The notes beneath the pieces are model-generated. The model ran no database searches. It saw nothing but the letters and a program-made list of their open reading frames with translations, and was not told where the DNA came from. Below, in pieces: positions 1 to 64,000 of a DNA stretch of 64,000 nucleotides. Source of the stretch: Sulfurimonas sp. (GTDB taxonomy: Bacteria; Campylobacterota; Campylobacteria; Campylobacterales; Sulfurimonadaceae); contig NZ_JBFHGL010000001.1 of the NCBI RefSeq assembly GCF_041583195.1, positions 124,001 through 188,000 on the forward strand, given 5' to 3'. Made by a program: the position numbers and the translations under genes. Position 1 is the first letter of the stretch. Every line of letters starts with the position of its first letter.

Positions 1-2068
1 TAGATATATGAAGTAAACCATCTGTTCCATCAGGTAGCTCTATAAAAGCACCAAAGTCAACTATCTTTTTAACAGTCCCAGGGTATTTATCTCCAACCTC
101 GTACTTGATTTTTTGAACTTTTGGTTTTGATACGATGCCCTCAATATGTTCACGCGCTCCAGCTATACCTGATTTATTTTTACCAGTTACTTTTACTTTA
201 CCCTCTTTTTTATCAATATCAATTGCTACTTCAAATTTCTCTATGATCTCACGGATATTTTTACCGGCTTGACCAATTATGTCACCTATAAAACTTGGGT
301 CTATATGGAAAAAGTCAGTTGTTGGAAGTACACCGTCATTAAACTCTATTTTACTCTCAGCTTCTAGCATGATATCAATTATATGACTTCTACCCTCTTT
401 TGCCTGGTAAAGTGCTTCTTTAAGTACATCTAAACTAATTCCACCTAGTTTAATATCCATCTGCATAGCAGTAATACCATCTTTGCTACCAGTTACTTTA
501 AAGTCCATATCTCCATCATGATCTTCAAGTCCCATAATATCCGATAAAATAGCATATTTATCACCTTCACTAACCATACCCATAGCAATTCCGGCTACAG
601 TGTCACTTGTATCTATATCAGCAGCTTTAAGTGCCATGTAACCACCACATACAGTAGCCATAGACGATGAACCGTTTGATTCTAAAATTTCAGATACTAA
701 ACGGATAGTTTCACCATCAAGATTAACAATCGGCTCTAGAGCACGTTTAGCTAAGTTACCATGACCCAGTTCTCTTCTTTTTACACCCATTATAGGTGAA
801 GCTTCACCAACCGAGAACCCAGGGAAGTTATAGTGAACCATAAAGTTCTCATCTTGAGTACCTTCTTCTGTAAGTGTTTCAAACATTTGAGCATCTTTAG
901 CACCGCCTAGAGTTAAAACAACTAGTGCTTGAGTTTGACCACGTGTAAATAGACATGAAGAGTGAGCAGAAGGAAGTACATTAGTATCTATAGTTATAGG
1001 TCTTACTTCATTTAAAGCCCTACCATCAGCACGAACTTTATCATTAAGAATCTGACTTCTTACTTGTTCACGTTTTACTCTCTCAATTGCGTCTTTTAAC
1101 TCAACCTCAGTCTCAACTTCAGCCCACTCTGTTTTTCTAGCTATTATATTTTTTCTTAACTCTCTTAAAGCAGTTGAACGCTCAGACTTTGCCATCTGAT
1201 TCATTGCATTAGCTATATCATCTAGATGATTAGCTCTTACATAGCTTAGCATATCTTCGTTTATTACGTGAGCTTTATACTCAATTGCTTTTGTCTCTTT
1301 TTTATGGCTCTCAAAACTTTGTTCATACTTTGCATTTGATTCAAATAGTGCACTCTGAGTTTTCTCAAATACTTCAATAAGTTCATCTTCATTCATAGCA
1401 TTTGATGTGTGGTTTGAAAGCATTACTGCACCCATACCAGGGTCAAGCATAGGATCAACCATAACATCGCTCATCTCAACATCTTCGCTTCCAAGTGTAC
1501 GCATCTCAATCATCAGAAGATCATCTTTTGTACCTGAAAGATACAGGTCAAGTGTAGATTCTCTTAGTTGTGAAAGTGTCGGATTTAAAACTAACTCCCC
1601 ATCAACTTTAGCTGCACGTATAGCACTAACTGAAGTATTTATATCTATATCACTTACATATAACGCAGCTGATGCAGCATTTAGTGCTAATACCTGAAGG
1701 TCACTTTCTTTATCAACCGAGAAAACCATAATAGTGATCTGAGTAGGATGACCAAAGCCTTTAGGGAACAATGGACGCAGACTTCTGTCAACTATACGTG
1801 ATGTTAATGTTTCAAAATCACCAGGTTTTGTTTCACGTTTAAAAAATCCACCAGGCATCTTACCAGCTGCATATGTTTTTTCAATATACTGTACAGTTAA
1901 TGGTAAAAAATCATCTTTAACAATCTCTGTCTCATCTATTACTACAGTTGCAAGTATTACAGTGTCTCCACATTTTAACCACGCACTTCCATTTGCTTGA
2001 CGTGCTACATCACCAAAACTATATTCTTCTATTTTATTCACTAATTCTATTTTACTGTCATACTTCAT
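1..2068 (-). CDS. pnp: Polyribonucleotide nucleotidyltransferase (PNPase), C-terminus cut by window edge
   Basis: PNPase is a phosphorolytic 3'-5' exoribonuclease that degrades mRNA, releasing nucleoside diphosphates. The minus strand reads open from the ATG at 2068 to the window edge, giving about 689 residues. The N-terminus runs MKYDSKIELVNKIEE, followed by the first RNase PH-like core (GSAWLKCGDTVILATV, then RSLRPLFPKGFGHPTQ). The end visible at the edge reads as KH and S1 RNA-binding segments (KYPGTVKKIVDFGAFIELP). Family proteins have roughly 700-730 residues, so only a short tail is missing. A strong AGGAG lies 10 nt before the ATG, inside the 3' end of the upstream phosphoribosyltransferase gene, whose stop is 2 nt away, so the two are probably co-translated. 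I translated this by eye because the frame is open at the edge; the identification is secure. Confidence 0.95.
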   Translation of the reverse strand, partial: MKYDSKIELVNKIEEYSFGDVARQANGSAWLKCGDTVILATVVIDETEIVKDDFLPLTVQYIEKTYAAGKMPGGFFKRETKPGDFETLTSRIVDRSLRPLFPKGFGHPTQITIMVFSVDKESDLQVLALNAASAALYVSDIDINTSVSAIRAAKVDGELVLNPTLSQLRESTLDLYLSGTKDDLLMIEMRTLGSEDVEMSDVMVDPMLDPGMGAVMLSNHTSNAMNEDELIEVFEKTQSALFESNAKYEQSFESHKKETKAIEYKAHVINEDMLSYVRANHLDDIANAMNQMAKSERSTALRELRKNIIARKTEWAEVETEVELKDAIERVKREQVRSQILNDKVRADGRALNEVRPITIDTNVLPSAHSSCLFTRGQTQALVVLTLGGAKDAQMFETLTEEGTQDENFMVHYNFPGFSVGEASPIMGVKRRELGHGNLAKRALEPIVNLDGETIRLVSEILESNGSSSMATVCGGYMALKAADIDTSDTVAGIAMGMVSEGDKYAILSDIMGLEDHDGDMDFKVTGSKDGITAMQMDIKLGGISLDVLKEALYQAKEGRSHIIDIMLEAESKIEFNDGVLPTTDFFHIDPSFIGDIIGQAGKNIREIIEKFEVAIDIDKKEGKVKVTGKNKSGIAGAREHIEGIVSKPKVQKIKYEVGDKYPGTVKKIVDFGAFIELPDGTDGLLHIS

Positions 2069-2070
2069 AC

Positions 2071-2724
2071 TTATTTTTCTCCTAATATTTCTTCTATTCT
2101 TTCTTCGCTAATATGTTCAAAATTTTCATAATAAAGTGGTGTTTCCACATAATCATCAATATCATAAATAAAGAATATATCATCACAAAACGGTTCTAGC
2201 AATTCTAAAACATCACTAGGTATTACCGGTACCGCAATATACACTGCTTTTGGCTTTTGAGCTAAAACTGCTTTTAATGCAGTCATAAATTTCAAACCAC
2301 TCTCACTACCGTTATCAACAAGTACTACAACTTGATCTTTTACTGACTGAAAAGGCTTTCCTTTTCTATATTGATAAATATAACTTAATATCTTCTCTTC
2401 ATGTTTTCTATGAGCTTCACCATATATATAATCGTATTTTATACCAAATGATTCTACAAGATCTTCATTAATAACGATCTCTTCACCTTCACACACACGA
2501 GCTACTTCACACTCTTCATTATTTGGTGCATATACTGGTTCAGAGAAAAGAAAATCAATTTTATTACTGTATCTTCCTCTAATTTTATGAGCTAAATCTA
2601 AACCATATCTTGATACTGCTACAAGTTTCCAATCCTGAGATTTAAACTTATCTAAAGGCATAATATCTCTTAAACCTATAGCAGCTTCCTGATTGTCTTT
2701 AAGAAGATTTATTTTTTCTCTCAT
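2071..2724 (-). CDS. Phosphoribosyltransferase family protein
   Basis: A 217-residue protein with a type I phosphoribosyltransferase PRPP loop at about residues 132-143 (VVVLVDNGSESG), the expected hydrophobic strand followed by D-x-G-x-x-S-G. The second acidic residue of the usual DD pair is Asn here (DNG). Downstream is a plausible Rossmann continuation (KAVYIAVPVIPSDVLELL). The substrate cannot be read from the sequence; COG1926-like predicted phosphoribosyltransferases are the closest match I recall. It sits between lptD (1-nt gap) and pnp (2-nt gap) on the minus strand and is probably co-transcribed with both. No signal peptide or membrane segment is visible, so it should be cytoplasmic. 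The fold call is good; a function in nucleotide salvage is only inferred. Confidence 0.7.
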   Translation of the reverse strand: MREKINLLKDNQEAAIGLRDIMPLDKFKSQDWKLVAVSRYGLDLAHKIRGRYSNKIDFLFSEPVYAPNNEECEVARVCEGEEIVINEDLVESFGIKYDYIYGEAHRKHEEKILSYIYQYRKGKPFQSVKDQVVVLVDNGSESGLKFMTALKAVLAQKPKAVYIAVPVIPSDVLELLEPFCDDIFFIYDIDDYVETPLYYENFEHISEERIEEILGEK

Positions 2725-2725
2725 A

Positions 2726-4909
2726 TTAATTTCCTTTATATATCTCAGGCAGCTTATATGATAAGCCGGAATTTCCTCTAGATTCCATAAACGGTTTTAA
2801 AAGAATTGTAAAATATACATACCTGTCATATATAGAATTGTATTCATCACCGCTGTTAGACAAAATAGGTCTATTGTTTTCAACATACCTTAGACCAAAG
2901 TCCCAACATCTTTTTTTATATAAAAATCCAACTTCCAAGTTTTTTTTCAAATTTGTCTGTAAATCGTAATTATACACTATCTTATAAGAGTAGTGTTCAT
3001 CATACTTATATGAGACTCTAGATGTAAGGTACTTAGAATATGGTTCTCCTGAATTAGTCTCACCATATTTATGAAAATTGTTTTTATATAGATAGGCTAA
3101 AGAAGTTGTAAAACCATAGCCTTTATATGTCAATCTATTATAAATTTTAGATAAATCATCTTCATCATGATTATAAAAAGTATTGTTATAAAAATTCAAT
3201 CCTTCTGTTATTTGATAACTTAACTCGTTCTCCAACTCCCCATATTCTTCATTTTTTTCTCCTGCCTTATTATTGTAAATAATATTTTGAGAGAGTTTAT
3301 GATAAAGAATTTGAGAGCCTGTTTTATCATAAAGGTATTGCGAAAACTCAATCTGAAAATCTTTATTTGTATCACTGACATTATAAAATTCACATGTTCC
3401 ACTACTATTGTTTTCACATGTTTCTCTATAATCTTCATAATACCCATCGTCTTTTTTTTCACCTCTAAATGTATATTTTGCGCCTAAACTTACTACATGT
3501 GTATAATCAGTAAATGCTTTTGTTAAACTAGTATCTGCTTGTAAAACTGAATAGTTTTTTGCATAAAAACCATTATCATAATCTTGTGGATTATCTAGCT
3601 CATCACGTCCGGTAAAATTAGAAAACTGCCCATAAAGAAATGTTTGAAAAGAAAGGTTAAGATACTCATCAAACACTGATGTTTGCACTGTTAGAGGTAT
3701 ATTCACATCTGTTTGAACTACACCTATCCCCTCTTCTCTATATATATTTGTACTCTTTACATCTATGTTATACATAAAATGCTCATCTAGCAGTGTCTCT
3801 AAATAGTGGTGATAATGCAGGGTAGGAAGTTGCTGTAAAGTGTCAGAATTATGTTCTTTATTTAAATATTTATAATACTTTATATACGAACCATAATAGT
3901 TTTTTTCATTATTGTAAAACATATTTATACGTGATAAAATTTGCTGTGATGTTGCATTGCCAGTCGTATCATTAGTAGATAAATTTATATAGTCGACATC
4001 ATTCATATGCTGAATGTCCATGTAAATTTCAGATTGCCCTTCTAATTTGACTCCAAACAATTGATTTAAAAAATCATAATTGACATAATCAAAATCAAAT
4101 CCGTAGTGTTTTTGGTTAGCTAAATAGTTGTTTTCATAGTATTTTTTCTGCTCTTTAAAAGCACCAAGCGTTAAACTACCTTCAGAAACTTTAGAATCAA
4201 CAAACCTAAAGTCCGTATATAAACCACTACCTCTGTTTGTTCTAATCTGAGGTTTTAACTCTAAATCCCACCAATTTTGCTCTGCAATATATATTGGTTG
4301 CTCATAATAAAAACCCTCATCACTTGATAAACCCAACGAAGGGTAAAGCAAGCCTGTACGTCTTGTTCTATCTAGGGAGTAACCAAAATAAGGTATGTAA
4401 AGAACTAAGATGTCATATATATACAATCTATTATTATAAGTATTAAGCCACATTGTTTCTTGATTATAATCAGATGATGTAAACTCCATTTTCCAGAGTG
4501 GCTTATTTGGATTACATCCACTTAATATTCCACTTTCTACATCAATATACAATTCATCTGCTTTTGCATCTTTGGCACTCATCCAGACTTCACTCTGATT
4601 TTCAACCATATAAAAAGGTTTAAATTCTCTTTGCTTGTCTTGTAGATTTATTCTTGCATATTCTCCGAGAATTTTATAACTTGTTCCCTGAGTAACTCTA
4701 ATATTTTCAAAAAGTTCTAAAATTCCGCTTTGTTTATCATATTCGGCTCTTTTTGCACTTATGTAATAATCTTTATATACAACATTCACTTCACCTTCTG
4801 CATAAAGAATTTCATCTTTTGAATGAATATTCGTCGCAAATATCTCAACTTTTTCAGATGAAGATGCCAACGTATAAAAGATTAGTAAAAGAAAGAGAGT
4901 TCTAAACAT
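2726..4909 (-). CDS. lptD: LPS-assembly outer membrane protein LptD
   Basis: LptD is the outer-membrane beta-barrel that, with the lipoprotein LptE, inserts lipopolysaccharide into the outer leaflet. This 727-residue protein has a Sec signal peptide (residues 1-17, MFRTLFLLLIFYTLASS). An OstA/LptA-like jellyroll follows at about 20-130 (DEILYAEGEVNVVYKDYYISAKRAEYD split by the fold). The plug/barrel junction is typical (LYIPYFGYSLDRTRRTGLLYP) and a long aromatic-rich barrel runs to the C-terminus. The gene overlaps the upstream RDD gene by 8 nt. Length and architecture match epsilonproteobacterial LptD. Cysteines in the usual disulfide positions are not obvious, which fits other epsilonproteobacteria as far as I recall. 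Confidence 0.9.
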   Translation of the reverse strand: MFRTLFLLLIFYTLASSSEKVEIFATNIHSKDEILYAEGEVNVVYKDYYISAKRAEYDKQSGILELFENIRVTQGTSYKILGEYARINLQDKQREFKPFYMVENQSEVWMSAKDAKADELYIDVESGILSGCNPNKPLWKMEFTSSDYNQETMWLNTYNNRLYIYDILVLYIPYFGYSLDRTRRTGLLYPSLGLSSDEGFYYEQPIYIAEQNWWDLELKPQIRTNRGSGLYTDFRFVDSKVSEGSLTLGAFKEQKKYYENNYLANQKHYGFDFDYVNYDFLNQLFGVKLEGQSEIYMDIQHMNDVDYINLSTNDTTGNATSQQILSRINMFYNNEKNYYGSYIKYYKYLNKEHNSDTLQQLPTLHYHHYLETLLDEHFMYNIDVKSTNIYREEGIGVVQTDVNIPLTVQTSVFDEYLNLSFQTFLYGQFSNFTGRDELDNPQDYDNGFYAKNYSVLQADTSLTKAFTDYTHVVSLGAKYTFRGEKKDDGYYEDYRETCENNSSGTCEFYNVSDTNKDFQIEFSQYLYDKTGSQILYHKLSQNIIYNNKAGEKNEEYGELENELSYQITEGLNFYNNTFYNHDEDDLSKIYNRLTYKGYGFTTSLAYLYKNNFHKYGETNSGEPYSKYLTSRVSYKYDEHYSYKIVYNYDLQTNLKKNLEVGFLYKKRCWDFGLRYVENNRPILSNSGDEYNSIYDRYVYFTILLKPFMESRGNSGLSYKLPEIYKGN

Positions 4910-5351
4910 TAACTACCAAAGTTTTTGCTGTTTTATCATGCCAAGCTTGACGCGATGGATCAAATATAGCCCATAAAAAACCAAGATAAAAGACAAGTTC
5001 ACTTACTACTCTAAATATGGCACGGTTAAGTGCGCTTAATACGTTTGGATTATCAAGTGTAGCTATCTCTATTACACGTATTTTCATAACAAGTTTACCA
5101 ATTGATGCACCGTACTGCATAACGAAAAATGCCTGATATATTATTTTTATAGTTAAGAACTCCATTACAAACATATTTGTAACTTCAATCATCTCCTGCA
5201 TATCTTTAGCTGATGCAAAAGAATCCCATACAGCTAACACTAAAACAAAAGAGAGAAGTAGTTCATCTATTAAAAAAGCAGTAGCTCTTTTAGAGGTTGA
5301 TGCTAGGCTCATCTCTTCACGGTGAAGTATATCCTCAATCTCTTCGTTCAA
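4902..5351 (-). CDS. RDD family integral membrane protein
   Basis: A 149-residue membrane protein with the RDD signature: after a short cytoplasmic N-terminus comes KRATAFLIDELLLSFVLVLA (Arg and Asp in the first helix). A second hydrophobic helix (FLTIKIIYQAFFVMQYGASIGK) and a third before the C-terminal WHDKTAKTLVV follow. The RDD family is poorly characterised; some members have been linked to ion transport, but no function can be assigned here. It overlaps lptD by 8 nt and lies 13 nt downstream of the purD stop codon, so it is probably part of a purD-RDD-lptD-PRT-pnp transcription unit. I place it in the inner membrane. Confidence 0.8.
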   Translation of the reverse strand: MNEEIEDILHREEMSLASTSKRATAFLIDELLLSFVLVLAVWDSFASAKDMQEMIEVTNMFVMEFLTIKIIYQAFFVMQYGASIGKLVMKIRVIEIATLDNPNVLSALNRAIFRVVSELVFYLGFLWAIFDPSRQAWHDKTAKTLVVNV

Positions 5352-5364
5352 ACTTTAGTCCTTT

Positions 5365-6630
5365 TTATAGTGCTTGATAAGCTATGTCTGTTCTTAGTTT
5401 TTTACCTGCATAGTGAACTTGTCCACATCTCATATATGCTCTATCTCTAGCTTCTTTAATCGTATCACCAAGACCCACGCACACTAATACTCTTCCGCCG
5501 TCTGCATAAAGCTTGTCATCTTGCATAGATACACCGGCATAAGATATATGTGTATATCTTTCTATATCTTCATGATGAGTTTCATCTAGTATGATCTCAG
5601 CAGGAGTTGAACTTCCATACGGATAATTCTCGCTTGCCATTACAACACCTACTGCATATTGCGAAGAGAATTCAACTTTAATCTCATTAAGTCTGTTTGT
5701 TGCTGCTTTTAAGAACATATCTGAAACACTTGAAGTCATAAGTGGCATTAGTATTTCACACTCTGGATCACCAAAACGTACATTGAACTCTAGAGTTAAA
5801 GGTTCACCGTTTACAACCATAATACCTATGAAAAGTACACCTTCAAAAGGTGCACCCTCTTTTTGCATACCATCTAGTGTAGGGCGAATGATTCTGTCTT
5901 TAACTTTTTGGTAAAGTGTCTCATCAACAAGTGGAGTTGGAGCATATGCACCCATACCACCTGTATTTGGACCCTCATCATTATCCATTAAACGCTTGTG
6001 ATCCTGTGCAGCAGGTAGAAGAATATAGTCTTTACCATCACACACAGCAAACATAGAAAGTTCATATCCGTCTAAGAACTCTTCAACGATCACTTTAAGT
6101 CCTGCATCACCGAAACTTTTCCCACTTAACATTTCAGATATAGCAACTTTTGCTTCATCGTGATTTTGTGCAATAATAACACCTTTTCCACCACAAAGCC
6201 CGTCTGCTTTAACAACGATTGGAGCTGTCAATGAATCTGCAAATTTAAATGCCTCTTCAATTGAAGATGTTTCTATATATTTTGCAGTTGGGATATTGTA
6301 TTTTGCTAAAAAGTTTTTCATATAAACTTTTGAACCCTCTAGTTGTGCAGCTTCTTTGCTTGGTCCAAAAATTGTAAGCCCTTGTGATTTAAAAATATCT
6401 ACAACACCATCAACGAGTGGAGCTTCAGGACCTACTATTGTTAATTCTATATTGTTTTCTTTTGCATACTCAGCCAGTTCATTATAATCTTTAATATTTA
6501 AATTTGTACCTAAATTATTTGTAGCGCCATTACCAGGCTGAAAAAAAAGTTCGTGTTGTTCGTCTTCGTTTGAAATAGCTCTTGCAATAGAATATTCGCG
6601 TCCACCTGAACCAAGTATCAAAATTTTCAT
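5365..6630 (-). CDS. purD: Phosphoribosylamine--glycine ligase (GAR synthetase)
   Basis: PurD makes glycinamide ribonucleotide from phosphoribosylamine, glycine and ATP, the second step of de novo purine synthesis. The frame stays open to 6687, but the family N-terminus [19 protein letters not shown] begins at the ATG at 6630, which has an AGGAAA ribosome binding site. The 19 upstream residues would be encoded in the region next to the structured RNA, so I start at 6630 (421 aa). ATP-grasp features are clear: [25 protein letters not shown] and the metal/ADP-binding segment [12 protein letters not shown]. Only about 30 nt separate the start from the T-run of the upstream RNA gene, so purD is probably transcribed by readthrough from that RNA's promoter. 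Confidence 0.95.
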
Positions 6631-6661
6631 AAATTTTCCTGTGAATTTTTTAATTGAAATG

Positions 6662-6861
6662 AAAAAGCCCGAAAGACCGACTTGCAATTGGTTCGGTTCT
6701 CAAGGCCGAATTTGGGCGAAGAGAGAACTTTATAAAGGCGGCAGAATCTCAGTAGAACTAACTACCTCCAACGATAATACCGGCACACAAAAGTTCTAGT
6801 AATTCGCAAAGTGAATATGTAGAACCCTCATTTGTGCAAATATCGAGCCTTTCAGACTATT
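6662..6861 (-). ncRNA. ssrS: 6S RNA candidate (structured RNA upstream of purD)
   Basis: This non-coding stretch of about 200 nt has a TATAAT box (6868-6873) just upstream and a T-run (6662-6665) at its end. By eye the two ends pair over a long distance. AGTCTGAAAG (6858-6849) pairs over all ten positions, with wobbles, with CTTTCGGGCT (6675-6666); further in, TTGCA pairs with TGCAA and GGTTCT with AGAACC. An apical stem TAGAACT (6798-6792) with AGTTCTA (6759-6753) closes the far end. Between them lie two large unpaired strands, one carrying a small AUUC/GAAU hairpin. A long closing helix, open central bubble and apical stem in about 200 nt is the architecture of 6S RNA, which mimics an open promoter and sequesters sigma70 RNA polymerase. 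I recall, but cannot check, that epsilonproteobacterial 6S RNA lies next to purD. tmRNA, SRP RNA and RNase P signatures are absent. Confidence 0.72.
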
Positions 6862-6867
6862 AATATA

Positions 6868-6873
6868 ATTATA
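6868..6873 (-). promoter_or_regulatory. -10 box of the structured RNA / purD unit
   Basis: TATAAT on the minus strand within GTATAATTATATTAATAG. The predicted transcription start is about 6858-6861, exactly where the long 5'-3' helix of the RNA begins. No clear -35 is seen; upstream is A/T-rich. Confidence 0.7.
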
Positions 6874-6896
6874 CACAATAAAATCAAAAAACAATA

Positions 6897-8144
6897 TTAA
6901 CTTTTTTTGATAGTTATCTTAAAAACTGCTCCGTTATTTTCGTTATAAGCCTCTATAGTTGCAGACTGCGCATCTAATATTTTTTTTGCAATACTTAGTC
7001 CCACTCCCATACCGCCTTCAGGCTTATCTGATACAAAAGGTTCAAAAAGATCATCAACAATATCTTCAGAAATTCCACCGGCATTGTCTATAAATTTAAT
7101 CTCAATATATGAGTTAACTTCAGATATCTCTATACTTAACTTTCTATCATCATAATTTGGTTTCTTTTTTAACGCATCCAAAGCGTTATTAATTATTATG
7201 ATCCATGCTTGTTCTAATCTTTGTTCTTCAACGTCTGCCAAATATTCAAATCTATTTTTTGAGCTCTCTAATGTAAATTCTTCGCCATTTATATATATTT
7301 TACAGAGATGTTTAGAGTTGTTGTGTGCCATTATGAGTGCAGTAATCAATGTTGAATATATATTAATTCGTTTTAACTCAACTTTTGTATGTTGAGACAT
7401 TTCACGCATTGATTCAACTATTGTTGAAATTCTATCTATACCAGATTGTATATCTTTAATATCTTCCAAAATTTGCTCTTTTGATTGATAATCATCAGGC
7501 AGATCTTCAAGATCCATTTTAACCATCTCAATATTCCCTTTAACGTATGTTAAAGGGGTGTTAATTTCATGGGTGATACCTGCAGCCAGCTGACCGATAG
7601 CTGTAAACTTTACATTGGCTAATTGTTCCTGTTCGTGTTGGATCAGTATCTCTTTGTTTTTTTCACTCTCTTGATGTACACTCCATTGCAGTTCATTCTC
7701 ATGTTTTTCATGTTCTGTGATATCTATCATTATACAAACATAACCAACATAACTTCCATCTATGTTTATAGCACTTTTATAAAATTCATAAACTTTTGGT
7801 TTTTGTGATTTTAAAGCAAATATCTCTTTGTAATGAATACTATCTTTTTTTAATAGCTGAGCATCCATCTCGTGATGCAGGATATATAAAGTCTCTTGGA
7901 TACTGTTTGTAGTGTGTAGAATGTCTTCTTTTTGTTTGTTTATTAAATCAAGAAAAGCTCTGTTACATTCTATATACTTACCTTCCTTGTCTTTAGCAAA
8001 AAAAGGAACTGACAGGGAATTGGAAAGTCTGTTAAAACTATTTAAGTTATTTTGTAGTTTATGTATCGTTTTATTTTTATTATCAAGTTTATACAATAAG
8101 TAAAATATAAACAATAATGATAAAAATAAGATTAGATATAACAT
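6897..8144 (-). CDS. PAS-domain sensor histidine kinase
   Basis: A 415-residue kinase: an N-terminal membrane anchor (about residues 2-20, LYLILFLSLLFIFYLLYKL) and a PAS domain (about 40-145, including VPFFAKDKEGKYIECNRAFLD split by the fold). A coiled-coil follows, then HisKA with phospho-acceptor His192 (AAGITHEINTPLTY) and a HATPase domain with an N box, DNAGGISEDIV and GGMGVGLSIAKKIL. It is the last gene of a minus-strand operon, 9 nt after the response regulator gene and downstream of the CZB chemoreceptor gene, so the regulator at 8154-8513 is its likely partner. The signal is unknown. If the chemoreceptor and kinase share an input, zinc or oxidant sensing is a possibility, but that is inference from the neighbour only. 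Confidence 0.85.
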   Translation of the reverse strand: MLYLILFLSLLFIFYLLYKLDNKNKTIHKLQNNLNSFNRLSNSLSVPFFAKDKEGKYIECNRAFLDLINKQKEDILHTTNSIQETLYILHHEMDAQLLKKDSIHYKEIFALKSQKPKVYEFYKSAINIDGSYVGYVCIMIDITEHEKHENELQWSVHQESEKNKEILIQHEQEQLANVKFTAIGQLAAGITHEINTPLTYVKGNIEMVKMDLEDLPDDYQSKEQILEDIKDIQSGIDRISTIVESMREMSQHTKVELKRINIYSTLITALIMAHNNSKHLCKIYINGEEFTLESSKNRFEYLADVEEQRLEQAWIIIINNALDALKKKPNYDDRKLSIEISEVNSYIEIKFIDNAGGISEDIVDDLFEPFVSDKPEGGMGVGLSIAKKILDAQSATIEAYNENNGAVFKITIKKS

Positions 8145-8153
8145 ATTATGTGA

Positions 8154-8513
8154 TTATTTTGTTAAAGCATTGATCTTATCAGTTATTATAGACATTGAAC
8201 TAAAAGGCTTCATTATATAGTCTTCTGCTCCTTGTCTATGAGCTTCTAAGACTTTATCAAGAGTAGAATATGCAGTCATCATCACTATGTTTAAGTCTGG
8301 AAATTTCTCTCTTAACTTCTCAAGCACTTCTAAACCGTTCATCTGAGGCATCATAATATCAAGCAGTACTACGTCAGTATCTTGTGAGAGTCCTGAAATG
8401 GCATTTAGCGGATTGTTATAAACAGTTACAGAAAAGTCACCATTTCTTTTTAAATATTTTTCAATCATTGAAGTAATTTGAATTTCATCGTCAATAATAG
8501 CTATCTTTTTCAT
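8154..8513 (-). CDS. Single-domain response regulator (CheY-like receiver)
   Basis: A 119-residue stand-alone receiver domain. The acidic pocket is IIDDE (residues 6-10), the phospho-acceptor is Asp52 in [13 protein letters not shown], Thr80 follows MM, and Lys102 lies in YIMKPF. All key residues are present, so it should accept phosphate. With no output domain it must act through protein contacts or phosphotransfer. The gene start overlaps the end of the chemoreceptor gene by 4 nt (ATGA type) and the kinase gene follows 9 nt later, implying one transcript and translational coupling. Confidence 0.88.
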
Positions 8514-9832
8514 TTTGTTCCTTTAAATAGTTCTGATATAGCACCCTTCATCGCTTCTTGAGCTTTTTCCTCTACCATAGCATCTAAATATTCAAAAACT
8601 TTCAAACTAGCAGATTCTATCTCATTAACCATTCTTTCAATCTCTTCTTTTGAACATATTGCTTTATCTCCGGCGCACTCTTCAACTAACTTATTAGCAT
8701 TTGCGTGAACTGCAGCATGGAAAGGATCTATTTTTGAATAGGCTGGAGTGTCACTAAATTCCTCTTTACCAATTCCCTCGTTATACCATTTTCCAAGTCT
8801 ACAAGACTTATGATCACTCTGTTTAAAGTTATTATCCTCACCAAACAACATAGCGTATACATTGTTTTTATATATAACATGATCTATCTTAGCTAATGAT
8901 GCAAAAATTTTATCACTTATATATTCAACTTCATAAACACTTCTAGATGATTTTTTCTCAAACGATTTAATTTTAACTTCTAAGTCCTCTAATTTGACTT
9001 TCGTATCTTCTAAAATATGACTTGTCGTTTCAATATTTTCCTGAACCGACGAGCTTTCTTGCTGCATAGATTTTACAACTATACTAATCTCACCTGTCGC
9101 TTTTTGAGTCTTCTCAGCCAGTTTTCTAACTTCATCTGCAACAACTGCAAAACCACGACCATGTTCACCTGCACGAGCCGCTTCAATAGCTGCATTTAAA
9201 GCAAGCAGATTAGTTTGATCAGCAATGTCTTCTATAAGTGTAAGTACATTTGATATCTCTCCTGAACGAACACCAAGTGAGTTTGCACCTTCAAGCGTAT
9301 CTTGCATTTTTATAGATAGATTATCCATGTTATCAGTTGAAACCGTTATTAATTCTAACCCATCTTTTGACTCTTGAGCAATAGTAGATGATTCAACTCT
9401 CATTGTCTGTAACTCTGAAAGCATCTCTTCATAAGTTTTTTGAGAATCACTTAGGGAGTATTTTATTGCAGCTTGGTGTTTTGCCAATATGTCACTATCT
9501 TTATCAGTTCTGATATCTGTTTTGATTATACTATAGAGAATATCTCCGTTGCTTAGAGACTTTGATTTTACGCTGCCGCTACATCCATCAATATTAATTC
9601 TATTAATATCTTTTGAAAGAGCACTTAAAACTTTTGAATCATCTTTTATAGTCGCTTGTGCTATATCATTTTTAAATTCAATTGTTCCATTGCTTGAAAC
9701 TTTTATAATAATCTCTTCTTGAGAGAAACCATCCATCTCCCTTGAGAGTTCTAACTCAACCTTTAGAGATTCAATCTCATTTTCCAACTTCAGAATCTTA
9801 TCTGAATCATTTTTAGCAGAAGAAAAAAACAC
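8510..9832 (-). CDS. Soluble methyl-accepting chemotaxis protein with C-terminal CZB zinc-binding domain
   Basis: A 440-residue chemoreceptor without membrane segments. An N-terminal coiled coil (10-35) leads into a short PAS-like segment (40-110), then the signalling hairpin with the highly conserved tip (about 203-243, [39 protein letters not shown]). The C-terminus is a chemoreceptor zinc-binding (CZB) domain with His318, Cys344 in [10 protein letters not shown], His372 and His376, the expected 3His/1Cys ligand set. Known CZB receptors respond to zinc or to hypochlorous acid at the zinc-thiolate, so a cytoplasmic metal/redox role is likely. Translation starts at a GTG (9832) preceded by AGGGA. 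It heads an operon with a receiver and a kinase, unusual company for a chemoreceptor. Confidence 0.88.
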
Positions 9833-9895
9833 TTCAATCCCTTTTTTTTAGATAACTCTTTAAATTGTGATAAATATATCCAATTATTTATTAGT

Positions 9896-9901
9896 ATTAT
9901 A
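9896..9901 (-). promoter_or_regulatory. -10 box of the CZB receptor operon
   Basis: TATAAT on the minus strand about 64 nt before the GTG start at 9832, in the 97-nt gap after hemD. No convincing -35; the flanks are A/T-rich. Confidence 0.5.
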
Positions 9902-9929
9902 TAAATTTATACTATAAGCGTGTTATTAC

Positions 9930-10568
9930 TTAGTAATATAACTTAGCGGATTCTATACAAGATTCTATTGTTTTAAATTCTGAAATAACGTAATTGACGT
10001 TATTTGGAAGTACTTTTGCAGTTGTGTCACCAATAACAACTATTTTGTTATTTTTATTTATTTTATTTTGTTTTAAAAAGCATTTTACACTAGATGGAGA
10101 AGTAAATATTAATATTGAATCATCTTCAACTTTTATATCTAAAATCTCTTGTGAACAGCTACTCTCATAAAGCACGCTTTCATCAATGCTAAACCCTTGA
10201 TCGTTTAACTCTCTGACAAAACTGCTTGCTATCTCTTTTGCTCGCAAATACAACCACTTTATATTTTTTGGATACTTTTTAATAATTTTACTTAGGTCAT
10301 CCCCATAGCCGCTTCCACTTTCTAAAACATATCCACCAAGACTCTCATAAGATTCAGCAGTCTTAGATGATACACAAAGTGCTTTTTTATCTATAAATGA
10401 ATTTAAATCATATTGTTTTAATGCATTAACAGCTTGTTTTGAAGTAATGATCAGGTAGTCATATAATGAAAAGTCTATATCTGGTTTTAAAATGCTTATA
10501 TCTAAAGAGTTGATGCTTATCGCATCTGGATGTGAAGAAGTGGAAAAAAGATAAATATTTTTAGACAT
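9930..10568 (-). CDS. hemD: Uroporphyrinogen-III synthase
   Basis: HemD cyclises and inverts ring D of hydroxymethylbilane to give uroporphyrinogen III in heme synthesis. The 212-residue protein shows the two-lobed pattern of this divergent family: YDYLIITSKQAVNALKQY in the first lobe and ILIFTSPSSVKCFL, then KIVVIGDTTAKVL, in the second. The motif pairs TSKQAV and TSPSSV are the usual HemD landmarks. It lies 15 nt downstream of guaA on the minus strand. hemB and hemJ are also in this window but in separate units. HemD sequences diverge strongly, so the call rests on these motifs and on length. Confidence 0.85.
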   Translation of the reverse strand: MSKNIYLFSTSSHPDAISINSLDISILKPDIDFSLYDYLIITSKQAVNALKQYDLNSFIDKKALCVSSKTAESYESLGGYVLESGSGYGDDLSKIIKKYPKNIKWLYLRAKEIASSFVRELNDQGFSIDESVLYESSCSQEILDIKVEDDSILIFTSPSSVKCFLKQNKINKNNKIVVIGDTTAKVLPNNVNYVISEFKTIESCIESAKLYY

Positions 10569-10583
10569 GGGATAAGCTTTCGC

Positions 10584-12131
10584 TTACTCCCACTCAATTG
10601 TTGCAGGTGGTTTAGAACTAATGTCATATACCACACGGTTGATTCCATCAACCTCATTAATGATACGACGAGAGATTCTCTCTAACAGATCATGTGGAAG
10701 GTGTGCAAATGTAGCAGTCATACCATCAACAGCTTCTACAACACGTACACATACTGTATTATCATATGTACGGTTATCACCCATTACACCAACAGATTTT
10801 ACATTTAAAAGTACTGCAAATGCTTGCCATGTTTTAGTGTAGTATCCGCTTGCTTTTAATTCATCTAGTAAAATAACATCAGCTTCACGTAAAAGATCTA
10901 AATCTGGTCTATTTACATCACCCATAATTCTGATCGCAAGACCTGGTCCAGGGAATGGATGACGATTAATCATAGATTCTGGAAGTCCAAGCTCAAGTCC
11001 TATTTTACGCACCTCATCTTTGAATAGTTCGCGTAATGGCTCGATCAGTTCAAAATCCATCCAATCAGGTAAACCACCAACATTATGGTGAGATTTGATC
11101 ACTTCACTTGGACCGTTTACTGAGATAGACTCAATAACGTCGGGATATAGTGTACCTTGAGCTAAGAATTTAATTCCATCGTGCTTTTTAGCTTCTTGCT
11201 CAAATACCTCAATAAATGTATGTCCGATGATCTGACGTTTTTTCTCAGGATCACTAATTCCAGCAAGGCGGCTTAAAAACAGCTCAGATGCATCTGCTAC
11301 AACTAATGGAGCTTTTAGGTTTAATTTAAATATTTGCTCAACCTGCTCACGTTCACCTTTACGTAAAAGACCGTTGTCAACAAATACAGGGATCAGCTGA
11401 TCACCGATTGCTTCATAAAGCATTGCAGCAACAACAGAAGAATCAACTCCACCGCTTAATCCACAAAGAACTTTTCCTGTCCCTACTTTTTCACGAATGA
11501 TCTTGATCTGTTCTTTTAGGAAATGCTCCATTTTCCATTTTTCAGTTACTCCACAAATATTTTTTGCAAAGTTTCTAAGCATTAAATAACCCTCTTCTGA
11601 GTGTTGAACTTCAGGGTGATATTGCATTGCATATACATTTTTTTCTTCATTTGCGATAGCAGCAAACGGAGAATTATCACTTGTTGCAATAGGTTTAAAA
11701 CCTTCAGGAAGTTCATCTACACGATCGGAGTGGCTCATCCAAACTATGCGTCCGTTTTCACAGTCTTTCAAAAGAGGTGAACAGTGTTCAGGCTCAACTA
11801 TGTTTAGTTCAGCTTTACCATACTCATGATGATCACTTCTTATAACGCTACCACCAAAATCAACAGCAATTCTTTGCATACCGTAACAGATACCAAGAAC
11901 AGGGATTCCCATTTTATAAACTTCTTGATCTACTTCATAAGCATTTTCGCTATATACTGAAGATGGACCACCACTAAGAATAATCCCTTTTGGGTTTTTT
12001 GCTTTAATATCTTCTGCTGATGTATGATAAGGAAGAATTTCACAATATATCTTATCTTCACGTAATCTACGTGCGATTAATTGTGTATATTGAGAACCAA
12101 AATCTAAAACTATGATGCTAACATTTGTCAT
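10584..12131 (-). CDS. guaA: GMP synthase (glutamine-hydrolysing)
   Basis: GuaA converts XMP to GMP with ATP and glutamine. The 515-residue protein has the class I amidotransferase domain with nucleophile Cys82 (GICYGMQ) and the partners His172/Glu174 ([10 protein letters not shown]). The ATP pyrophosphatase P-loop follows at about 225-232 (LSGGVDSS), and the C-terminal dimerisation domain ends in the conserved PPATIEWE. Length and motifs are fully canonical. An AAGG ribosome binding site precedes the ATG. hemD follows after 15 nt. Confidence 0.97.
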
Positions 12132-12212
12132 TTAAATGCCTTTTGAAAAATAAATAATTTTGAAAGGATACTATAAAAAAGATTAAGAATTAATATAAAG
12201 GGAAGTTTACTC

Positions 12213-12238
12213 AGATAAAAGGATTTTTCCTTTTATCT
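12213..12238. terminator. Perfect 11-bp inverted repeat downstream of nhaD
   Basis: AGATAAAAGGA, a TTTT loop, then TCCTTTTATCT: a perfect stem 13 nt beyond the nhaD stop codon. It has no separate U-tract on either strand, so it may be a weak terminator or an RNA 3'-end stabiliser for the nadB-nhaD transcript. Confidence 0.5.
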
Positions 12239-12250
12239 AAAAATTATTAG

Positions 12251-13636
12251 CTACGCACCAATACCGAACATTTGAAATTGAACATACCATACAACTATTG
12301 AAACGATGTATCCTATTAGTATAGTCCATGCATATTTCATGTGTGCACCGAATGTATATACACCAGGTAATTTACCCATTACACCAACACCTGCAGCAGA
12401 ACCAAAAGATATTAAACTTCCACCAACACCAGCTGTTAATGTAACCAACATCCATTGTGCGTGAGCCATATCAGGATTTGCTTTAAGTACTGCAGACATA
12501 ACAGGAACGTTATCAACGATTGCTGAAAGAAATCCAACACCTATATTTGATGCTGTTGGACCTAATACTGACGGCTCGTATACCACAGAAGCCAATGCTA
12601 ACCAACCTATAAAATATAGTGCTCCTACAGCAGCTAAAATACCGAAGAAAAACATTAAAGTATTGTTCTCAATCTTACTCATAGAAGAGAAAACATCAAA
12701 ATGCCCTTTTCCATGAACTCTTTTTAGGTTATATGCATATATTTTTAATAGTGCAAGACCAAACATCATACCCCACATTGCAGGTAGATGTAGAACTTGG
12801 TGAGACATTACAGCTGAGAATATTGTAAATACACCAAGTCCCATTACTACTTTAGCACCGTTCATCATCTCAGGTTTAGTCTCTTTAGAAGCATCAAACG
12901 GAGGTACTTCATTTGGTACCACTTTAGATAATAAATATGCAGTTATTAAATAACCTAAAATAGAAGCAGGGAATAAAAATAAGAAGTCACTAAAAGCACC
13001 CTTACCCGCAGTCCATGCCATAAGAGTTGTAATATCACCAAACGGAGACCATGCACCACCAGCATTTGCTGCTACAACTATATTAATTGCACCAGGAACT
13101 AAAAACTCTTTTCTCTCACGTTCAATTGTAATTAGTACAGTTGATAAAATAAGAGCTGTAGTTAAGTTATCCGCTACAGGAGATATAAAAAATGCCAATA
13201 TACCAGTTACCCAGAAGAGTTTTCTATATGTATAACCTTTAGATACTAAGTTGTATTTTAACCTATCAAATACTCCCATATGTATCATAGATTCTATATA
13301 TGTCATAGCAACAAATAAGAAGAAGAAAATTTCCGCGATCTCTAAAATAAGATGCTGAGCTTGTGTATGAACAAGGTCCATATCCATACCGTTTATAGCA
13401 TAATATAATGCTATAAGCATAAACATAAACGTACCGATTAATAAAGCAGGTTTAGCTTTATCGATATGGTAATGTTCCTCCATAGCTACAAAGTAATAAC
13501 CTATTATAAATATCGCTAAAGCAGCAATACCAACCCATGTAAATGTAAGATCCGGTATAGCACCACCAGAATCTCCACCACTAGCCATAGCTAACGCACT
13601 TGTTAAACTAAGCATACTTAAAATCCTTAAAAACAT
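12251..13636 (-). CDS. nhaD: Na+/H+ antiporter, NhaD family
   Basis: NhaD exchanges cytoplasmic sodium for protons across the inner membrane, a salt and pH homeostasis function common in marine bacteria. The 461-residue protein has many hydrophobic helices and the family landmarks FFISPVADNLTTALILSTVL and NAGGAWSPFGDITTLMAW. Its late helices are Gly-rich (VGFLSAIVDNVPVMSAV and GGSLISFGSAAGVGVMG). The N-terminus (MFLRILSMLSLTSALAMASG) looks like a cleavable signal sequence, as I recall for some marine NhaD proteins. The start overlaps the nadB stop in a TAATG junction, so it is translationally coupled to nadB; there is no metabolic link between the two that I know of. Confidence 0.92.
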   Translation of the reverse strand: MFLRILSMLSLTSALAMASGGDSGGAIPDLTFTWVGIAALAIFIIGYYFVAMEEHYHIDKAKPALLIGTFMFMLIALYYAINGMDMDLVHTQAQHLILEIAEIFFFLFVAMTYIESMIHMGVFDRLKYNLVSKGYTYRKLFWVTGILAFFISPVADNLTTALILSTVLITIERERKEFLVPGAINIVVAANAGGAWSPFGDITTLMAWTAGKGAFSDFLFLFPASILGYLITAYLLSKVVPNEVPPFDASKETKPEMMNGAKVVMGLGVFTIFSAVMSHQVLHLPAMWGMMFGLALLKIYAYNLKRVHGKGHFDVFSSMSKIENNTLMFFFGILAAVGALYFIGWLALASVVYEPSVLGPTASNIGVGFLSAIVDNVPVMSAVLKANPDMAHAQWMLVTLTAGVGGSLISFGSAAGVGVMGKLPGVYTFGAHMKYAWTILIGYIVSIVVWYVQFQMFGIGA

Positions 13637-15093
13637 TAATTCTCCTCATTGTGAATGGTGTGAACACCAATTGACTCTTCCCGCGCCAAAGCTGATTCCA
13701 CAATCTCTTTGGCTGTAAGTAATCTTAACTTCAGAAGTTTACCAATTTTTTCATTTAAAAGTGCATTAATTTGCTCTTTTGCTTCAGACAAACCTTTTTT
13801 TGTTCTAACGATAGAGACATATTTCCACATAATCTCTCTAAGTTTATTTTTCTTCTCTTTATCATCTTTAAGACTCATAATATCATTTTCAATATCAAAC
13901 TCTATAAACTCATCATCTTTTTGTTCATGAAAATGCTCAAGTATGTCTTTTACAGCCTCTTTTGCGAAAACTAAACCTTCTAACAGTGAATTTGAAGCAA
14001 GCCTATTTGCACCGTGTACTTTTACAGATGCTACCTCACCTATTGCATAAAGATTTTTAACACTTGGAACTGCACCGTTTAAATCTGTTTTAATTCCACC
14101 TATAGAGTAGTGAAAAGCCGGTGAAATAGGTACTTTTTGCACGGGAACATTAAAACCTAAATCTTGCAGGTTTTTATATATATTTGGAAATCTATTTATA
14201 AAATATTTGAAATCAAAATTTCTCATATTCAAATAGACTTTATAACCTGTTTTCTGTGTATAATCATAGATACTTTTACTGACAATATCACGTGATGCAA
14301 GTTCACCACGCTCATCATATTCAAATAAAAATCTTTTACCGTACTCATCTTCAATAGTAGCACCCTCACCTCTTAAGGCCTCAGTTAAAAGTACTTTTTG
14401 AGCAAAAGAGTTTTGTACAAAAACAGTAGGATGAAACTGCGTCATCTCCATATGTTCAAGCTCAATGCCTTTAATAACACAAAGTCCCTGCATGTCAGCA
14501 CTAATAGTTGGTGCGTTTGTATGGTACTCGTAAAGTGAACCTATACCACCGCTTGCAATGATGACATTTTTTGCATATATATTTCGAAGTTCACGATCTT
14601 CAAGTATTGTAACACCGTGACATTTTCCATCTTTAATCAGCAGATCAACTACACGGGTTTGTCCAAACATAGGATGAGGGTTTAGAGAAAGAAGAAAATG
14701 GTGTAAGTAACGTCCTGTAGCATCACCGCCAGCATGTAATATTCTAGAAGTAGAATGTGCAGCTTCTTTTGTATAAGCTAATGAACCGTCTTCATTTGTA
14801 TCAAATTCAAATCCAAGATCGATGATATTATCAATAGCAGCTTTAGAATTTTTTGATAAAACTTCAACAGCTTTTTCATCGCACAATCCATCACCTGCAT
14901 CAAGTGTATCTTTAATATGCAAAGGTATATCTTCTTCATCTTTTGCAAGAGCCACTCCACCTTGTGCATAAAAACTATTACATTTAAAAGTCTCACGCTT
15001 ATTGATAATAAGTACTTTTTTATTTTTTGGAAGGTTTACGGCTGCATAAAGCCCGGCTACCCCTGCCCCAATGATTATTACATCATATCTCAT
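13636..15093 (-). CDS. nadB: L-aspartate oxidase
   Basis: NadB oxidises aspartate to iminoaspartate, the first step of de novo NAD synthesis, using FAD with oxygen or fumarate as acceptor. The 485-residue protein begins with the FAD dinucleotide fold (VIIGAGVAGLYAAVNL). It has SFYAQGGVALA, the active-site region THPTVF-like (MTQFHPTVFVQ), RGEGATIEDEYGKRF and the FAD-binding end GANRLASNSLLEGLVF. The C-terminal helical region is present. The start ATG overlaps the stop of a small upstream lipoprotein gene (TGATG), and the stop overlaps the nhaD start (TAATG), indicating a three-gene operon. Confidence 0.95.
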   Translation of the reverse strand: MRYDVIIIGAGVAGLYAAVNLPKNKKVLIINKRETFKCNSFYAQGGVALAKDEEDIPLHIKDTLDAGDGLCDEKAVEVLSKNSKAAIDNIIDLGFEFDTNEDGSLAYTKEAAHSTSRILHAGGDATGRYLHHFLLSLNPHPMFGQTRVVDLLIKDGKCHGVTILEDRELRNIYAKNVIIASGGIGSLYEYHTNAPTISADMQGLCVIKGIELEHMEMTQFHPTVFVQNSFAQKVLLTEALRGEGATIEDEYGKRFLFEYDERGELASRDIVSKSIYDYTQKTGYKVYLNMRNFDFKYFINRFPNIYKNLQDLGFNVPVQKVPISPAFHYSIGGIKTDLNGAVPSVKNLYAIGEVASVKVHGANRLASNSLLEGLVFAKEAVKDILEHFHEQKDDEFIEFDIENDIMSLKDDKEKKNKLREIMWKYVSIVRTKKGLSEAKEQINALLNEKIGKLLKLRLLTAKEIVESALAREESIGVHTIHNEEN

Positions 15094-15251
15094 CAGTTTG
15101 TCTCTTTTTCATTTGTTGTTTCAGCTACAGGTATAACCACACTATCTTGATAATATGGTGGTTTTTTTACACCACATCCACTAAAACTAAACAAAAATAT
15201 AGCTATAATAATTTTATGAAAAATGCTTCTCAGATTATAAATATTATTCAA
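15093..15251 (-). CDS. Small lipoprotein with TTG start (LptM/YifL-like)
   Basis: A 52-residue frame I translated by hand: TTG start at 15251 with GAGG 7 nt upstream. After a short basic N-terminus comes a hydrophobic stretch and a lipobox ([19 protein letters not shown]), with Cys26 as the lipidation site. The mature tail runs PPYYQDSVVIPVAE. The GCGVKKPPYY segment resembles LptM/YifL, the tiny outer-membrane lipoprotein that supports LptD maturation, but the similarity is short. Its TGA overlaps the nadB ATG (TGATG), strong evidence that it is translated. It overlaps, on the opposite strand, the start of the DUF721-like gene. An ATT or ATA start closer to the hydrophobic part is an alternative. 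Confidence 0.65.
   Translation of the reverse strand: MNNIYNLRSIFHKIIIAIFLFSFSGCGVKKPPYYQDSVVIPVAETTNEKETN
15204..15209 (+). promoter_or_regulatory. -10 box implying a leaderless start for the DUF721-like gene
   Basis: TATAAT ends 6 nt before the ATG at 15216, so transcription should begin at or next to the A of the start codon. No ribosome binding site is visible upstream, consistent with a leaderless mRNA. Confidence 0.5.
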
Positions 15252-15659
15252 AGTAAACCTCAATTTTCAAAACTTTCAAAAGTGAAGTGCATAAAAAGAA
15301 TACAATCACTTTTTACTCCGCCAGTTCAAAAGATGATTAACTTTGCATATTTTAAACAAGATACGCTATTTTTTGTATTCAATCATCCAGCCGGCAAACA
15401 AGAGTTTGATAATAGTATAGAAAATATTAAAAGCGCTTTAAAGTTCCATATGCCCGATGAATGTAGTGATACAACTGTTTCCGATATAAAAGCATTTGTA
15501 ACCCATACTCCTAAAATAAAACAAGAAGCACCAAAAGTTGTACAACAAACATATAAAGAGCGCTCTAGCGGAGAGTTTGAGATAAACATAAAAAACAAAG
15601 AATTAAATGATCTAGTTAAAAGTATCAGGGATATCATAAAAAACAATGACACTAAGTGA
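15216..15659 (+). CDS. DUF721/DciA-like hypothetical protein
   Basis: A 147-residue protein starting at the ATG at 15216 ([11 protein letters not shown]). The frame stays open upstream to 15147, but those codons hold no conserved-looking sequence, and a TATAAT box directly precedes 15216. The segment [20 protein letters not shown] followed by helix [16 protein letters not shown] matches the alpha-beta pattern of DUF721 (DciA) proteins, which load or interact with the replicative helicase in bacteria lacking DnaC. The match is weak. The end overlaps uvrC by 14 nt, so the two are probably co-transcribed. The C-terminal half is polar and probably flexible. Function remains open. Confidence 0.6.
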
Positions 15660-17445
15660 AACTATACAACAGTTACCACCTTCTTCAGGGATATACCAGT
15701 ATTTTGATGAAAACGGTAAACTCCTATATGTAGGTAAAGCAAAAAACTTAAAAAATCGTGTAAAAAGTTATTTCTCTTTTACACCTGATCTTAGACCAAG
15801 TTCAAATCTCTCATACAGAATAGAGAGTATGATCAAACAAACAGTCTCACTCAACTATATAGTTGTAAATACCGAGCATGACGCGCTAATACTCGAAAAC
15901 TCGCTGATCAAACAGCTAAATCCAAAATATAACATCTTACTGAGAGATGATAAGACATATCCGTACATCTACATAGATTACTCAGAGAAATATCCGAGAT
16001 TTGATATAACAAGAAAAATAATCGATGCCAAAGATATAACTTATTTTGGTCCATATTCAGTTGCAGCCAGAGATATTTTAAACTCTATATATGAACTTTG
16101 TAAGCTTGTCCAAAAAAAAAGATGCTTAAAATCAAAAAAACTTTGTTTGTACTATCAGATCGATAAGTGTCTTGGTCCTTGTGAAAACGACATACCAAAA
16201 GAGATTTATCAAAAAGAGATAGATAAAGCGATAAAACTAATAAAAAACAAATCAAAACTAACGCAGGAACTCTCAAAGAAAATGGAGTTTTATGCAGAGG
16301 AATTAAGGTTTGAAGAAGCCGCAGAATTAAGAGACAGATGTGAGAGAATCTCCAGAAGCGAGATTAAAAGCGATATTGATTTTGCATCAAATGAAAACTA
16401 CGATATTTTTGCTATAGCACACAGTGAAAAGAGATTGGTAACACTTAAAATATTTATGCGTAACGGAAAAATAATTTCATCATCCCATAATGTTACAAGT
16501 TTAAATAACGGTTTTGACAAGGATGAGATTTTACATAGAGTTTTAGTTGAATATTATCAAGATAAACCACCGATCATTGCACCTATACTAATTCAAGAAA
16601 GTTTTGAAGATCAAGAAGATATTGAAAACTATCTGAGTGATATTTTTAAAAAGAAAGCCCAAATTATCGTCCCACAAAAAGGAAAGAAAAAACAACTTAT
16701 AGATTTAGCTGTTTTAAATGCCCTAGAGATTTTAAAAAATGATAAAAAAACAGTTAATATGGAAACGGAAGAGAAGGTTGCAGAACTGTTCAGATTAGAA
16801 AGAACTCCAGAACGTATAGAATGTTTTGACAATTCACATATGGCAGGTATGGCTACTGTTGGAGCTATGGTTGTATATGAGAATGCAAAATTTGATAAAA
16901 AATCTTACAGGACTTATCATTTAGATGCAAAAGATGAGTACTCACAAATGAGGGAGACTTTATCAAGGCGAGTTAATAGTTTTGAAAAATCTTCTCCACC
17001 TGATCTATGGGTACTAGATGGCGGAGCTACACTTTTAAAGTTAGCACTTGAAATTTTAGATTCAAACGGTATTAGTTTAGACGTAATAGCAATTTCAAAA
17101 GAGAAAGTAGATGAAAAAGCTCATCGTGCAAAAGGCAAAGCTAACGATATTATATATACAAAAGATGATGTGTTTAGGTTACAACCAAGTGATAAAAGAC
17201 TTCAATGGGTTCAAAGATTAAGGGATGAAGCACATAGATGTGCAATAAACTTTCATAAGAAAACAAAACTTAAAATGGATCAAGAGAGTAAACTGTTAAA
17301 TTTAAATGGAATATCACAGGCTAAAATAAAAAAGCTGCTTAATCATTACGGTACATTTGAACAAATAAAAATATTATCACATGAAGAAATAAGCGCTATT
17401 TTAAATGAAAAAGATGCAAATATTATAAAAAATCTATACAAATAA
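15646..17445 (+). CDS. uvrC: Excinuclease ABC subunit C
   Basis: UvrC makes both incisions flanking a lesion in nucleotide excision repair. The 599-residue protein has the N-terminal GIY-YIG nuclease ([20 protein letters not shown] with KNRVKSYF), a cysteine-rich segment ([21 protein letters not shown] region) and the UvrB-interacting UVR helix ([15 protein letters not shown]). The RNase H-like endonuclease core ([20 protein letters not shown], then [11 protein letters not shown]) and C-terminal helix-hairpin-helix motifs ([20 protein letters not shown]) complete it. All parts are present. It overlaps the DUF721-like gene by 14 nt. Confidence 0.96.
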
Positions 17446-17516
17446 GTTTCATTTTGTAAGTTTTATGATAACATTAAGCAAATTTAATTCTGCAAAATTA
17501 ATATAAGGTTCTTATA

Positions 17517-17930
17517 ATGACTAAAGTAACCCCTATCAATGAAGAATATGTTCACGCAGGTAAAGCGATAATATCTCAAACAGATCTTTCTGGTAAAATC
17601 ATATATGCTAACAGTGCTTTTTATGAAGCTTCAGGCTATGCCAATGAACAAGTCATAGGTTCAACCTATGATATTATCCGTCATCCAGACATGCCTAAAA
17701 TAATTTTTGAAAAACTATGGCATTCAATAAATGATGGACAAGCTTGGACAGGCCTTGTTAAAAACTTAAGAAGTGACGGTCGATACTATTGGGATGATTT
17801 AAGTGTACTACCTGTAAAAAACGATGATGGGGAAATTGTAAGCTTTATATCGGTTTCAAGACAGGCTTCGAAAAAAAATATTCAAGAAAACGAAGTTCTG
17901 TATCAAAAAATGCTAAGTTCAGAAGTATAA
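17517..17930 (+). CDS. Single PAS-domain sensor protein (Aer-type PAS)
   Basis: A 137-residue protein that is almost entirely one PAS domain: ISQTDLSGKIIYANSAFYEA, YDIIRHPDMPKIIFEKLWHS and WTGLVKNLRSDGRYYWDDLS are typical of the Aer-type PAS found in energy-taxis receptors, which bind FAD or heme. No output domain or membrane segment is present. It is the first gene of a four-gene signalling cassette, 16 nt before the HPt protein gene, with an AAGG ribosome binding site. I infer it supplies a redox input to the downstream kinase by direct contact; the ligand cannot be determined from sequence. Confidence 0.82.
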   Translation: MTKVTPINEEYVHAGKAIISQTDLSGKIIYANSAFYEASGYANEQVIGSTYDIIRHPDMPKIIFEKLWHSINDGQAWTGLVKNLRSDGRYYWDDLSVLPVKNDDGEIVSFISVSRQASKKNIQENEVLYQKMLSSEV

Positions 17931-17946
17931 AAAAAGAGGCTATAGA

Positions 17947-19875
17947 ATGATTATATATAATAACAACAGAGAATTTATAGGAATAGATGAAGAGAACTTA
18001 AAATCATTAGGTTATCCAAGTTTTACATCTTTATTATCGGAAGCTGCAGATTTTGCAGATCTATTTGTAAAAGTACCAGGTCATGTTCATAACTTTAAAC
18101 ACGTTCACTGGATAGACTTTATTCTTTGTGCTACAGATAAAAATTCGTCTAAAGCTATAATACATGCTAACGGAAAAAGTTTTAGCTGTGTTCTAGATAT
18201 AAAAACGATCTACTTAACTTCAGCACCTACAAAACAGTCATATAATATAACCTTAAACAACTTAAGAGCATTGAGTGCTGAAGAACTTCAAGGCATATCA
18301 GGTGAACTTCAATCAAGACCTGCTCCTGTAGCAGCTCCTGTAACACCTGCACCTATTGTAGAACAAGAGCCTGAAGAGGAAGAAATTGAAGTAAAAACTC
18401 CAACTGAAGCTAGTCAAAGTGATGAAATAGATATTTCTGAGGAAATAGATATTGATAAATTACCTGAACTAGAAACTTCAGCAGTTGAACAAGATCCATA
18501 TGAAGTGGAAGATGAATTTAATCTAGATGTATTTGAAGTGAGTGATGAAGATTTAGAAAAAATCGGTGAAGCTGAAACTACTGAAACTCAAATGACAAGG
18601 GAAGATCTTCACGAAAACCTTCATGAACATGTAGCTATCGATGAAGACTTAGAAGAAACTATAGAAGAAGAGATACCTGAGATTGTTGAAGTTGAAGAGG
18701 ACTTAAGTCTAGCTACTGATGAAGTGTCTGCTGAGGGTGAAGGCGAAGAAGATGAATATGTTTTTGACATCCAAGAAACTGCAGATGCTTTAGAGATGGA
18801 TGTTGCAACAATTCAAGACTTCGTTAACGATTTCATTGATCAGGCTAAAGACTTTAAACCTAAACTATATGAAGCTGTAGAACATGATGATATGATTGAG
18901 TTAAAATCTCTTTCACACCAATTAAAAGGTGTTGCAGCCAACCTGAGAATCCATGATGCCCAAGATATACTAATTCAAATAAATAAAGCTGAAGATTTCA
19001 CACATTCTACTCAAGACTTAGATAAATTCTATAGAATTATTTCAAAGCTAGCAGGAGAAGAACCTGAAGTTAAAGCTAAAGTAGCAACTCCTACTCCTGC
19101 GGTAGAAGATCCTATTATAGAAGAACAGCCGGCTGATATTAATGAAGAAACTCTTGATATAGATGATATTGATACACCTGAAATAGATGAAGATGCTTTA
19201 GAAATCAATGATGACGAAGATGAAGCTCTTGAAATAGCTGATATTGATACACCTGAAATAGATGAAGATGCTTTAGAAATCAATGATGACGAAGAAGATG
19301 CTCTTGAAATAGCTGATATTGATACACCTGAAATTGATGAAGATGTTTTAGAAATCAATGATGACGAAGAAGATGCTCTTGAAATAGCTGATATTGATAC
19401 ACCTGAAATTGATGAAGATGTTTTAGAAATCAATGATGACGAAGAAGATGCTCTTGAAATAGCTGAAGATGATTTTGACCTATTAGATGAAGAACAAAAT
19501 GAGCTAATAGGTGCTAATCAACAAAATGATATTTTAGATGAGATTGAAGAACTTAAACCTGCACAGACATATAATAAAATGAGTGTAGCTAACGAGATTG
19601 GGTTAGATGAAGAGAGCTTTAACGAACTATTTGAAGATTTTTCAAATGAAAGTAAAGCACTTGTTTTAGAAGCTCAAGAAGCTATAGAAGCAAATGATGC
19701 ACAAAAATGGCAACATGCTGCTGTTAAGCTCAAAGGTATGAGTGATAATATGAGAGTTACCTCTTTTAAATCTGATATAGAAGCTCTTATAACTATTCAA
19801 GACAGTTCAGATGCCCAGAAATCACTAAATAAAATCAATGAAACTCTCTTAAGCATAATAGAGACAAAGGATTAA
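17947..19875 (+). CDS. Dual HPt-like scaffold protein with acidic tandem-repeat linker
   Basis: A 642-residue protein. Residues 1-115 form an unrecognised N-terminal domain ([20 protein letters not shown]). A Pro/Glu-rich linker follows, then an HPt domain with phospho-acceptor His324 ([15 protein letters not shown]). A very acidic linker holds four 25-residue repeats ([17 protein letters not shown] type, 19165-19464), and a second HPt-like domain lies at about 560-640. In the second domain the residue aligned with the phospho-His is Val593 ([15 protein letters not shown], His590 lies three earlier), so it is probably inactive. It sits 1 nt upstream of the hybrid kinase gene. Role inferred: phosphotransfer hub between kinase and response regulator, with the repeats as a flexible spacer. 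I know no named family with this layout. Confidence 0.75.
19165..19464 (+). repeat. Four tandem 75-bp repeats inside the HPt gene
   Basis: Units at 19165-19239, 19240-19314, 19315-19389 and 19390-19464, each 25 codons. Units 3 and 4 are identical over all 75 bases; units 1 and 2 differ from them at a few positions. The length is a multiple of three, so copy-number change would alter the acidic linker without shifting frame. The near-identity suggests recent expansion. Confidence 0.95.
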
Positions 19876-19876
19876 T

Positions 19877-22800
19877 ATGCAATTTGGACTTAAAAATAGA
19901 CTTAGATTAATATCTCTTTTTCCAATTCTAATTGTTTTTTCTTTTACAAGTTTTTACGTTTACGACTCTTATATGAGCTTAACTTCATCTAGTAAACTTC
20001 AGAGTAAACTATCTAAAAATAAACTTCTGAATGATTTAGTAACTAATATATCTCGTGAACGTGGTATGACAGTTATGTACTTGGGTAGTTTATCTAACAA
20101 TACGCTAAAGTCATTAAAAAAACAAAGAACGCTTGTCGATAAAAACTATGCTAAATATATATCTCATATACAAAGTGATGAAAGTTTACATAATCATCAA
20201 AGTGGCTCTTCTCGTAACTGTAGTACATGTCTTGACATAGACTATATAAAAGATGCATATATATTAATTAAAAAAACAAGAGCAGATGTTGATTCAAAAA
20301 GTGCAGACTTCGAGCAAGTTTATAACGATGTTTACGGTAAAATTTTAAAAACAACGATCTCAAATATATCAAAACTTTCTATAGAGCAAAACGATCAGAC
20401 AATTAATGAGCTTGCAGGTGTATATATAAGTCTTGTTCAGGCAAAAGAGTTTACTTCGTCTGAAAGAGATTTAATCTCTTATGCAATTGCACGTTCAACT
20501 GCATTTGAAGAGGAAGAGTTTAACTTTTGGTTATCACTCATCTCAAAAGCAGATTCATATGCATACGCTACTTTACGTGATCTAGGTCTTAAAAATCAAT
20601 TAGATTTACTTCTTAAAAATGAAGATACTAAACTTTTACTAGAAGATATAAATATTGAAAGAACAGCTATTATTTCTACAGCAGCGAATGGTGAATACGA
20701 TATTTCACCTGGTGTTTGGTTCACTATGCTTTCTGAAAAAACGAATATATTATCAAATGCTGAAGAAAAAATCTTAAATGCAATGGATAGTAGAGCAGAA
20801 GAAATTAAAGCCAGTGCATTAGAGTTCCTTACTATCACGGTTACAACTTGGATAGTATCAGTTTTACTTGGAATTCTGGGATATATTTTATCTAATGAGA
20901 TTGAAAAAAATATCAAAAACCTTGAGCACGTTTTACAAAATGCTATTGATGAGGATGAGGATACTGAAGCTTCTGAAATTGACCTTCAAACTTCAGCCGG
21001 TACTGAAAAAGCGTATCAACTGTTAGAGAAAATTATTGAAAGAACAAAACGCGATAAAATACTTGCTCAAGAGGCTAGTGAAGCTAAATCAATGTTCCTT
21101 GCAAATATGTCTCACGAAATACGTACACCACTTAATGGTATCGTTGGTTTTACGGAACTTTTAAAAGATTCTGGACTTCAAGAAGAGCAATCAGAGTTTG
21201 TTGAGATCATTGAAAAATCATCTGAAAATCTACTTGAGATTATCAATAATATTCTTGACTTATCTAAAATCGAATCTAATAAAGTTGAGATTGAAGACAT
21301 TGCATTTAACCCTATCGAAGAGTTTGAAAGTGCTGTTGAAGTTTATTCAGTTCGTGCTTCAGAGAAACAAATCGATGTTGGTTGTTACATAGACCCTGCA
21401 CTTGAATTTCCTGTTAAAGGGGATCCTACTAAGATTAAAGAGGTACTTATTAACCTTCTATCAAATGCTGTTAAATTTACTTCAAACTCTGGTTCAATTA
21501 ATGTTGAAATTAAAAAAGAACCATGCGAAACTGAAGGTAAAACTAGAATTAGATTTGAGGTACAAGATAGTGGTATCGGTGTTACCAGTGAACAAAAAGC
21601 TAAGATCTTTGAAGCATTCAGCCAAGCTGATACATCTATTACAAGAAAATACGGTGGTACTGGTCTTGGTTTAACTATTTCATTCAGATTTATTGAACTT
21701 ATGGGTGGTCAGCTTGATTTAGATTCAAAACCTGGTGAAGGTACTACATTCTTCTTTACGATTGAGCTTGAAGAGATTGAAACTCTAAATGATTCAACAC
21801 AAGGTGCATTTTCTAATATAAAAGCACTGATCTTAAGAGATGATCATAAGTCTAAAAAACAAGATGAGAACCTTGAAAAATATCTTGACTACTATGGAGT
21901 GAAGCATAGTGTATTCTATAATATAGACGAAGTTCAAAATAAAGATGATTATAACTTCTTGTTTGTCGATTACTCATATACATCAGACGAAGAACTTGTG
22001 CACTTTGGTGAGCTTTCACCATCTATGATTGTACTGACAAAATCTTCATTTATGAAAAAGATAGAGTCTATTGGTGCGAACATAGGAAAAACTTTATATG
22101 AACCGTTAAATATTTCTAAGGTTAAAATAGCACTTGAGAGTTATGATGCATCAATAGTTGAGAAAAAGAAAATCCAAAAAGCAAATCGTAAGAAATTTGC
22201 AGAAGGAAGCAGTAGGTTTGATGCAGACGTTTTAGTAGCAGAAGACAATATTATTAACCAAAAACTTATCAAAAAGACTCTTGAAGACTTAGGTATGAGA
22301 GTAACTATAGCTAATAACGGTTTAGAAGCTTTTGCAAAACGTAAAGACGGTAAATTTGATCTTATGTTTATGGATATCCAAATGCCTTTCTTAGACGGTA
22401 CGGAATCAACTGCAGAAATATTAGAATATGAGCAAACAACAGGTGAAAACCATATACCGATCGTTGCCCTTACTGCAAATGCACTAAAAGGAGACCGTGA
22501 ACGTTTCTTAGCAGCAGGACTAGATGAGTATACTACAAAACCTCTTGTGCGCTCAGAGATAATCAACATTTTAAATCACTTTCTTGTAGATAAAATAGTT
22601 GATGCTAATAATAATGTGAAAAAAGATGAAATAAAAGAGGAACCTGCACCTGTAGAAGAAGTTGTAGAGGCTCCAAAAACAGAAGAGACTCCAGAGATAG
22701 AAGAAACTACAGAAGTTGCTGAAGTTCCTGAAATAGAAGAAGTTCCTGAGATTCAAGAGATTCCTGAAATAGAGGAAAGTACGGTTGAAGAGGTAGAGTA

Positions 22801-23164
22801 CAATGCAGATATTCTATTGGCAAAGAAAAGTATGTTTGAAACAAAACTTTATGCAAAAGTGTTCAACTCTTTAGGTTATAGCTACAAAGATGTTCATTCA
22901 ATTGATGATCTCAAAGATGAAATCTCTAACAATAACTATAAAATCATCATGTATGATAAACAATTAAGCAACATCTCTTTAAAAGAGGTCCAAGAAAATG
23001 TTAAAATGTCAAATGAAAAAGCAAACATTGATACGAAGATTGTTCTTATTAACGATCCATCTATGTTAGAAGATGAAGATGATAAAAAGTTTGTAGACGA
23101 TACTATTAAAAATGTAATTAATAAAGATTTAATCAGATTAGTTTTTGAAAAATATATAAAATAA
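19877..23164 (+). CDS. NIT-domain hybrid sensor histidine kinase with three receiver-like modules
   Basis: A 1095-residue inner-membrane kinase. A first membrane helix (about 10-30) leads to a periplasmic NIT domain ([20 protein letters not shown]), a module tied to nitrate/nitrite sensing, then a second helix near 318-340. HisKA follows with His413 ([13 protein letters not shown]) and HATPase (GSLG-type boxes: [25 protein letters not shown]). Next come a degenerate receiver (about 640-750), an intact receiver with Asp near 833 ([13 protein letters not shown]) and a Glu/Pro-rich spacer. A last receiver-like module (about 975-1095) lacks the acidic pocket (ILLAKK instead of DD). It is coupled to the HPt gene (1-nt gap) and to a response regulator gene (9-nt gap), forming a full phosphorelay. 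Confidence 0.9.
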
Positions 23165-23173
23165 GGATGAACA

Positions 23174-23548
23174 ATGTCTAAAAATATAAATGTGTTAGCT
23201 GTTGATGACGATATGATCAATCTAAAGTTACTAAAATCTATGTTAATGAAAACAGGTGTAGTAAATGAAGTTGTAGAAGCAGGAAACGGTTCTGATGCTA
23301 TTGGCGTACTCAAATCAAGAGATGATATCGACTTGATACTTTTAGATATTATTATGCCTGTAATGAACGGGATAGAGATGTTAAAAGTTGTACGTGCAGA
23401 TGAAAATCTAAAACAACTTCCTATTATTGTTTTAACAACGGATGAGACTAAAAAAGGTGAAGCATTAGAATTTGGTGCAAACGGCTTTTTAATGAAACCT
23501 ATTCGTGCTGATGATCTTAAAGCAAAAATAGATACTGTGATAGTCTAA
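23174..23548 (+). CDS. Single-domain response regulator
   Basis: A 124-residue receiver with all catalytic residues: acidic pocket VDDD near residue 10, phospho-Asp in LILLDIIMPVMNG near 56, Thr in IIVLTTDE and Lys in FLMKPI. No output domain. It is the last gene of the PAS-HPt-kinase cassette and probably the final phosphoacceptor, signalling by protein contact, for example to the flagellar motor or another enzyme. Its stop codon lies within a palindrome shared with the convergent nosL-like gene. Confidence 0.88.
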   Translation: MSKNINVLAVDDDMINLKLLKSMLMKTGVVNEVVEAGNGSDAIGVLKSRDDIDLILLDIIMPVMNGIEMLKVVRADENLKQLPIIVLTTDETKKGEALEFGANGFLMKPIRADDLKAKIDTVIV

Positions 23549-23559
23549 ATTAGACTATC
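23539..23559. terminator. Bidirectional palindromic terminator overlapping both stop codons
   Basis: GATAGTCTAA, A, TTAGACTATC: ten perfectly complementary bases on each side of one central base. It holds the TAA of the response regulator gene (23546-23548) and the TAG of the nosL-like gene (23555-23557). No long T-run follows. Confidence 0.6.
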
Positions 23560-24067
23560 TATAGTGTTTAAAATCCTCTTTTGCCTTTTCTAAGGCAGAG
23601 TTAAAATCCATAATCTCTCCACCATTTTTTTCTTGAAACTTTAAAGCATCTTGCTTTTTTAAAAAAGCATATTTACTAATACGACTCATAGTTCCACGAA
23701 CACTGCTTCCTACTACATAAGTAGCTTTAGCTACTGATATCAATTTTAAAGACTCTACATCTACAACTTTTGGATTTTTAAGCACCATTCCTTCACCTAG
23801 ATGATCTTCTAGACAATGTATTGAACAGTACTGATAATTTTTATTGCCTTGTTCACTTGTTGCAGCGTGGCTAGTTTTATAAAATCTAACCAGGTCCATA
23901 CCGCATTTTACACAGTATTGTTTATTTTTTCCATCCTGAACAAGTTGTGCTTGTTCATAGTTGACACTCTGAAAAATTTTATTATGTGAATGCATAGTAT
24001 TTGTATCTGCACATCCACTTAGTAAAAACAATGATACAGCAATTGAGAAAGAGGTTTTTTTGATCAT
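23555..24067 (-). CDS. NosL-like lipoprotein
   Basis: A 170-residue lipoprotein (lipobox LLLSGC near residue 18) with the NosL pattern: YCVKCGMDLVRFYKTSHAA, YQYCSIHCLEDH and a C-terminal alpha-beta part with KKQDALKFQEKNGGEIMDF. NosL proteins deliver copper to nitrous oxide reductase; this copy stands alone, away from any nos genes in the window. Extra cysteines (CSIHC) could give another metal site. Its start overlaps the lon stop by 4 nt (ATGA), so it is the last gene of a bamD-lon-nosL series. Copper handling is inferred from family; the client here is unknown. Confidence 0.78.
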   Translation of the reverse strand: MIKKTSFSIAVSLFLLSGCADTNTMHSHNKIFQSVNYEQAQLVQDGKNKQYCVKCGMDLVRFYKTSHAATSEQGNKNYQYCSIHCLEDHLGEGMVLKNPKVVDVESLKLISVAKATYVVGSSVRGTMSRISKYAFLKKQDALKFQEKNGGEIMDFNSALEKAKEDFKHYR

Positions 24068-26484
24068 ATTAAAACCTCTTTTAAAACCTCTTCTATTCTA
24101 CTAACAGATATTATTTCTAAAGAATCCCTAACCTCTTTAGGAATATCTTTTAGATCTCTTTCATAGTTTTTAGAAGGAATAAGTACTTTGCTCATATTTG
24201 CCTTATGAGCTGCAATCAACTTCTCTTTTAGTCCACCAATTGGTAATACATCACCTGTCAATGAAACTTCACCTGTCATAGCCACTTCTGAACGGATCTT
24301 TTTAGAAGAAAGTATAGATGAAATAACACTACACATTGCAATACCTGCACTTGGGCCGTCTTTAGGCGTAGCACCATCAGGTACATGTAAGTGAAGATCA
24401 TAACGCTTATATACTTCACTAGATGGCAGTTCAGTATTTTCATCTTTCTCTTTAAGAGTTTTAGGTATATTGTCTGCTTCTATTTCAAGTCTACCAGTAT
24501 CTATCAGTGTTTTTACAACACTAAAAGCTATACGAGCCGATTCTTTCATAACATCGCCTAAACTTCCTGTTAATGTTAGAGTACCTTTACCTTTTATACG
24601 TATTGACTCAATCTTTAATACATCTCCTCCAACAGCTGTCCAAGCAAGGCCATTAACAACACCTACTACAGGTTTTTTAGTTGTTTTTTCTATTTCAAAT
24701 ACAGTTTTATCAAAATAATCTTTTAAATTTTTAACACTGATTGAAACTTTTTCCAAATTAGGGTTTTCTAAAATCTGTCGTGCAACTTTTCTTGACATCT
24801 CTGCTAAACGGCGACGAAGATTTCTAACACCGGCTTCACGTGTATATGAGTGTATTAGCTCTTTAAGTGCAGGCTTAGATATACTTACTTCACTCTTTTT
24901 AAGACCGTGTTTTTTTAACTCTTGCGGTATTAGATATCTTTTTGCTATCTCAAGTTTTTCTTGAGGCGTATATGAACTAATATTTATAAACTCCATTCTG
25001 TCTCTTAAAGGTGCCGGAATATTTCCAACATCATTTGCAGTAGCAATAAATATAACCTTACGCAGATCTATATTAAAATTTAGATAATAATCACGGAATT
25101 CTTTATTTTGTTCAGGATCTAGTATCTCCAAAAGTGCAGCAGTTGGATCGCCTCTTAATGATCGAGAAACCTTATCTATCTCATCTAAAACGATTACAGG
25201 ATTCATTTTTTTTGCATCTATTAAACCCTGTGTGATACGTCCAGGCATAGCTCCTACATATGTTCGTCTGTGACCACGAAGTTCATTTACATCTTCAAGT
25301 CCTCCAAGAGCTATACGAATAAGTGGACGTTTAAGTGCTTCAGCAATGGAGTTTGCAAGTGAAGTCTTACCAACACCAGGAGGTCCACTAAAACATAAAA
25401 TTGCTCCAGCATCTCCACTTTCATTTTTAAGCCCACGAAGTTCTAAAAGCTCTTTAACAGCAAAATATTCAACTATGCGCTCTTTTGGCTTTTTTAATGA
25501 AAAATGATCTTTATTTAGCTGTTCACTAACATCATTTATTTTTAAAGCTTTTTTAGCCTCTGCTCCAAAAGGGATCTCTAAAACCCACTCAAGGTATGTT
25601 TGAGTCATAGAAGCATCAGAAGAATCAGGATGCATACGTGAGAATCTATCTATTTGTTTTTTTATCTCAGTATATGCTTCTTTTTGCATTTTTGACTTTT
25701 TAGCTTCTAACTTGCTGCGATACTCCTCTATCTCTTCTTCTCTTTGTGTATCGGTACCCAACTCTTTTTGAATCTGTTTTAACTGCTCTTTTAAGAAATA
25801 CTCTTTGTTAACTTTTTCTATCTTAGTATGAACTTTACTTTTTATCTCTTTTTGAAGTTTATTAGCCTCAATCTCTTCAACTAAATAGTCAATTAGACTC
25901 ATATATCTTTTTTCAGTATCAACTTCTACAAATATTTTATAAGCCTGCTCTTTTTTTAACTTAACTGTTGAGCAGATCAAATCAATTATACGATTATGAT
26001 CATGATTTTCTTCTATTGTTCTAAGCAGATCAGGTGGAAAGTAGTTACTTACTCCAGATAAAATTCTAACCTTTTCACGTACAATCTCAAGTAGTGCATC
26101 TATTTTTGGTGAAGTGTTATTTATAGGCTCTAATATCTCTACACTAGCAACAAGTGGATCTGTTGATACTTCAATTGTAGTTTTAGCACGAGCCAAACCT
26201 TGAAATAAAACTTTTACCCTTCCATCAGGAAGAGCAACTTTACGCATAATAGAACCAACAACACCTGCTTCATAAAGAGAATCATATTTTCTCTCACCGT
26301 CATGCCCAGGTTTTGTTGAACAAACTATAACAAGAGAACTGCCTTCTATAGCTTTAGTAGCAGCATTTATATTACTCTCATCACTTAAAAAAAGCGGTGA
26401 GATCATAAATGGATATAAAAAAAGCTCATCTTCTGCAATAACCGGTATATCTGCCGGAAATTCTCCATAACTACTTAAATTCAT
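24064..26484 (-). CDS. lon: ATP-dependent protease Lon
   Basis: Lon degrades misfolded and regulatory proteins in the cytoplasm. The 806-residue protein has the N-terminal substrate domain, a coiled coil, the AAA+ module (Walker A GPPGVGKTSLANSIAEAL near 365, Walker B VIVLDEIDKV) and the protease domain with catalytic Ser712 (KDGPSAGIAMC) and Lys755 (GGLKEKLIAAHK). The 43-residue Ser-Lys spacing equals that of E. coli Lon. It lies 14 nt after bamD and overlaps the nosL-like gene by 4 nt. No CIRCE or HspR-type box was spotted upstream. Confidence 0.97.
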   Translation of the reverse strand: MNLSSYGEFPADIPVIAEDELFLYPFMISPLFLSDESNINAATKAIEGSSLVIVCSTKPGHDGERKYDSLYEAGVVGSIMRKVALPDGRVKVLFQGLARAKTTIEVSTDPLVASVEILEPINNTSPKIDALLEIVREKVRILSGVSNYFPPDLLRTIEENHDHNRIIDLICSTVKLKKEQAYKIFVEVDTEKRYMSLIDYLVEEIEANKLQKEIKSKVHTKIEKVNKEYFLKEQLKQIQKELGTDTQREEEIEEYRSKLEAKKSKMQKEAYTEIKKQIDRFSRMHPDSSDASMTQTYLEWVLEIPFGAEAKKALKINDVSEQLNKDHFSLKKPKERIVEYFAVKELLELRGLKNESGDAGAILCFSGPPGVGKTSLANSIAEALKRPLIRIALGGLEDVNELRGHRRTYVGAMPGRITQGLIDAKKMNPVIVLDEIDKVSRSLRGDPTAALLEILDPEQNKEFRDYYLNFNIDLRKVIFIATANDVGNIPAPLRDRMEFINISSYTPQEKLEIAKRYLIPQELKKHGLKKSEVSISKPALKELIHSYTREAGVRNLRRRLAEMSRKVARQILENPNLEKVSISVKNLKDYFDKTVFEIEKTTKKPVVGVVNGLAWTAVGGDVLKIESIRIKGKGTLTLTGSLGDVMKESARIAFSVVKTLIDTGRLEIEADNIPKTLKEKDENTELPSSEVYKRYDLHLHVPDGATPKDGPSAGIAMCSVISSILSSKKIRSEVAMTGEVSLTGDVLPIGGLKEKLIAAHKANMSKVLIPSKNYERDLKDIPKEVRDSLEIISVSRIEEVLKEVLI

Positions 26485-26498
26485 AGTAAAATCCTTTT

Positions 26499-27230
26499 TT
26501 ATTCATTTTCATCTACATTTGAGTTACGTGATACAACACTTTTGGTATCAGGTATTAAAAAGCCGTACCAACTGCCTTTACCATCACCCTCAAACCATGC
26601 TCTATACCATGGATTCTCAGCTCCTTCTACCTCTTCCCAATTTATCCAAGGCTGAGGCTTTAAGTTTTTATAATAGTCAGAACTTTTGTACTTGTCTATT
26701 CTGTTATACAAATCTGCAATAGATTCATTTAGAGAAGCTTCTCCCATATACAACTTAGTCATCATATGATCAACCAAATTATAATACGGAGAATTTGGAT
26801 AACTTTGCTTAAACTTTATCCCCTCTTCTATAGCTTCTTTGATTAGAGCCTGATCACGTCTAGGATGCGGAAGAGCTAAAAATTTTGCTTTTATTTTCAT
26901 AAACTCTGCACTCTCTTTTTCATTGGCATTTGCATAGCGCTTTATATACTCGTTTAAAAAATGCTCAGCCAAAATATACTCTTCATCATCCATGTGTGCG
27001 ATAGCTAAAATCAAAGTAGCTTCTACTAAAAGCGGTGAACCTATGTGTTCGCCTTGAAGTGATGAGTAATAATCATCTGCTCTATCCAGGTTTGAATCCG
27101 ATATAGAGTCAATTATCTTTGAATACCAGTACATTGCAGGCTTATTATATTCTTCAATTTCTTTTGAACAACCTGATAATAAGAGCATAGATACTGCAAT
27201 AACCGATATTAGTTTTAATTTTTTATTCAT
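26499..27230 (-). CDS. bamD: Outer membrane protein assembly factor BamD
   Basis: BamD is the essential TPR lipoprotein of the beta-barrel assembly machine. The 243-residue protein has a signal peptide with lipobox LLLSGC (Cys21), then TPR-like helices: PAMYWYSKIIDSISDSNLDR, SPLLVEATLILAIAHMDDEE, YILAEHFLNEYIKRYAN, all typical of BamD/ComL. It is the first gene of the bamD-lon-nosL series and is divergent from fliW. The C-terminal end (WYGFLIPDTKSVV) is a lineage-specific extension as far as I can tell. Confidence 0.85.
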   Translation of the reverse strand: MNKKLKLISVIAVSMLLLSGCSKEIEEYNKPAMYWYSKIIDSISDSNLDRADDYYSSLQGEHIGSPLLVEATLILAIAHMDDEEYILAEHFLNEYIKRYANANEKESAEFMKIKAKFLALPHPRRDQALIKEAIEEGIKFKQSYPNSPYYNLVDHMMTKLYMGEASLNESIADLYNRIDKYKSSDYYKNLKPQPWINWEEVEGAENPWYRAWFEGDGKGSWYGFLIPDTKSVVSRNSNVDENE

Positions 27231-27363
27231 AATATAAAAGTTCCCAAATTTAAATAGGTTGATATTTTATCCAAAAGTTATACAACACAGATTAAACTAG
27301 GTACAATTTATGCTTTTAGTGCTACAATAATAAAAAATATTTGGAAATTTGTGAGGTAAATGT

Positions 27364-27744
27364 ATGAAATTTGAAATTGCTACACCGCTTTTAGGCTTTG
27401 AGAATGTAAAAGAGGTGACATTGGAAAAAATAGATGATATATTTATGAAGATGCAGGCCGTAAATGATCAATATTTATCTTTTACGCTTATCGATCCTTT
27501 TGTATTAAGAAAATATGATTTTGAAGTACCGACACATATACAAAAGCTACTTGAAATAGATGAAAATTCAAATATTTTAACACTAAATATAGTTTTAATT
27601 CAAAACCCGATCGAAGATTCTGTAGTTAATTTTATAGGCCCTATTGTATTTAACACTGACAATAAAAAAGCATCTCAAATAATCCTTCCAGAAGGAACAA
27701 AATACGGTATTGCAGAGAAAATTTCTACTTTTTTACAAAAGTAG
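27364..27744 (+). CDS. fliW: Flagellar assembly factor FliW
   Basis: FliW binds CsrA and flagellin and so links flagellin translation to export. The 126-residue protein is a close family match: PLLGFENVKEVTLEKIDDIF, then SFTLIDPFVLRKYDFEVP, ILTLNIVLIQNPIEDSVVNF and NTDNKKASQIIL. Length equals the family norm. A GAGG ribosome binding site precedes the ATG. Possible -10 TACAAT at 27323-27328. It stands alone on the plus strand, opposite bamD, with no other flagellar gene in the window, so the cell is presumably flagellated. Confidence 0.93.
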   Translation: MKFEIATPLLGFENVKEVTLEKIDDIFMKMQAVNDQYLSFTLIDPFVLRKYDFEVPTHIQKLLEIDENSNILTLNIVLIQNPIEDSVVNFIGPIVFNTDNKKASQIILPEGTKYGIAEKISTFLQK

Positions 27745-27834
27745 ATTTATTCATCTTTAACTTTTTAAAACAACTTTCCACCTATAATTATTAAGCAAGA
27801 ACTAAGTATATATTAAAGATAATAGTAGTTATTG

Positions 27835-27884
27835 TTATTGCAATTGTTACAATTCTAACTGAGCCCTGTTCTTTATTGCAATAA
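27835..27884 (+). promoter_or_regulatory. Paired TTATTGCAA sites before the adhesin operon
   Basis: TTATTGCAATTG at 27835-27846 and the perfect palindrome TTATTGCAATAA at 27873-27884, starts 38 bp apart, in the 161-bp gap between fliW and the adhesin gene. A possible -10 TACAAT (27848-27853) lies between them. They look like operator half-pairs, but no regulator is assigned. Confidence 0.35.
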
Positions 27885-27905
27885 AATTCCTGCAAGGAGA
27901 ATTTT

Positions 27906-30900
27906 ATGAAACTTTCTCATTTTAAACTCAACTTTTTTTTACCTTTTATTTTAGCTTTCTCTTTTAGCAATCTTAATGCTGCAGCAACATATGATTGTAC
28001 TTCACCGGAACTTATAGCTAACATAGACGGTACTACCGTAGATGCGAATGCATCTTACAGCGAAAACTCCAGTGCAGCACAAGGTTATACAAGGTACTTT
28101 AAATTCAACACAGATGTTAATGGAATATTATTGTTTAGTATAGAAAAAAATTCTCTAACACAGATTATAAGTATTGGTACAAGCTGTGGAGGTGATGATA
28201 TATATGCTGGAGCTGATAGCGATGAAGATCAAAGTGATTCAGTCAGTATAACATCAAATACAGACTACTACATTATGGTTGAAGAAAAAAACGCCGGACA
28301 AGACCTTATTTTTACTCTAAATCTAAACTTTATGACCCCGGCTACTATAGGTTTTGAACAAGCATCATATGAAGTACTGGAAGACGTTAATACAGCTGAT
28401 GGTTCAACAAAACTGATGCCAATAAAAATAATCCTCTCAAAACCTGTATCTCAAGATGTTAGTATAGACTATACAACTACAGACGGCAGTGCAATTGGTG
28501 GTTCTGACTACGTTACATATACAAATAAAACAGCTACAATCAATGCCGGAGAAACTGAGGTAACTATATACATGGATATTATTCATGATGTACCTATAGA
28601 GTTCGATGAAAACTTCAATTTGACTCTAAGTTCGCTCTCTGTGACTGACGGTTCAGTAGAAATTGGTACCAACAGCTCAGCAGAAGTAACAATTCTTGAA
28701 CAGGTTAATATTCCTATATGTTATGAAGATGATTTTGAAACAGCATTAGATGATGATTGGCGCACGCTTTTCAGTAGTGGCGGTTTTACTCCACAGATTG
28801 TTGATGGAAGACTAAGACTCACAAGCGCTAGTACAAACCTTGCAACTGCGGTTACAAAAGACTATGAGTTTAAATCTAACGAAAACATTATTATTGTTGA
28901 ATTTGAACAATATGCTTATGGTGGTTGTGGAGATGCTCATGATGGTCTTGGTACCTATGGGGCTGACGGTATAGTTGCCGTACTTTATGACTCAGCAGTT
29001 GGAGAGACACCAACTCCTGGTGCATTTGGCGGTTCAATGGGATATGCTCAAAAAGATAGTCAAGATGGTTTTGAAGGTGGATGGCTAGGACTTGGTATAG
29101 ATGAATACGGTAACTATGCAAATCCAACTGAAGGAAGGATTGGAGGTATAGGATTTACTCCAAACTATGTGTCAATACGCGGTGATGGAAATGGCACAAG
29201 CGGTTATGAATTTTTAGCATCTTCATCTGAGCTTAATCCTCCAGTAGCAGTTAAAAATACCGATACAGCTGAACCTAGACATAAATACAGATTTACAGCA
29301 GATGCCAGAGATCCTGATCATCTTTATATAACTTTAGAAAGAGATATATATGATGGAAACGGATACCAGGTAATCATAAATAAGTTTGATGCAAAAGATG
29401 GTGCGAATGGTCAAAGCACTACTCCTGAATACGTTAGATTTGCTTTTACTGCGGGAACCGGTGGAGGATGTAACAACCATGAGATCGATGAACTTAAAGT
29501 TCAAGGTATATGTCGTGCATACGCTCCTAATCCACCTGAAGTTTCTGCAACTAATGCAGATATAGTAAATGACTTTACATCTACTGCTGATTACAACGCA
29601 GGAACAAAGTTTATAACCACAAAAGTTTCAAATAAACCGGAAACGATAACAGGTGTACACCTGGACGGTTCAGGAGATGCTGCTAGCTATACTTCAGTAG
29701 ATACTAATTTAAAATTCAGAATAATCCCATATATTTCTGATTCTAACTGTTCAACAAAAGATGTACTATACGACACAAATGGCAACCCAGCTGTTATTAC
29801 TATCAGCAATGGCCAGGTGACATCAAATTTAGATGTAGTTATGCCATCATATGCAAACCAAGACACTAGATTTTACATAACATCAATGGACTTTAGTCAA
29901 ATATATGAAAATGCCACCGTAAATGCTATATGTTTGAAAAACAGTTCTGAAGACGGTAACCTTCAAGGTGTTGCTCAGTGTCTAAACAGTGAAACAACAT
30001 ATCTAAATATTTTCGGTCAGGATACGTACGATAGATGTTTTGCGGGTAACGGTTCTCCATGTTTGTCACAAAACGGTGGACAAAGCTGCGGACAAGAACA
30101 ACAAACAACTGACTTCACTCAGGAAATACAGGATAGTTGCGGATACAATCCTTCATACGGCGATGATTACGGATGTTTAATGTGTACATTAGACTCTGCA
30201 GATTCAGGATGTTCAAGTGATAACTTTGCCATAAGACCAGACAAATTCAATATTGAGTTTACCGATGCAGATGTGCCTGATCTAATGCGTTCAGGTTCTA
30301 CATATAATGCAACAGTAACAGCTTCTAATTATGGTTCATCAACTCAAACTCTAAACTACAACCAAAGTAAAGCCAATCTGACACTTAGCGAATCAGTAGT
30401 AAACTCTGCCGATGGTTCGGCTACAGTACTTAACGGTAGTGCAAGTCTTTCAAGTGAGTCTGTATTTAGTATTTTAAACGGTATATCAACTGATGGAAGT
30501 GTTAGCTACGAAGTTGTAGGTATGGAATTTGATGATGTTGGAAAGGTTACACTTATACTTAAAGATAAAAACTGGGCGAGGGTAGATCTTGAAGATGACC
30601 GTTCTATGAATGATCCCTCTTCAACTCTTTACAACAACTGTAATTCAGATGGAGCTTATATTTGTGGTGATCTAAATGTAACATTTATACCACATCACTT
30701 TTCTTTAGAAGATATAAATATGACAAATAACAACGGTTCACCTGGTACTTTTACATATATTTCAAACATTGATGATGCTAATATTTCAACGTTTGATATG
30801 GCTGCTAGAGTAGAAGTAACTGTTGTTGCAGAGAATGAAAATAACAACGCTACTCTTAACTTTACAAATGGTGCAGCATACTATGAAAATCCTGTAGGAG

Positions 30901-31676
30901 CAAATATATCTCTAACACATGCAAATCATGGTGATTCAAACACAACTACTATTCCAGATGCCAAACTTGGTTTTGCAGGAGGTCAATACACTGTTACATG
31001 GAATGAAAACAATACATCTAAAGTGCTTAGATTTAACTTTCCAAGACGTGTTGATACATCTGTAAATCCATTTACTGTTTCAGCATCCGGCTTAACCATA
31101 AACGTTAAATCCACATATTCTGGCACAGATATAACTGGGCAAGATATCGGTACTGGTAGCGGTGGTGCTACATTTTTATATGGTCGTACAAATGCTGAAA
31201 GACAGACCTTCCAAGGAGACAGTGGAAATTCATTTATATATTTTGAATCTTTCTGTAACGGGACTGATAGTTTAGGAGTTACTTGTAATAAAACTTTACT
31301 GCCAAATAATGCAAACTTAAACTCAACAAACGATCCAAGATGGTATATAAACACTGCTCATACTGTAAATGATGGAGTTGTAGGAAATATTAATCAAAAA
31401 AATGCGTCAAAAGTTTCCAATACTGCCATTGTTAATGGTGTTCCGACTCAAGTTACTTTAGAGTATGATGAGTCTAGCGGGTATCCATATAAGGCAACAA
31501 TGGAGAATAATGCATCTAGATGGCTGATATATAATAAATATGATAATAGTGACACAAAAAATGAATTTGAGGTTGAGTTTATAAAAAATAATTCAGACTG
31601 GGCAGGCGTAGATGAAGCAAATTCAACGTCAAAAACAGATGGTGCTATTAAAACAAATAGGAGAATAATGTGGTAA
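27906..31676 (+). CDS. Large secreted multidomain protein (Calx-beta, lectin-like, DUF6701/MshQ-like)
   Basis: A 1256-residue exported protein. After a signal peptide (about 1-26, LAFSFSNLNAAA) come an N-terminal beta-sandwich (about 30-130), a Calx-beta domain (about 135-250, DYTTTDGSAIGGSDY, then INAGETEVTI) and an L-type lectin-like domain (about 258-530; YGADGIVAVLYDSA, GGWLGLGIDEYGNY). A Cys-rich stretch follows, then a C-terminal part with FAIRPDKFNIEF as in DUF6701/MshQ proteins of the MSHA pilus. Strong AGGAG before the ATG. The stop overlaps the next gene by 7 nt and three pilin-like genes follow, so I infer a pilus-associated tip or surface adhesin exported with them. The ligand is unknown. 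Confidence 0.78.
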   Translation: MKLSHFKLNFFLPFILAFSFSNLNAAATYDCTSPELIANIDGTTVDANASYSENSSAAQGYTRYFKFNTDVNGILLFSIEKNSLTQIISIGTSCGGDDIYAGADSDEDQSDSVSITSNTDYYIMVEEKNAGQDLIFTLNLNFMTPATIGFEQASYEVLEDVNTADGSTKLMPIKIILSKPVSQDVSIDYTTTDGSAIGGSDYVTYTNKTATINAGETEVTIYMDIIHDVPIEFDENFNLTLSSLSVTDGSVEIGTNSSAEVTILEQVNIPICYEDDFETALDDDWRTLFSSGGFTPQIVDGRLRLTSASTNLATAVTKDYEFKSNENIIIVEFEQYAYGGCGDAHDGLGTYGADGIVAVLYDSAVGETPTPGAFGGSMGYAQKDSQDGFEGGWLGLGIDEYGNYANPTEGRIGGIGFTPNYVSIRGDGNGTSGYEFLASSSELNPPVAVKNTDTAEPRHKYRFTADARDPDHLYITLERDIYDGNGYQVIINKFDAKDGANGQSTTPEYVRFAFTAGTGGGCNNHEIDELKVQGICRAYAPNPPEVSATNADIVNDFTSTADYNAGTKFITTKVSNKPETITGVHLDGSGDAASYTSVDTNLKFRIIPYISDSNCSTKDVLYDTNGNPAVITISNGQVTSNLDVVMPSYANQDTRFYITSMDFSQIYENATVNAICLKNSSEDGNLQGVAQCLNSETTYLNIFGQDTYDRCFAGNGSPCLSQNGGQSCGQEQQTTDFTQEIQDSCGYNPSYGDDYGCLMCTLDSADSGCSSDNFAIRPDKFNIEFTDADVPDLMRSGSTYNATVTASNYGSSTQTLNYNQSKANLTLSESVVNSADGSATVLNGSASLSSESVFSILNGISTDGSVSYEVVGMEFDDVGKVTLILKDKNWARVDLEDDRSMNDPSSTLYNNCNSDGAYICGDLNVTFIPHHFSLEDINMTNNNGSPGTFTYISNIDDANISTFDMAARVEVTVVAENENNNATLNFTNGAAYYENPVGANISLTHANHGDSNTTTIPDAKLGFAGGQYTVTWNENNTSKVLRFNFPRRVDTSVNPFTVSASGLTINVKSTYSGTDITGQDIGTGSGGATFLYGRTNAERQTFQGDSGNSFIYFESFCNGTDSLGVTCNKTLLPNNANLNSTNDPRWYINTAHTVNDGVVGNINQKNASKVSNTAIVNGVPTQVTLEYDESSGYPYKATMENNASRWLIYNKYDNSDTKNEFEVEFIKNNSDWAGVDEANSTSKTDGAIKTNRRIMW

Positions 31677-32311
31677 ACCGTTATGCCAAACGTACAGCAT
31701 TTACTCTTATAGAGCTTATATTTGCGCTGGTTATTATCGCTATTAGTGTAGTATCTATACCTATTATGACGAGTGCTATAGGTAAAGGTGTTGATAACAA
31801 TCTTCTTCAAGAAACAGTATTTGCTGCAGCAGCACAGATAAATCAGGTATTATCCTATAGATGGGATGAAAACTCTGTAGAGACAGATGATCCAGGTGCT
31901 ATAGAAAAGGTCATACAAAGAGCTGCTGGAGTTTGTAATGCAGACAGAATAAAACCAAACGGTCATATATTTCAAGAGAAACATAGAAGATGTCTTGATG
32001 ATGATACAGTAAGAGTTTCTGCAGCATTTGGAAGTGATGGTGGAGAAGCAGTTAGAGACGATATAGATGATTTTCACGGTGTTAATGACACTTTGTTTAC
32101 AAATACGTCTTCAGCAGATGCATATAAACAAAGCTATACATATAGTGTATCTGTAACGCTATCTGATATGAATGGAACTATCGCTGTAAACGATGAAGCA
32201 AAAAAAGTCACTGTAACCGTTTCAAATGAAGCTGGAAACACTGTGTCAGAACTAACTGCTTATACTTTTAATATTGGTGAAGCTGATTATTATAAAAGGA
32301 TGTATCCATGA
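31670..32311 (+). CDS. Type IV pilin-like protein (minor pseudopilin)
   Basis: A 213-residue protein with a class III prepilin leader: short basic N-terminus, then RTAFTLIELIFALVIIAISV, with cleavage expected after Ala and Glu at +5. The -1 residue is Ala instead of the usual Gly. The rest is a polar globular domain with no recognised motif. The start is GTG at 31670, preceded by AGGAG, and overlaps the adhesin stop by 7 nt. The stop overlaps the next pilin gene by 4 nt. By position it resembles MshO/PilV-type minor pilins, but I cannot assign an orthologue. Confidence 0.82.
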   Translation: MVNRYAKRTAFTLIELIFALVIIAISVVSIPIMTSAIGKGVDNNLLQETVFAAAAQINQVLSYRWDENSVETDDPGAIEKVIQRAAGVCNADRIKPNGHIFQEKHRRCLDDDTVRVSAAFGSDGGEAVRDDIDDFHGVNDTLFTNTSSADAYKQSYTYSVSVTLSDMNGTIAVNDEAKKVTVTVSNEAGNTVSELTAYTFNIGEADYYKRMYP

Positions 32312-33216
32312 TACAAAAACCTTCAAAATATTTAAAAAAACCAGCTTTTTCACTTTTAGAACTTATTTTTGTAATAGTAATCATTGGTATTCTTGGCAAG
32401 TTTGGTGTTGAGCTTATGGCTAAAGCATATGAGAACTATATATTTACTAAAATTAACAATACATTACAAAATCAAAGTGGTTCTGCTGTTGAGTTCATAG
32501 CAAAACGATTATCGTACCGTATTCCGGATTCTGTTATTGGAAGAGTTTCCGCATCTGATTATGATGGTGTACAGGATTTAGATACCACAAAAAACTACAG
32601 AGTATTGGAGTGGGTTTCCTTTGATATAGATGGTTGGAGAGGAGTAAATGCTCCTTACTGGAGTGGTATAGCTGATCTAAATGCCTCTAGTAATTCATTT
32701 ATAACTACACCTGAAACTAATGTTACAGCTATTAACAACACAATAGGTACATTGTCTCAAGCTAACAGCGGCATACTTGACTCAGCTCTTTATTTTATAG
32801 GTTCAAATAGTGATGTCCACACTGGTTATGGATGGGATGGAAATGTTACACTATCAGGTCTTGGAGCCACTATGCACCCAATAACTGCAGCTATAAACAA
32901 TAGACTTAGTGCAAACTTTGCAGGAGTTGATCTGTATGAGTACTATAAAATAGCATGGACAGCCAATGCAATAGCTATAGAAGATGATGGGAAAGGCAAC
33001 AATACTTATGACCTAGTATACTACTATGATTATCAACCTTGGGATGCAGAGAGATATTCAGATGCAGGGAAGAATATAAAACGTGCTGTAATTATGGAAA
33101 ACGTACCAACTTTTCAATTTCGTGCAGTCGGTTCAATGCTAAAAATTCAAGTTTGTGTAAAAAGTGAACTAACAGATGGAGCACATGCAATATGCAAAGA
33201 AAAAACCGTATTCTAA
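32308..33216 (+). CDS. Type IV pilin-like protein (PilW/MshO-like minor pilin)
   Basis: A 302-residue protein with prepilin leader KKPAFSLLELIFVIVIIGIL, again with Ala at -1 and Glu at +5, and a long globular C-terminal domain. The size is nearer to large minor pilins (PilW or GspK-like) than to the major pilin. It overlaps the previous gene by 4 nt and the next by 25 nt. The C-terminal cysteines (QVCVKSELTDGAHAIC) may form a disulfide, as in many pilins. Prepilin peptidase and the assembly ATPase are not in this window. Confidence 0.82.
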   Translation: MIQKPSKYLKKPAFSLLELIFVIVIIGILGKFGVELMAKAYENYIFTKINNTLQNQSGSAVEFIAKRLSYRIPDSVIGRVSASDYDGVQDLDTTKNYRVLEWVSFDIDGWRGVNAPYWSGIADLNASSNSFITTPETNVTAINNTIGTLSQANSGILDSALYFIGSNSDVHTGYGWDGNVTLSGLGATMHPITAAINNRLSANFAGVDLYEYYKIAWTANAIAIEDDGKGNNTYDLVYYYDYQPWDAERYSDAGKNIKRAVIMENVPTFQFRAVGSMLKIQVCVKSELTDGAHAICKEKTVF

Positions 33217-33659
33217 ACCGTTCTGGCTTTGCCATGATCATGGCAGTTGGTGTGATTATCTTAATATCAACAATAATGTTACTCTCACTAAACACTACAG
33301 CTTCAACTTCAAAAAGAACAGTAGATCTATTCTTATATGAACAAACAGAACTTCATGCAAAAGGTGCTATAGAATATGCTTTATATGATATAGCAACAAA
33401 TGGCTGTCAAAATTCTAGAAATATATCTGAACTTGATGGTGTATATGATATAAATATCTCTATGAAGTATTCTTACACAAATGAAACAGGGGCAAACACT
33501 ACATCAAGTAACGGTTGTACAAATCTTACACCTACAACTGCCATTACTACTGATGAGCAAAACGGAACAGTTATGATGGATATAACTGTAACTGTACCTA
33601 GCAGTGTTACAGGAACAGAACCTGTTACTTTTTTTAGAAGAACAATACAAAAACTATGA
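33192..33659 (+). CDS. PilX-like minor pilin
   Basis: A 155-residue protein with leader NRSGFAMIMAVGVIILISTI. Gly is at the cleavage site, but the +5 Glu is missing (FAMIM), as in PilX/GspK-type proteins that cap the pilus. A helix continues with SKRTVDLFLYEQTELHAKGA, typical of the PilX N-terminal region. It overlaps the previous gene by 25 nt and ends the adhesin/pilin operon; its stop lies 1 nt before the -10 box of hpf. Confidence 0.78.
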   Translation: MQRKNRILNRSGFAMIMAVGVIILISTIMLLSLNTTASTSKRTVDLFLYEQTELHAKGAIEYALYDIATNGCQNSRNISELDGVYDINISMKYSYTNETGANTTSSNGCTNLTPTTAITTDEQNGTVMMDITVTVPSSVTGTEPVTFFRRTIQKL

Positions 33660-33665
33660 TATAAT
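33660..33665 (+). promoter_or_regulatory. -10 box of long-form hpf
   Basis: TATAAT starts immediately after the stop codon of the PilX-like gene. Predicted start about 33672, giving a leader of about 23 nt with AAGGA before the hpf ATG. hpf therefore has its own promoter, separate from the pilin operon. Confidence 0.65.
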
Positions 33666-33694
33666 TCGCGACTTAAAACTTAAAAAGGATTGAT

Positions 33695-34228
33695 ATGAAT
33701 ATCTCCCTAACTGGAAGACATTTAGAATTAACAGAGCCGATTAAAGCTCATATGACTTCATCTATAGAAACTCTTAACAAATACAATATGGGAATTACAA
33801 GTGTGAATGTTGTAGCATCTGCTCAAAGTAAAAAAGGTAAAGAACATTCAATGGTTGAGTTTGTTATCAGTATGGCTGGTAAAAACTCTGTTATCATAAA
33901 ACAAAATGATGATGATCTTTACGCTGCTATCGATATGGCAATTGAGCGTGCTCAAAAAGCTCTTCGTCGTATGCACGATAAAGAAGTTGATCATCAAAAA
34001 GTTGGTCTAAATGAGATTAAAGCTGAAAACGTAGATGTTAAAGAGACTGCTGAAGCAATGGAAGACGAAATCGTTCCTGTTGAACTTGATCTTTACAAAC
34101 CTCGTGAAGTTGAAGATGTATTAAACGATCTAAAAGAGGGAAACAAAATGTTTGAAATCTTTTTAGATAATGAAGATAAAACTCGCGTACTTTATAAAAG
34201 AAATGATGGAAAGTTCGGACTATATTAA
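33695..34228 (+). CDS. hpf: Long-form ribosome hibernation-promoting factor
   Basis: Long HPF dimerises idle 70S ribosomes into 100S particles. The 177-residue protein has the N-terminal S30AE domain (MNISLTGRHLELTEPIKAHM, then AIDMAIERAQKALRRMHDKE), a linker and the C-terminal dimerisation domain (VELDLYKPREVEDVL, RVLYKRNDGKFGLY). Own promoter with TATAAT at 33660. A shorter paralogue lies at 55759-56088. It converges with recG, the two overlapping by 9 nt within a shared hairpin. Confidence 0.93.
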   Translation: MNISLTGRHLELTEPIKAHMTSSIETLNKYNMGITSVNVVASAQSKKGKEHSMVEFVISMAGKNSVIIKQNDDDLYAAIDMAIERAQKALRRMHDKEVDHQKVGLNEIKAENVDVKETAEAMEDEIVPVELDLYKPREVEDVLNDLKEGNKMFEIFLDNEDKTRVLYKRNDGKFGLY

Positions 34229-34234
34229 TAGTCC
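34217..34234. terminator. Bidirectional hairpin at the hpf/recG convergence
   Basis: GGACTAT, loop ATTA, ATAGTCC followed on the plus strand by CCTTTT. The hpf TAA (34226-34228) and recG TAG (34220-34222) both lie inside the hairpin. Confidence 0.6.
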
Positions 34235-36007
34235 CCTTTTCACTTCACTAACTATTTTTTCATCCTCAGCTAAATCTATCCACTTGAACTGACTACCACT
34301 TTGATTAACACCCTTTAGTAGGTCACCACTTTTTCTATACTTTAGATCCATATTTGCAATATCAAAACCGCTACTGGTATAACAAAATTCATCTAATCTA
34401 TCAGAAAATGAAGTGTTTGTATAAAGATAACAATACCCTTTAAGACCTGTCCTACTCACACGACCACGAAGCTGATGAAGAGTTGATAACCCTAGTCTCT
34501 CAGCACCTACAATAACAACTGAGCTAAGTTTTGGCAGAGATATACCAACTTCTACAACGGTTGTAGCTATTAAAATATTTCCATGTTTTGCAAAATCAAG
34601 TAGTACCTGTTCTTTATCTTTATCTTTTCCGTGAGTTACATATACATCGTCAAAATTTTTCTCCCAATATGAGCGTGCTTCATCGATACTCTGATATTCT
34701 AACATCTCACTCTGCTCAACTAATGGATATACTAAAAGGACTTGATTCCCTTTAGTTATTTCATCTTTTATATGTTCAAGAAGATCTTTAAAATCTTGTT
34801 TATGTATAACCTTGCTTGTAATATCTTTGTCAAACGGTGTAGAGGTGATCAAGCTTACATCTATATGTGCAGTTTCTATCATAGCTTGTGTACGAGGAAT
34901 TGGCGTTGCAGAAAACTGTAAGTAATGTGGTTTTTTATCTCCGCTGCTTACTAATTTTTCTAACATATTCCTCTGCTGTGTTCCAAAACGATGCTGTTCA
35001 TCTACCATTACCAAACTTGCTACTGGAAGTTCTCTGTATAAAAGTGCATGCGTACCTATGATCAGATCATATCCGTTTAAGTCTTCTTTTTTAGACTTGT
35101 TTGTAACAAGTGTTATTTTCATCATTGGCAAAAATTTTTTAGCTTCTTCATAAAGCTGATTTGCAAGTATTGTTGTAGGAGACATTAGAATAGACTTGTT
35201 TGGATAGTTCATGTATGCCGATGCTAGTATAACCATAGTTTTACCGCTTCCTACATCACCTACAATCATGCGCTTTGCAGCTACATTTTTTAAAAGATCA
35301 TGTTTTATATCGTCAATAGCTTCTACTTGCTTTTGTGTAAGTTCAAACGGTAGTGTCTTAGCCCATTCTTCATAATCTTGTACAGATGAGCTAATAGCAT
35401 TAAAATATCTCCTTTTAACACTTAACTTCTTCATATATGAGAAAAGCTCTGTATATTTTAAAGCATTTAAGCTAGCCTCGTCCAACTCTTTTTTTGGCAT
35501 TGCAGTTGGAAAATGAAGTTTTATGATCTCTTCTGCTACTTTTTCTTTTAAACCTTCATCAACTAAACAATCAATTGTAAGATTATTCTGAATAAACCTT
35601 TGTAAGACATCACTACGTAGTTTAGACTTGTATTTTGGAGTTATAGATCCTACCTGCGAGATCTTTTTTGGCATAGTGATTGAGCATTTCCCCATTTTAC
35701 AATCACACAATCCGTAAAAATAATTTCTCTCACCGATTTTAAACTGATGTATCATATACGGTTTTGGACGAAAAAGAACACCGTGGATAGTATGTCCAAA
35801 ATTATGTGCATAAAAAGTGACTTGAATAGAATTTGGAGCACGATAGACAGACTCTACAGTAGCATCGATTACTTGCGATGTATGCTCTACTAAAGAGCTG
35901 TTTATTCGGTAGTCTTCATAAGATGAGGGGATAATTAAAGAGAGTTCAATAAATGAAGAGATACCTAGTTTTTTAAACTTTTCACTTTGCTCATTTGTTA
36001 ACTTCAT
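34220..36007 (-). CDS. recG: ATP-dependent DNA helicase RecG
   Basis: RecG remodels stalled forks and Holliday junctions. The 595-residue protein shows the wedge domain at the N-terminus and the SF2 motifs: Walker A MIVGDVGSGKTMVILASAYM, DEQH box (MVDEQHRFGTQQR), FSATPIPRT, and the C-terminal motifs TTVVEVGISLP and HQLRGRVSRTGLKGYCYLY. It is about 100 residues shorter than E. coli RecG, a trait I recall for epsilonproteobacterial forms, with the reduction mainly in the N-terminal part. Convergent with hpf (9-nt overlap). Confidence 0.94.
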   Translation of the reverse strand: MKLTNEQSEKFKKLGISSFIELSLIIPSSYEDYRINSSLVEHTSQVIDATVESVYRAPNSIQVTFYAHNFGHTIHGVLFRPKPYMIHQFKIGERNYFYGLCDCKMGKCSITMPKKISQVGSITPKYKSKLRSDVLQRFIQNNLTIDCLVDEGLKEKVAEEIIKLHFPTAMPKKELDEASLNALKYTELFSYMKKLSVKRRYFNAISSSVQDYEEWAKTLPFELTQKQVEAIDDIKHDLLKNVAAKRMIVGDVGSGKTMVILASAYMNYPNKSILMSPTTILANQLYEEAKKFLPMMKITLVTNKSKKEDLNGYDLIIGTHALLYRELPVASLVMVDEQHRFGTQQRNMLEKLVSSGDKKPHYLQFSATPIPRTQAMIETAHIDVSLITSTPFDKDITSKVIHKQDFKDLLEHIKDEITKGNQVLLVYPLVEQSEMLEYQSIDEARSYWEKNFDDVYVTHGKDKDKEQVLLDFAKHGNILIATTVVEVGISLPKLSSVVIVGAERLGLSTLHQLRGRVSRTGLKGYCYLYTNTSFSDRLDEFCYTSSGFDIANMDLKYRKSGDLLKGVNQSGSQFKWIDLAEDEKIVSEVKRGLLI

Positions 36008-36074
36008 TTTTACTTCTTTTACATATGGATATCTATAATATTACTTTATTTCATAATATATAGTCAAAATTATT

Positions 36075-37445
36075 TCATTTTGACATATTTGTATTAAATT
36101 TATATGTAAATTGAAAAAACATTTTACTTGCATTATTGTTTGCTATATTGTTCTTTATAATAAAATCACCAGCTTTTAAATAAGATCCTATAGCCAAAAT
36201 ATCTAATGATTTGTCAACTTTGTACTTTAATACAAAATCATATTCATCACCTATATGTGTATAACTATTTAGACCTATATTTTTATATTTGTAATATGTC
36301 CAACTGTCATTTGCATTTGCTAAATTGAAGTGGTGATAAATGAACTCTGTAGAAAAATCTTTTAGTGGGTATAATGATATTGAAGCTTGAAGGTCTTTCA
36401 TGTTTGACCATGCCATAGCATCAAGACGTCCATAATGTTCTCCATCGGTAGCACCAAACGGTGTTGAGAATGTTTGAGATGTATTATCATTAGAGTCTTT
36501 ATCACCTGATGCATATACCCTTCCAAATGAAATCTTGGTTTTATAGTTGTTATCAAACATATAACCTGCTTTTAGAACATATCCATATGCTCTAATATCT
36601 ATACTACCTTTTTTACCATGCTCTTTGGCAAATGTAGCATCATATATTAGTCCAGGTGTTTTTTTAAATGAACGAAGTCCGTAATAGTAGATATTTTCTT
36701 CATCTTTAACAATATGATGTAAGTTATTTCGCCATGCAAAGAATGGTTCTATATTAGTATACTTATACTCAAAATGGCTATATAGTCCTACACCTTGGAA
36801 TCGATGTTTTTTTAATATACTAAAATCATCAGTCTCTTTAACTCTTACTTGACCGTACCATATATCAAAAAAATCATTATCATTTTTATAAGATAGGTGT
36901 GCAGCATCCCATAACCAACCTATGGTATTTCCCCAGTTTCCAGGTCCAAATATACGTTTATCACCATAACCCAACTGTTGACGACCAAGAGTAAAAGTTA
37001 ACTCTTTTATTAAAACACCTCTTTTTTTCGCATAAGCCTCAAAGAGTTCTAAATGGTCATCATAGTAACTCATCATATATTCATCTGGAGTTCCTTGATT
37101 TATTATAAAATCATTAGGTTTTAAAGAAGAGTTATACCCGCGAGAATCATACATGTGGATCTTAAATTCATAATCTGGATATGGTATGTATTTAAATCCT
37201 GAAACTATCTGTTGAAGGTAAATATTATCATCTGGATCACCTATAAGTGATTGATCATTACCATAAGCTTTTTTATTAATTCCATTATATGAATCAATAC
37301 GTCCACGGTATTTAAAACTAAACTCTAAATTATCATTAACACTATCTTCAGTTTTAGTGTTTGATAACTCTATAGCACTTAAGTTTGATGTTACAAGTAT
37401 TACACACAAAATTTTTTTAATACGTGTAATATTAAAAACCTTCAA
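36075..37445 (-). CDS. Alginate-export-type outer membrane porin
   Basis: A 456-residue exported protein with signal peptide (about residues 8-25, IKKILCVILVTSNLSAIEL) and a barrel-like pattern of alternating aromatic strands. The segment LTFTLGRQQLGYGDKRIFGP with NTIGWLWDAAHLSY matches the alginate export (AlgE-like, DUF1302-type) family motif LGRQ.L.YGD.R. Many members are general porins for acidic or hydrophobic solutes, so alginate transport is not implied. It is the last gene of the tight minus-strand series that begins at kdsA; the thioredoxin-like gene ends 1 nt before it. Confidence 0.78.
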   Translation of the reverse strand: MKVFNITRIKKILCVILVTSNLSAIELSNTKTEDSVNDNLEFSFKYRGRIDSYNGINKKAYGNDQSLIGDPDDNIYLQQIVSGFKYIPYPDYEFKIHMYDSRGYNSSLKPNDFIINQGTPDEYMMSYYDDHLELFEAYAKKRGVLIKELTFTLGRQQLGYGDKRIFGPGNWGNTIGWLWDAAHLSYKNDNDFFDIWYGQVRVKETDDFSILKKHRFQGVGLYSHFEYKYTNIEPFFAWRNNLHHIVKDEENIYYYGLRSFKKTPGLIYDATFAKEHGKKGSIDIRAYGYVLKAGYMFDNNYKTKISFGRVYASGDKDSNDNTSQTFSTPFGATDGEHYGRLDAMAWSNMKDLQASISLYPLKDFSTEFIYHHFNLANANDSWTYYKYKNIGLNSYTHIGDEYDFVLKYKVDKSLDILAIGSYLKAGDFIIKNNIANNNASKMFFQFTYKFNTNMSK

Positions 37446-37446
37446 T

Positions 37447-37842
37447 TTAATATTCCGTTACACCGGCTTTTAAAATTTTTAAAAAGAACAGTCCTGTTTT
37501 CCCGCCAATTAAACTTTCTTGAATCAAAGAATTATCATCTCTGACAAAGTGAAATACAGGTGTCATTTTTACCTGCATTTTTTTTGGTGCATCGTTTTTA
37601 TGTATATTTACATACACAGGAATATAGTTCTCGTTAATATAACTATATATCATCTCATCTATAAATACATTCTCTTTCATAAACTCACAAGCACCACAGT
37701 CTTCTCTGTTCATAAATAGAAGCATCGGCTTTTTTTGTTTTTTAGATAATTTAACAGCTTCAGTATAAGTTTTTATCCACTTTATATTTTCCGATGCACT
37801 TACAGTTAGTGTCATTAATATAATTAAAATTATACTCTTCAT
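37447..37842 (-). CDS. Periplasmic thioredoxin-fold protein
   Basis: A 131-residue protein with signal peptide (1-17, SIILIILMTLTVSASE) and a thioredoxin fold with redox motif Cys49-Gly-Ala-Cys52 (NREDCGACEFMKENVF). The cis-Pro loop is KMTPVFHFV. This is the thioredoxin_7/DUF255-like type often seen in periplasmic disulfide or cytochrome maturation contexts. It lies between an M16 homologue (14 nt upstream) and the porin gene (1 nt downstream). A related protein is encoded at 50377-50784. Substrate unknown. Confidence 0.78.
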   Translation of the reverse strand: MKSIILIILMTLTVSASENIKWIKTYTEAVKLSKKQKKPMLLFMNREDCGACEFMKENVFIDEMIYSYINENYIPVYVNIHKNDAPKKMQVKMTPVFHFVRDDNSLIQESLIGGKTGLFFLKILKAGVTEY

Positions 37843-37856
37843 ATACTATAGCCCTT

Positions 37857-39140
37857 TTACTTCGTAACTATTGCAAAGCTAAGTTCAAGTATCTCTTTAT
37901 GCTCTTTAATATATTTATTTAGCTCATCTAAACTTAACTCTTTGATCTTTTCCAGTTCTATTTCTGAATTGTCTAAAGGAAGACCCCTATAGTAGTGTTG
38001 AAAAGTTCTGCTGAGTCTTTGACTTAAAGTCTCAACTCTTAAAGGCTCACTTCCAAGTAAAAACTTCTTAGTTTGATCCAGTTCATCTTGTGTAACACCT
38101 TTTTTTACAAACTCTTTTATTACATTTTTTACTGTTTTTTTAGCATCATCCATCGATTCTATTTTTGTTTGAAGATAACCGCTAAAATATGAAGAAGATT
38201 TATTTACGTTTACTCTGGCATAAGCAGAATATGCAAGTCCTTTTTTTACTCTGATCTCTTCCATCAGACGGCTTCCAAAACCACCAGTACCCAATATAAA
38301 AGTAGCTACACGAGCTTTAAAATAATCATCATCGCTAACTTTCATATTATAAGGCGAACCAAAGTATACATAAGCTTGTTCAGTCTCTTTTTTTAGAATA
38401 TTCTCATTAGCTTTATCTGTAACATTATATGTTTTCAGTTCAGACATCTTTCCTTCTGGCATTTTAGAAATTATATTTTTTAATTTTGTTTTTACATCGT
38501 TTAAAGCTATATCTCCGCCTACTACTACAATTAGTCTGCTGCTTACAATATGCTCTTTTAAAAAGCTTTTTATGTCTTTGAGATCTATAGATTTTACACT
38601 ATCTATCGTTCCTGATGATGGATTAGCTAAAGGGGTATTTTTAAACATTATAGATTTCAACTCGTTTGATGCCACATAATCAAAATCATTTTGCTTTCTT
38701 GCCAATGCCCCAAGTCTAACCGTTTTTACTTTCTTTAGTGCATCGTTGCTCAAGTTTGGATCGCCTAAAAGCATATCAAAATACTTTAGTGCATCGTCAA
38801 ACTCCTCTTTAATACTTCCAACTTCTATAACAAAAGTCTCTCGACCTGTTGTTGCAGAAATATGTATAGCTTTAGCTTCTAGTGCTTCTGCAAACTTAGA
38901 TGAGCCTAATTTTTTAGTACCCTCACCCATCATAGATGCACTTAGTTTTGCAAGTCCCGCTTTATCATCGTCTTCTATACTTCCAGAGTTTTGAAAAACA
39001 AACTGCATGTTTACAAGCGGTAGTCTTTTGTCTTTTTCAAAAATTACCGGTATTTTAAGATCATCTACTTTTATATATTCTACTTTTGCTGCCATTAAAA
39101 TTTGTCCTGTTAAAAAAAATAATACTAAGAGTTTTAACAT
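37857..39140 (-). CDS. M16-family peptidase homologue lacking the zinc motif
   Basis: A 427-residue exported protein (signal peptide 1-17, LVLFFLTGQILMAAK) with the two-domain M16B layout. The C-terminal half keeps GSRLMEEIRVKKGLAYSAYA, the usual Arg/Tyr substrate-binding region. In the N-terminal half the zinc motif HxxEH is replaced: GLAKLSASMMGEGT stands where GxxHFLEHMxFxGT is expected, so His, Glu and His are all gone. It is therefore probably a non-catalytic subunit or pseudopeptidase; no active partner is encoded nearby. It sits 1 nt after mqnC in the same operon. Confidence 0.8.
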   Translation of the reverse strand: MLKLLVLFFLTGQILMAAKVEYIKVDDLKIPVIFEKDKRLPLVNMQFVFQNSGSIEDDDKAGLAKLSASMMGEGTKKLGSSKFAEALEAKAIHISATTGRETFVIEVGSIKEEFDDALKYFDMLLGDPNLSNDALKKVKTVRLGALARKQNDFDYVASNELKSIMFKNTPLANPSSGTIDSVKSIDLKDIKSFLKEHIVSSRLIVVVGGDIALNDVKTKLKNIISKMPEGKMSELKTYNVTDKANENILKKETEQAYVYFGSPYNMKVSDDDYFKARVATFILGTGGFGSRLMEEIRVKKGLAYSAYARVNVNKSSSYFSGYLQTKIESMDDAKKTVKNVIKEFVKKGVTQDELDQTKKFLLGSEPLRVETLSQRLSRTFQHYYRGLPLDNSEIELEKIKELSLDELNKYIKEHKEILELSFAIVTK

Positions 39141-39141
39141 C

Positions 39142-40206
39142 TTAAAATCTCTCTAAAATCTCATATGCCGTATTTCTAATTGCAGGATGTTCACCAACGT
39201 CACGAATCAGATGTATCATCTCATCTTTTGCCATTGCAAAACTTGCTCCTGCAGAACTTACAACATTCTCTTCCATCATAGTTGAACCAAGATCGTTTGC
39301 ACCAAATTTTAATGCCAACTGACCAATATACGGCCCCTGAGTAACCCATGAACTTTGAATATTAGGGACATTATCAAGATATAATCTTGCAACTGCTAAT
39401 AGTCTTAAGTAACGGTTTGATGATGGTTTTTCCATATCTGGGATCTGACGTAATAGTTCAGTATTTTTGCCTTGGAAACTCCACATAATAAATGCACGAA
39501 ATCCGCCTGTTTCATCTTGAAGATTTCTAACCATATCTAAGTGATCAATTATATCTTCATCCGTCTCGACCGTACCATACATCATTGTAGCCGTACTCAT
39601 AATACCAAGTTGATGAGCCTGGCGATGAATATCTATCCATACATCTGAATCTATCTTTTTAGGTGCGATAATATCACGAACCTTATCACTTAAAATCTCA
39701 GCTCCCGCTCCAGGAATAGATGCAAGCCCTTTAGCCTTCAAACGCTCCAGTACTTCTGTAACACTTATGCGTGACACACGTGCTATAAAGTCTATCTCGA
39801 TTGATGAAAAACCGTGTATTGTAATAGTTGGATATTTTTTATGAATATGATCAACAAGATCTTCATACCACTCTATCTTTAACTTTGGATGAACTCCTCC
39901 TTGAAAAAGGATCTGAGTTCCACCTATTTCTAAAAGTTCATCTATCTTTTTATCTATCTCTTCAAAAGTTAGTACATAAGCATCTTCATCTTTTTCATGT
40001 CTGTAAAATGCACAAAATTTACAATCTACCCAACATATGTTAGTATAGTTAATATTTCTGTCAACTACAAATGTAGTTACACCCTTTGGATGCAACTCTT
40101 TTTTACGTGCAGTTGCCATTTTGCCCAACTCTTTTAAGTCGGCATTTCTTATTAAATCTAATGCTTCTTCTTTAGTCAATCTTTTCAAACTATTTCCAAC
40201 CTTCAT
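39142..40206 (-). CDS. mqnC: Cyclic dehypoxanthinyl futalosine synthase
   Basis: MqnC is the radical SAM enzyme that cyclises dehypoxanthine futalosine in the futalosine route to menaquinone, the route used by Campylobacterota. The 354-residue protein has the [4Fe-4S] motif Cys58-x3-Cys62-x2-Cys65 (NICWVDCKFCAFYR), the glycine-rich ILFQGGVHPKLKIEWYED and the C-terminal WVTQGPYIGQLALKFGANDL. NxxD/E spacing and length (about 350) fit MqnC more closely than MqnE. Its start overlaps the decaheme cytochrome gene by 17 nt, linking a quinone gene directly to a cytochrome gene. Confidence 0.92.
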   Translation of the reverse strand: MKVGNSLKRLTKEEALDLIRNADLKELGKMATARKKELHPKGVTTFVVDRNINYTNICWVDCKFCAFYRHEKDEDAYVLTFEEIDKKIDELLEIGGTQILFQGGVHPKLKIEWYEDLVDHIHKKYPTITIHGFSSIEIDFIARVSRISVTEVLERLKAKGLASIPGAGAEILSDKVRDIIAPKKIDSDVWIDIHRQAHQLGIMSTATMMYGTVETDEDIIDHLDMVRNLQDETGGFRAFIMWSFQGKNTELLRQIPDMEKPSSNRYLRLLAVARLYLDNVPNIQSSWVTQGPYIGQLALKFGANDLGSTMMEENVVSSAGASFAMAKDEMIHLIRDVGEHPAIRNTAYEILERF

Positions 40207-42022
40207 TTCTAGGGTTTACCGGTTTTTTCTTTATAAATTTAACATAAATAAAATACGTAATAATTAACAAGATTAAAGCCAGAACTATAAGCTGTGCCCA
40301 CGCTCCAATATCTAAAATCTTTGATAGTATATAACTATGCATATTTTTATCTATATTTACCTCACTCATTTGTGAAACATGAACCATAGCAGAAACTGCC
40401 AAATTCCCATTTGGTATACTTTTGTGGCATGATACACACATACCTTTACGATCAAGCTTATTCAACTGTTCTTGGTTTAAAACAGATGCTAATTTAAAGT
40501 TGCTTTGAATATCTGTCAGTTTTGTATGGTTTTGTTTTAGTGAACCAAGTCCCATCCCCATAGCTTTATTTGAAACATGACAACTCTCACATGTACGTGC
40601 TTTTTCCGAAACACTATGAGGTTGAGCTGTTAAACTCATTTTTTCTTTTTGTATAACAGGACTTATTCTGCCCTCTCCATTTTGAGCTAAAACAGGTTCC
40701 TCCCATCTTACAAACTTATTTTTATGTTCATCAATATAATACTGAGGAGCCCATTTAGTATGACATGCATAGCACTCTAAAGCGTCTGTATGTTTATCTA
40801 CATTATCCATAGCCGCTAAAGCTTTACTTGAGAGCTCTTTTTCTTTTTTTAACAGTTTAAGCGGTTTTAATTCTATATCTTTTCCATTAGCCAAATGCAC
40901 GATAACAGTATTATCTTTTTTTACTACATTTGTTAGTGGATTTGCACGGGCACTAAGAAGATATCCATCAGCTTCTTCAGCCACATAGCCCTGTTTTAAA
41001 TATTTTGCAACTTCTTTAGCAACACCCCTGCCCTTAGAATCTGATACAGTTGTATTAAACTCATCTGAAAAACCAAGAGGCAGTTCCCAAGGATATTTTT
41101 TTGTTGTTCCGTGACAATCTTGACATTCGATCTCAACTGCTGCCAGATTCTCATTTGTTTTATAACCGCTTCCGTGAAGATCGTTTGAAGTATGGCAATC
41201 CTGACAGCTCATCCCTTTTTTAAAGTGGATATCTTCTTGCAGCTTTATATGGTGTTTAGATTTTATATCCATCAAGCCCTGATACGACATAGCTGTAAAT
41301 TTCTTAGATTTATGACACTTAACACAAGACTCTATTGCTACGCCTGTATAGTTGTGATCAGCTACATCAACTCTTACCTCACGAGAACTTTGTATCTTAT
41401 GAGTCAGAAGATGATAAGGGTTCTTTTTAGAGATTCTAACATCATCCCCTTTATAAAGCCCATCTTCTGCAAAAGGTATATGACAAACCGCACACCCTTT
41501 ACCTTTTGAGTAAGAAGACTTCTTATGCTTATACGGTTTTTCTTTAAAAGCATTTGGCTCTTTTTGTGAAAGAGTTTGCATATATTTTATATACTTTTCA
41601 CTACCAATAATAGCATGTGAATTTGTAGAGCTGTTTGTCTCGTTAGAATCAACTTTAATACTCATCATCATTGAGCTATACTGAGCATTTACTTGATTTT
41701 TATGACACATTCCACAAGTATTTTTGTTTATCGAAGGATCTGTAGGTGATGGGTAAAAATCTTTAGGTCCGTCGTTGTTTTTAAAATATTTTACAGTCCC
41801 TTTATGACCATACTCTTTACTTTTGTTATACGGGTTTCCACCATGGCAAACTATACAATCATTACCTTTGTGACCGGCTTTGTCTGCGATTTTCAAAATC
41901 TCTTTCATCATGTCGGAGTTTCGATCGCGGATATCTTCTATCCCTTTATGACACACTACACATTCGTTTTCACCAAATGCTAGTGTGCTAAAAAAAATAA
42001 ATAAAAAAACCAGTTTTTTCAT
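40190..42022 (-). CDS. Membrane-anchored decaheme cytochrome c
   Basis: A 610-residue protein with a signal peptide (1-17) and ten CxxCH motifs in order: CVVCH, CIVCH, CGMCH, CAVCH, CVKCH, CQDCH, CQDCH, CYACH, CESCH, CVSCH. One C-terminal membrane helix follows (IGAWAQLIVLALILLIITYF) with a positively charged cytoplasmic tail. It should hang in the periplasm from the inner membrane and move electrons to or from the quinone pool. The exact enzyme or partner is not recognisable; I see no reductase domain. The gene lies 6 nt after nusB and overlaps mqnC by 17 nt. Confidence 0.82.
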   Translation of the reverse strand: MKKLVFLFIFFSTLAFGENECVVCHKGIEDIRDRNSDMMKEILKIADKAGHKGNDCIVCHGGNPYNKSKEYGHKGTVKYFKNNDGPKDFYPSPTDPSINKNTCGMCHKNQVNAQYSSMMMSIKVDSNETNSSTNSHAIIGSEKYIKYMQTLSQKEPNAFKEKPYKHKKSSYSKGKGCAVCHIPFAEDGLYKGDDVRISKKNPYHLLTHKIQSSREVRVDVADHNYTGVAIESCVKCHKSKKFTAMSYQGLMDIKSKHHIKLQEDIHFKKGMSCQDCHTSNDLHGSGYKTNENLAAVEIECQDCHGTTKKYPWELPLGFSDEFNTTVSDSKGRGVAKEVAKYLKQGYVAEEADGYLLSARANPLTNVVKKDNTVIVHLANGKDIELKPLKLLKKEKELSSKALAAMDNVDKHTDALECYACHTKWAPQYYIDEHKNKFVRWEEPVLAQNGEGRISPVIQKEKMSLTAQPHSVSEKARTCESCHVSNKAMGMGLGSLKQNHTKLTDIQSNFKLASVLNQEQLNKLDRKGMCVSCHKSIPNGNLAVSAMVHVSQMSEVNIDKNMHSYILSKILDIGAWAQLIVLALILLIITYFIYVKFIKKKPVNPRNEGWK

Positions 42023-42028
42023 AAAACT

Positions 42029-42427
42029 TTACTTGTCTTTGCTAATCGCGTCAAGGACACCGTTTATAAATTTTGGAGACTGTTCTGTTCCAAATGCTTT
42101 AGTAATCTCAACTGCTTCATTAATAACAACAGCAGAATCAAGATCACCAAAAAGGATCTCATAACCAGCTAAACGAAGAGTAGCTCTCTCAATTGAGCCT
42201 AAACGTTCAAAATCCCAGTCTTTAAGATGTTTTATAATAGATTCATCGATCTTTGGCAGGTTCTGCATAACACCGTCATACAGACTTAATGCAAAGTCCT
42301 TTTGTTTATTACGGATCTTTTTCTCTTCAAGTATCTCCGAAGTATGCTCAGCAATGTTTCCATTACCTAGATCATAAGCATAAAGCAGTGAAACCACTGC
42401 CATTCTAGCATGATGTCTTGTAGCCAT
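42029..42427 (-). CDS. nusB: Transcription antitermination factor NusB
   Basis: NusB forms the boxA-binding complex with S10 in rRNA antitermination. The 132-residue all-helical protein starts ATRHHARMAVVSLLYAYDLG and ends with AVVINEAVEITKAFGTEQSP and KFINGVLDAI, the family signature. Its start overlaps the ribH stop (TAATG). This ribH-nusB pairing is common in bacteria. Confidence 0.95.
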   Translation of the reverse strand: MATRHHARMAVVSLLYAYDLGNGNIAEHTSEILEEKKIRNKQKDFALSLYDGVMQNLPKIDESIIKHLKDWDFERLGSIERATLRLAGYEILFGDLDSAVVINEAVEITKAFGTEQSPKFINGVLDAISKDK

Positions 42428-42891
42428 TACATATTCTCATATAAATCAAGTAGTTCAATAACAGTAGTCATAGCTTCAAAACCTTTGTTACCAGCTTTTG
42501 TACCTGCACGCTCAATAGCCTGCTCAATTGTATCAGTAGTTAAAAGCCCGAACGATACCGGTTTTTGGTATTTTAAACTAACTGATGCAATCCCCTTAGT
42601 AGCTTCAGCAGATACATAATCAAAGTGTGGAGTAGCACCACGGATAACTGCACCAAGTGCACAAACCGCATCATACTTACCAGATGCTAAAAGCTTCTCA
42701 ACTACCATCGGTAATTCAAATGCACCAGGAGCTAAAACGTGAGTAAGATCAGAGTCTTCACCACCGTGACGAGCAAATGCATCAGCAGCACCCTCAACTA
42801 ATCTGTCAACTATAAAGTGATTCCATCTTGTACTTACGATCGCTATTTTTTTACCGCCGTTAATTCTTAACTTACCTTCAATTAAATTCAT
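42427..42891 (-). CDS. ribH: 6,7-dimethyl-8-ribityllumazine synthase
   Basis: RibH condenses the ribityl-pyrimidine with dihydroxybutanone phosphate in riboflavin synthesis. The 154-residue protein has [54 protein letters not shown] (with the catalytic His in the last) and [20 protein letters not shown]. All landmarks are present. It sits 3 nt after kdsA and overlaps nusB. GTP cyclohydrolase II for the same pathway is at 60478-61041. Confidence 0.96.
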
Positions 42892-42894
42892 TCT

Positions 42895-43686
42895 CTATAT
42901 CTCCTGTATTTTTTTAATTTTTGTTATTAAGTTTTCCAACTCATCAAGTTTTATCATATTTGGTCCATCACTGAGTGCAATGCTTGGGTCAAAGTGTGTC
43001 TCAAAAAAGAAACCGTCAACTCCAACTGCAGCTGCACCCTTAGCAAGGTATGGAACCATTGAAGAATCACCACCAGTTTTACCGTTTGCAGCTGTAGGCA
43101 TCTGAACAGAATGTGTAGCATCAAATATAACCGGTGCGAATTCTCTCATAATAACAAGATTACGCATATCTACTACCATGTTTCCGTATCCAAAAGAGTT
43201 TCCGCGCTCACAAAGATAAAGCCCGTGTTTTTTAGAGTTCTCATATGTAGCTTCGTTGCATCCACGAGTTTGAAGTATCTTTAGTGCAGGATAAACCATT
43301 GCATCTGCACTTAAAAATTGCCCTTTTTTGATATTTATCTTTTTATCTGTTTCTGCACATGCAACAAGAAGATCAGTTTGGCGACATAAAAACGCAGGGA
43401 TTTGAAGCATATCAACAACTTCAGCAACCTGAGCTACCTGAGTAGATTCATGAACGTCAGTTACAACTTTATATCCAAAATCATCTTTTACTTTTTGTAA
43501 TATTCTCAAACCTTCATCGATTCCAAGTCCGCGAAAAGACTCTAAAGATGTACGGTTGGCTTTATCAAAACTTGCTTTGAAATAGAAGTCGATCGCATCA
43601 TCGTTATGGTATTTTTCCAACTCTTTTGCGATTTTAAAAATATTCTCTTCACTCTCAATTACACAAGGTCCACTAAGTAATATCAT
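42895..43686 (-). CDS. kdsA: 3-deoxy-8-phosphooctulonate synthase (KDO-8-P synthase)
   Basis: KdsA joins phosphoenolpyruvate and arabinose 5-phosphate to KDO-8-phosphate for the LPS inner core. The 263-residue protein has [56 protein letters not shown] and [12 protein letters not shown]. Cys/His/Asp ligands of the metal-dependent class are suggested by GPCVIES. It is the first gene of an eight-gene tightly spaced minus-strand series (kdsA to the porin), with TATAAT at 43712-43717 and AAGG before the ATG. Confidence 0.96.
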
Positions 43687-43711
43687 ATATAACCTTTTAA
43701 AATAAAAAGTG

Positions 43712-43717
43712 ATTATA
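43712..43717 (-). promoter_or_regulatory. -10 box of the kdsA operon
   Basis: TATAAT on the minus strand, in GATATAATCAC, giving a predicted leader of about 19 nt before the kdsA ATG. Confidence 0.6.
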
Positions 43718-43749
43718 TCATAATGCTTTTAAATAAAAGTTACTTTAGT

Positions 43750-43755
43750 TATAAT
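43750..43755 (+). promoter_or_regulatory. -10 box of the HQWRQP-type kinase gene
   Basis: TATAAT in AGTTATAATGACGC, 29 nt before the ATG at 43785. It is back to back with the kdsA -10 box, 32 bp away. Confidence 0.6.
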
Positions 43756-43784
43756 GACGCAAAAAAGATATTTGGTCCAATAAT

Positions 43785-45068
43785 ATGTACAAGATTAGTA
43801 AAGCATTTTTTGACGACTTTTTAGTAAGCTATCATTCATTTAATAATGATGAACTGCTTTTAAAGTTTCAATATAAAGTATTAAATACAATACTCGTTCT
43901 AATGGGGATTTTTACTTTTTTAATCGCTACACTGAGTGTCTTTGACATTATGCCGCTTGGTATGCAGCAAACTATTGCCAACTATACACTCTCAGCTGTT
44001 TCTGTAATACTAATAATTTTACTTCGAGGTACAAAATCACGTTATCTTTATATTGCGTATGCAATGTACTTTGGTGCATACCTAGACTTTATATGTACGC
44101 TGATCTGTGTTCCAAATGATGAGTTTCGTCTTATATGGTTTTACCTACTGGTATTTGCAGCATATATAACAGGTGGAGTGTTTACAGGTAATATTGTAGC
44201 CGGTGTATCTTTAGCAACTATTCTAATAGTCAATCACTTTTATGGTCTAAACCTATCAGACGTAGCTATAAGTACATTCACTCTAAGTTTTATTATGGCA
44301 AGTCTTTTTTTCAGGTCCTATACAAAAAAAATAACTAACTTTGAAAAAGAGCTTATAAGCCAAAGACAACTAATGATCAGTCAATCACGTTTTGCAGCAA
44401 TGGGTGAGATGCTTAGTATGATAGCCCACCAATGGAGACAACCTCTATCTACTACGACTCTTTTAATAGCCCAAGAGAGACTGAAACTAATGATGAGTGA
44501 AGAAAAAAACAATGATCACATTGAGATCTTAGATAAAATATCTGACACCATGGTTTATCTCTCTGACACGGTAGATGATTTTCAAACTTTTTTCAAGCCT
44601 GAAAAACTAAAACAAGATATAGAAATAGATGAACTTATTGGACGTGTACAGCATTTTATTCAACCAAGACTATCTACAACAGAAGTAAAATTACATATAA
44701 TGCAATGTAAGTGCGGTGGAATTAATACATATGCTAACGAGCTTGTACAATCAATAATCAACATCCTAAACAATGCTATAGATGTTTTAATTGAGAGACA
44801 TATATATAAACCAACTATATCTATCAATTTTGAAACTTTAGATGATAAAATTATCATACATATAGAAGATAACGGCGGTGGAATTGAGAAAGAAATAATA
44901 AATAAAATATACGAGCCGTATTTCAGTACAAAATCAAAAAATGGAACTGGCCTTGGTCTTTATATGTCTAAAATGATTATTGATCAACATATAAAAGGTT
45001 TGTTAAGTGTTAAAAACACTAAAGATGGTGCTAGATTCAGCATTATGTTACCTAAAAAAACTATTTAG
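43785..45068 (+). CDS. Membrane sensor histidine kinase (HQWRQP type)
   Basis: A 427-residue kinase. Residues 35-185 hold several hydrophobic helices (NTILVLMGIFTFLIATLSVF, NYTLSAVSVILIILL, FRLIWFYLLVFAAYITGG and others). A coiled coil follows, then HisKA with His215 in MLSMIAHQWRQPLS, a form very common in Campylobacterota. The HATPase domain has IINILNNAIDVL, IEDNGGGIEKEI and NGTGLGLYMSKMI. No periplasmic sensor domain is visible, so the signal may be sensed in the membrane. No response regulator is next to it (orphan kinase). It converges with the EamA gene, overlapping by 8 nt. Confidence 0.87.
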   Translation: MYKISKAFFDDFLVSYHSFNNDELLLKFQYKVLNTILVLMGIFTFLIATLSVFDIMPLGMQQTIANYTLSAVSVILIILLRGTKSRYLYIAYAMYFGAYLDFICTLICVPNDEFRLIWFYLLVFAAYITGGVFTGNIVAGVSLATILIVNHFYGLNLSDVAISTFTLSFIMASLFFRSYTKKITNFEKELISQRQLMISQSRFAAMGEMLSMIAHQWRQPLSTTTLLIAQERLKLMMSEEKNNDHIEILDKISDTMVYLSDTVDDFQTFFKPEKLKQDIEIDELIGRVQHFIQPRLSTTEVKLHIMQCKCGGINTYANELVQSIINILNNAIDVLIERHIYKPTISINFETLDDKIIIHIEDNGGGIEKEIINKIYEPYFSTKSKNGTGLGLYMSKMIIDQHIKGLLSVKNTKDGARFSIMLPKKTI

Positions 45069-45948
45069 CCCTTGCGACCAGTATACCTGCCAGTACTACA
45101 AGAATAATTCCCGTAGTTACCGATAAACTAGGCAGTGCATCCCCAAGCATAACTCCGACCATAATTGAGAATAAAATATTTGTATAACTTACAGCACCGA
45201 CAATTCCCGCTTTTGTTTCACTATAAGCCTTGGTCATGAGCAGTTGTGAAATGGTAGCGAGAACTCCCATCGCTATAACATATACCCAAACTACTCCGCT
45301 TGGCATTACAAATTCACCCAACATAAAATCCAAACTAGGCATATATACAAATTCAGAAACTGCAAATAAAATTAGCGGACCAACTGTACCTACTCCCATA
45401 AATGAAAGCACTATAGCACGTGTATCGTAATGTTTTTTAAGCTCACGTATTGAAGTATATGCAAGTGCTGCACCTATTCCGCTAAAAAGACCAAGTGCAT
45501 CATACTTTGTAAAGCCTATATTTGTAGGTTCTGTTATAAAAACAATACCGATAAATCCAATAAAAATAGCAAACCATGCTTTTTTACTCAAATGTTCAGA
45601 TAAAAAAAGCCAAGCAAAAATAGCAGTAAAAATAGGTGAAGTCTTAGACCATGTCATAGCATCTCCCAAAGGGATATGTGCTATATTATAAAAAAAACCA
45701 AGAAGTGCTAAAAAACCCATCATTCCACGAAATAAAAGTAAAAATGGCTTTCCACCTTCACTTTGAAGCGGGCTTTTATATATTGCATAAGCTATAATCG
45801 CTACACCAAAAACATTTCTAAAAAATACAACTTCTAATGATGGCATATGATCAGATGCAAGTTTTGCAAAAGCACCCATTATTGCAAATGTAAATGAGGC
45901 GATCAGCATATACTGAACACCTTTGTTTAGCTCTTTAATTCTTTTCAT
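45061..45948 (-). CDS. EamA/DMT-superfamily transporter
   Basis: A 295-residue inner-membrane protein with about ten hydrophobic helices in two EamA repeats. The first includes FTFAIMGAFAKLASDHMPSL and VFFRNVFGVAIIAYAIYK. The second includes YTSIRELKKHYDTRAIVLSF and ends with PSLSVTTGIILVVLAGILVA. Such proteins export amino acids, nucleobases or other small metabolites; the substrate is not predictable. It stands alone on the minus strand between a kinase and a Usp gene. Confidence 0.85.
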   Translation of the reverse strand: MKRIKELNKGVQYMLIASFTFAIMGAFAKLASDHMPSLEVVFFRNVFGVAIIAYAIYKSPLQSEGGKPFLLLFRGMMGFLALLGFFYNIAHIPLGDAMTWSKTSPIFTAIFAWLFLSEHLSKKAWFAIFIGFIGIVFITEPTNIGFTKYDALGLFSGIGAALAYTSIRELKKHYDTRAIVLSFMGVGTVGPLILFAVSEFVYMPSLDFMLGEFVMPSGVVWVYVIAMGVLATISQLLMTKAYSETKAGIVGAVSYTNILFSIMVGVMLGDALPSLSVTTGIILVVLAGILVARAK

Positions 45949-45962
45949 AAATCGAATTGTAC

Positions 45963-45968
45963 TATAAT
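45963..45968 (+). promoter_or_regulatory. -10 box of the usp-ATPase operon
   Basis: TATAAT followed by a strong AAGGAG ribosome binding site (45979-45984) before the ATG at 45991. This promoter likely drives both the Usp-like and the ATPase gene. Confidence 0.65.
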
Positions 45969-45990
45969 AATATCTTCCAAGGAGTTTATT

Positions 45991-46806
45991 ATGAAAGTTG
46001 TAGCTTCACTAAATGGCAGTATAACTTCTGAAAGCATGGCATTTTATGCACTTAAATATGCTCAAGCTCAGGACTTTACATTAGTATTATTTCATGTTGA
46101 AAATAGAAAAGATGATATAGAAGATGTTAAAGCAAGTATAGAACGTATATCAACGATTGCTGTATCTGAAAACATTAAAGTTGAAACAGTTATACTAAGT
46201 AAATTTTCCAAAAAAAATATAAAAAATTATTTGCTAGATATTAATGCTGATACGATCTTTTGCTCAACCAGAAAACATACAAAATTTATAAAAAATTCAT
46301 TTAGTGAACTACTTATAAAAATGAACCTCAACATAGATATAGCCGTAGTTAGAATTGTGCACATAAACAATATTTTAGAATCAGGAAATATTTTTCTATC
46401 TATAAAAGAGGATAAACTATCTGTAAAAAAATTCACTTTTTTCTCAATACTTTCTTCAGCTTACAAAGCAAAAGGTGAGATATACTCTGTAACCAAAATA
46501 TCTAAATTCAGACTTGCTGCAATCGGTATACATGAAACCAGAGAAAGACTCTCAGCCATAAACTACAACCTAAGGCACTACAAAAAACTATCAAACTTTA
46601 TGCCATTTAGCCTAAATATAAAACATGACTTTACATTTAATGAGACACAAAGTATTTTAAGTCAAGTTGCAAAATCAGATGTCGATCTGCTCATTATAGG
46701 AGCCAGACGCCTATCTGTCAGAACATTATTTTCAAAAGAATTGCCAATAGAGAGACTTATGCGTGAGGCTTCAGTAAATACTATAGCCTACTACACAAAA
46801 GAGTAG
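45991..46806 (+). CDS. Tandem UspA-like universal stress protein
   Basis: A 271-residue soluble protein. The N-terminal half (MKVVASLNGSITSESMAFYA, then DFTLVLFHVENRKDD) has the UspA alpha/beta pattern. The C-terminal half ends with SDVDLLIIGARRLSVRTLFS, where the ATP-binding loop Gx2Gx9GS would be expected but is not well kept. It is transcribed with the P-type ATPase gene directly downstream, so a stress or ion-balance link is plausible. The N-terminal domain call is fair; the C-terminal one is weaker. Confidence 0.62.
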   Translation: MKVVASLNGSITSESMAFYALKYAQAQDFTLVLFHVENRKDDIEDVKASIERISTIAVSENIKVETVILSKFSKKNIKNYLLDINADTIFCSTRKHTKFIKNSFSELLIKMNLNIDIAVVRIVHINNILESGNIFLSIKEDKLSVKKFTFFSILSSAYKAKGEIYSVTKISKFRLAAIGIHETRERLSAINYNLRHYKKLSNFMPFSLNIKHDFTFNETQSILSQVAKSDVDLLIIGARRLSVRTLFSKELPIERLMREASVNTIAYYTKE

Positions 46807-46812
46807 TTGAAA

Positions 46813-49494
46813 ATGAAATCTTTTCAATTGAATAAAACCGATCTATTAGATAAATACCATACATCCGAGAGTGGCTTAAGTGAAGCAGATGCTAAGCGCA
46901 GGTTGAATGATTTTGGAGCAAATGAGATTGGTACTAAAGAGAAAAAAAGCTACTTAAAAGAGTATCTAAAACAATATGTTCAGTTTTTTGCAATATTGCT
47001 TGAAGTTGCAGCCGTTTTAGCCTTTATTGCTGATAGTTTCGTTCCTAACGAAGGCAATGATATATTAGCATATGCGATAATCGCTGCCGTTATTATAAAT
47101 GCAACTTTTACTTTTTGGCAGGAATACAAAGCCGACAAAGCTATGGAGGCCTTACTTAAACTTATGCCTACCATAGTCACAATTGTACGAGATGGAGAAA
47201 ATAAAAGTATAGATGCTAAAGGTCTGGTTCCAGGTGACATAATTATCCTTGAAGAGGGAGACAAGGTTGCCGCAGATGCAGTTATATTAGAGTGTGAAGA
47301 GTTTTATATAAATACCTCAGCCCTAAACGGTGAATCAAGACCATCTAAACGTGAACAAAACTACGACAATAAAACTACTAGATCTTTGGATGCCAAAAAC
47401 ATGGTGTATGCAGGGACTTCCGTTGTCTCTGGTAATGGTGTAGCTGTGGTTGTCTCAACAGGTGATTCTACAGAGTTTGGGAAAATTGCTACTCTAACTA
47501 CAAATATACAAAAAACTCTAACCCCTATGCAAAAAGAGGTTATACACATCACCCATATACTCACACTGATCGCTCTAGCAATGGGTTGTGTATTTTTTGT
47601 ACTTGGTATGTTTTCTAATCAGAGCTTTTTAATAGCTGCTATTTTTGCCCTTTCACTTATCGTTGCCAATGTACCCGAGGGTCTTCTTCCTACAATTACA
47701 CTCTCTCTATCACTTGCAAGCCAGCGCATGGCAAAACGAAACGCACTTATAAAAAACCTCGATTCTGTTCAGACTTTGGGGAGTGTAACCATAATATGTA
47801 CAGATAAAACGGGTACGCTTACACAAAATGAGATGAGTTTAAAAAATATCCTTTTGAGCTCAGGCGAGAATATATCTGTAAGTGGTGAGGGGTATATATC
47901 TCAGGGTGAATTTAGCTCACAAGAGTCTAATCAAACTACAGATCAACGTTTGGATGAGCTTTTAATTGCAGGCAGGCTAAACTCTCGTGCAACAATTGAA
48001 GGTAATGAAGTTTTTGGAGATCCAACAGAGTTAGCAATTGTAAGTGCAGCAAATAAAAGAAAACTTGATATAAGTGGCTTTACAAAAACACAGGAGATTC
48101 CTTTTAGCTCTGAGAGGAAGATGATGTCTTCGATCTATGAAAACTCTTCTGGGCAAACAATTTACTCAAAGGGTGCGGTTGAAGTTATATTTGAAAAGTC
48201 TGATAAATATATAGATAAAAATGGAGAGATCAAAAATTTTGACGAAAATACAAAAAAAGAGATGCTTCGCGGTGCTGAAGATTACGAAAATCAAGCCTTT
48301 AGAGTACTCGCTATTGCCAAAGGTTTAGATTCTAAAGAGGAAGGTTTAATATTTTTAGGTCTTGTCGCAATTATGGATATGCCAAGAGCTGAAGTGAAAG
48401 ATGCAATAGCACGGTGTAGCTCTGCAGGTATACGTACCATGATGATCACAGGTGATAATGACAGGACAGCTCAGGCAATAGCCAAAAAAATAGGTCTACC
48501 TTATGACAGTGTATTAACTGGAAAAGAGCTTGCTGAGTTAGATGAAGAGGAGTTGGAGATTTCTCTCAAAGAGAACAATATACTCTTTGCAAGAATGACA
48601 AGTTTTCAAAAACTTCGAATTGCACAAGCATTGCAAAAAAATGGTGACGTTGTTGCAATGACTGGTGATGGTGTAAATGATGCACCTGCACTAAAACGTG
48701 CAGATATTGGTATAGCTATGGGAGCAGGTGGTACAGATGTAGCAAAGGAATCTGCGGATATGATCCTTTTGGATAACAACTTCAAATCTATTGTCTCAGC
48801 TATTGAGGAAGGAAGGACTGTATATTTTAATATTAAAAAATTCGTAACATACATCTTATCTTCAAATGTTCCTGAGATTGTTCCATATATACTGCAGTTC
48901 TTTTTTAAGATCCCTCTACCGCTCTCAGTAATACAAATATTATCAATAGATCTTGGTTCAGATATGCTTCCCGGTCTTGCACTTGGAAGTGAAAAGCCGG
49001 AAAAAAATATTATGAAGCGCCCGCCAATTAGATCAGATGAAAAGATATTGGACTGGGAAGTTTTTAAACGTGGTTACTTCTTTATAGGTGTTATTGAAGC
49101 GACTGCCGCAATGGTGGCTTTTATCAGTTTCTTGCTTCTTCACGGCTGGGAATACGGCACAGTTAATCTGAATGATCCTGTACTTCATTCCCAAGCTATG
49201 ACTATGACACTTCTCGGTGCTATTAGTTGTCAGCTGGTAAATGTGTGGACTATGCGAAGTTGGGAATTCTCAGCGTGGAGTATAGGTTTTACAACTAATA
49301 AACTGCTTATAGGTGCAATGGTATTGGAGTTTTTTTGGATCTGGATGCTTCTAGGGTTAGAGAGTGTTCAAAAGATATTTCACACGGCATATATACCGCT
49401 TAGCGAGCTGTGGATACTACTGCCTTTTCCAATAATACTTTTTGTATCTCACGAGTACTATAAATACAGAAAAAGAAAAAATATTAAGCAGTAG
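46813..49494 (+). CDS. P2-type cation-transporting ATPase
   Basis: An 893-residue P-type ATPase. The actuator loop has the TGES-like LNGESRPSK, the phosphorylation site is Asp331 (CTDKTGTLT), and the hinge shows MTGDGVNDAPALKRADIG. Membrane helix 4 carries NVPEGLLPTITLSLSLASQR. PEGLLPT resembles the Na,K/H,K-ATPase (P2C) version more than the PEGLPA of calcium pumps, so Na+ or K+ as well as Ca2+ transport should be considered. The C-terminal half has six hydrophobic segments. I start at the ATG (46813), 9 nt after a GAG box; a TTG two codons earlier is an alternative. The Usp stop is 6 nt upstream. Confidence 0.9.
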   Translation: MKSFQLNKTDLLDKYHTSESGLSEADAKRRLNDFGANEIGTKEKKSYLKEYLKQYVQFFAILLEVAAVLAFIADSFVPNEGNDILAYAIIAAVIINATFTFWQEYKADKAMEALLKLMPTIVTIVRDGENKSIDAKGLVPGDIIILEEGDKVAADAVILECEEFYINTSALNGESRPSKREQNYDNKTTRSLDAKNMVYAGTSVVSGNGVAVVVSTGDSTEFGKIATLTTNIQKTLTPMQKEVIHITHILTLIALAMGCVFFVLGMFSNQSFLIAAIFALSLIVANVPEGLLPTITLSLSLASQRMAKRNALIKNLDSVQTLGSVTIICTDKTGTLTQNEMSLKNILLSSGENISVSGEGYISQGEFSSQESNQTTDQRLDELLIAGRLNSRATIEGNEVFGDPTELAIVSAANKRKLDISGFTKTQEIPFSSERKMMSSIYENSSGQTIYSKGAVEVIFEKSDKYIDKNGEIKNFDENTKKEMLRGAEDYENQAFRVLAIAKGLDSKEEGLIFLGLVAIMDMPRAEVKDAIARCSSAGIRTMMITGDNDRTAQAIAKKIGLPYDSVLTGKELAELDEEELEISLKENNILFARMTSFQKLRIAQALQKNGDVVAMTGDGVNDAPALKRADIGIAMGAGGTDVAKESADMILLDNNFKSIVSAIEEGRTVYFNIKKFVTYILSSNVPEIVPYILQFFFKIPLPLSVIQILSIDLGSDMLPGLALGSEKPEKNIMKRPPIRSDEKILDWEVFKRGYFFIGVIEATAAMVAFISFLLLHGWEYGTVNLNDPVLHSQAMTMTLLGAISCQLVNVWTMRSWEFSAWSIGFTTNKLLIGAMVLEFFWIWMLLGLESVQKIFHTAYIPLSELWILLPFPIILFVSHEYYKYRKRKNIKQ

Positions 49495-49547
49495 TTTGTC
49501 GTTAAATTTTTTCATATATACTTCTAGAAAAATATATAAGGTGTATT

Positions 49548-50300
49548 ATGGGTAATATAATCGTACTAGCTATCTTAGGGGCTGTTTTTTACTACATTTT
49601 TAAATCATATTCTAGATATACGGCTTATTCTCAAGAAGCTTTTAAAAATTTCTCTGTTTCATATGAATCAATCAAACAAAGTGACCTTGGTCTTTTTGTG
49701 GCACTTGTTGCAAAGGTAGCCAAGGCTGATGGTAAAGTTGATTCACTTGAAGCTGAACTGGTAGGAATAATGTTTGATGATATATCTTCGGTTTTTCCTG
49801 AACCTGAAAAAACTAGAGACATACTAAAGCGTATATTCTCAGAAGAGAAAGACAAACTTAATGATCTTGAAGATATAGCTTATAAACTTGGTCAGGCTAT
49901 AAAGAGAGATCGTGCAAAACAGCATCAATTTATGGGCTTTTTAATCCAGCTCGCATTTGTAGACGGTGAAGTTAGTAAAAATGAAGACGCAGTTCTTCAA
50001 ACAATAGCACAAGCTTTAGAGTTTGATCCAAATTCTTATCATGCTATTTTTGATCAGTTTGAGCAGATGATCAAAAATTTACATCCTAAAGAGAACATAG
50101 AAGATGCCTATAAAATCTTAGGTGTAAACGAGAGTGATGATATGGCTACGATCAAAAAAGCATATAGAAAGCTGATACGTGAGTACCATCCTGATATTAT
50201 CAAGTCCCAAGGTAAAGGTGATGAATATATGAAAGAAGCTACTGAAAAAACACAAGAGATCAATCAAGCATATGAGCTTATAAAATCTAAAAGAAAATAA
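49548..50300 (+). CDS. TerB plus DnaJ domain protein (DjlA-like co-chaperone)
   Basis: A 250-residue protein: an N-terminal membrane helix (NIIVLAILGAVFYYIF), a TerB-like helical domain (SDLGLFVALVAKVAKADGKV, then LAFVDGEVSKNEDAVLQTIA) and a C-terminal J domain (DAYKILGVNESDDMATIKKA, KLIREYHPDII with the HPD tripeptide). This is the order of DjlA, a membrane-anchored DnaK co-chaperone. The helix is N-terminal with the rest in the cytoplasm. It stands alone after the ATPase gene. No client is evident. Confidence 0.86.
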   Translation: MGNIIVLAILGAVFYYIFKSYSRYTAYSQEAFKNFSVSYESIKQSDLGLFVALVAKVAKADGKVDSLEAELVGIMFDDISSVFPEPEKTRDILKRIFSEEKDKLNDLEDIAYKLGQAIKRDRAKQHQFMGFLIQLAFVDGEVSKNEDAVLQTIAQALEFDPNSYHAIFDQFEQMIKNLHPKENIEDAYKILGVNESDDMATIKKAYRKLIREYHPDIIKSQGKGDEYMKEATEKTQEINQAYELIKSKRK

Positions 50301-50376
50301 ATAAAACATAAAAAAAGTTTATATTAAACTAAATTTCGTTAACCTGCACTTATCATTTTTTTGATAAAGGCAGATT

Positions 50377-50784
50377 ATGAAACTTCTAATACTTACATTT
50401 CTTCTAAGTATTTCACTTTTAGCAAACTCAATAGAGTGGCAGAACAACTACAAAACAGCACTAGAGAGTGCAAAAAAAGAGAACAAACTTCTTTTTGTTT
50501 TTATAACTTCTAAAAACTGTAAGTTCTGCAAAAAACTAAAAGAGACTACACTTAAAAATAAAGATATTGTAAATAAGATCAACAAAGACTACATCTCAGT
50601 AATAGTTATGAAAGATAAAGACTATTTTCCTAGTAAACTTAATGCAAAAGCTACTCCTATGATCTACTTTTTGGATAAAGATGAAAACATTATAGATTAT
50701 TCACTAGGATACTGGGATGTGGTTGATTTTAACTTTATTTTAAAAGATGTTAAAAAAAGATTAGACAAAAGGAAAAAACAATGA
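50377..50784 (+). CDS. Periplasmic thioredoxin-fold protein
   Basis: A 135-residue protein with signal peptide (1-17, LLILTFLLSISLLANS) and redox motif Cys48-Lys-Phe-Cys51 (TSKNCKFCKKLKE). The cis-Pro segment is AKATPMIYFLDKD. It is related in layout to the thioredoxin-like protein at 37447-37842. The stop overlaps the cytochrome c gene by 4 nt, so it may reduce apocytochrome or a partner thiol in the periplasm; this is inference from neighbours. Confidence 0.78.
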   Translation: MKLLILTFLLSISLLANSIEWQNNYKTALESAKKENKLLFVFITSKNCKFCKKLKETTLKNKDIVNKINKDYISVIVMKDKDYFPSKLNAKATPMIYFLDKDENIIDYSLGYWDVVDFNFILKDVKKRLDKRKKQ

Positions 50785-51125
50785 AAAAGCTACTTTTAAT
50801 CGTTGCGCTAATTATATCAAGTCAGAGTTTATATGCTTATAATTCTAAAGGTATGAAAGTATATAAAAAAGTTTGTATATCTTGTCACGGTAGTCCGTTC
50901 CGCGGTGCTAAAATGCACACAATATATGAATGGGAAGGAATCTTTGATGAATCAAAAACACCGTTTAAAACACTTCATAAAGATGAACCTGATGCCCTTA
51001 AAGAACTAGATACAGGATACTTAACAAAAAAAAGAGTTAAATCTCTTCAAAAGTTTCTAATTGGAAATGCTAAAGATGCAGGTGCTGTGCCAGGATGTGA
51101 CGGGAATTACTGCGGCGGTTATTAA
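50781..51125 (+). CDS. Small monoheme cytochrome c
   Basis: A 114-residue exported protein with signal peptide (1-19, LLLIVALIISSQSLYAY) and one CxxCH at residues 32-36 (VCISCHG). A candidate sixth ligand could be Met44 (RGAKMHT), but the C-terminal Met of class I cytochromes is missing. Two extra cysteines near the end (PGCDGNYCGGY) may form a disulfide. The gene overlaps the thioredoxin-like gene by 4 nt. Role in electron transfer is likely; the partner is unknown. Confidence 0.8.
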   Translation: MKKLLLIVALIISSQSLYAYNSKGMKVYKKVCISCHGSPFRGAKMHTIYEWEGIFDESKTPFKTLHKDEPDALKELDTGYLTKKRVKSLQKFLIGNAKDAGAVPGCDGNYCGGY

Positions 51126-51133
51126 ACCATTAA

Positions 51134-51162
51134 GAGAAGACTTAATCCTTAAAGTCTTTCTC
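51134..51162. terminator. Stem-loop between convergent cytochrome c and phosphoribosyltransferase genes
   Basis: GAGAAGACTTAA (51134-51145) opposite TTAAAGTCTTTCTC (51149-51162), with small bulges. It overlaps the stop of the minus-strand gene (51142) and lies 8 nt beyond that of the plus-strand gene. Confidence 0.45.
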
Positions 51163-51588
51163 CCAAAAAAACTCTATCCACTCATTAGCTTCATTAACCC
51201 AGAAATCGGGTTTATAGATAGATGTTTTTTTATAAAAAAGTGTAGCTGATTTAAACTCTATATTTGAGTTTTTACTTTTTAATTCTTTCATAACAGCATC
51301 AAGCGTATCTCCACTGTCAGATATATCATCAACTACTATCACTCTTTTCACTGACTCAAAAAATTCACAGTTATTATATACACTTATTGAATCTCTTTTT
51401 TGTGTATCATCATAAAGTTCAGTTCTAAGGGAATGAACTTCTCTGATATCCAAACCTTCAGCCATACAATGTGCTATAGTTAAGCCTCCACGAGCTATAG
51501 CTACTATTGCATCAGGTTTAAAATCTGTTGCTTGTTTAATAAGTTTTTTTGTATCTTCTCTAAAATTTTCGTATCCATAATATTTCAT
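51142..51588 (-). CDS. Purine-type phosphoribosyltransferase, probably leaderless
   Basis: A 148-residue protein starting at the ATG at 51588 (MKYYGYENFRED). The PRPP loop is VIVVDDISDSGDTL, and AIVAIARGGLTIAHCMAEGL lies earlier, as in xanthine-guanine or hypoxanthine phosphoribosyltransferases. The base specificity cannot be read. The frame extends upstream to a TTG at 51609, but a TATAAT box sits in that extension (51596-51601), so transcription should begin at about the ATG. It stands alone, opposite the lipoprotein cluster. Confidence 0.8.
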   Translation of the reverse strand: MKYYGYENFREDTKKLIKQATDFKPDAIVAIARGGLTIAHCMAEGLDIREVHSLRTELYDDTQKRDSISVYNNCEFFESVKRVIVVDDISDSGDTLDAVMKELKSKNSNIEFKSATLFYKKTSIYKPDFWVNEANEWIEFFWEKDFKD

Positions 51589-51595
51589 AATACGA

Positions 51596-51601
51596 ATTAT
51601 A
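51596..51601 (-). promoter_or_regulatory. -10 box directly before the phosphoribosyltransferase ATG
   Basis: TATAAT ends 7 nt before the A of the ATG at 51588, so the mRNA should be leaderless or have a 1-nt leader. No ribosome binding site is seen. Confidence 0.6.
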
Positions 51602-51665
51602 CACATCAAGTATTATTTAAAACTTTTAAGATAGAATTTGATATAAAAATAGAACAGGGGATAAT

Positions 51666-52640
51666 ATGTTTAAATACATAATAATGGCGATAACTATAGC
51701 TATATTCACAGCATGTTCAGCACCAAAACCAAGACATGCACCAAGCTGGTATACTTCAAAACCTAAAGACTTTAAATACTTTTACGCTGTAGGCTCAGGA
51801 AATACCGTTACTCATGCAAAGAACAAAGCTATTGCAAATATGAGAAATGAAATTATAGAAGAACTCGACTCATCTTTTAGCAACAAAACCAGTAAGATAA
51901 AAGTTAATGACCAAGAACTTATATCTCAAATATTAAAAGAAAACGAACACTTGATTAACACTATGTCTCTAGCAGACATTAAAATTGATAAAAAAGCCAA
52001 TTTCAATAATCTAGAATTGGTACTGCTAAAACTTCCTAGAAAATCTGTTTTTGAAAAATTCAATATGATCTCGAACAAAAGGCTAAAAAGTTCAAAAGAA
52101 AATTATGCACTTATGGGCGATAAAGATCCTTGGATTAAAAAATTCAGTGTTTTATACAATGGGATGAAAGATTTTCCTAAACTAGCTTCTATCGTTCAAG
52201 CTAAACATATTACCCTAAGTACAAGCAATAATGATGAAATAAACTATTTAAACAATTTACAAGATGAATATATAGATTTAAAAGAACAAATTAGTATATA
52301 CGTATTACCTGACATAAACTCAAGAATATATGTAAAGAATGTTAAAGATGCACTCTTAGAAACAGGCTTAGAACTAAGCTCTAAACCAAAAAGTGAAAAA
52401 TCTTTGAGACTTTTAATAACATCAACAACTGAAAATGTTCAAGAGTATGGTTTTAACAGATCAAAATCTCTTGTAAAGTATTCTACATATGATTTAAACA
52501 AAAAAAGAGTAGCTTTCAGACAGCATACATTTTCTGCAAAATCCAGAAAAAACTATTCAGATGCAAAGGCTCAAACGGCTGTTCATCAAAAGAGTAAGAT
52601 CAAAAAACTAGGTATTTTTGACTTTATTGGAGTTAAATAA
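51666..52640 (+). CDS. LPP20-like lipoprotein (large)
   Basis: A 324-residue lipoprotein with lipobox FTACS near residue 17 and the LPP20 pattern just after it: APSWYTSKPKDFKYFYAVGS, followed by AKNKAIANMRNEIIEELDSS. The C-terminal half is a lineage-specific domain (LKEQISIYVLPDINSRIYVK). It is the first of three consecutive lipoprotein genes that share the W...AVG...A..A motif. AGGGG precedes the ATG. LPP20 of Helicobacter is an outer-membrane-associated antigen; the role in this organism is unknown. Confidence 0.75.
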   Translation: MFKYIIMAITIAIFTACSAPKPRHAPSWYTSKPKDFKYFYAVGSGNTVTHAKNKAIANMRNEIIEELDSSFSNKTSKIKVNDQELISQILKENEHLINTMSLADIKIDKKANFNNLELVLLKLPRKSVFEKFNMISNKRLKSSKENYALMGDKDPWIKKFSVLYNGMKDFPKLASIVQAKHITLSTSNNDEINYLNNLQDEYIDLKEQISIYVLPDINSRIYVKNVKDALLETGLELSSKPKSEKSLRLLITSTTENVQEYGFNRSKSLVKYSTYDLNKKRVAFRQHTFSAKSRKNYSDAKAQTAVHQKSKIKKLGIFDFIGVK

Positions 52641-52682
52641 AAAAAATAATATTTAATAATATTTATTTAAGACTGATGAGAG

Positions 52683-52688
52683 TATAAT
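52683..52688 (+). promoter_or_regulatory. -10 box of the second LPP20-like gene
   Basis: TATAAT in GAGTATAATTTT, 33 nt before the ATG at 52721, followed by an AGGGAG ribosome binding site. The second and third lipoprotein genes thus have a promoter of their own. Confidence 0.6.
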
Positions 52689-52720
52689 TTTTTAAACTTA
52701 AAAATATAAAGGGAGATCGT

Positions 52721-53311
52721 ATGATCAAATCAATTACTTCAATGGCTTTAGCAGGTTTAGTTGCTGCGACAATTACAGGATGTGGAGGTGCTGCTCCAGC
52801 TCCGGAAGAAGAAACAGTAGATGACAGATGTCGTACAAAAGGTGGACAACTAGCTCCTGAATGGGTTTGTACTCAGTTTATAGAAGGTGCAGAGTATGCA
52901 GCTGTTGGTATCGGAAATTCAAAAATGGAATCTATGAGAAGAAAAAAAGCTGAAGCTAATGGTCGTCAAAATTTAGCTCACCAAATCGAGACAAAAGTTA
53001 AATCTAAAGTTGAAGATTTTATGAGATCTACTGGTAACGGTGATTCTGAAACTATAGATGCTGTTACAACTAGTGTTACAAAACAAACTGCAAAAGTTAC
53101 TTTAACTGGTTCTAGAATAGTTAAACAATGGTCTGCAAAAGATGGAAACTTATATGTACTAGTAGCTGTGTCTCCAGAGTCAGAAAAAGCTATTAACAAA
53201 CAAGCTCAAGAAACTGTTAAAACTAGCTTCAAAAATGATGAAGCACTATGGCAACAATTTCAAGCTAAAAATGCTTTAGATGAGTTAGAAAAAGAATTCC
53301 CAGCTGAATAA
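52721..53311 (+). CDS. LPP20 family lipoprotein
   Basis: A 196-residue lipoprotein (lipobox ITGCG near residue 20) with APEWVCTQFIEGAEYAAVGI, the LPP20 motif, followed by KKAEANGRQNLAHQIETKVK. The second half (KVTLTGSRIVKQWSAKDGN, LYVLVAVSPES) completes the LPP20/DUF4384-like fold. It is the best match to Helicobacter LPP20 of the three in this cluster. The third gene follows after 2 nt. Confidence 0.82.
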   Translation: MIKSITSMALAGLVAATITGCGGAAPAPEEETVDDRCRTKGGQLAPEWVCTQFIEGAEYAAVGIGNSKMESMRRKKAEANGRQNLAHQIETKVKSKVEDFMRSTGNGDSETIDAVTTSVTKQTAKVTLTGSRIVKQWSAKDGNLYVLVAVSPESEKAINKQAQETVKTSFKNDEALWQQFQAKNALDELEKEFPAE

Positions 53312-53313
53312 TA

Positions 53314-53709
53314 ATGAAACTATTTTTTAAAGTTAGTTTAGCTGCTTTAATTCTACTTTTAAATGGCTGTATGGGTCCAGTTCCTGCAGCTAAGGCACAA
53401 AATGAAAGACCTGATTGGGTTTATAATCACACTGAAGGTGCTGTAGGTATTTGTGATACACATATGAAAGGGGACGCGGCGCAAGAACAAGTTGCTATGG
53501 ATAGAGCTTTAGAGAAACTATCTAAACAGCAAGGTGTTGAAGTGCAAAGCGAATCTTTTTCAACACAAAAAGAAACTGCGGCATATTACAGTTCAGGGCA
53601 CAAATCATCAGCTACAATAAAAGCAAACAATAAAGTTAATGCTAAAATAAAAGATACTTGGAGAGATCCAAGAAACAACAGGTACTATGTATGGATGGTA
53701 TTGGAATAA
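53314..53709 (+). CDS. LPP20-like lipoprotein (small)
   Basis: A 131-residue lipoprotein (lipobox LLNGCM near residue 18). After a proline/alanine-rich stretch it has RPDWVYNHTEGAVGICDTHM, the same W...AVG start seen in the two preceding lipoproteins, then AMDRALEKLSKQQGVEVQSE and a short beta end (RYYVWMVLE). It lies 2 nt after the LPP20 gene, so translational coupling is likely. Function unknown. Confidence 0.75.
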   Translation: MKLFFKVSLAALILLLNGCMGPVPAAKAQNERPDWVYNHTEGAVGICDTHMKGDAAQEQVAMDRALEKLSKQQGVEVQSESFSTQKETAAYYSSGHKSSATIKANNKVNAKIKDTWRDPRNNRYYVWMVLE

Positions 53710-53772
53710 TTCCAATCCACCATATATGTCTCTTACTTACATTCAATCAAAACGTATTTTTTAAAACTTCGG

Positions 53773-53778
53773 TATAAT
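53773..53778 (+). promoter_or_regulatory. -10 box of der
   Basis: TATAAT in CGGTATAATTCC, 56 nt before the der ATG. A second TATAAT lies at 53787-53792, so the exact start is open. Confidence 0.55.
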
Positions 53779-53833
53779 TCCATCAATATAATAAGTTTAT
53801 TACTTTCTATCCATTAAAAAAACAAGGTATATC

Positions 53834-55315
53834 ATGAAAAAAATTGCGATCATCGGACGCCCTAATGTAGGTAAAAGTTCACTATTTAATAGATTAGTAA
53901 AAAAAAGAGATGCAATTACTTCTGATTTAGCAGGTACTACCCGTGATGTTAAGAGACGCGAAGTAATAATCAATGATAAACGTGCTTTAATTCTTGATAC
54001 AGGTGGACTAGATAAGGGTTGTGAGCTATATGATAAAATAAAAGAGATGTCTCTAAAAGCTGCCCATAAGGCAGATATTATTCTTTACATGGTTGATGGC
54101 AAAGGTCTTCCTGAGGATGAAGATAAAAAGCTTTTTTATGAACTGCAAACTATGGGTAAAGATATAGCTCTAGTTGTAAATAAAATCGATAATGATAAAA
54201 TGAAAGATAAACTCTGGGATTTTTACGAGTTTGGATGTGATGCAATCTTTGGTATATCTGTATCTCACAACCGCGGTACAGTTGATCTTCTTGAATGGTT
54301 GTATAATCAAATCCCTGAATCAGATAAAATAGATGAATCTATGGAAGATGTTGTAAGTGAACCTGAAAGATTTGACTATGAAGATGAACTTAGCGATGAA
54401 GAGTTCTTTGCACAATTTGATGAAGATGAGGATGACGGTTATTTCTATACTGATGAAGAAGAGGTAGAGGATGATTCTATATTTGCTCAAAATGATAAAA
54501 TCAAAGAATTTGACGAAAACGATATAAACCATATAAAAATTGCCATTATAGGGCGTACAAATGTTGGAAAAAGTTCACTCTTAAATGCACTTCTTGGAGA
54601 AGAACGTTCAGTTGTTAGTGAAGTAAGCGGTACTACAATCGATCCTATTGATGAAAGTATTGACTATGAAGGAAAGCAGCTTACATTTGTTGATACTGCA
54701 GGTCTTAGACGTCGCGGTAAGATAGAAGGAATTGAGCGTTACGCACTTATGCGTACAAAAGAGATGCTTGAAAATGCAAATATGGCATTAGTTGTTCTTG
54801 ATGCTAGTGAACCGTTTTTAGATCTTGATGAAAAGATAGCCGGACTAGTTGATCAAAATAGACTTGCATGTATTATTGTTTTAAATAAATGGGATATAGC
54901 TGATAAAAACGAGTTTGAAAAGATAAAAAATGAAGTACGTGACAGATTTAAATTTTTAGCTTATGCACCTATTATCACATTATCTGCAAATACTCACCAA
55001 CGTGTAGATAAACTTTATGATATGATCTTAAAAATCAATGAGAACTATTCCCAAAGAATTACAACTTCACAGTTAAATGCAGTAATAGACAAGGCTCAAC
55101 AACGCCATCAACTACCGACTATGCACGGTCAGGTTATACGTATATACTATACGACTCAGTATGAAACACGTCCTCCGAAGATTGCTATTGTTATGAACAA
55201 ACCTAAAGGTCTTCACTTTACATATAGAAGATATCTGACAAATAAATTAAGAGAGGCTTTTGATTTTACGGGGACACCGTTATTGTTTAAAGCTAAGAAG
55301 CGTGGGGAGCGTTAG
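53834..55315 (+). CDS. der: Ribosome biogenesis GTPase Der (EngA)
   Basis: Der has two GTPase domains and acts in 50S ribosome assembly. In this 493-residue protein the first P-loop is GRPNVGKSSLFNRL (with DTGG and NKID) and the second GRTNVGKSSLLNALLG (with DTAGLRRRG and NKWD). The C-terminal KH-like domain ends PKIAIVMNKPKGLHFTYRRY. An acidic linker of about 60 residues separates the two G domains (residues about 170-230, DEDDGYFYTDEEEVEDDS), longer than in E. coli. Convergent with hemJ by a 4-nt overlap. Confidence 0.96.
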   Translation: MKKIAIIGRPNVGKSSLFNRLVKKRDAITSDLAGTTRDVKRREVIINDKRALILDTGGLDKGCELYDKIKEMSLKAAHKADIILYMVDGKGLPEDEDKKLFYELQTMGKDIALVVNKIDNDKMKDKLWDFYEFGCDAIFGISVSHNRGTVDLLEWLYNQIPESDKIDESMEDVVSEPERFDYEDELSDEEFFAQFDEDEDDGYFYTDEEEVEDDSIFAQNDKIKEFDENDINHIKIAIIGRTNVGKSSLLNALLGEERSVVSEVSGTTIDPIDESIDYEGKQLTFVDTAGLRRRGKIEGIERYALMRTKEMLENANMALVVLDASEPFLDLDEKIAGLVDQNRLACIIVLNKWDIADKNEFEKIKNEVRDRFKFLAYAPIITLSANTHQRVDKLYDMILKINENYSQRITTSQLNAVIDKAQQRHQLPTMHGQVIRIYYTTQYETRPPKIAIVMNKPKGLHFTYRRYLTNKLREAFDFTGTPLLFKAKKRGER

Positions 55316-55734
55316 AATGGTTTAAAAACCACTAACCACACCACAACCATTAAGATTAAAGTCGGCACTTCGTTATATGCACGAAAAAACTTTCCGCTTT
55401 TTGTACATTCATCATTTAAAAACTGTTTTCTAAATATACCTAATGAAAAAAAGTAAGCCATTAAGATAGCTACTAAAAATATTTTTGCGTGTAACCAAGC
55501 ATTATTTGCAAATCCAAGTTCAAACGCCATATAAAAGCCACTTAAAACAGTAGCCCACATAGCAGGAACACCAATATATTTATAAATTTTCAATTCCATC
55601 ACTTTGATCACATCACAAAAACCTTTGTTATCAATATTTTCAGCATGATAGACAAAAAGTCTAGGCATATAAAATAAAACTGCAAACCATGAGATGAGAG
55701 AGAGAAGATGGAACCATAATATCCATGTATACAA
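55312..55734 (-). CDS. hemJ: Protoporphyrinogen IX oxidase HemJ
   Basis: HemJ oxidises protoporphyrinogen IX in bacteria that lack HemG/HemY. The 140-residue membrane protein has four hydrophobic helices and the family start TWILWFHLLSLISWFAVLFY with the conserved His9. MPRLFVYHAE and KIYKYIGVPAMWATVLSGFY follow, and KFFRAYNEVPTLILMVVVWL closes the protein. Length equals the family norm. hemB (59430) and hemD (9930) are encoded elsewhere in this window. Confidence 0.88.
   Translation of the reverse strand: MYTWILWFHLLSLISWFAVLFYMPRLFVYHAENIDNKGFCDVIKVMELKIYKYIGVPAMWATVLSGFYMAFELGFANNAWLHAKIFLVAILMAYFFSLGIFRKQFLNDECTKSGKFFRAYNEVPTLILMVVVWLVVFKPF
55318..55331. terminator. Short palindrome at the der/hemJ convergence
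   Basis: TGGTTT, AA, AAACCA overlapping the end of hemJ coding just after the der stop (55315). With a two-base centre the real hairpin would be small, so terminator function is tentative. Confidence 0.35.
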
Positions 55735-55758
55735 AATGTATCCTTGAACTTTAGACTA

Positions 55759-56088
55759 CTAAGAGTCTAAAGTTTCTAAGTCTTTAATTGAACCTTTTGG
55801 AGATGCTACAACTTTATCGTGAAGACGACGAAGTGCTTTTGTAGCACGTTCAATTGCTAAATCAATAGCTGCATCTAGACTATCATCTGTCTGAGAGATC
55901 ACAACAGGTTCAGCATGAGCTATATGCATATCGAATTCTATTGTTACACCTTTTTTTTCTGCTTTAATACGAACGTTAACTGAAGTTATTTCTAATGAGT
56001 ATTTTGTAAAACTTTCTATTGCATCTTGAATATGAGCTTTTGTGTTAGCATGTAATGTTACATCTTTTGATTGTACTTGTACATTCAT
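55759..56088 (-). CDS. Short-form ribosome hibernation factor (RaiA/HPF-like)
   Basis: A 109-residue protein consisting only of the S30AE domain: MNVQVQSKDVTLHANTKAHI and AAIDLAIERATKALRRLHDK. It is clearly related to the N-terminal half of the long HPF at 33695-34228 (both have ERAxKALRRxHDK), but lacks the C-terminal dimerisation domain. Short forms either help to form 100S particles or, like RaiA/YfiA, block dimerisation. AAGGA precedes the ATG. It is opposite trpS with a shared 170-bp upstream region. Confidence 0.85.
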   Translation of the reverse strand: MNVQVQSKDVTLHANTKAHIQDAIESFTKYSLEITSVNVRIKAEKKGVTIEFDMHIAHAEPVVISQTDDSLDAAIDLAIERATKALRRLHDKVVASPKGSIKDLETLDS

Positions 56089-56227
56089 AATTTATCCTTT
56101 ACTTAGAGTGGCTTACCCTCTCCTTTGTTATATTTATATAATATCACTATTAACATTTACTTTACCTAAAAAAGCTATGTAAATCTATGCTATTAGGAGC
56201 TTATCGTAAAGCCGATATCAATTTTGC

Positions 56228-56233
56228 TATAAT
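56228..56233 (+). promoter_or_regulatory. -10 box of trpS
   Basis: TATAAT in GCTATAATTGC; predicted start about 56240, then AGGAAA and the ATG at 56259. It rules out the upstream ATG at 56187 as the main start. Confidence 0.7.
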
Positions 56234-56258
56234 TGCAAAAAAATTTAGGAAATTATAT

Positions 56259-57218
56259 ATGAGAGTATTAACAGGTATTCAACCATCTGGAGATTTACAT
56301 ATTGGTAACTATTTCGGATCAATCAAACAGATGGTAGATGCGCAACAATCAAGTGATACATTTGCTTTTATCGCAAACTATCACGCCCAAACCAGTGGTG
56401 GTAAAGATTTATCAAAATTCACTATGCAAGCAGCAACAGACTTTTTAGCTCTTGGAATAGACCCTGAAAAATCTACATTTTGGGTTCAATCTGATGTCAA
56501 AGAGGTTTTAGAGTTATACTGGATACTATCTTCTTTTACACCAATGGGTCTGTTAGAGCGTGCACATAGTTATAAAGATAAAACTGCTAAAGGTATAGCT
56601 GCTAACCATTCACTTTTCTCTTATCCTGTTTTAATGGCGGCAGATATCTTACTTTTTAGCTCAGAGGTTGTACCTGTTGGAAAAGATCAAATTCAACACA
56701 TAGAGATAGCTCGTGATATAGCTACAAAGTTTAATAATGAATACGGAGATATTTTAACACTGCCAGAATTTCGTGTTCAAGAAGAGGTTCAAACTGTTCC
56801 TGGAATTGATGGGCAAAAGATGTCAAAGAGTTATGGAAACGTTGTAAACATCTTTGGTGAAGAGAAAAAACAACTTAAAACTATAAAAAAGATTGTAACT
56901 GAACAAGTAGCGCTTGAAGAGCCTAAAGAGTATGAAACTTGTAATGTTTATAACATGGCTAAACTATTTTTAGAAGGCGATAACCTTATAGCACTTCAAG
57001 AGAGATATAAAAAAGGTGGTGAAGGACATGGCCACTTTAAAATATATCTAGCTGAAGTTATGTGGGAATACTTTAGAGAGTTTAGAGAAAAACGTGAATA
57101 CTATGAAAAAAATCAAGATGAAGTAAGAGAAATTTTAAAACTTGGTGCAGATAAAGCAAGAGCTGTAGCCGCTCCTATGATAGAAAAGATCAGAGAAGTT
57201 ACAGGTATAAAATACTAA
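56259..57218 (+). CDS. trpS: Tryptophanyl-tRNA synthetase
   Basis: TrpS charges tRNA-Trp. The start is the ATG at 56259 (MRVLTGIQPSGDLHIGNYFG), where AGGAAA precedes and the family N-terminus begins; an in-frame ATG at 56187 lies upstream of the promoter and is not used, leaving 319 residues. The HIGH-type motif is SGDLHIGNYFG and the KMSKS motif is GQKMSKSYGNVVN. SHTYKDK-type motif: ERAHSYKDKTAKG. All features are typical of bacterial TrpS. Convergent with the pentaheme cytochrome gene. Confidence 0.96.
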   Translation: MRVLTGIQPSGDLHIGNYFGSIKQMVDAQQSSDTFAFIANYHAQTSGGKDLSKFTMQAATDFLALGIDPEKSTFWVQSDVKEVLELYWILSSFTPMGLLERAHSYKDKTAKGIAANHSLFSYPVLMAADILLFSSEVVPVGKDQIQHIEIARDIATKFNNEYGDILTLPEFRVQEEVQTVPGIDGQKMSKSYGNVVNIFGEEKKQLKTIKKIVTEQVALEEPKEYETCNVYNMAKLFLEGDNLIALQERYKKGGEGHGHFKIYLAEVMWEYFREFREKREYYEKNQDEVREILKLGADKARAVAAPMIEKIREVTGIKY

Positions 57219-57220
57219 TA

Positions 57221-57245
57221 AGCTAAAGTAATCTCTACTTTAGCT
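57221..57245. terminator. Bidirectional palindromic terminator between trpS and the cytochrome gene
   Basis: AGCTAAAGTA, loop ATCTC, TACTTTAGCT: a perfect 10-bp stem 2 nt after the trpS stop that also contains the stop codon of the minus-strand gene (57235-57237). A T-rich stretch follows on the plus strand. Confidence 0.7.
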
Positions 57246-58434
57246 TTAATCTTTTAGATGCTATTGGCATCTTCTTAGACCAGATTTCATCTTTTAAATC
57301 CAACAGACCTCTAACCTCATCATTTACAAGTCTATAATAAACACTAACTTGAACACTTCTAGCAGCTTTCTCTCTTTTAACTTTTATAACTTTTTGTCCT
57401 TGAGCCGGTACACTCATATCTTTAGACATAGTTTTAGCTAAGTGTGGAATAGTCGGTTTTTTCTTTCTGTCTTTATAGTGAGTTGTTAAAGAAACAAGAT
57501 CTTTTTTTATAATTTTGCTTCCATTTTTATACTCTAATTCTATCAATAGCTCACGAGCACCCATACCACTTGGGATATTATGAGGTTGAGGGTTTTCAAG
57601 CATAATAACTATGTCATCATCTTTTTGCCAAGTAGTTAACTCTAAAGAATCTTTGATCATATCTTCATAATGTGCACCTTTAAAACCATGGCTTCTAATC
57701 ATACGTTTCTTAGCTTTACCATTCTCTATTCTAAGAGTAGATGCCACGCCTTCCCTTTTTGGCCCCATATGACAATCTACACATTTTTTACCACCAGACT
57801 TAAACTCTTTTTCCATATTTGTAAATACTAACTTTCTATGGCTCTTATCATTTGCATGACAAACAAAACAAAGTTTGTTTGAGTTACCGCCCATAAAGTC
57901 TCTATATTCAACCTTATGATAAGGAGATTTTGCATCATCAAATGGTCCACTCATAACTCCAGATGGTGTCCATGTAATTCTGTTTATACCACGGTATGAT
58001 TGATCTCTGTCTGAGTGAATTTTATCTATATTGTGACATACAACACAGTTAATACCCTCCTGTAAATGATCATCATCTAAAGCCTTATTAACTTTTGAAC
58101 CTTTATCAAGTCCAAGTACAGCTTCAATCTCATAATCCATACCTGTAGAAGTAACTGAAATTCTAGGATTATGACAAGTTGCACACTCTACTTTAACACC
58201 GTTTAAACTTTTTCTTGTTTTTTTACTGTAGTACTCAATTGATTTTTGAAAATACTCATCTTTTTTAAAGTGTGATTTTGCATGCCATGATTTTTGCCAG
58301 TCTTGAACTAAGTGTAAATGGCATGCTTTACAGTTTTTAGACTCTGCAAACTTCTCACCAACATTTACAACTTTTGCTGCTTTTGCACCATATAACAAAC
58401 TACATGCTAATAAAAATAACCCTAATATTTTCAA
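57235..58434 (-). CDS. Pentaheme cytochrome c (cytochrome c-554-like)
   Basis: A 399-residue exported protein with a signal peptide (1-20, LGLFLLACSLLYGAKAA) and five CxxCH motifs: CKACH (residue 35), CATCH, CVVCH, CFVCH, CVDCH. The stretch YRGINRITWTPSGVMSGPFD resembles the cytochrome c-554/multiheme family of nitrogen and sulfur oxidisers. The C-terminal third lacks heme motifs and looks like a beta-domain (ENPQPHNIPSGMGARELLIE). No membrane anchor is visible, so it should be a soluble periplasmic carrier or enzyme. Its stop lies 1 nt before the argF region on the upstream side, i.e. argF ends 1 nt upstream, suggesting co-transcription with argF. Partner unknown. Confidence 0.8.
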   Translation of the reverse strand: MKILGLFLLACSLLYGAKAAKVVNVGEKFAESKNCKACHLHLVQDWQKSWHAKSHFKKDEYFQKSIEYYSKKTRKSLNGVKVECATCHNPRISVTSTGMDYEIEAVLGLDKGSKVNKALDDDHLQEGINCVVCHNIDKIHSDRDQSYRGINRITWTPSGVMSGPFDDAKSPYHKVEYRDFMGGNSNKLCFVCHANDKSHRKLVFTNMEKEFKSGGKKCVDCHMGPKREGVASTLRIENGKAKKRMIRSHGFKGAHYEDMIKDSLELTTWQKDDDIVIMLENPQPHNIPSGMGARELLIELEYKNGSKIIKKDLVSLTTHYKDRKKKPTIPHLAKTMSKDMSVPAQGQKVIKVKREKAARSVQVSVYYRLVNDEVRGLLDLKDEIWSKKMPIASKRLKLK

Positions 58435-58435
58435 A

Positions 58436-59362
58436 TTACTCTCCTCTTTTTCTATCTAACCAAACCATTAAGCCTTTTTGGGCATGAAGTCTGTTTTCTG
58501 CTTCATTAAATACGATATCTGCATGTTTTTCAAAAACATCTTCACTAACTTCAAGTCCTCTGTATGCAGGTAAACAATGTAAAAATTTAGCACCATCTTG
58601 AGCAAGATTCATCATTTGTTCATCTACCATGAAACCCTTAAAGATCTTAATACGCTGTTCTTTTTCATCTTCTTGCCCCATTGATGTCCAAGTATCTGTT
58701 GTAACAACCGTTGCACCTTTTACCGCTTCTTGTGGATCGTTCATAGTTACAATTTTTCCACCGCTAGATTTAGCAATCTCTTGAGTTGTAGCTAAAATAT
58801 CTGCATCAACTTCATAACCCTTTGGAGTAGCTATACGAAGTTCAAATCCAAGTTTTGCAGCTAACATCATCCATGAGTGTGTCATATTGTTTCCATCACC
58901 TACATATGCCGCTACAATATCTTTATCTGCATTATGTTCAACTAGAGTCATATAATCAGCTAAGAGTTGAACTGGGTGGTAAGAGTCTGTAAGTCCGTTT
59001 ATAACAGGAACTTTTGAGTAAGAAGCAAATTCTTCTATCATAGACTGCTCGAATGTACGGATCATCACCATGTCACACATACTTGAAATAACACGAGCCG
59101 TATCTTTTACAGGTTCACCACGTCCCAAATGTATATCACGGTTTGATAAAAACAGTGCATGCCCACCTAGCTGAAACATACCTGTTTCAAAACTAACCCT
59201 TGTTCTAGTTGAACTTTTTTCAAAAATCATGCCAAGAGTTTTCATCTCCAACTCTTTTTTATAAACACCATTTTTAAGGTTGTTCTTTATCTCTAAACCG
59301 ATATCAATTATCTCTAAGATTTCCTCTTTTGTAAAATCTTTGAGTGTTAAAAAATGTCTCAC
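58436..59362 (-). CDS. argF: Ornithine carbamoyltransferase
   Basis: ArgF makes citrulline from ornithine and carbamoyl phosphate in arginine synthesis. The 308-residue protein has the carbamoyl-phosphate loop Ser51-Thr-Arg-Thr-Arg55 ([15 protein letters not shown]), His129-Pro-Val-Gln132 ([15 protein letters not shown]), the ornithine loop DTWTSMGQE and the [12 protein letters not shown] segment near the C-terminus. All catalytic residues are present. The pentaheme cytochrome gene follows 1 nt downstream; no other arg genes are in the window. Confidence 0.96.
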
Positions 59363-59429
59363 TGTTTTTCCTAGGTAAAAAATATTAAAATTTTTTGAGT
59401 TAATTATTCTACTTTATGTTTACTTAAAA

Positions 59430-60401
59430 TTACTTTTTTAGTAAACTTGCTATCTCTTTTGCATGATATGTAATAATTATATCAGCACCAGCACGCTTAA
59501 AACTGATCATAGTTTCCATTAAAACTCTGTCGTAATCTATTAAACCTTGAGCACCAGCCATTTTTAGCATTGCATATTCTCCACTTACATTATACACTGC
59601 TAATGGTTTACTAGTATTATCTTTTATCTCACGCACCACATCAAGGTATGCAAGAACAGGTTTTACCATAAGTATATCGGCGCCTTGCATCTCATCACTT
59701 ACACTCTCCGCAATTGCTTCACGACGATTCGCCGGATCCATCTGATATGAAGATCTATCACCAAAACTAGGTGTTGATTCAGCTACATCACGAAACGGTC
59801 CATAGTATCCGCTTGCAAATTTTGTAGAGTATGACATAATTGGCAGATTCTCATACCCTGCAGAGTCAAGTGCATCTCTAAGAGTTTCAATTATACCGTC
59901 CATCATCCCTGATGGTGCGATCATATCTGCCCCTGCTTTAGCATGAACTACAGCCTGTTGAGCAGATATCTCTAAAGTTGCATCATTATTTACAGTTTGA
60001 TTCTTTTCATCTATTATTCCACAGTGACCATGATCCGTATATTCACAAAAACAAAGATCAGTTACAACAAACATATCTGGAAATGCTTTTTTAACTTCTC
60101 TTACTGCATTTGCAATAATTCCGTGTTCACATAGAGAATCACTCCCGATTGAGTCTTTAACATCAGGTATACCAAATAAAATGATTGAGTTAAGCCCCAG
60201 TTTTTGTAACTCTGCACACTCTTTTAGTATCTCATCCAGACTCATCTGGTACACACCAGGCATAGATGACACTTCAGTTTTTATGTTCTCACCGCTTCTA
60301 ACAAACAACGGGTATATAAGGTCATCCGTACTTACACTTGTTTCACGTACTAGCTTTCTTAAAGTGCTATTTATTCTTGTTCTTCTAAATCTGTCAAACA
60401 T
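59430..60401 (-). CDS. hemB: Delta-aminolevulinic acid dehydratase (porphobilinogen synthase)
   Basis: HemB condenses two aminolevulinate molecules to porphobilinogen. The 323-residue protein has the metal-binding cysteines Cys117, Cys119 and Cys127 ([17 protein letters not shown]), indicating a zinc-type enzyme. Two active-site lysines are Lys194 ([15 protein letters not shown]) and Lys247 ([13 protein letters not shown]). It begins with the typical [18 protein letters not shown]. It lies 67 nt downstream of argF's start and is divergent from ribA. Confidence 0.96.
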
Positions 60402-60431
60402 AAACTTTTCCTATGATTAAAAATATTTCGC

Positions 60432-60437
60432 TATAAT
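60432..60437 (+). promoter_or_regulatory. -10 box of ribA
   Basis: TATAAT in GCTATAATCTGCG; predicted start about 60444, leader about 34 nt before the ATG at 60478. No FMN riboswitch fits in this short leader. Confidence 0.6.
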
Positions 60438-60477
60438 CTGCGTAAAATTCTACCTTTTTTAACTTGGATAACTATTA

Positions 60478-61041
60478 ATGGATATAAATATATCAAATGA
60501 AGCAAACCTCCCCTCAAGGTTTGGAGACTTTAAAATAAAAGCTTTTAAAGAGGGACAAAAAGAACATTTAGCTATATATACAAAAGATTTGGCAGAGATA
60601 CCGATAGTAAGAGTTCATTCAGAATGTTTAACAGGCGATGCTATCGGAAGTTTGAAATGCGACTGTAGAGATCAGCTGGAATATGCACTTGACCTAATTT
60701 CAAAAGAGGGAGGTATGGTAATATACCTTCGCCAAGAAGGTCGTAATATCGGCCTTTTAAATAAAGTAAATGCTTATGCACTTCAAGATCAAGGTTTTAA
60801 CACAATAGAAGCAAACCATCAACTTGGATTTGGAGCTGATCTGCGTACATACGAAATAGTTACAGAGATACTTCAGCACTTTAATATACATAAAATTAAA
60901 CTTCTTACAAACAACCCTGAAAAAATAAAATCAATAAGTGATGTAGAAGTTGTTGAACGTGTACCTATTGTTATGAAAGCTAATACACATAATAAAGGTT
61001 ATTTAGATACTAAAAAAGATGAGATGGGGCATTTACTTTAG
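60478..61041 (+). CDS. ribA: GTP cyclohydrolase II
   Basis: RibA opens GTP to the first intermediate of riboflavin synthesis. The 187-residue protein is the monofunctional form. It has the zinc ligands Cys50, Cys61 and Cys63 (HSECLTGDAIGSLKCDCRDQ), LRQEGRNIGLLNKVNAYALQ, the fold-closing GFGADLRTYEIVTEIL and LLTNNPEKIKSI. It converges with the PAP2 gene, overlapping it by 32 nt, which is unusually long for a tail-to-tail pair. Confidence 0.96.
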   Translation: MDINISNEANLPSRFGDFKIKAFKEGQKEHLAIYTKDLAEIPIVRVHSECLTGDAIGSLKCDCRDQLEYALDLISKEGGMVIYLRQEGRNIGLLNKVNAYALQDQGFNTIEANHQLGFGADLRTYEIVTEILQHFNIHKIKLLTNNPEKIKSISDVEVVERVPIVMKANTHNKGYLDTKKDEMGHLL

Positions 61042-61735
61042 TTTCATTTTCCTTTATTAAAATCAAATTAACAACTTTATCTATACTCAAAATTATTATC
61101 CAAGCTAAAAACATCGTAACTAAAGTATGGCTCATAAAATGATCCCCTATTAACATTTTATAAATTCCCATACTCCATCCTACTAAAAGCCCAAATAATA
61201 AAGCATATTTCTTATTTTTAAGATTTTTAAACAAAAAATACAACGATAGTAGTGCAAAACCACCACTGGCATGACCGGCTGGCCAACAGCGTATTTTACA
61301 TTCTTGTTTAAATATTTTTGGATAAGCGTCAAATACTTTCACATTTGGATAATTACCGTTATAACGTTCAATATTTTTGGGACAAGGCGTATTAGTAATT
61401 TTTTTTAATACTCCTACAGTCAAGGGAATAAAAATCGCTGATAACATCACAACTAAGAGACCTTTTTTATATTTTTTCACAAAAGATGTCTTATAAAAAA
61501 ATGTTAATGAAATTAAAATACCTGCAGCAAAAAGAACCAATACTTTTTTAATACCGCTATAAAATATTAGTTCTAAAATATACTCATTTCTATCTAGAAT
61601 CCATTTTTTTGTACTAAAATCATAAAACAAGTCCTGAATAATATAATCTAGATCTGTAACTTCGAATATAACCAATGTACAAATTAAACATATTAGAGCT
61701 ATCAATAACTCTTTACTCAGGAATTTTAGCATCAT
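61010..61735 (-). CDS. PAP2-family membrane phosphatase (LpxE-like candidate)
   Basis: A membrane protein of about 241 residues if started at the ATG at 61735; the frame extends to 61759 and a second ATG lies at 61732, and all three overlap the eptA-like gene. The PAP2 motifs are KKITNTPCPKN (first), CWPAGHASGG (second) and GIYKMLIGDHFMSH (third), with the catalytic His residues in the last two. Together with an EptA-type gene directly upstream this resembles the LpxE-EptA lipid A modification pair of Helicobacter pylori: LpxE removes the 1-phosphate so that EptA can add phosphoethanolamine. Orthology is inferred; an undecaprenyl pyrophosphate phosphatase is an alternative. Confidence 0.7.
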   Translation of the reverse strand: MMLKFLSKELLIALICLICTLVIFEVTDLDYIIQDLFYDFSTKKWILDRNEYILELIFYSGIKKVLVLFAAGILISLTFFYKTSFVKKYKKGLLVVMLSAIFIPLTVGVLKKITNTPCPKNIERYNGNYPNVKVFDAYPKIFKQECKIRCWPAGHASGGFALLSLYFLFKNLKNKKYALLFGLLVGWSMGIYKMLIGDHFMSHTLVTMFLAWIIILSIDKVVNLILIKENETKVNAPSHLF

Positions 61736-63332
61736 GTAAAACATCTTTCTTTTTATCATACAAGTTACTATTTACTTCAAATAAACCCAAAAGAGAATGA
61801 AATATATTATCATGCGTAAAATCTTTATTAGAGTAGCTTTGCAAAGTTGTAGTATTTATATCTTCTTTCATACCATCACCAAACCAAACGATTGAAGCTA
61901 CATGAGTTTGATTATCAGGTGCCATAAAGTAAGGAAGACCGTGCAAATATAAACCGCTCTCACCCAGACTTTCACCATGATCGCTTATATAAAACATTGT
62001 AGCTTCATGAGTTTTATCATATTGTTTTAAAAATTCAATAACTTTGGATAAAAAATAATCCGTATACAATATAGCATTATCATATGCATTACTTATTGAT
62101 TCTGCAGAGCATTCCTCTAGTTGATTTGTTTCACAAACTGGTTTAAATTTTTCATACTCTTTTGTATATCTTTTATAGTATGCCGGTCCATGATTTCCCA
62201 TCATATGCAAAACTATCAATATATCTCTATTTTTGTGTAATTCAATATATTTATCAAGTCCAACAAGCATCCCTTCATCCCTGCATTCAGTGTCGCAAAC
62301 TGTATTTGTCTTGGGAGTTCTAAAATCTTCATAAGGGACACGCAATGCTACACCTTTAGAATCTGAATTGTTATCTCTCCAAAGTATATCTACTGAACCG
62401 GTATTTACTAATACATCTAAAATATTTTGTGTGGACATCCCCTTGTCATACGTATAATTATCTTTTGTAAATATTGAAAACATACATGGAACAGAAACAG
62501 CCGTAGAGGTACCGCAAGAGTGCATACTCTCAAAACTAACCAGATCATTTTCCTTAGATAATAAAGGATTTGTTTCTCTGCTGTAATTATTAAGAGAAAA
62601 TCTGTCTGCTCTAGCTGCTTCTCCAACTACAAGGACAACTAATTCTTTTGCTTCATCCTGTTCTTCTTCTACTTTTGCATCCAAACCTATACTTTGAACA
62701 ATTACTGAACCTGTTTTAGATGTTTTACTCATGTATTTTCCAATACTATATATCCAATATGTTGGATTTGTGTAATACCGAAGTGGCTTATGTTCACGGA
62801 AAAAAGATGCATAAAACTTACTAAATAATATAAGTAAAACTACAATCAAGCCTAAAGCAATCCCTATAACTTTTAGTTTTGAAAAAAACTCTTGACGCCA
62901 AGAGTTAAATTTTATTGGCTGTTTATATACATAATACGATGGAATAATTCCAAGGAAAAATACATACAATACTAATTTATAACTAAACAGATCCATAGAC
63001 TCGTTTAAATTGGTTTGCAGTGAATTTCTAATCATACCCTCATCTATTACAACATTGTATGTTTGCATAAAATAACTAGTAAAAGATGAAATAAATAAAG
63101 TAGCTATCAATATTAGTTTTGTTGTATACCTAGAGCTAAATAGTGTAAAAATAATTACTATGAAACTTACCAAAACAAAAAAAAGTGATATAACAAAAAT
63201 CACATTACTCAAAGTAGGATTATAAACTTTTAATACATTTAGAAAGAATGACTGATTATAAAAAAGTCCAAAAAAAACAGCTGAGAATATAATAAAATTA
63301 TACTGAGTAATTGGTTTAAAACTTATTCTCAT
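61713..63332 (-). CDS. eptA: Phosphoethanolamine--lipid A transferase (EptA family)
   Basis: A 539-residue inner-membrane enzyme of the sulfatase-like alkaline phosphatase superfamily. N-terminal hydrophobic helices (about 10-175) precede the periplasmic catalytic domain. It has VVLVVGEAARADRFSLNNYS with Glu238, HSCGTSTAVSVPCMFS with nucleophile Thr277 and flanking Cys273/Cys283, and FYISDHGESLGESGLYLHGL with the metal ligands. The residues correspond to Glu246 and Thr285 of MCR-1, as I recall them. The enzyme adds phosphoethanolamine to lipid A and can lower polymyxin sensitivity. It overlaps the PAP2 gene and lies 71 nt downstream of a sensor kinase gene. Confidence 0.85.
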   Translation of the reverse strand: MRISFKPITQYNFIIFSAVFFGLFYNQSFFLNVLKVYNPTLSNVIFVISLFFVLVSFIVIIFTLFSSRYTTKLILIATLFISSFTSYFMQTYNVVIDEGMIRNSLQTNLNESMDLFSYKLVLYVFFLGIIPSYYVYKQPIKFNSWRQEFFSKLKVIGIALGLIVVLLILFSKFYASFFREHKPLRYYTNPTYWIYSIGKYMSKTSKTGSVIVQSIGLDAKVEEEQDEAKELVVLVVGEAARADRFSLNNYSRETNPLLSKENDLVSFESMHSCGTSTAVSVPCMFSIFTKDNYTYDKGMSTQNILDVLVNTGSVDILWRDNNSDSKGVALRVPYEDFRTPKTNTVCDTECRDEGMLVGLDKYIELHKNRDILIVLHMMGNHGPAYYKRYTKEYEKFKPVCETNQLEECSAESISNAYDNAILYTDYFLSKVIEFLKQYDKTHEATMFYISDHGESLGESGLYLHGLPYFMAPDNQTHVASIVWFGDGMKEDINTTTLQSYSNKDFTHDNIFHSLLGLFEVNSNLYDKKKDVLHDAKIPE

Positions 63333-63403
63333 TAATATCCTTTTATTAAGTTATAGAATATTAATGTTTATGTATGAAAGCAATATGAATATAAAATTAA
63401 TTT

Positions 63404-64000
63404 TTATTCATCTAGTATTTTTGGTATTTTTATTATAACTTTTGTACCTTCGTTTAGTATGCTTTGAACATCTATTTTATAGTTATGAAGGTCTAAAATC
63501 ATCTTAACTATCGCAAGTCCTAACCCTGTACCGCCTTGTTGACGGGAACGTGCTTTATCTGTTCTGTAAAAACGTTCAAATATAAATGGAAGATCATCTT
63601 GTGAGATCCCATTTCCGTTATCTTCTATAGTCAGTAAATATTCTAAATTATTATCACTTTCAGATATATATACTTCACTTGAACCTTTACTGTATGTTAT
63701 TGCATTTCTTAGAATATTATCAATAGCTATTTTCAGAAGTGTCTCATTTGCAAATATAGTTGCAGGTATTATCTCTTTAATTTTTATATTTACAGTTCTT
63801 TTCGTTGCAAATTTCTCTATTTGAGAAACACAATCTAAAACAATTTCATCCAAATAAACTTCTCTGAAATTAGCTTTTAACTCATTTGTGTCTTTTTTTG
63901 TAAGTAAAAACAACTGTTCTATTGTTTCTTGAACACGTACTGTTTCAGATAATACATCTTCTAATATCTCTTTATACTCTGAAGATGTTCTTTCTTGTCT
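63404..64000 (-). CDS. Sensor histidine kinase, C-terminal part (cut by window edge)
   Basis: The minus strand is open from the window end to the stop at 63404 (199 codons). The visible part starts in the second helix of HisKA (EYKEILEDVLSETVRVQETI), so the phospho-His and sensor lie beyond the edge. The HATPase domain is complete: IDNILRNAITYSKG, IEDNGNGISQDDLPFIFERF and GGTGLGLAIVKMILDLHNYK. It is an EnvZ/PhoQ-like type. Because it is 71 nt upstream of the eptA-PAP2 genes it may control lipid A modification, in the manner of PmrB; the regulator gene, if present, should lie further to the right. Confidence 0.85.
   Translation of the reverse strand, partial: RQERTSSEYKEILEDVLSETVRVQETIEQLFLLTKKDTNELKANFREVYLDEIVLDCVSQIEKFATKRTVNIKIKEIIPATIFANETLLKIAIDNILRNAITYSKGSSEVYISESDNNLEYLLTIEDNGNGISQDDLPFIFERFYRTDKARSRQQGGTGLGLAIVKMILDLHNYKIDVQSILNEGTKVIIKIPKILDE

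Follow-up and report, generated by a model that had tools for sequence, protein, structure and literature searches.

What is the role of a repeat array that lies in frame between two HPt folds of one protein? We examined this question for P0001, a protein encoded in a 64,000-nucleotide stretch of Sulfurimonas sp. DNA (the window; contig NZ_JBFHGL010000001.1, positions 124,001 to 188,000 of the forward strand). Our proposal is that the array is a recently expanded acidic tether between a live HPt and an HPt without its His, and that the length of this tether tunes a phosphorelay; as a whole, we give this proposal about an even chance of being right. The features of the gene are as follows.

17947..19875, + strand: gene of P0001, 642 aa, with a PAS-like domain, acidic linker 1, an HPt, acidic linker 2 with the array, and a putative pseudo-HPt
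17947..18324, + strand: predicted PAS-like N-terminal domain, residues 1-126, AlphaFold pLDDT 86.6, with invariant HNFKHVHW
18757..19056, + strand: HPt1, residues ~271-370, acceptor His324, Pfam Hpt (PF01627) score 30.9 bits against a cut-off of 24.6
19165..19464, + strand: four in-frame 75-bp tandem units of acidic linker, residues 407-506, pLDDT block means 36-50
19564..19872, + strand: HPt2, putative pseudo-HPt, residues ~540-642, Val593 at the acceptor position, assigned from fold and profile

The repeat array in linker 2

TRF placed the array at 19144-19466, with a period of 75, 4.3 copies, 96% matches, 0% indels and a score of 576. The next-best array elsewhere in the window scored 72, and codon-shuffled controls reached at most 85 for the gene and 136 for the linker (n=500 each), in agreement with an earlier note on this DNA that had described four in-frame 75-bp tandem repeats at 19165-19464. 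The units start at 19165, 19240, 19315 and 19390. Units 3 and 4 are identical and the others differ slightly, as that note had stated: we counted two base differences between units 1 and 2, two between units 2 and 3, none between units 3 and 4, and four each when unit 1 was compared with units 3 and 4. Where adjacent units share a residue they almost always share its codon as well (23 of 23, 23 of 24 and 25 of 25 cases), whereas full codon agreement would be expected by chance with a probability of only ~10^-7.5 to 10^-7.9, given the codon usage of 12 window ORFs. The same codons at residues common to the units indicate that the DNA itself was duplicated. The near-identity of the units supports the claim that the array is young, and the differences between units point to growth in steps, in which the duplication that produced units 3 and 4 probably came last.

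Each 25-residue unit contains 13 acidic and no basic residues, consistent with the earlier description of an acidic linker, and its later part reads [A/V]LEINDDE[DE/ED]ALEIA. The net charge per residue of linker 2 is -0.41 in the window protein, compared with a family mean of -0.26. Without three of the units linker 2 would be 99 aa long, close to the family median of 104; with them it is 174 aa. All four matches of the 75-bp unit in the 2.38-Mb genome fall within the array. We rejected a mobile element as the source of the unit, as there is no further copy in the genome and one 20-base pattern, searched as an exact match only, did not occur in viral contigs. Shared ancestry with the 69-bp unit of the nearest relative (L002) was also set aside as borderline, since 9 of 300 codon shuffles scored equally high.

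HPt1, HPt2 and the partner kinase

AlphaFold, run with an alignment of 64 sequences, gave three confident domains in P0001 (residues 1-123, ~275-368 and ~543-639), joined by linkers with block means of pLDDT between 36 and 67. The longest run below 50 covers residues 413-491, and the low values over the 100 residues of the array are consistent with disorder, of which they are no proof. In its predicted structure the N-terminal domain looks PAS-like. The top Foldseek matches for residues 1-126 were all PAS/LOV or PAS-containing chains, although the best E value was 4.6e-3 and none was at or below 0.001; the best VIA match had a Z of 8.5, an rmsd of 3.2 and 91 aligned residues, and no Pfam family was assigned to residues 1-126 of the window protein. 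A profile search of the PDB returned SLITRK1 as its sole match (E 0.0097), which we discarded as weak and unconvincing. At an E of 1e-6, the N-terminal domain with HNFKHVHW occurs in 65 of 298 sampled Campylobacterota-type genomes.

Pfam found the Hpt family in two stretches of P0001, the better at residues 292-347, within HPt1. The HPt1 region aligns with HPt chains such as 3myf_B (Z 12.6, in a fold class where helical bundles score high easily). To compare orthologs, we reduced 97 loci to 81 distinct proteins. HxLKGVA is found in HPt1 of 79 of the 81, the other two (L087 and L096) being broken or cut off, and the acceptor His is present in all 79 proteins that extend that far. HPt1 thus combines the helical-bundle fold, a score over the cut-off and the acceptor His of PF01627. 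In L087 the scaffold gene is split at ~6001-7700 into two ORFs (one of 297 aa and a second match), either because the gene is broken or through a fault of assembly.

The array does lie between two HPt folds, as the earlier note had proposed, but in 77 of 78 Sulfurimonas-type orthologs the second of these has no acceptor His (the cut off or broken L019, L087 and L096 being excluded from this count), so that the array joins one HPt to a pseudo-HPt. The fold and the homology of HPt2 are well supported: VIA aligned it with HptB of P. aeruginosa (7c1i) at Z 13.8, rmsd 2.4 and 19% identity over 104 residues, and hhalign matched it to HPt1 at 98.4%, compared with 0.3% for a reversed control. Its Pfam Hpt score (21.2-21.3 bits) falls under the cut-off, and 48 of 64 HPt2 copies match the family at E <=0.05. 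At the acceptor column of the 78 proteins we found I (29), L (25), V (6), M (4), T (3), S (3), R (2) and, once each, N, Q, Y, A, K and His. Lacking the acceptor His, HPt2 is classed as a pseudo-HPt and not as a phosphotransfer domain. The neighbouring LKGMSxNMR is strongly conserved even though the acceptor is lost, suggesting that this surface is under selection. Judged from the alignments, HPt2 is a conserved pseudo-HPt, presumably dead through loss of the His with its fold kept, and P0001 would be a phosphorelay protein of Sulfurimonas-type bacteria with the architecture PAS-like/HPt/pseudo-HPt.

Eight more proteins of the genus (from 11 loci, L115-L125, with three duplicates) and nine from outside the genus but within the family (L106-L114) have no acceptor His in HPt2; 16 of these 17 columns were read from motif matches and that of L107 (Ser) from its sequence. 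All nine proteins from the other genera have the His in HPt1. A single ortholog of the 78 (L007/L063) carries a His in HPt2, with the codon CAT; it is nested among His-less relatives and may therefore have regained this residue. Six more distant loci were also examined. L098 has a His-less HPt followed by a His-bearing one, the only HPt of L100 is His-less, and in L099 a His-bearing HPt precedes two weak HPt-like stretches, of which the one that was scanned gave no Pfam Hpt match. L103 has a His-bearing HPt without a match to the N-terminal domain, and no HPt was seen in L101 and L102. From these sequences, dead HPts in relatives of P0001 look old, but the order of domains varies.

P0001 is encoded in an operon with the order uvrC-like gene, PAS protein, P0001, NIT-type hybrid kinase and CheY-like regulator, and this operon is conserved among the 81 distinct orthologs. 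Its other genes and features are listed here.

15646..17445, + strand: P0005, which we take from its sequence to be uvrC-like; a match lies upstream of the scaffold gene in 78 of 81 loci
17517..17930, + strand: PAS protein P0003, directly upstream of P0001; 76 of the 81 loci have a match beside the scaffold gene
19877..23164, + strand: NIT-type hybrid histidine kinase P0002, with NIT, HisKA, HATPase_c, receiver, acidic linker and putative pseudo-receiver
22666..22777, + strand: imperfect 18-bp in-frame repeats in the acidic linker of the kinase, detected by TRF
22802..23161, + strand: putative pseudo-receiver, C-terminus of P0002, with KK replacing the acidic pair and the Asp kept
23174..23548, + strand: CheY-like response regulator P0004; at least 20 of the 81 loci have a 72-87% identical copy after the kinase, a lower bound because each locus contributed just its nearest match and many loci are too short

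The kinase is found downstream of the scaffold gene in 78 of 81 loci, and the three without a match end at the scaffold gene. Its last domain is related to its own receiver (hhalign 86.3%, E 4.8e-6; reversed control 0.1%), while no Pfam family, PF00072 included, matched 22802-23161 at E <=10. Across 45 kinases this domain has K at the first acidic site in 45 and at the second in 43, N at the Lys site in 43 and the Asp in all 45; in the kinases' own first receiver, by comparison, all 44 of 44 sequences conserve the five residues, the first acidic site being E. Receiver homology together with the missing conserved residues makes the domain a pseudo-receiver by the definition given in the excerpt of PMC12632262 used here, which asks for the loss of one or more of the five. 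In L069, L074 and L088 the kinase match begins at about residue 285-309 of P0002, leaving the NIT sensor unmatched, and the match to the PAS gene is also absent in L069 and L088. From these three loci, the input modules seem exchangeable.

Linker length, recurrent arrays and motifs across species

Among 77 closed orthologs (one genome per species, with L060 also excluded), linker 2 ranges from 30 to 208 aa, with a coefficient of variation of 0.31 compared with 0.19 for linker 1. The window's linker 2 is the fourth longest of the 77 when measured to a fixed distance from the C-terminus, and the fifth of 78 with a profile-based boundary. Across the whole family linker 2 is therefore the more length-variable linker, while among 23 close pairs the two are similar, with mean changes of 10.6 aa for linker 1 and 11.6 aa for linker 2.

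The window array is one of many recurrent in-frame arrays in the same linker across species. With the window included, 18 of 78 proteins have TRF rows scoring at least 50 in linker 2, seven have them in linker 1 and one has them elsewhere, and arrays cover 7.5% of the residues of linker 2, 1.4% of linker 1 and 0.04% elsewhere. The period is divisible by 3 in 37 of 38 rows. Under stricter boundaries, linker-2 arrays occur in 17 of 77 orthologs, a distribution that takes a minimum of 14 changes on a quick, domain-only tree; at a score of at least 100 there are seven of 77, with six changes on the same tree. Besides the window array, long arrays are found in the nearest relative L002 (69 bp x 2.4), L004 (105 x 2.4) and L032 (126 x 2.3). 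In a sister pair with 91.7% identity in the domains (L057/L093), duplications of 24 bp and 18 bp account for 14 of 15 extra residues. A further species (L125, genome G309) has a linker-2 array of 84 bp with 99% match, a score of 856 and six visible copies, interrupted by a run of Ns, with an m2-like motif (see below) in each unit.

For loci L031 onward, arrays are also more frequent within the genes than in their flanks (0.22 versus 0.06 per kb), and three of the four flank arrays with a period of at least 30 (L051, L059 and L061) lie within the acidic linker of the kinase. With boundaries that we set ourselves, this kinase linker contains TRF rows in 10 of 45 kinases, and six rows lie elsewhere in the kinases. 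Individual arrays in it measure 54 bp x 3.4 in L051, 54 x 1.9 in L059, 36 x 2.1 in L061 and 9 x 7.8 in L075; in L090 the periods are 17 and 20, which are not multiples of three.

A serious rival to the tether is neutral drift, according to which length is unconstrained, acidic low-complexity codons often slip, in-frame changes are tolerated and the array itself is functionless. Periods that vary by species and are almost always multiples of three fit this explanation, as do the arrays in linker 1 and in the kinase linker. The tolerance of such a wide range of lengths and the similar change of linker 1 among close pairs also fit drift and give no sign that length matters, and the close-pair comparison speaks in particular against a special tuning of linker 2. 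Against drift, linker 2 is the richer in arrays, although it may just be more prone to slippage, and the two motifs described below are retained in most distant linkers, which indicates that linker 2 is partly constrained. Taken together, we regard drift as a real possibility that is somewhat improbable.

In a broader reading, both partners of the relay would have a live and a dead copy of their own domain (HPt and pseudo-HPt in the scaffold, receiver and pseudo-receiver in the kinase), joined by acidic linkers that grow repeatedly by in-frame tandem duplication. The dead copies would bind one another or the live domains of the partner, and the number of repeats would set the local concentration or the count of docking motifs, so that gain would be tuned by DNA slippage. 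Covariation of the two dead domains was rejected, as L007, with a His in HPt2, keeps KK in the pseudo-receiver of its kinase. This single uncoupled case speaks against coupling of the dead domains. It is this case, together with the close-pair comparison, that leads us to hold the paired reading unlikely while giving drift the standing stated above.

Two short motifs recur within linker 2. The first, m2 (DDFVLSFKDD-like), is present in 56 and the second, m3 (DVPDKIEIPELADDDF-like), in 41 of 70 more distant orthologs, at thresholds that shuffled linkers pass in 1.2% and 0.07% of cases, respectively; because the matrices were refined on the same sequences, these counts are somewhat generous. As most distant orthologs retain at least one short motif, plain acidic filler was rejected as a full account of linker 2. 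If each unit carried a short docking motif, the array might add binding sites beyond length alone. Consistent with this idea, in three of the five long arrays the unit holds a motif with p <0.004 (L125, m2, 0.0007; L004, which was excluded from motif training, m2, 0.0002; L002, m3, 0.0037), and [DE]x(1,2)LE[IV]x(0,1)[DE][DE], a motif defined only after viewing the sequences, is found in seven of seven linkers of the window's clade and two of 71 others, five times in the window linker. The unit of L032, however, matches neither motif (p 0.24 and 0.36), and the window unit itself is weak, with p values among 12 tests of 0.35 for m2 and 0.57 for m3 in the A version of the unit and of 0.026 and 0.68 in the V version; the whole linker 2 of the window gave 0.12 and 0.40. 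Copying a random quarter to third of the linker would often catch a motif, so the three of five units are no proof of selection for motif number. With the matrix test against it, motif multiplication was rejected as the main explanation of the window's unit, and we keep it as a rival of low probability.

A true copy number above or below four is the most improbable alternative: the longest exact self-repeat, 120 bp, means that a short-read assembly may have miscounted units, and Ns interrupt the L125 array, but units 1, 2 and 3 can be told apart, the contig that holds the array is 346 kb long, and linker-2 arrays also occur in genomes of one or two contigs (L014 in G010 and L004 in G008).

A possible tunable tether

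We consider a tunable tether plausible. The array would represent the recent expansion of a flexible acidic tether through replication slippage or recombination. The hybrid kinase, via its receiver, would phosphorylate His324 of HPt1, which would then serve the CheY-like regulator. On what we see as the simplest reading, the pseudo-HPt may retain its receiver-binding face and act as a non-phosphorylatable anchor or decoy, and the linker would govern the frequency with which the live HPt encounters a receiver docked on its dead counterpart. Each extra 25-residue unit would alter reach and charge with the frame intact.

A pseudo-HPt is known in plants, where AHP6, a separate single-domain protein, is thought to act without phosphotransfer. 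HPt2 resembles AHP6 in having an HPt fold without the acceptor His, but the pseudo-HPt of P0001 is bacterial and fused to a live HPt via a variable linker. The fold of HPt2 is also like that of HptB of Pseudomonas aeruginosa (7c1i), which is titled a histidine-containing phosphotransfer protein, whereas HPt2 has Val at the acceptor position. For the array, the closest comparison is tolA of E. coli, in which, according to the excerpt of PMC3477136 used here, in-frame repeats in the connecting segment number 8 to 16 among 234 isolates and their number alters stress tolerance. The P0001 array resembles this tolA-like class in that in-frame tandem units encode a segment joining domains. The tolA units, as given in the same excerpt, are 15 or 18 bp long, Lys/Ala-rich and helical and belong to an envelope protein, whereas those of P0001 are 75 bp long, acidic and disorder-like, belong to a phosphorelay protein and are known here at the species level only.

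The excerpted part of PMC12632262 describes bacterial pseudo-receivers whose working it calls a mystery. The last domain of P0002 is like these in missing several of the five conserved residues, and differs from those covered there in that its Asp is always kept and its operon also encodes a conserved pseudo-HPt. The same source reports that the His is absent in 0.9% (90 of 10,312) of sampled Hpt domains. As the window HPt2 falls under the Pfam cut-off, counts based on Pfam may have missed copies of its type. In the open-licence literature we found no paper joining Sulfurimonas with an Hpt domain, none on inactive or degenerate bacterial Hpt, and none that treats repeats and their copy number together with linker length, disorder and histidine kinases.

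Overall, these bacteria appear to have, genus-wide, a dead HPt next to a live one in a protein whose partner kinase has both a dead and a live receiver, and nature provides them with tethers of 30 to 208 residues. The roles of the dead docking domains and of tether length would thus be directly testable with purified proteins.
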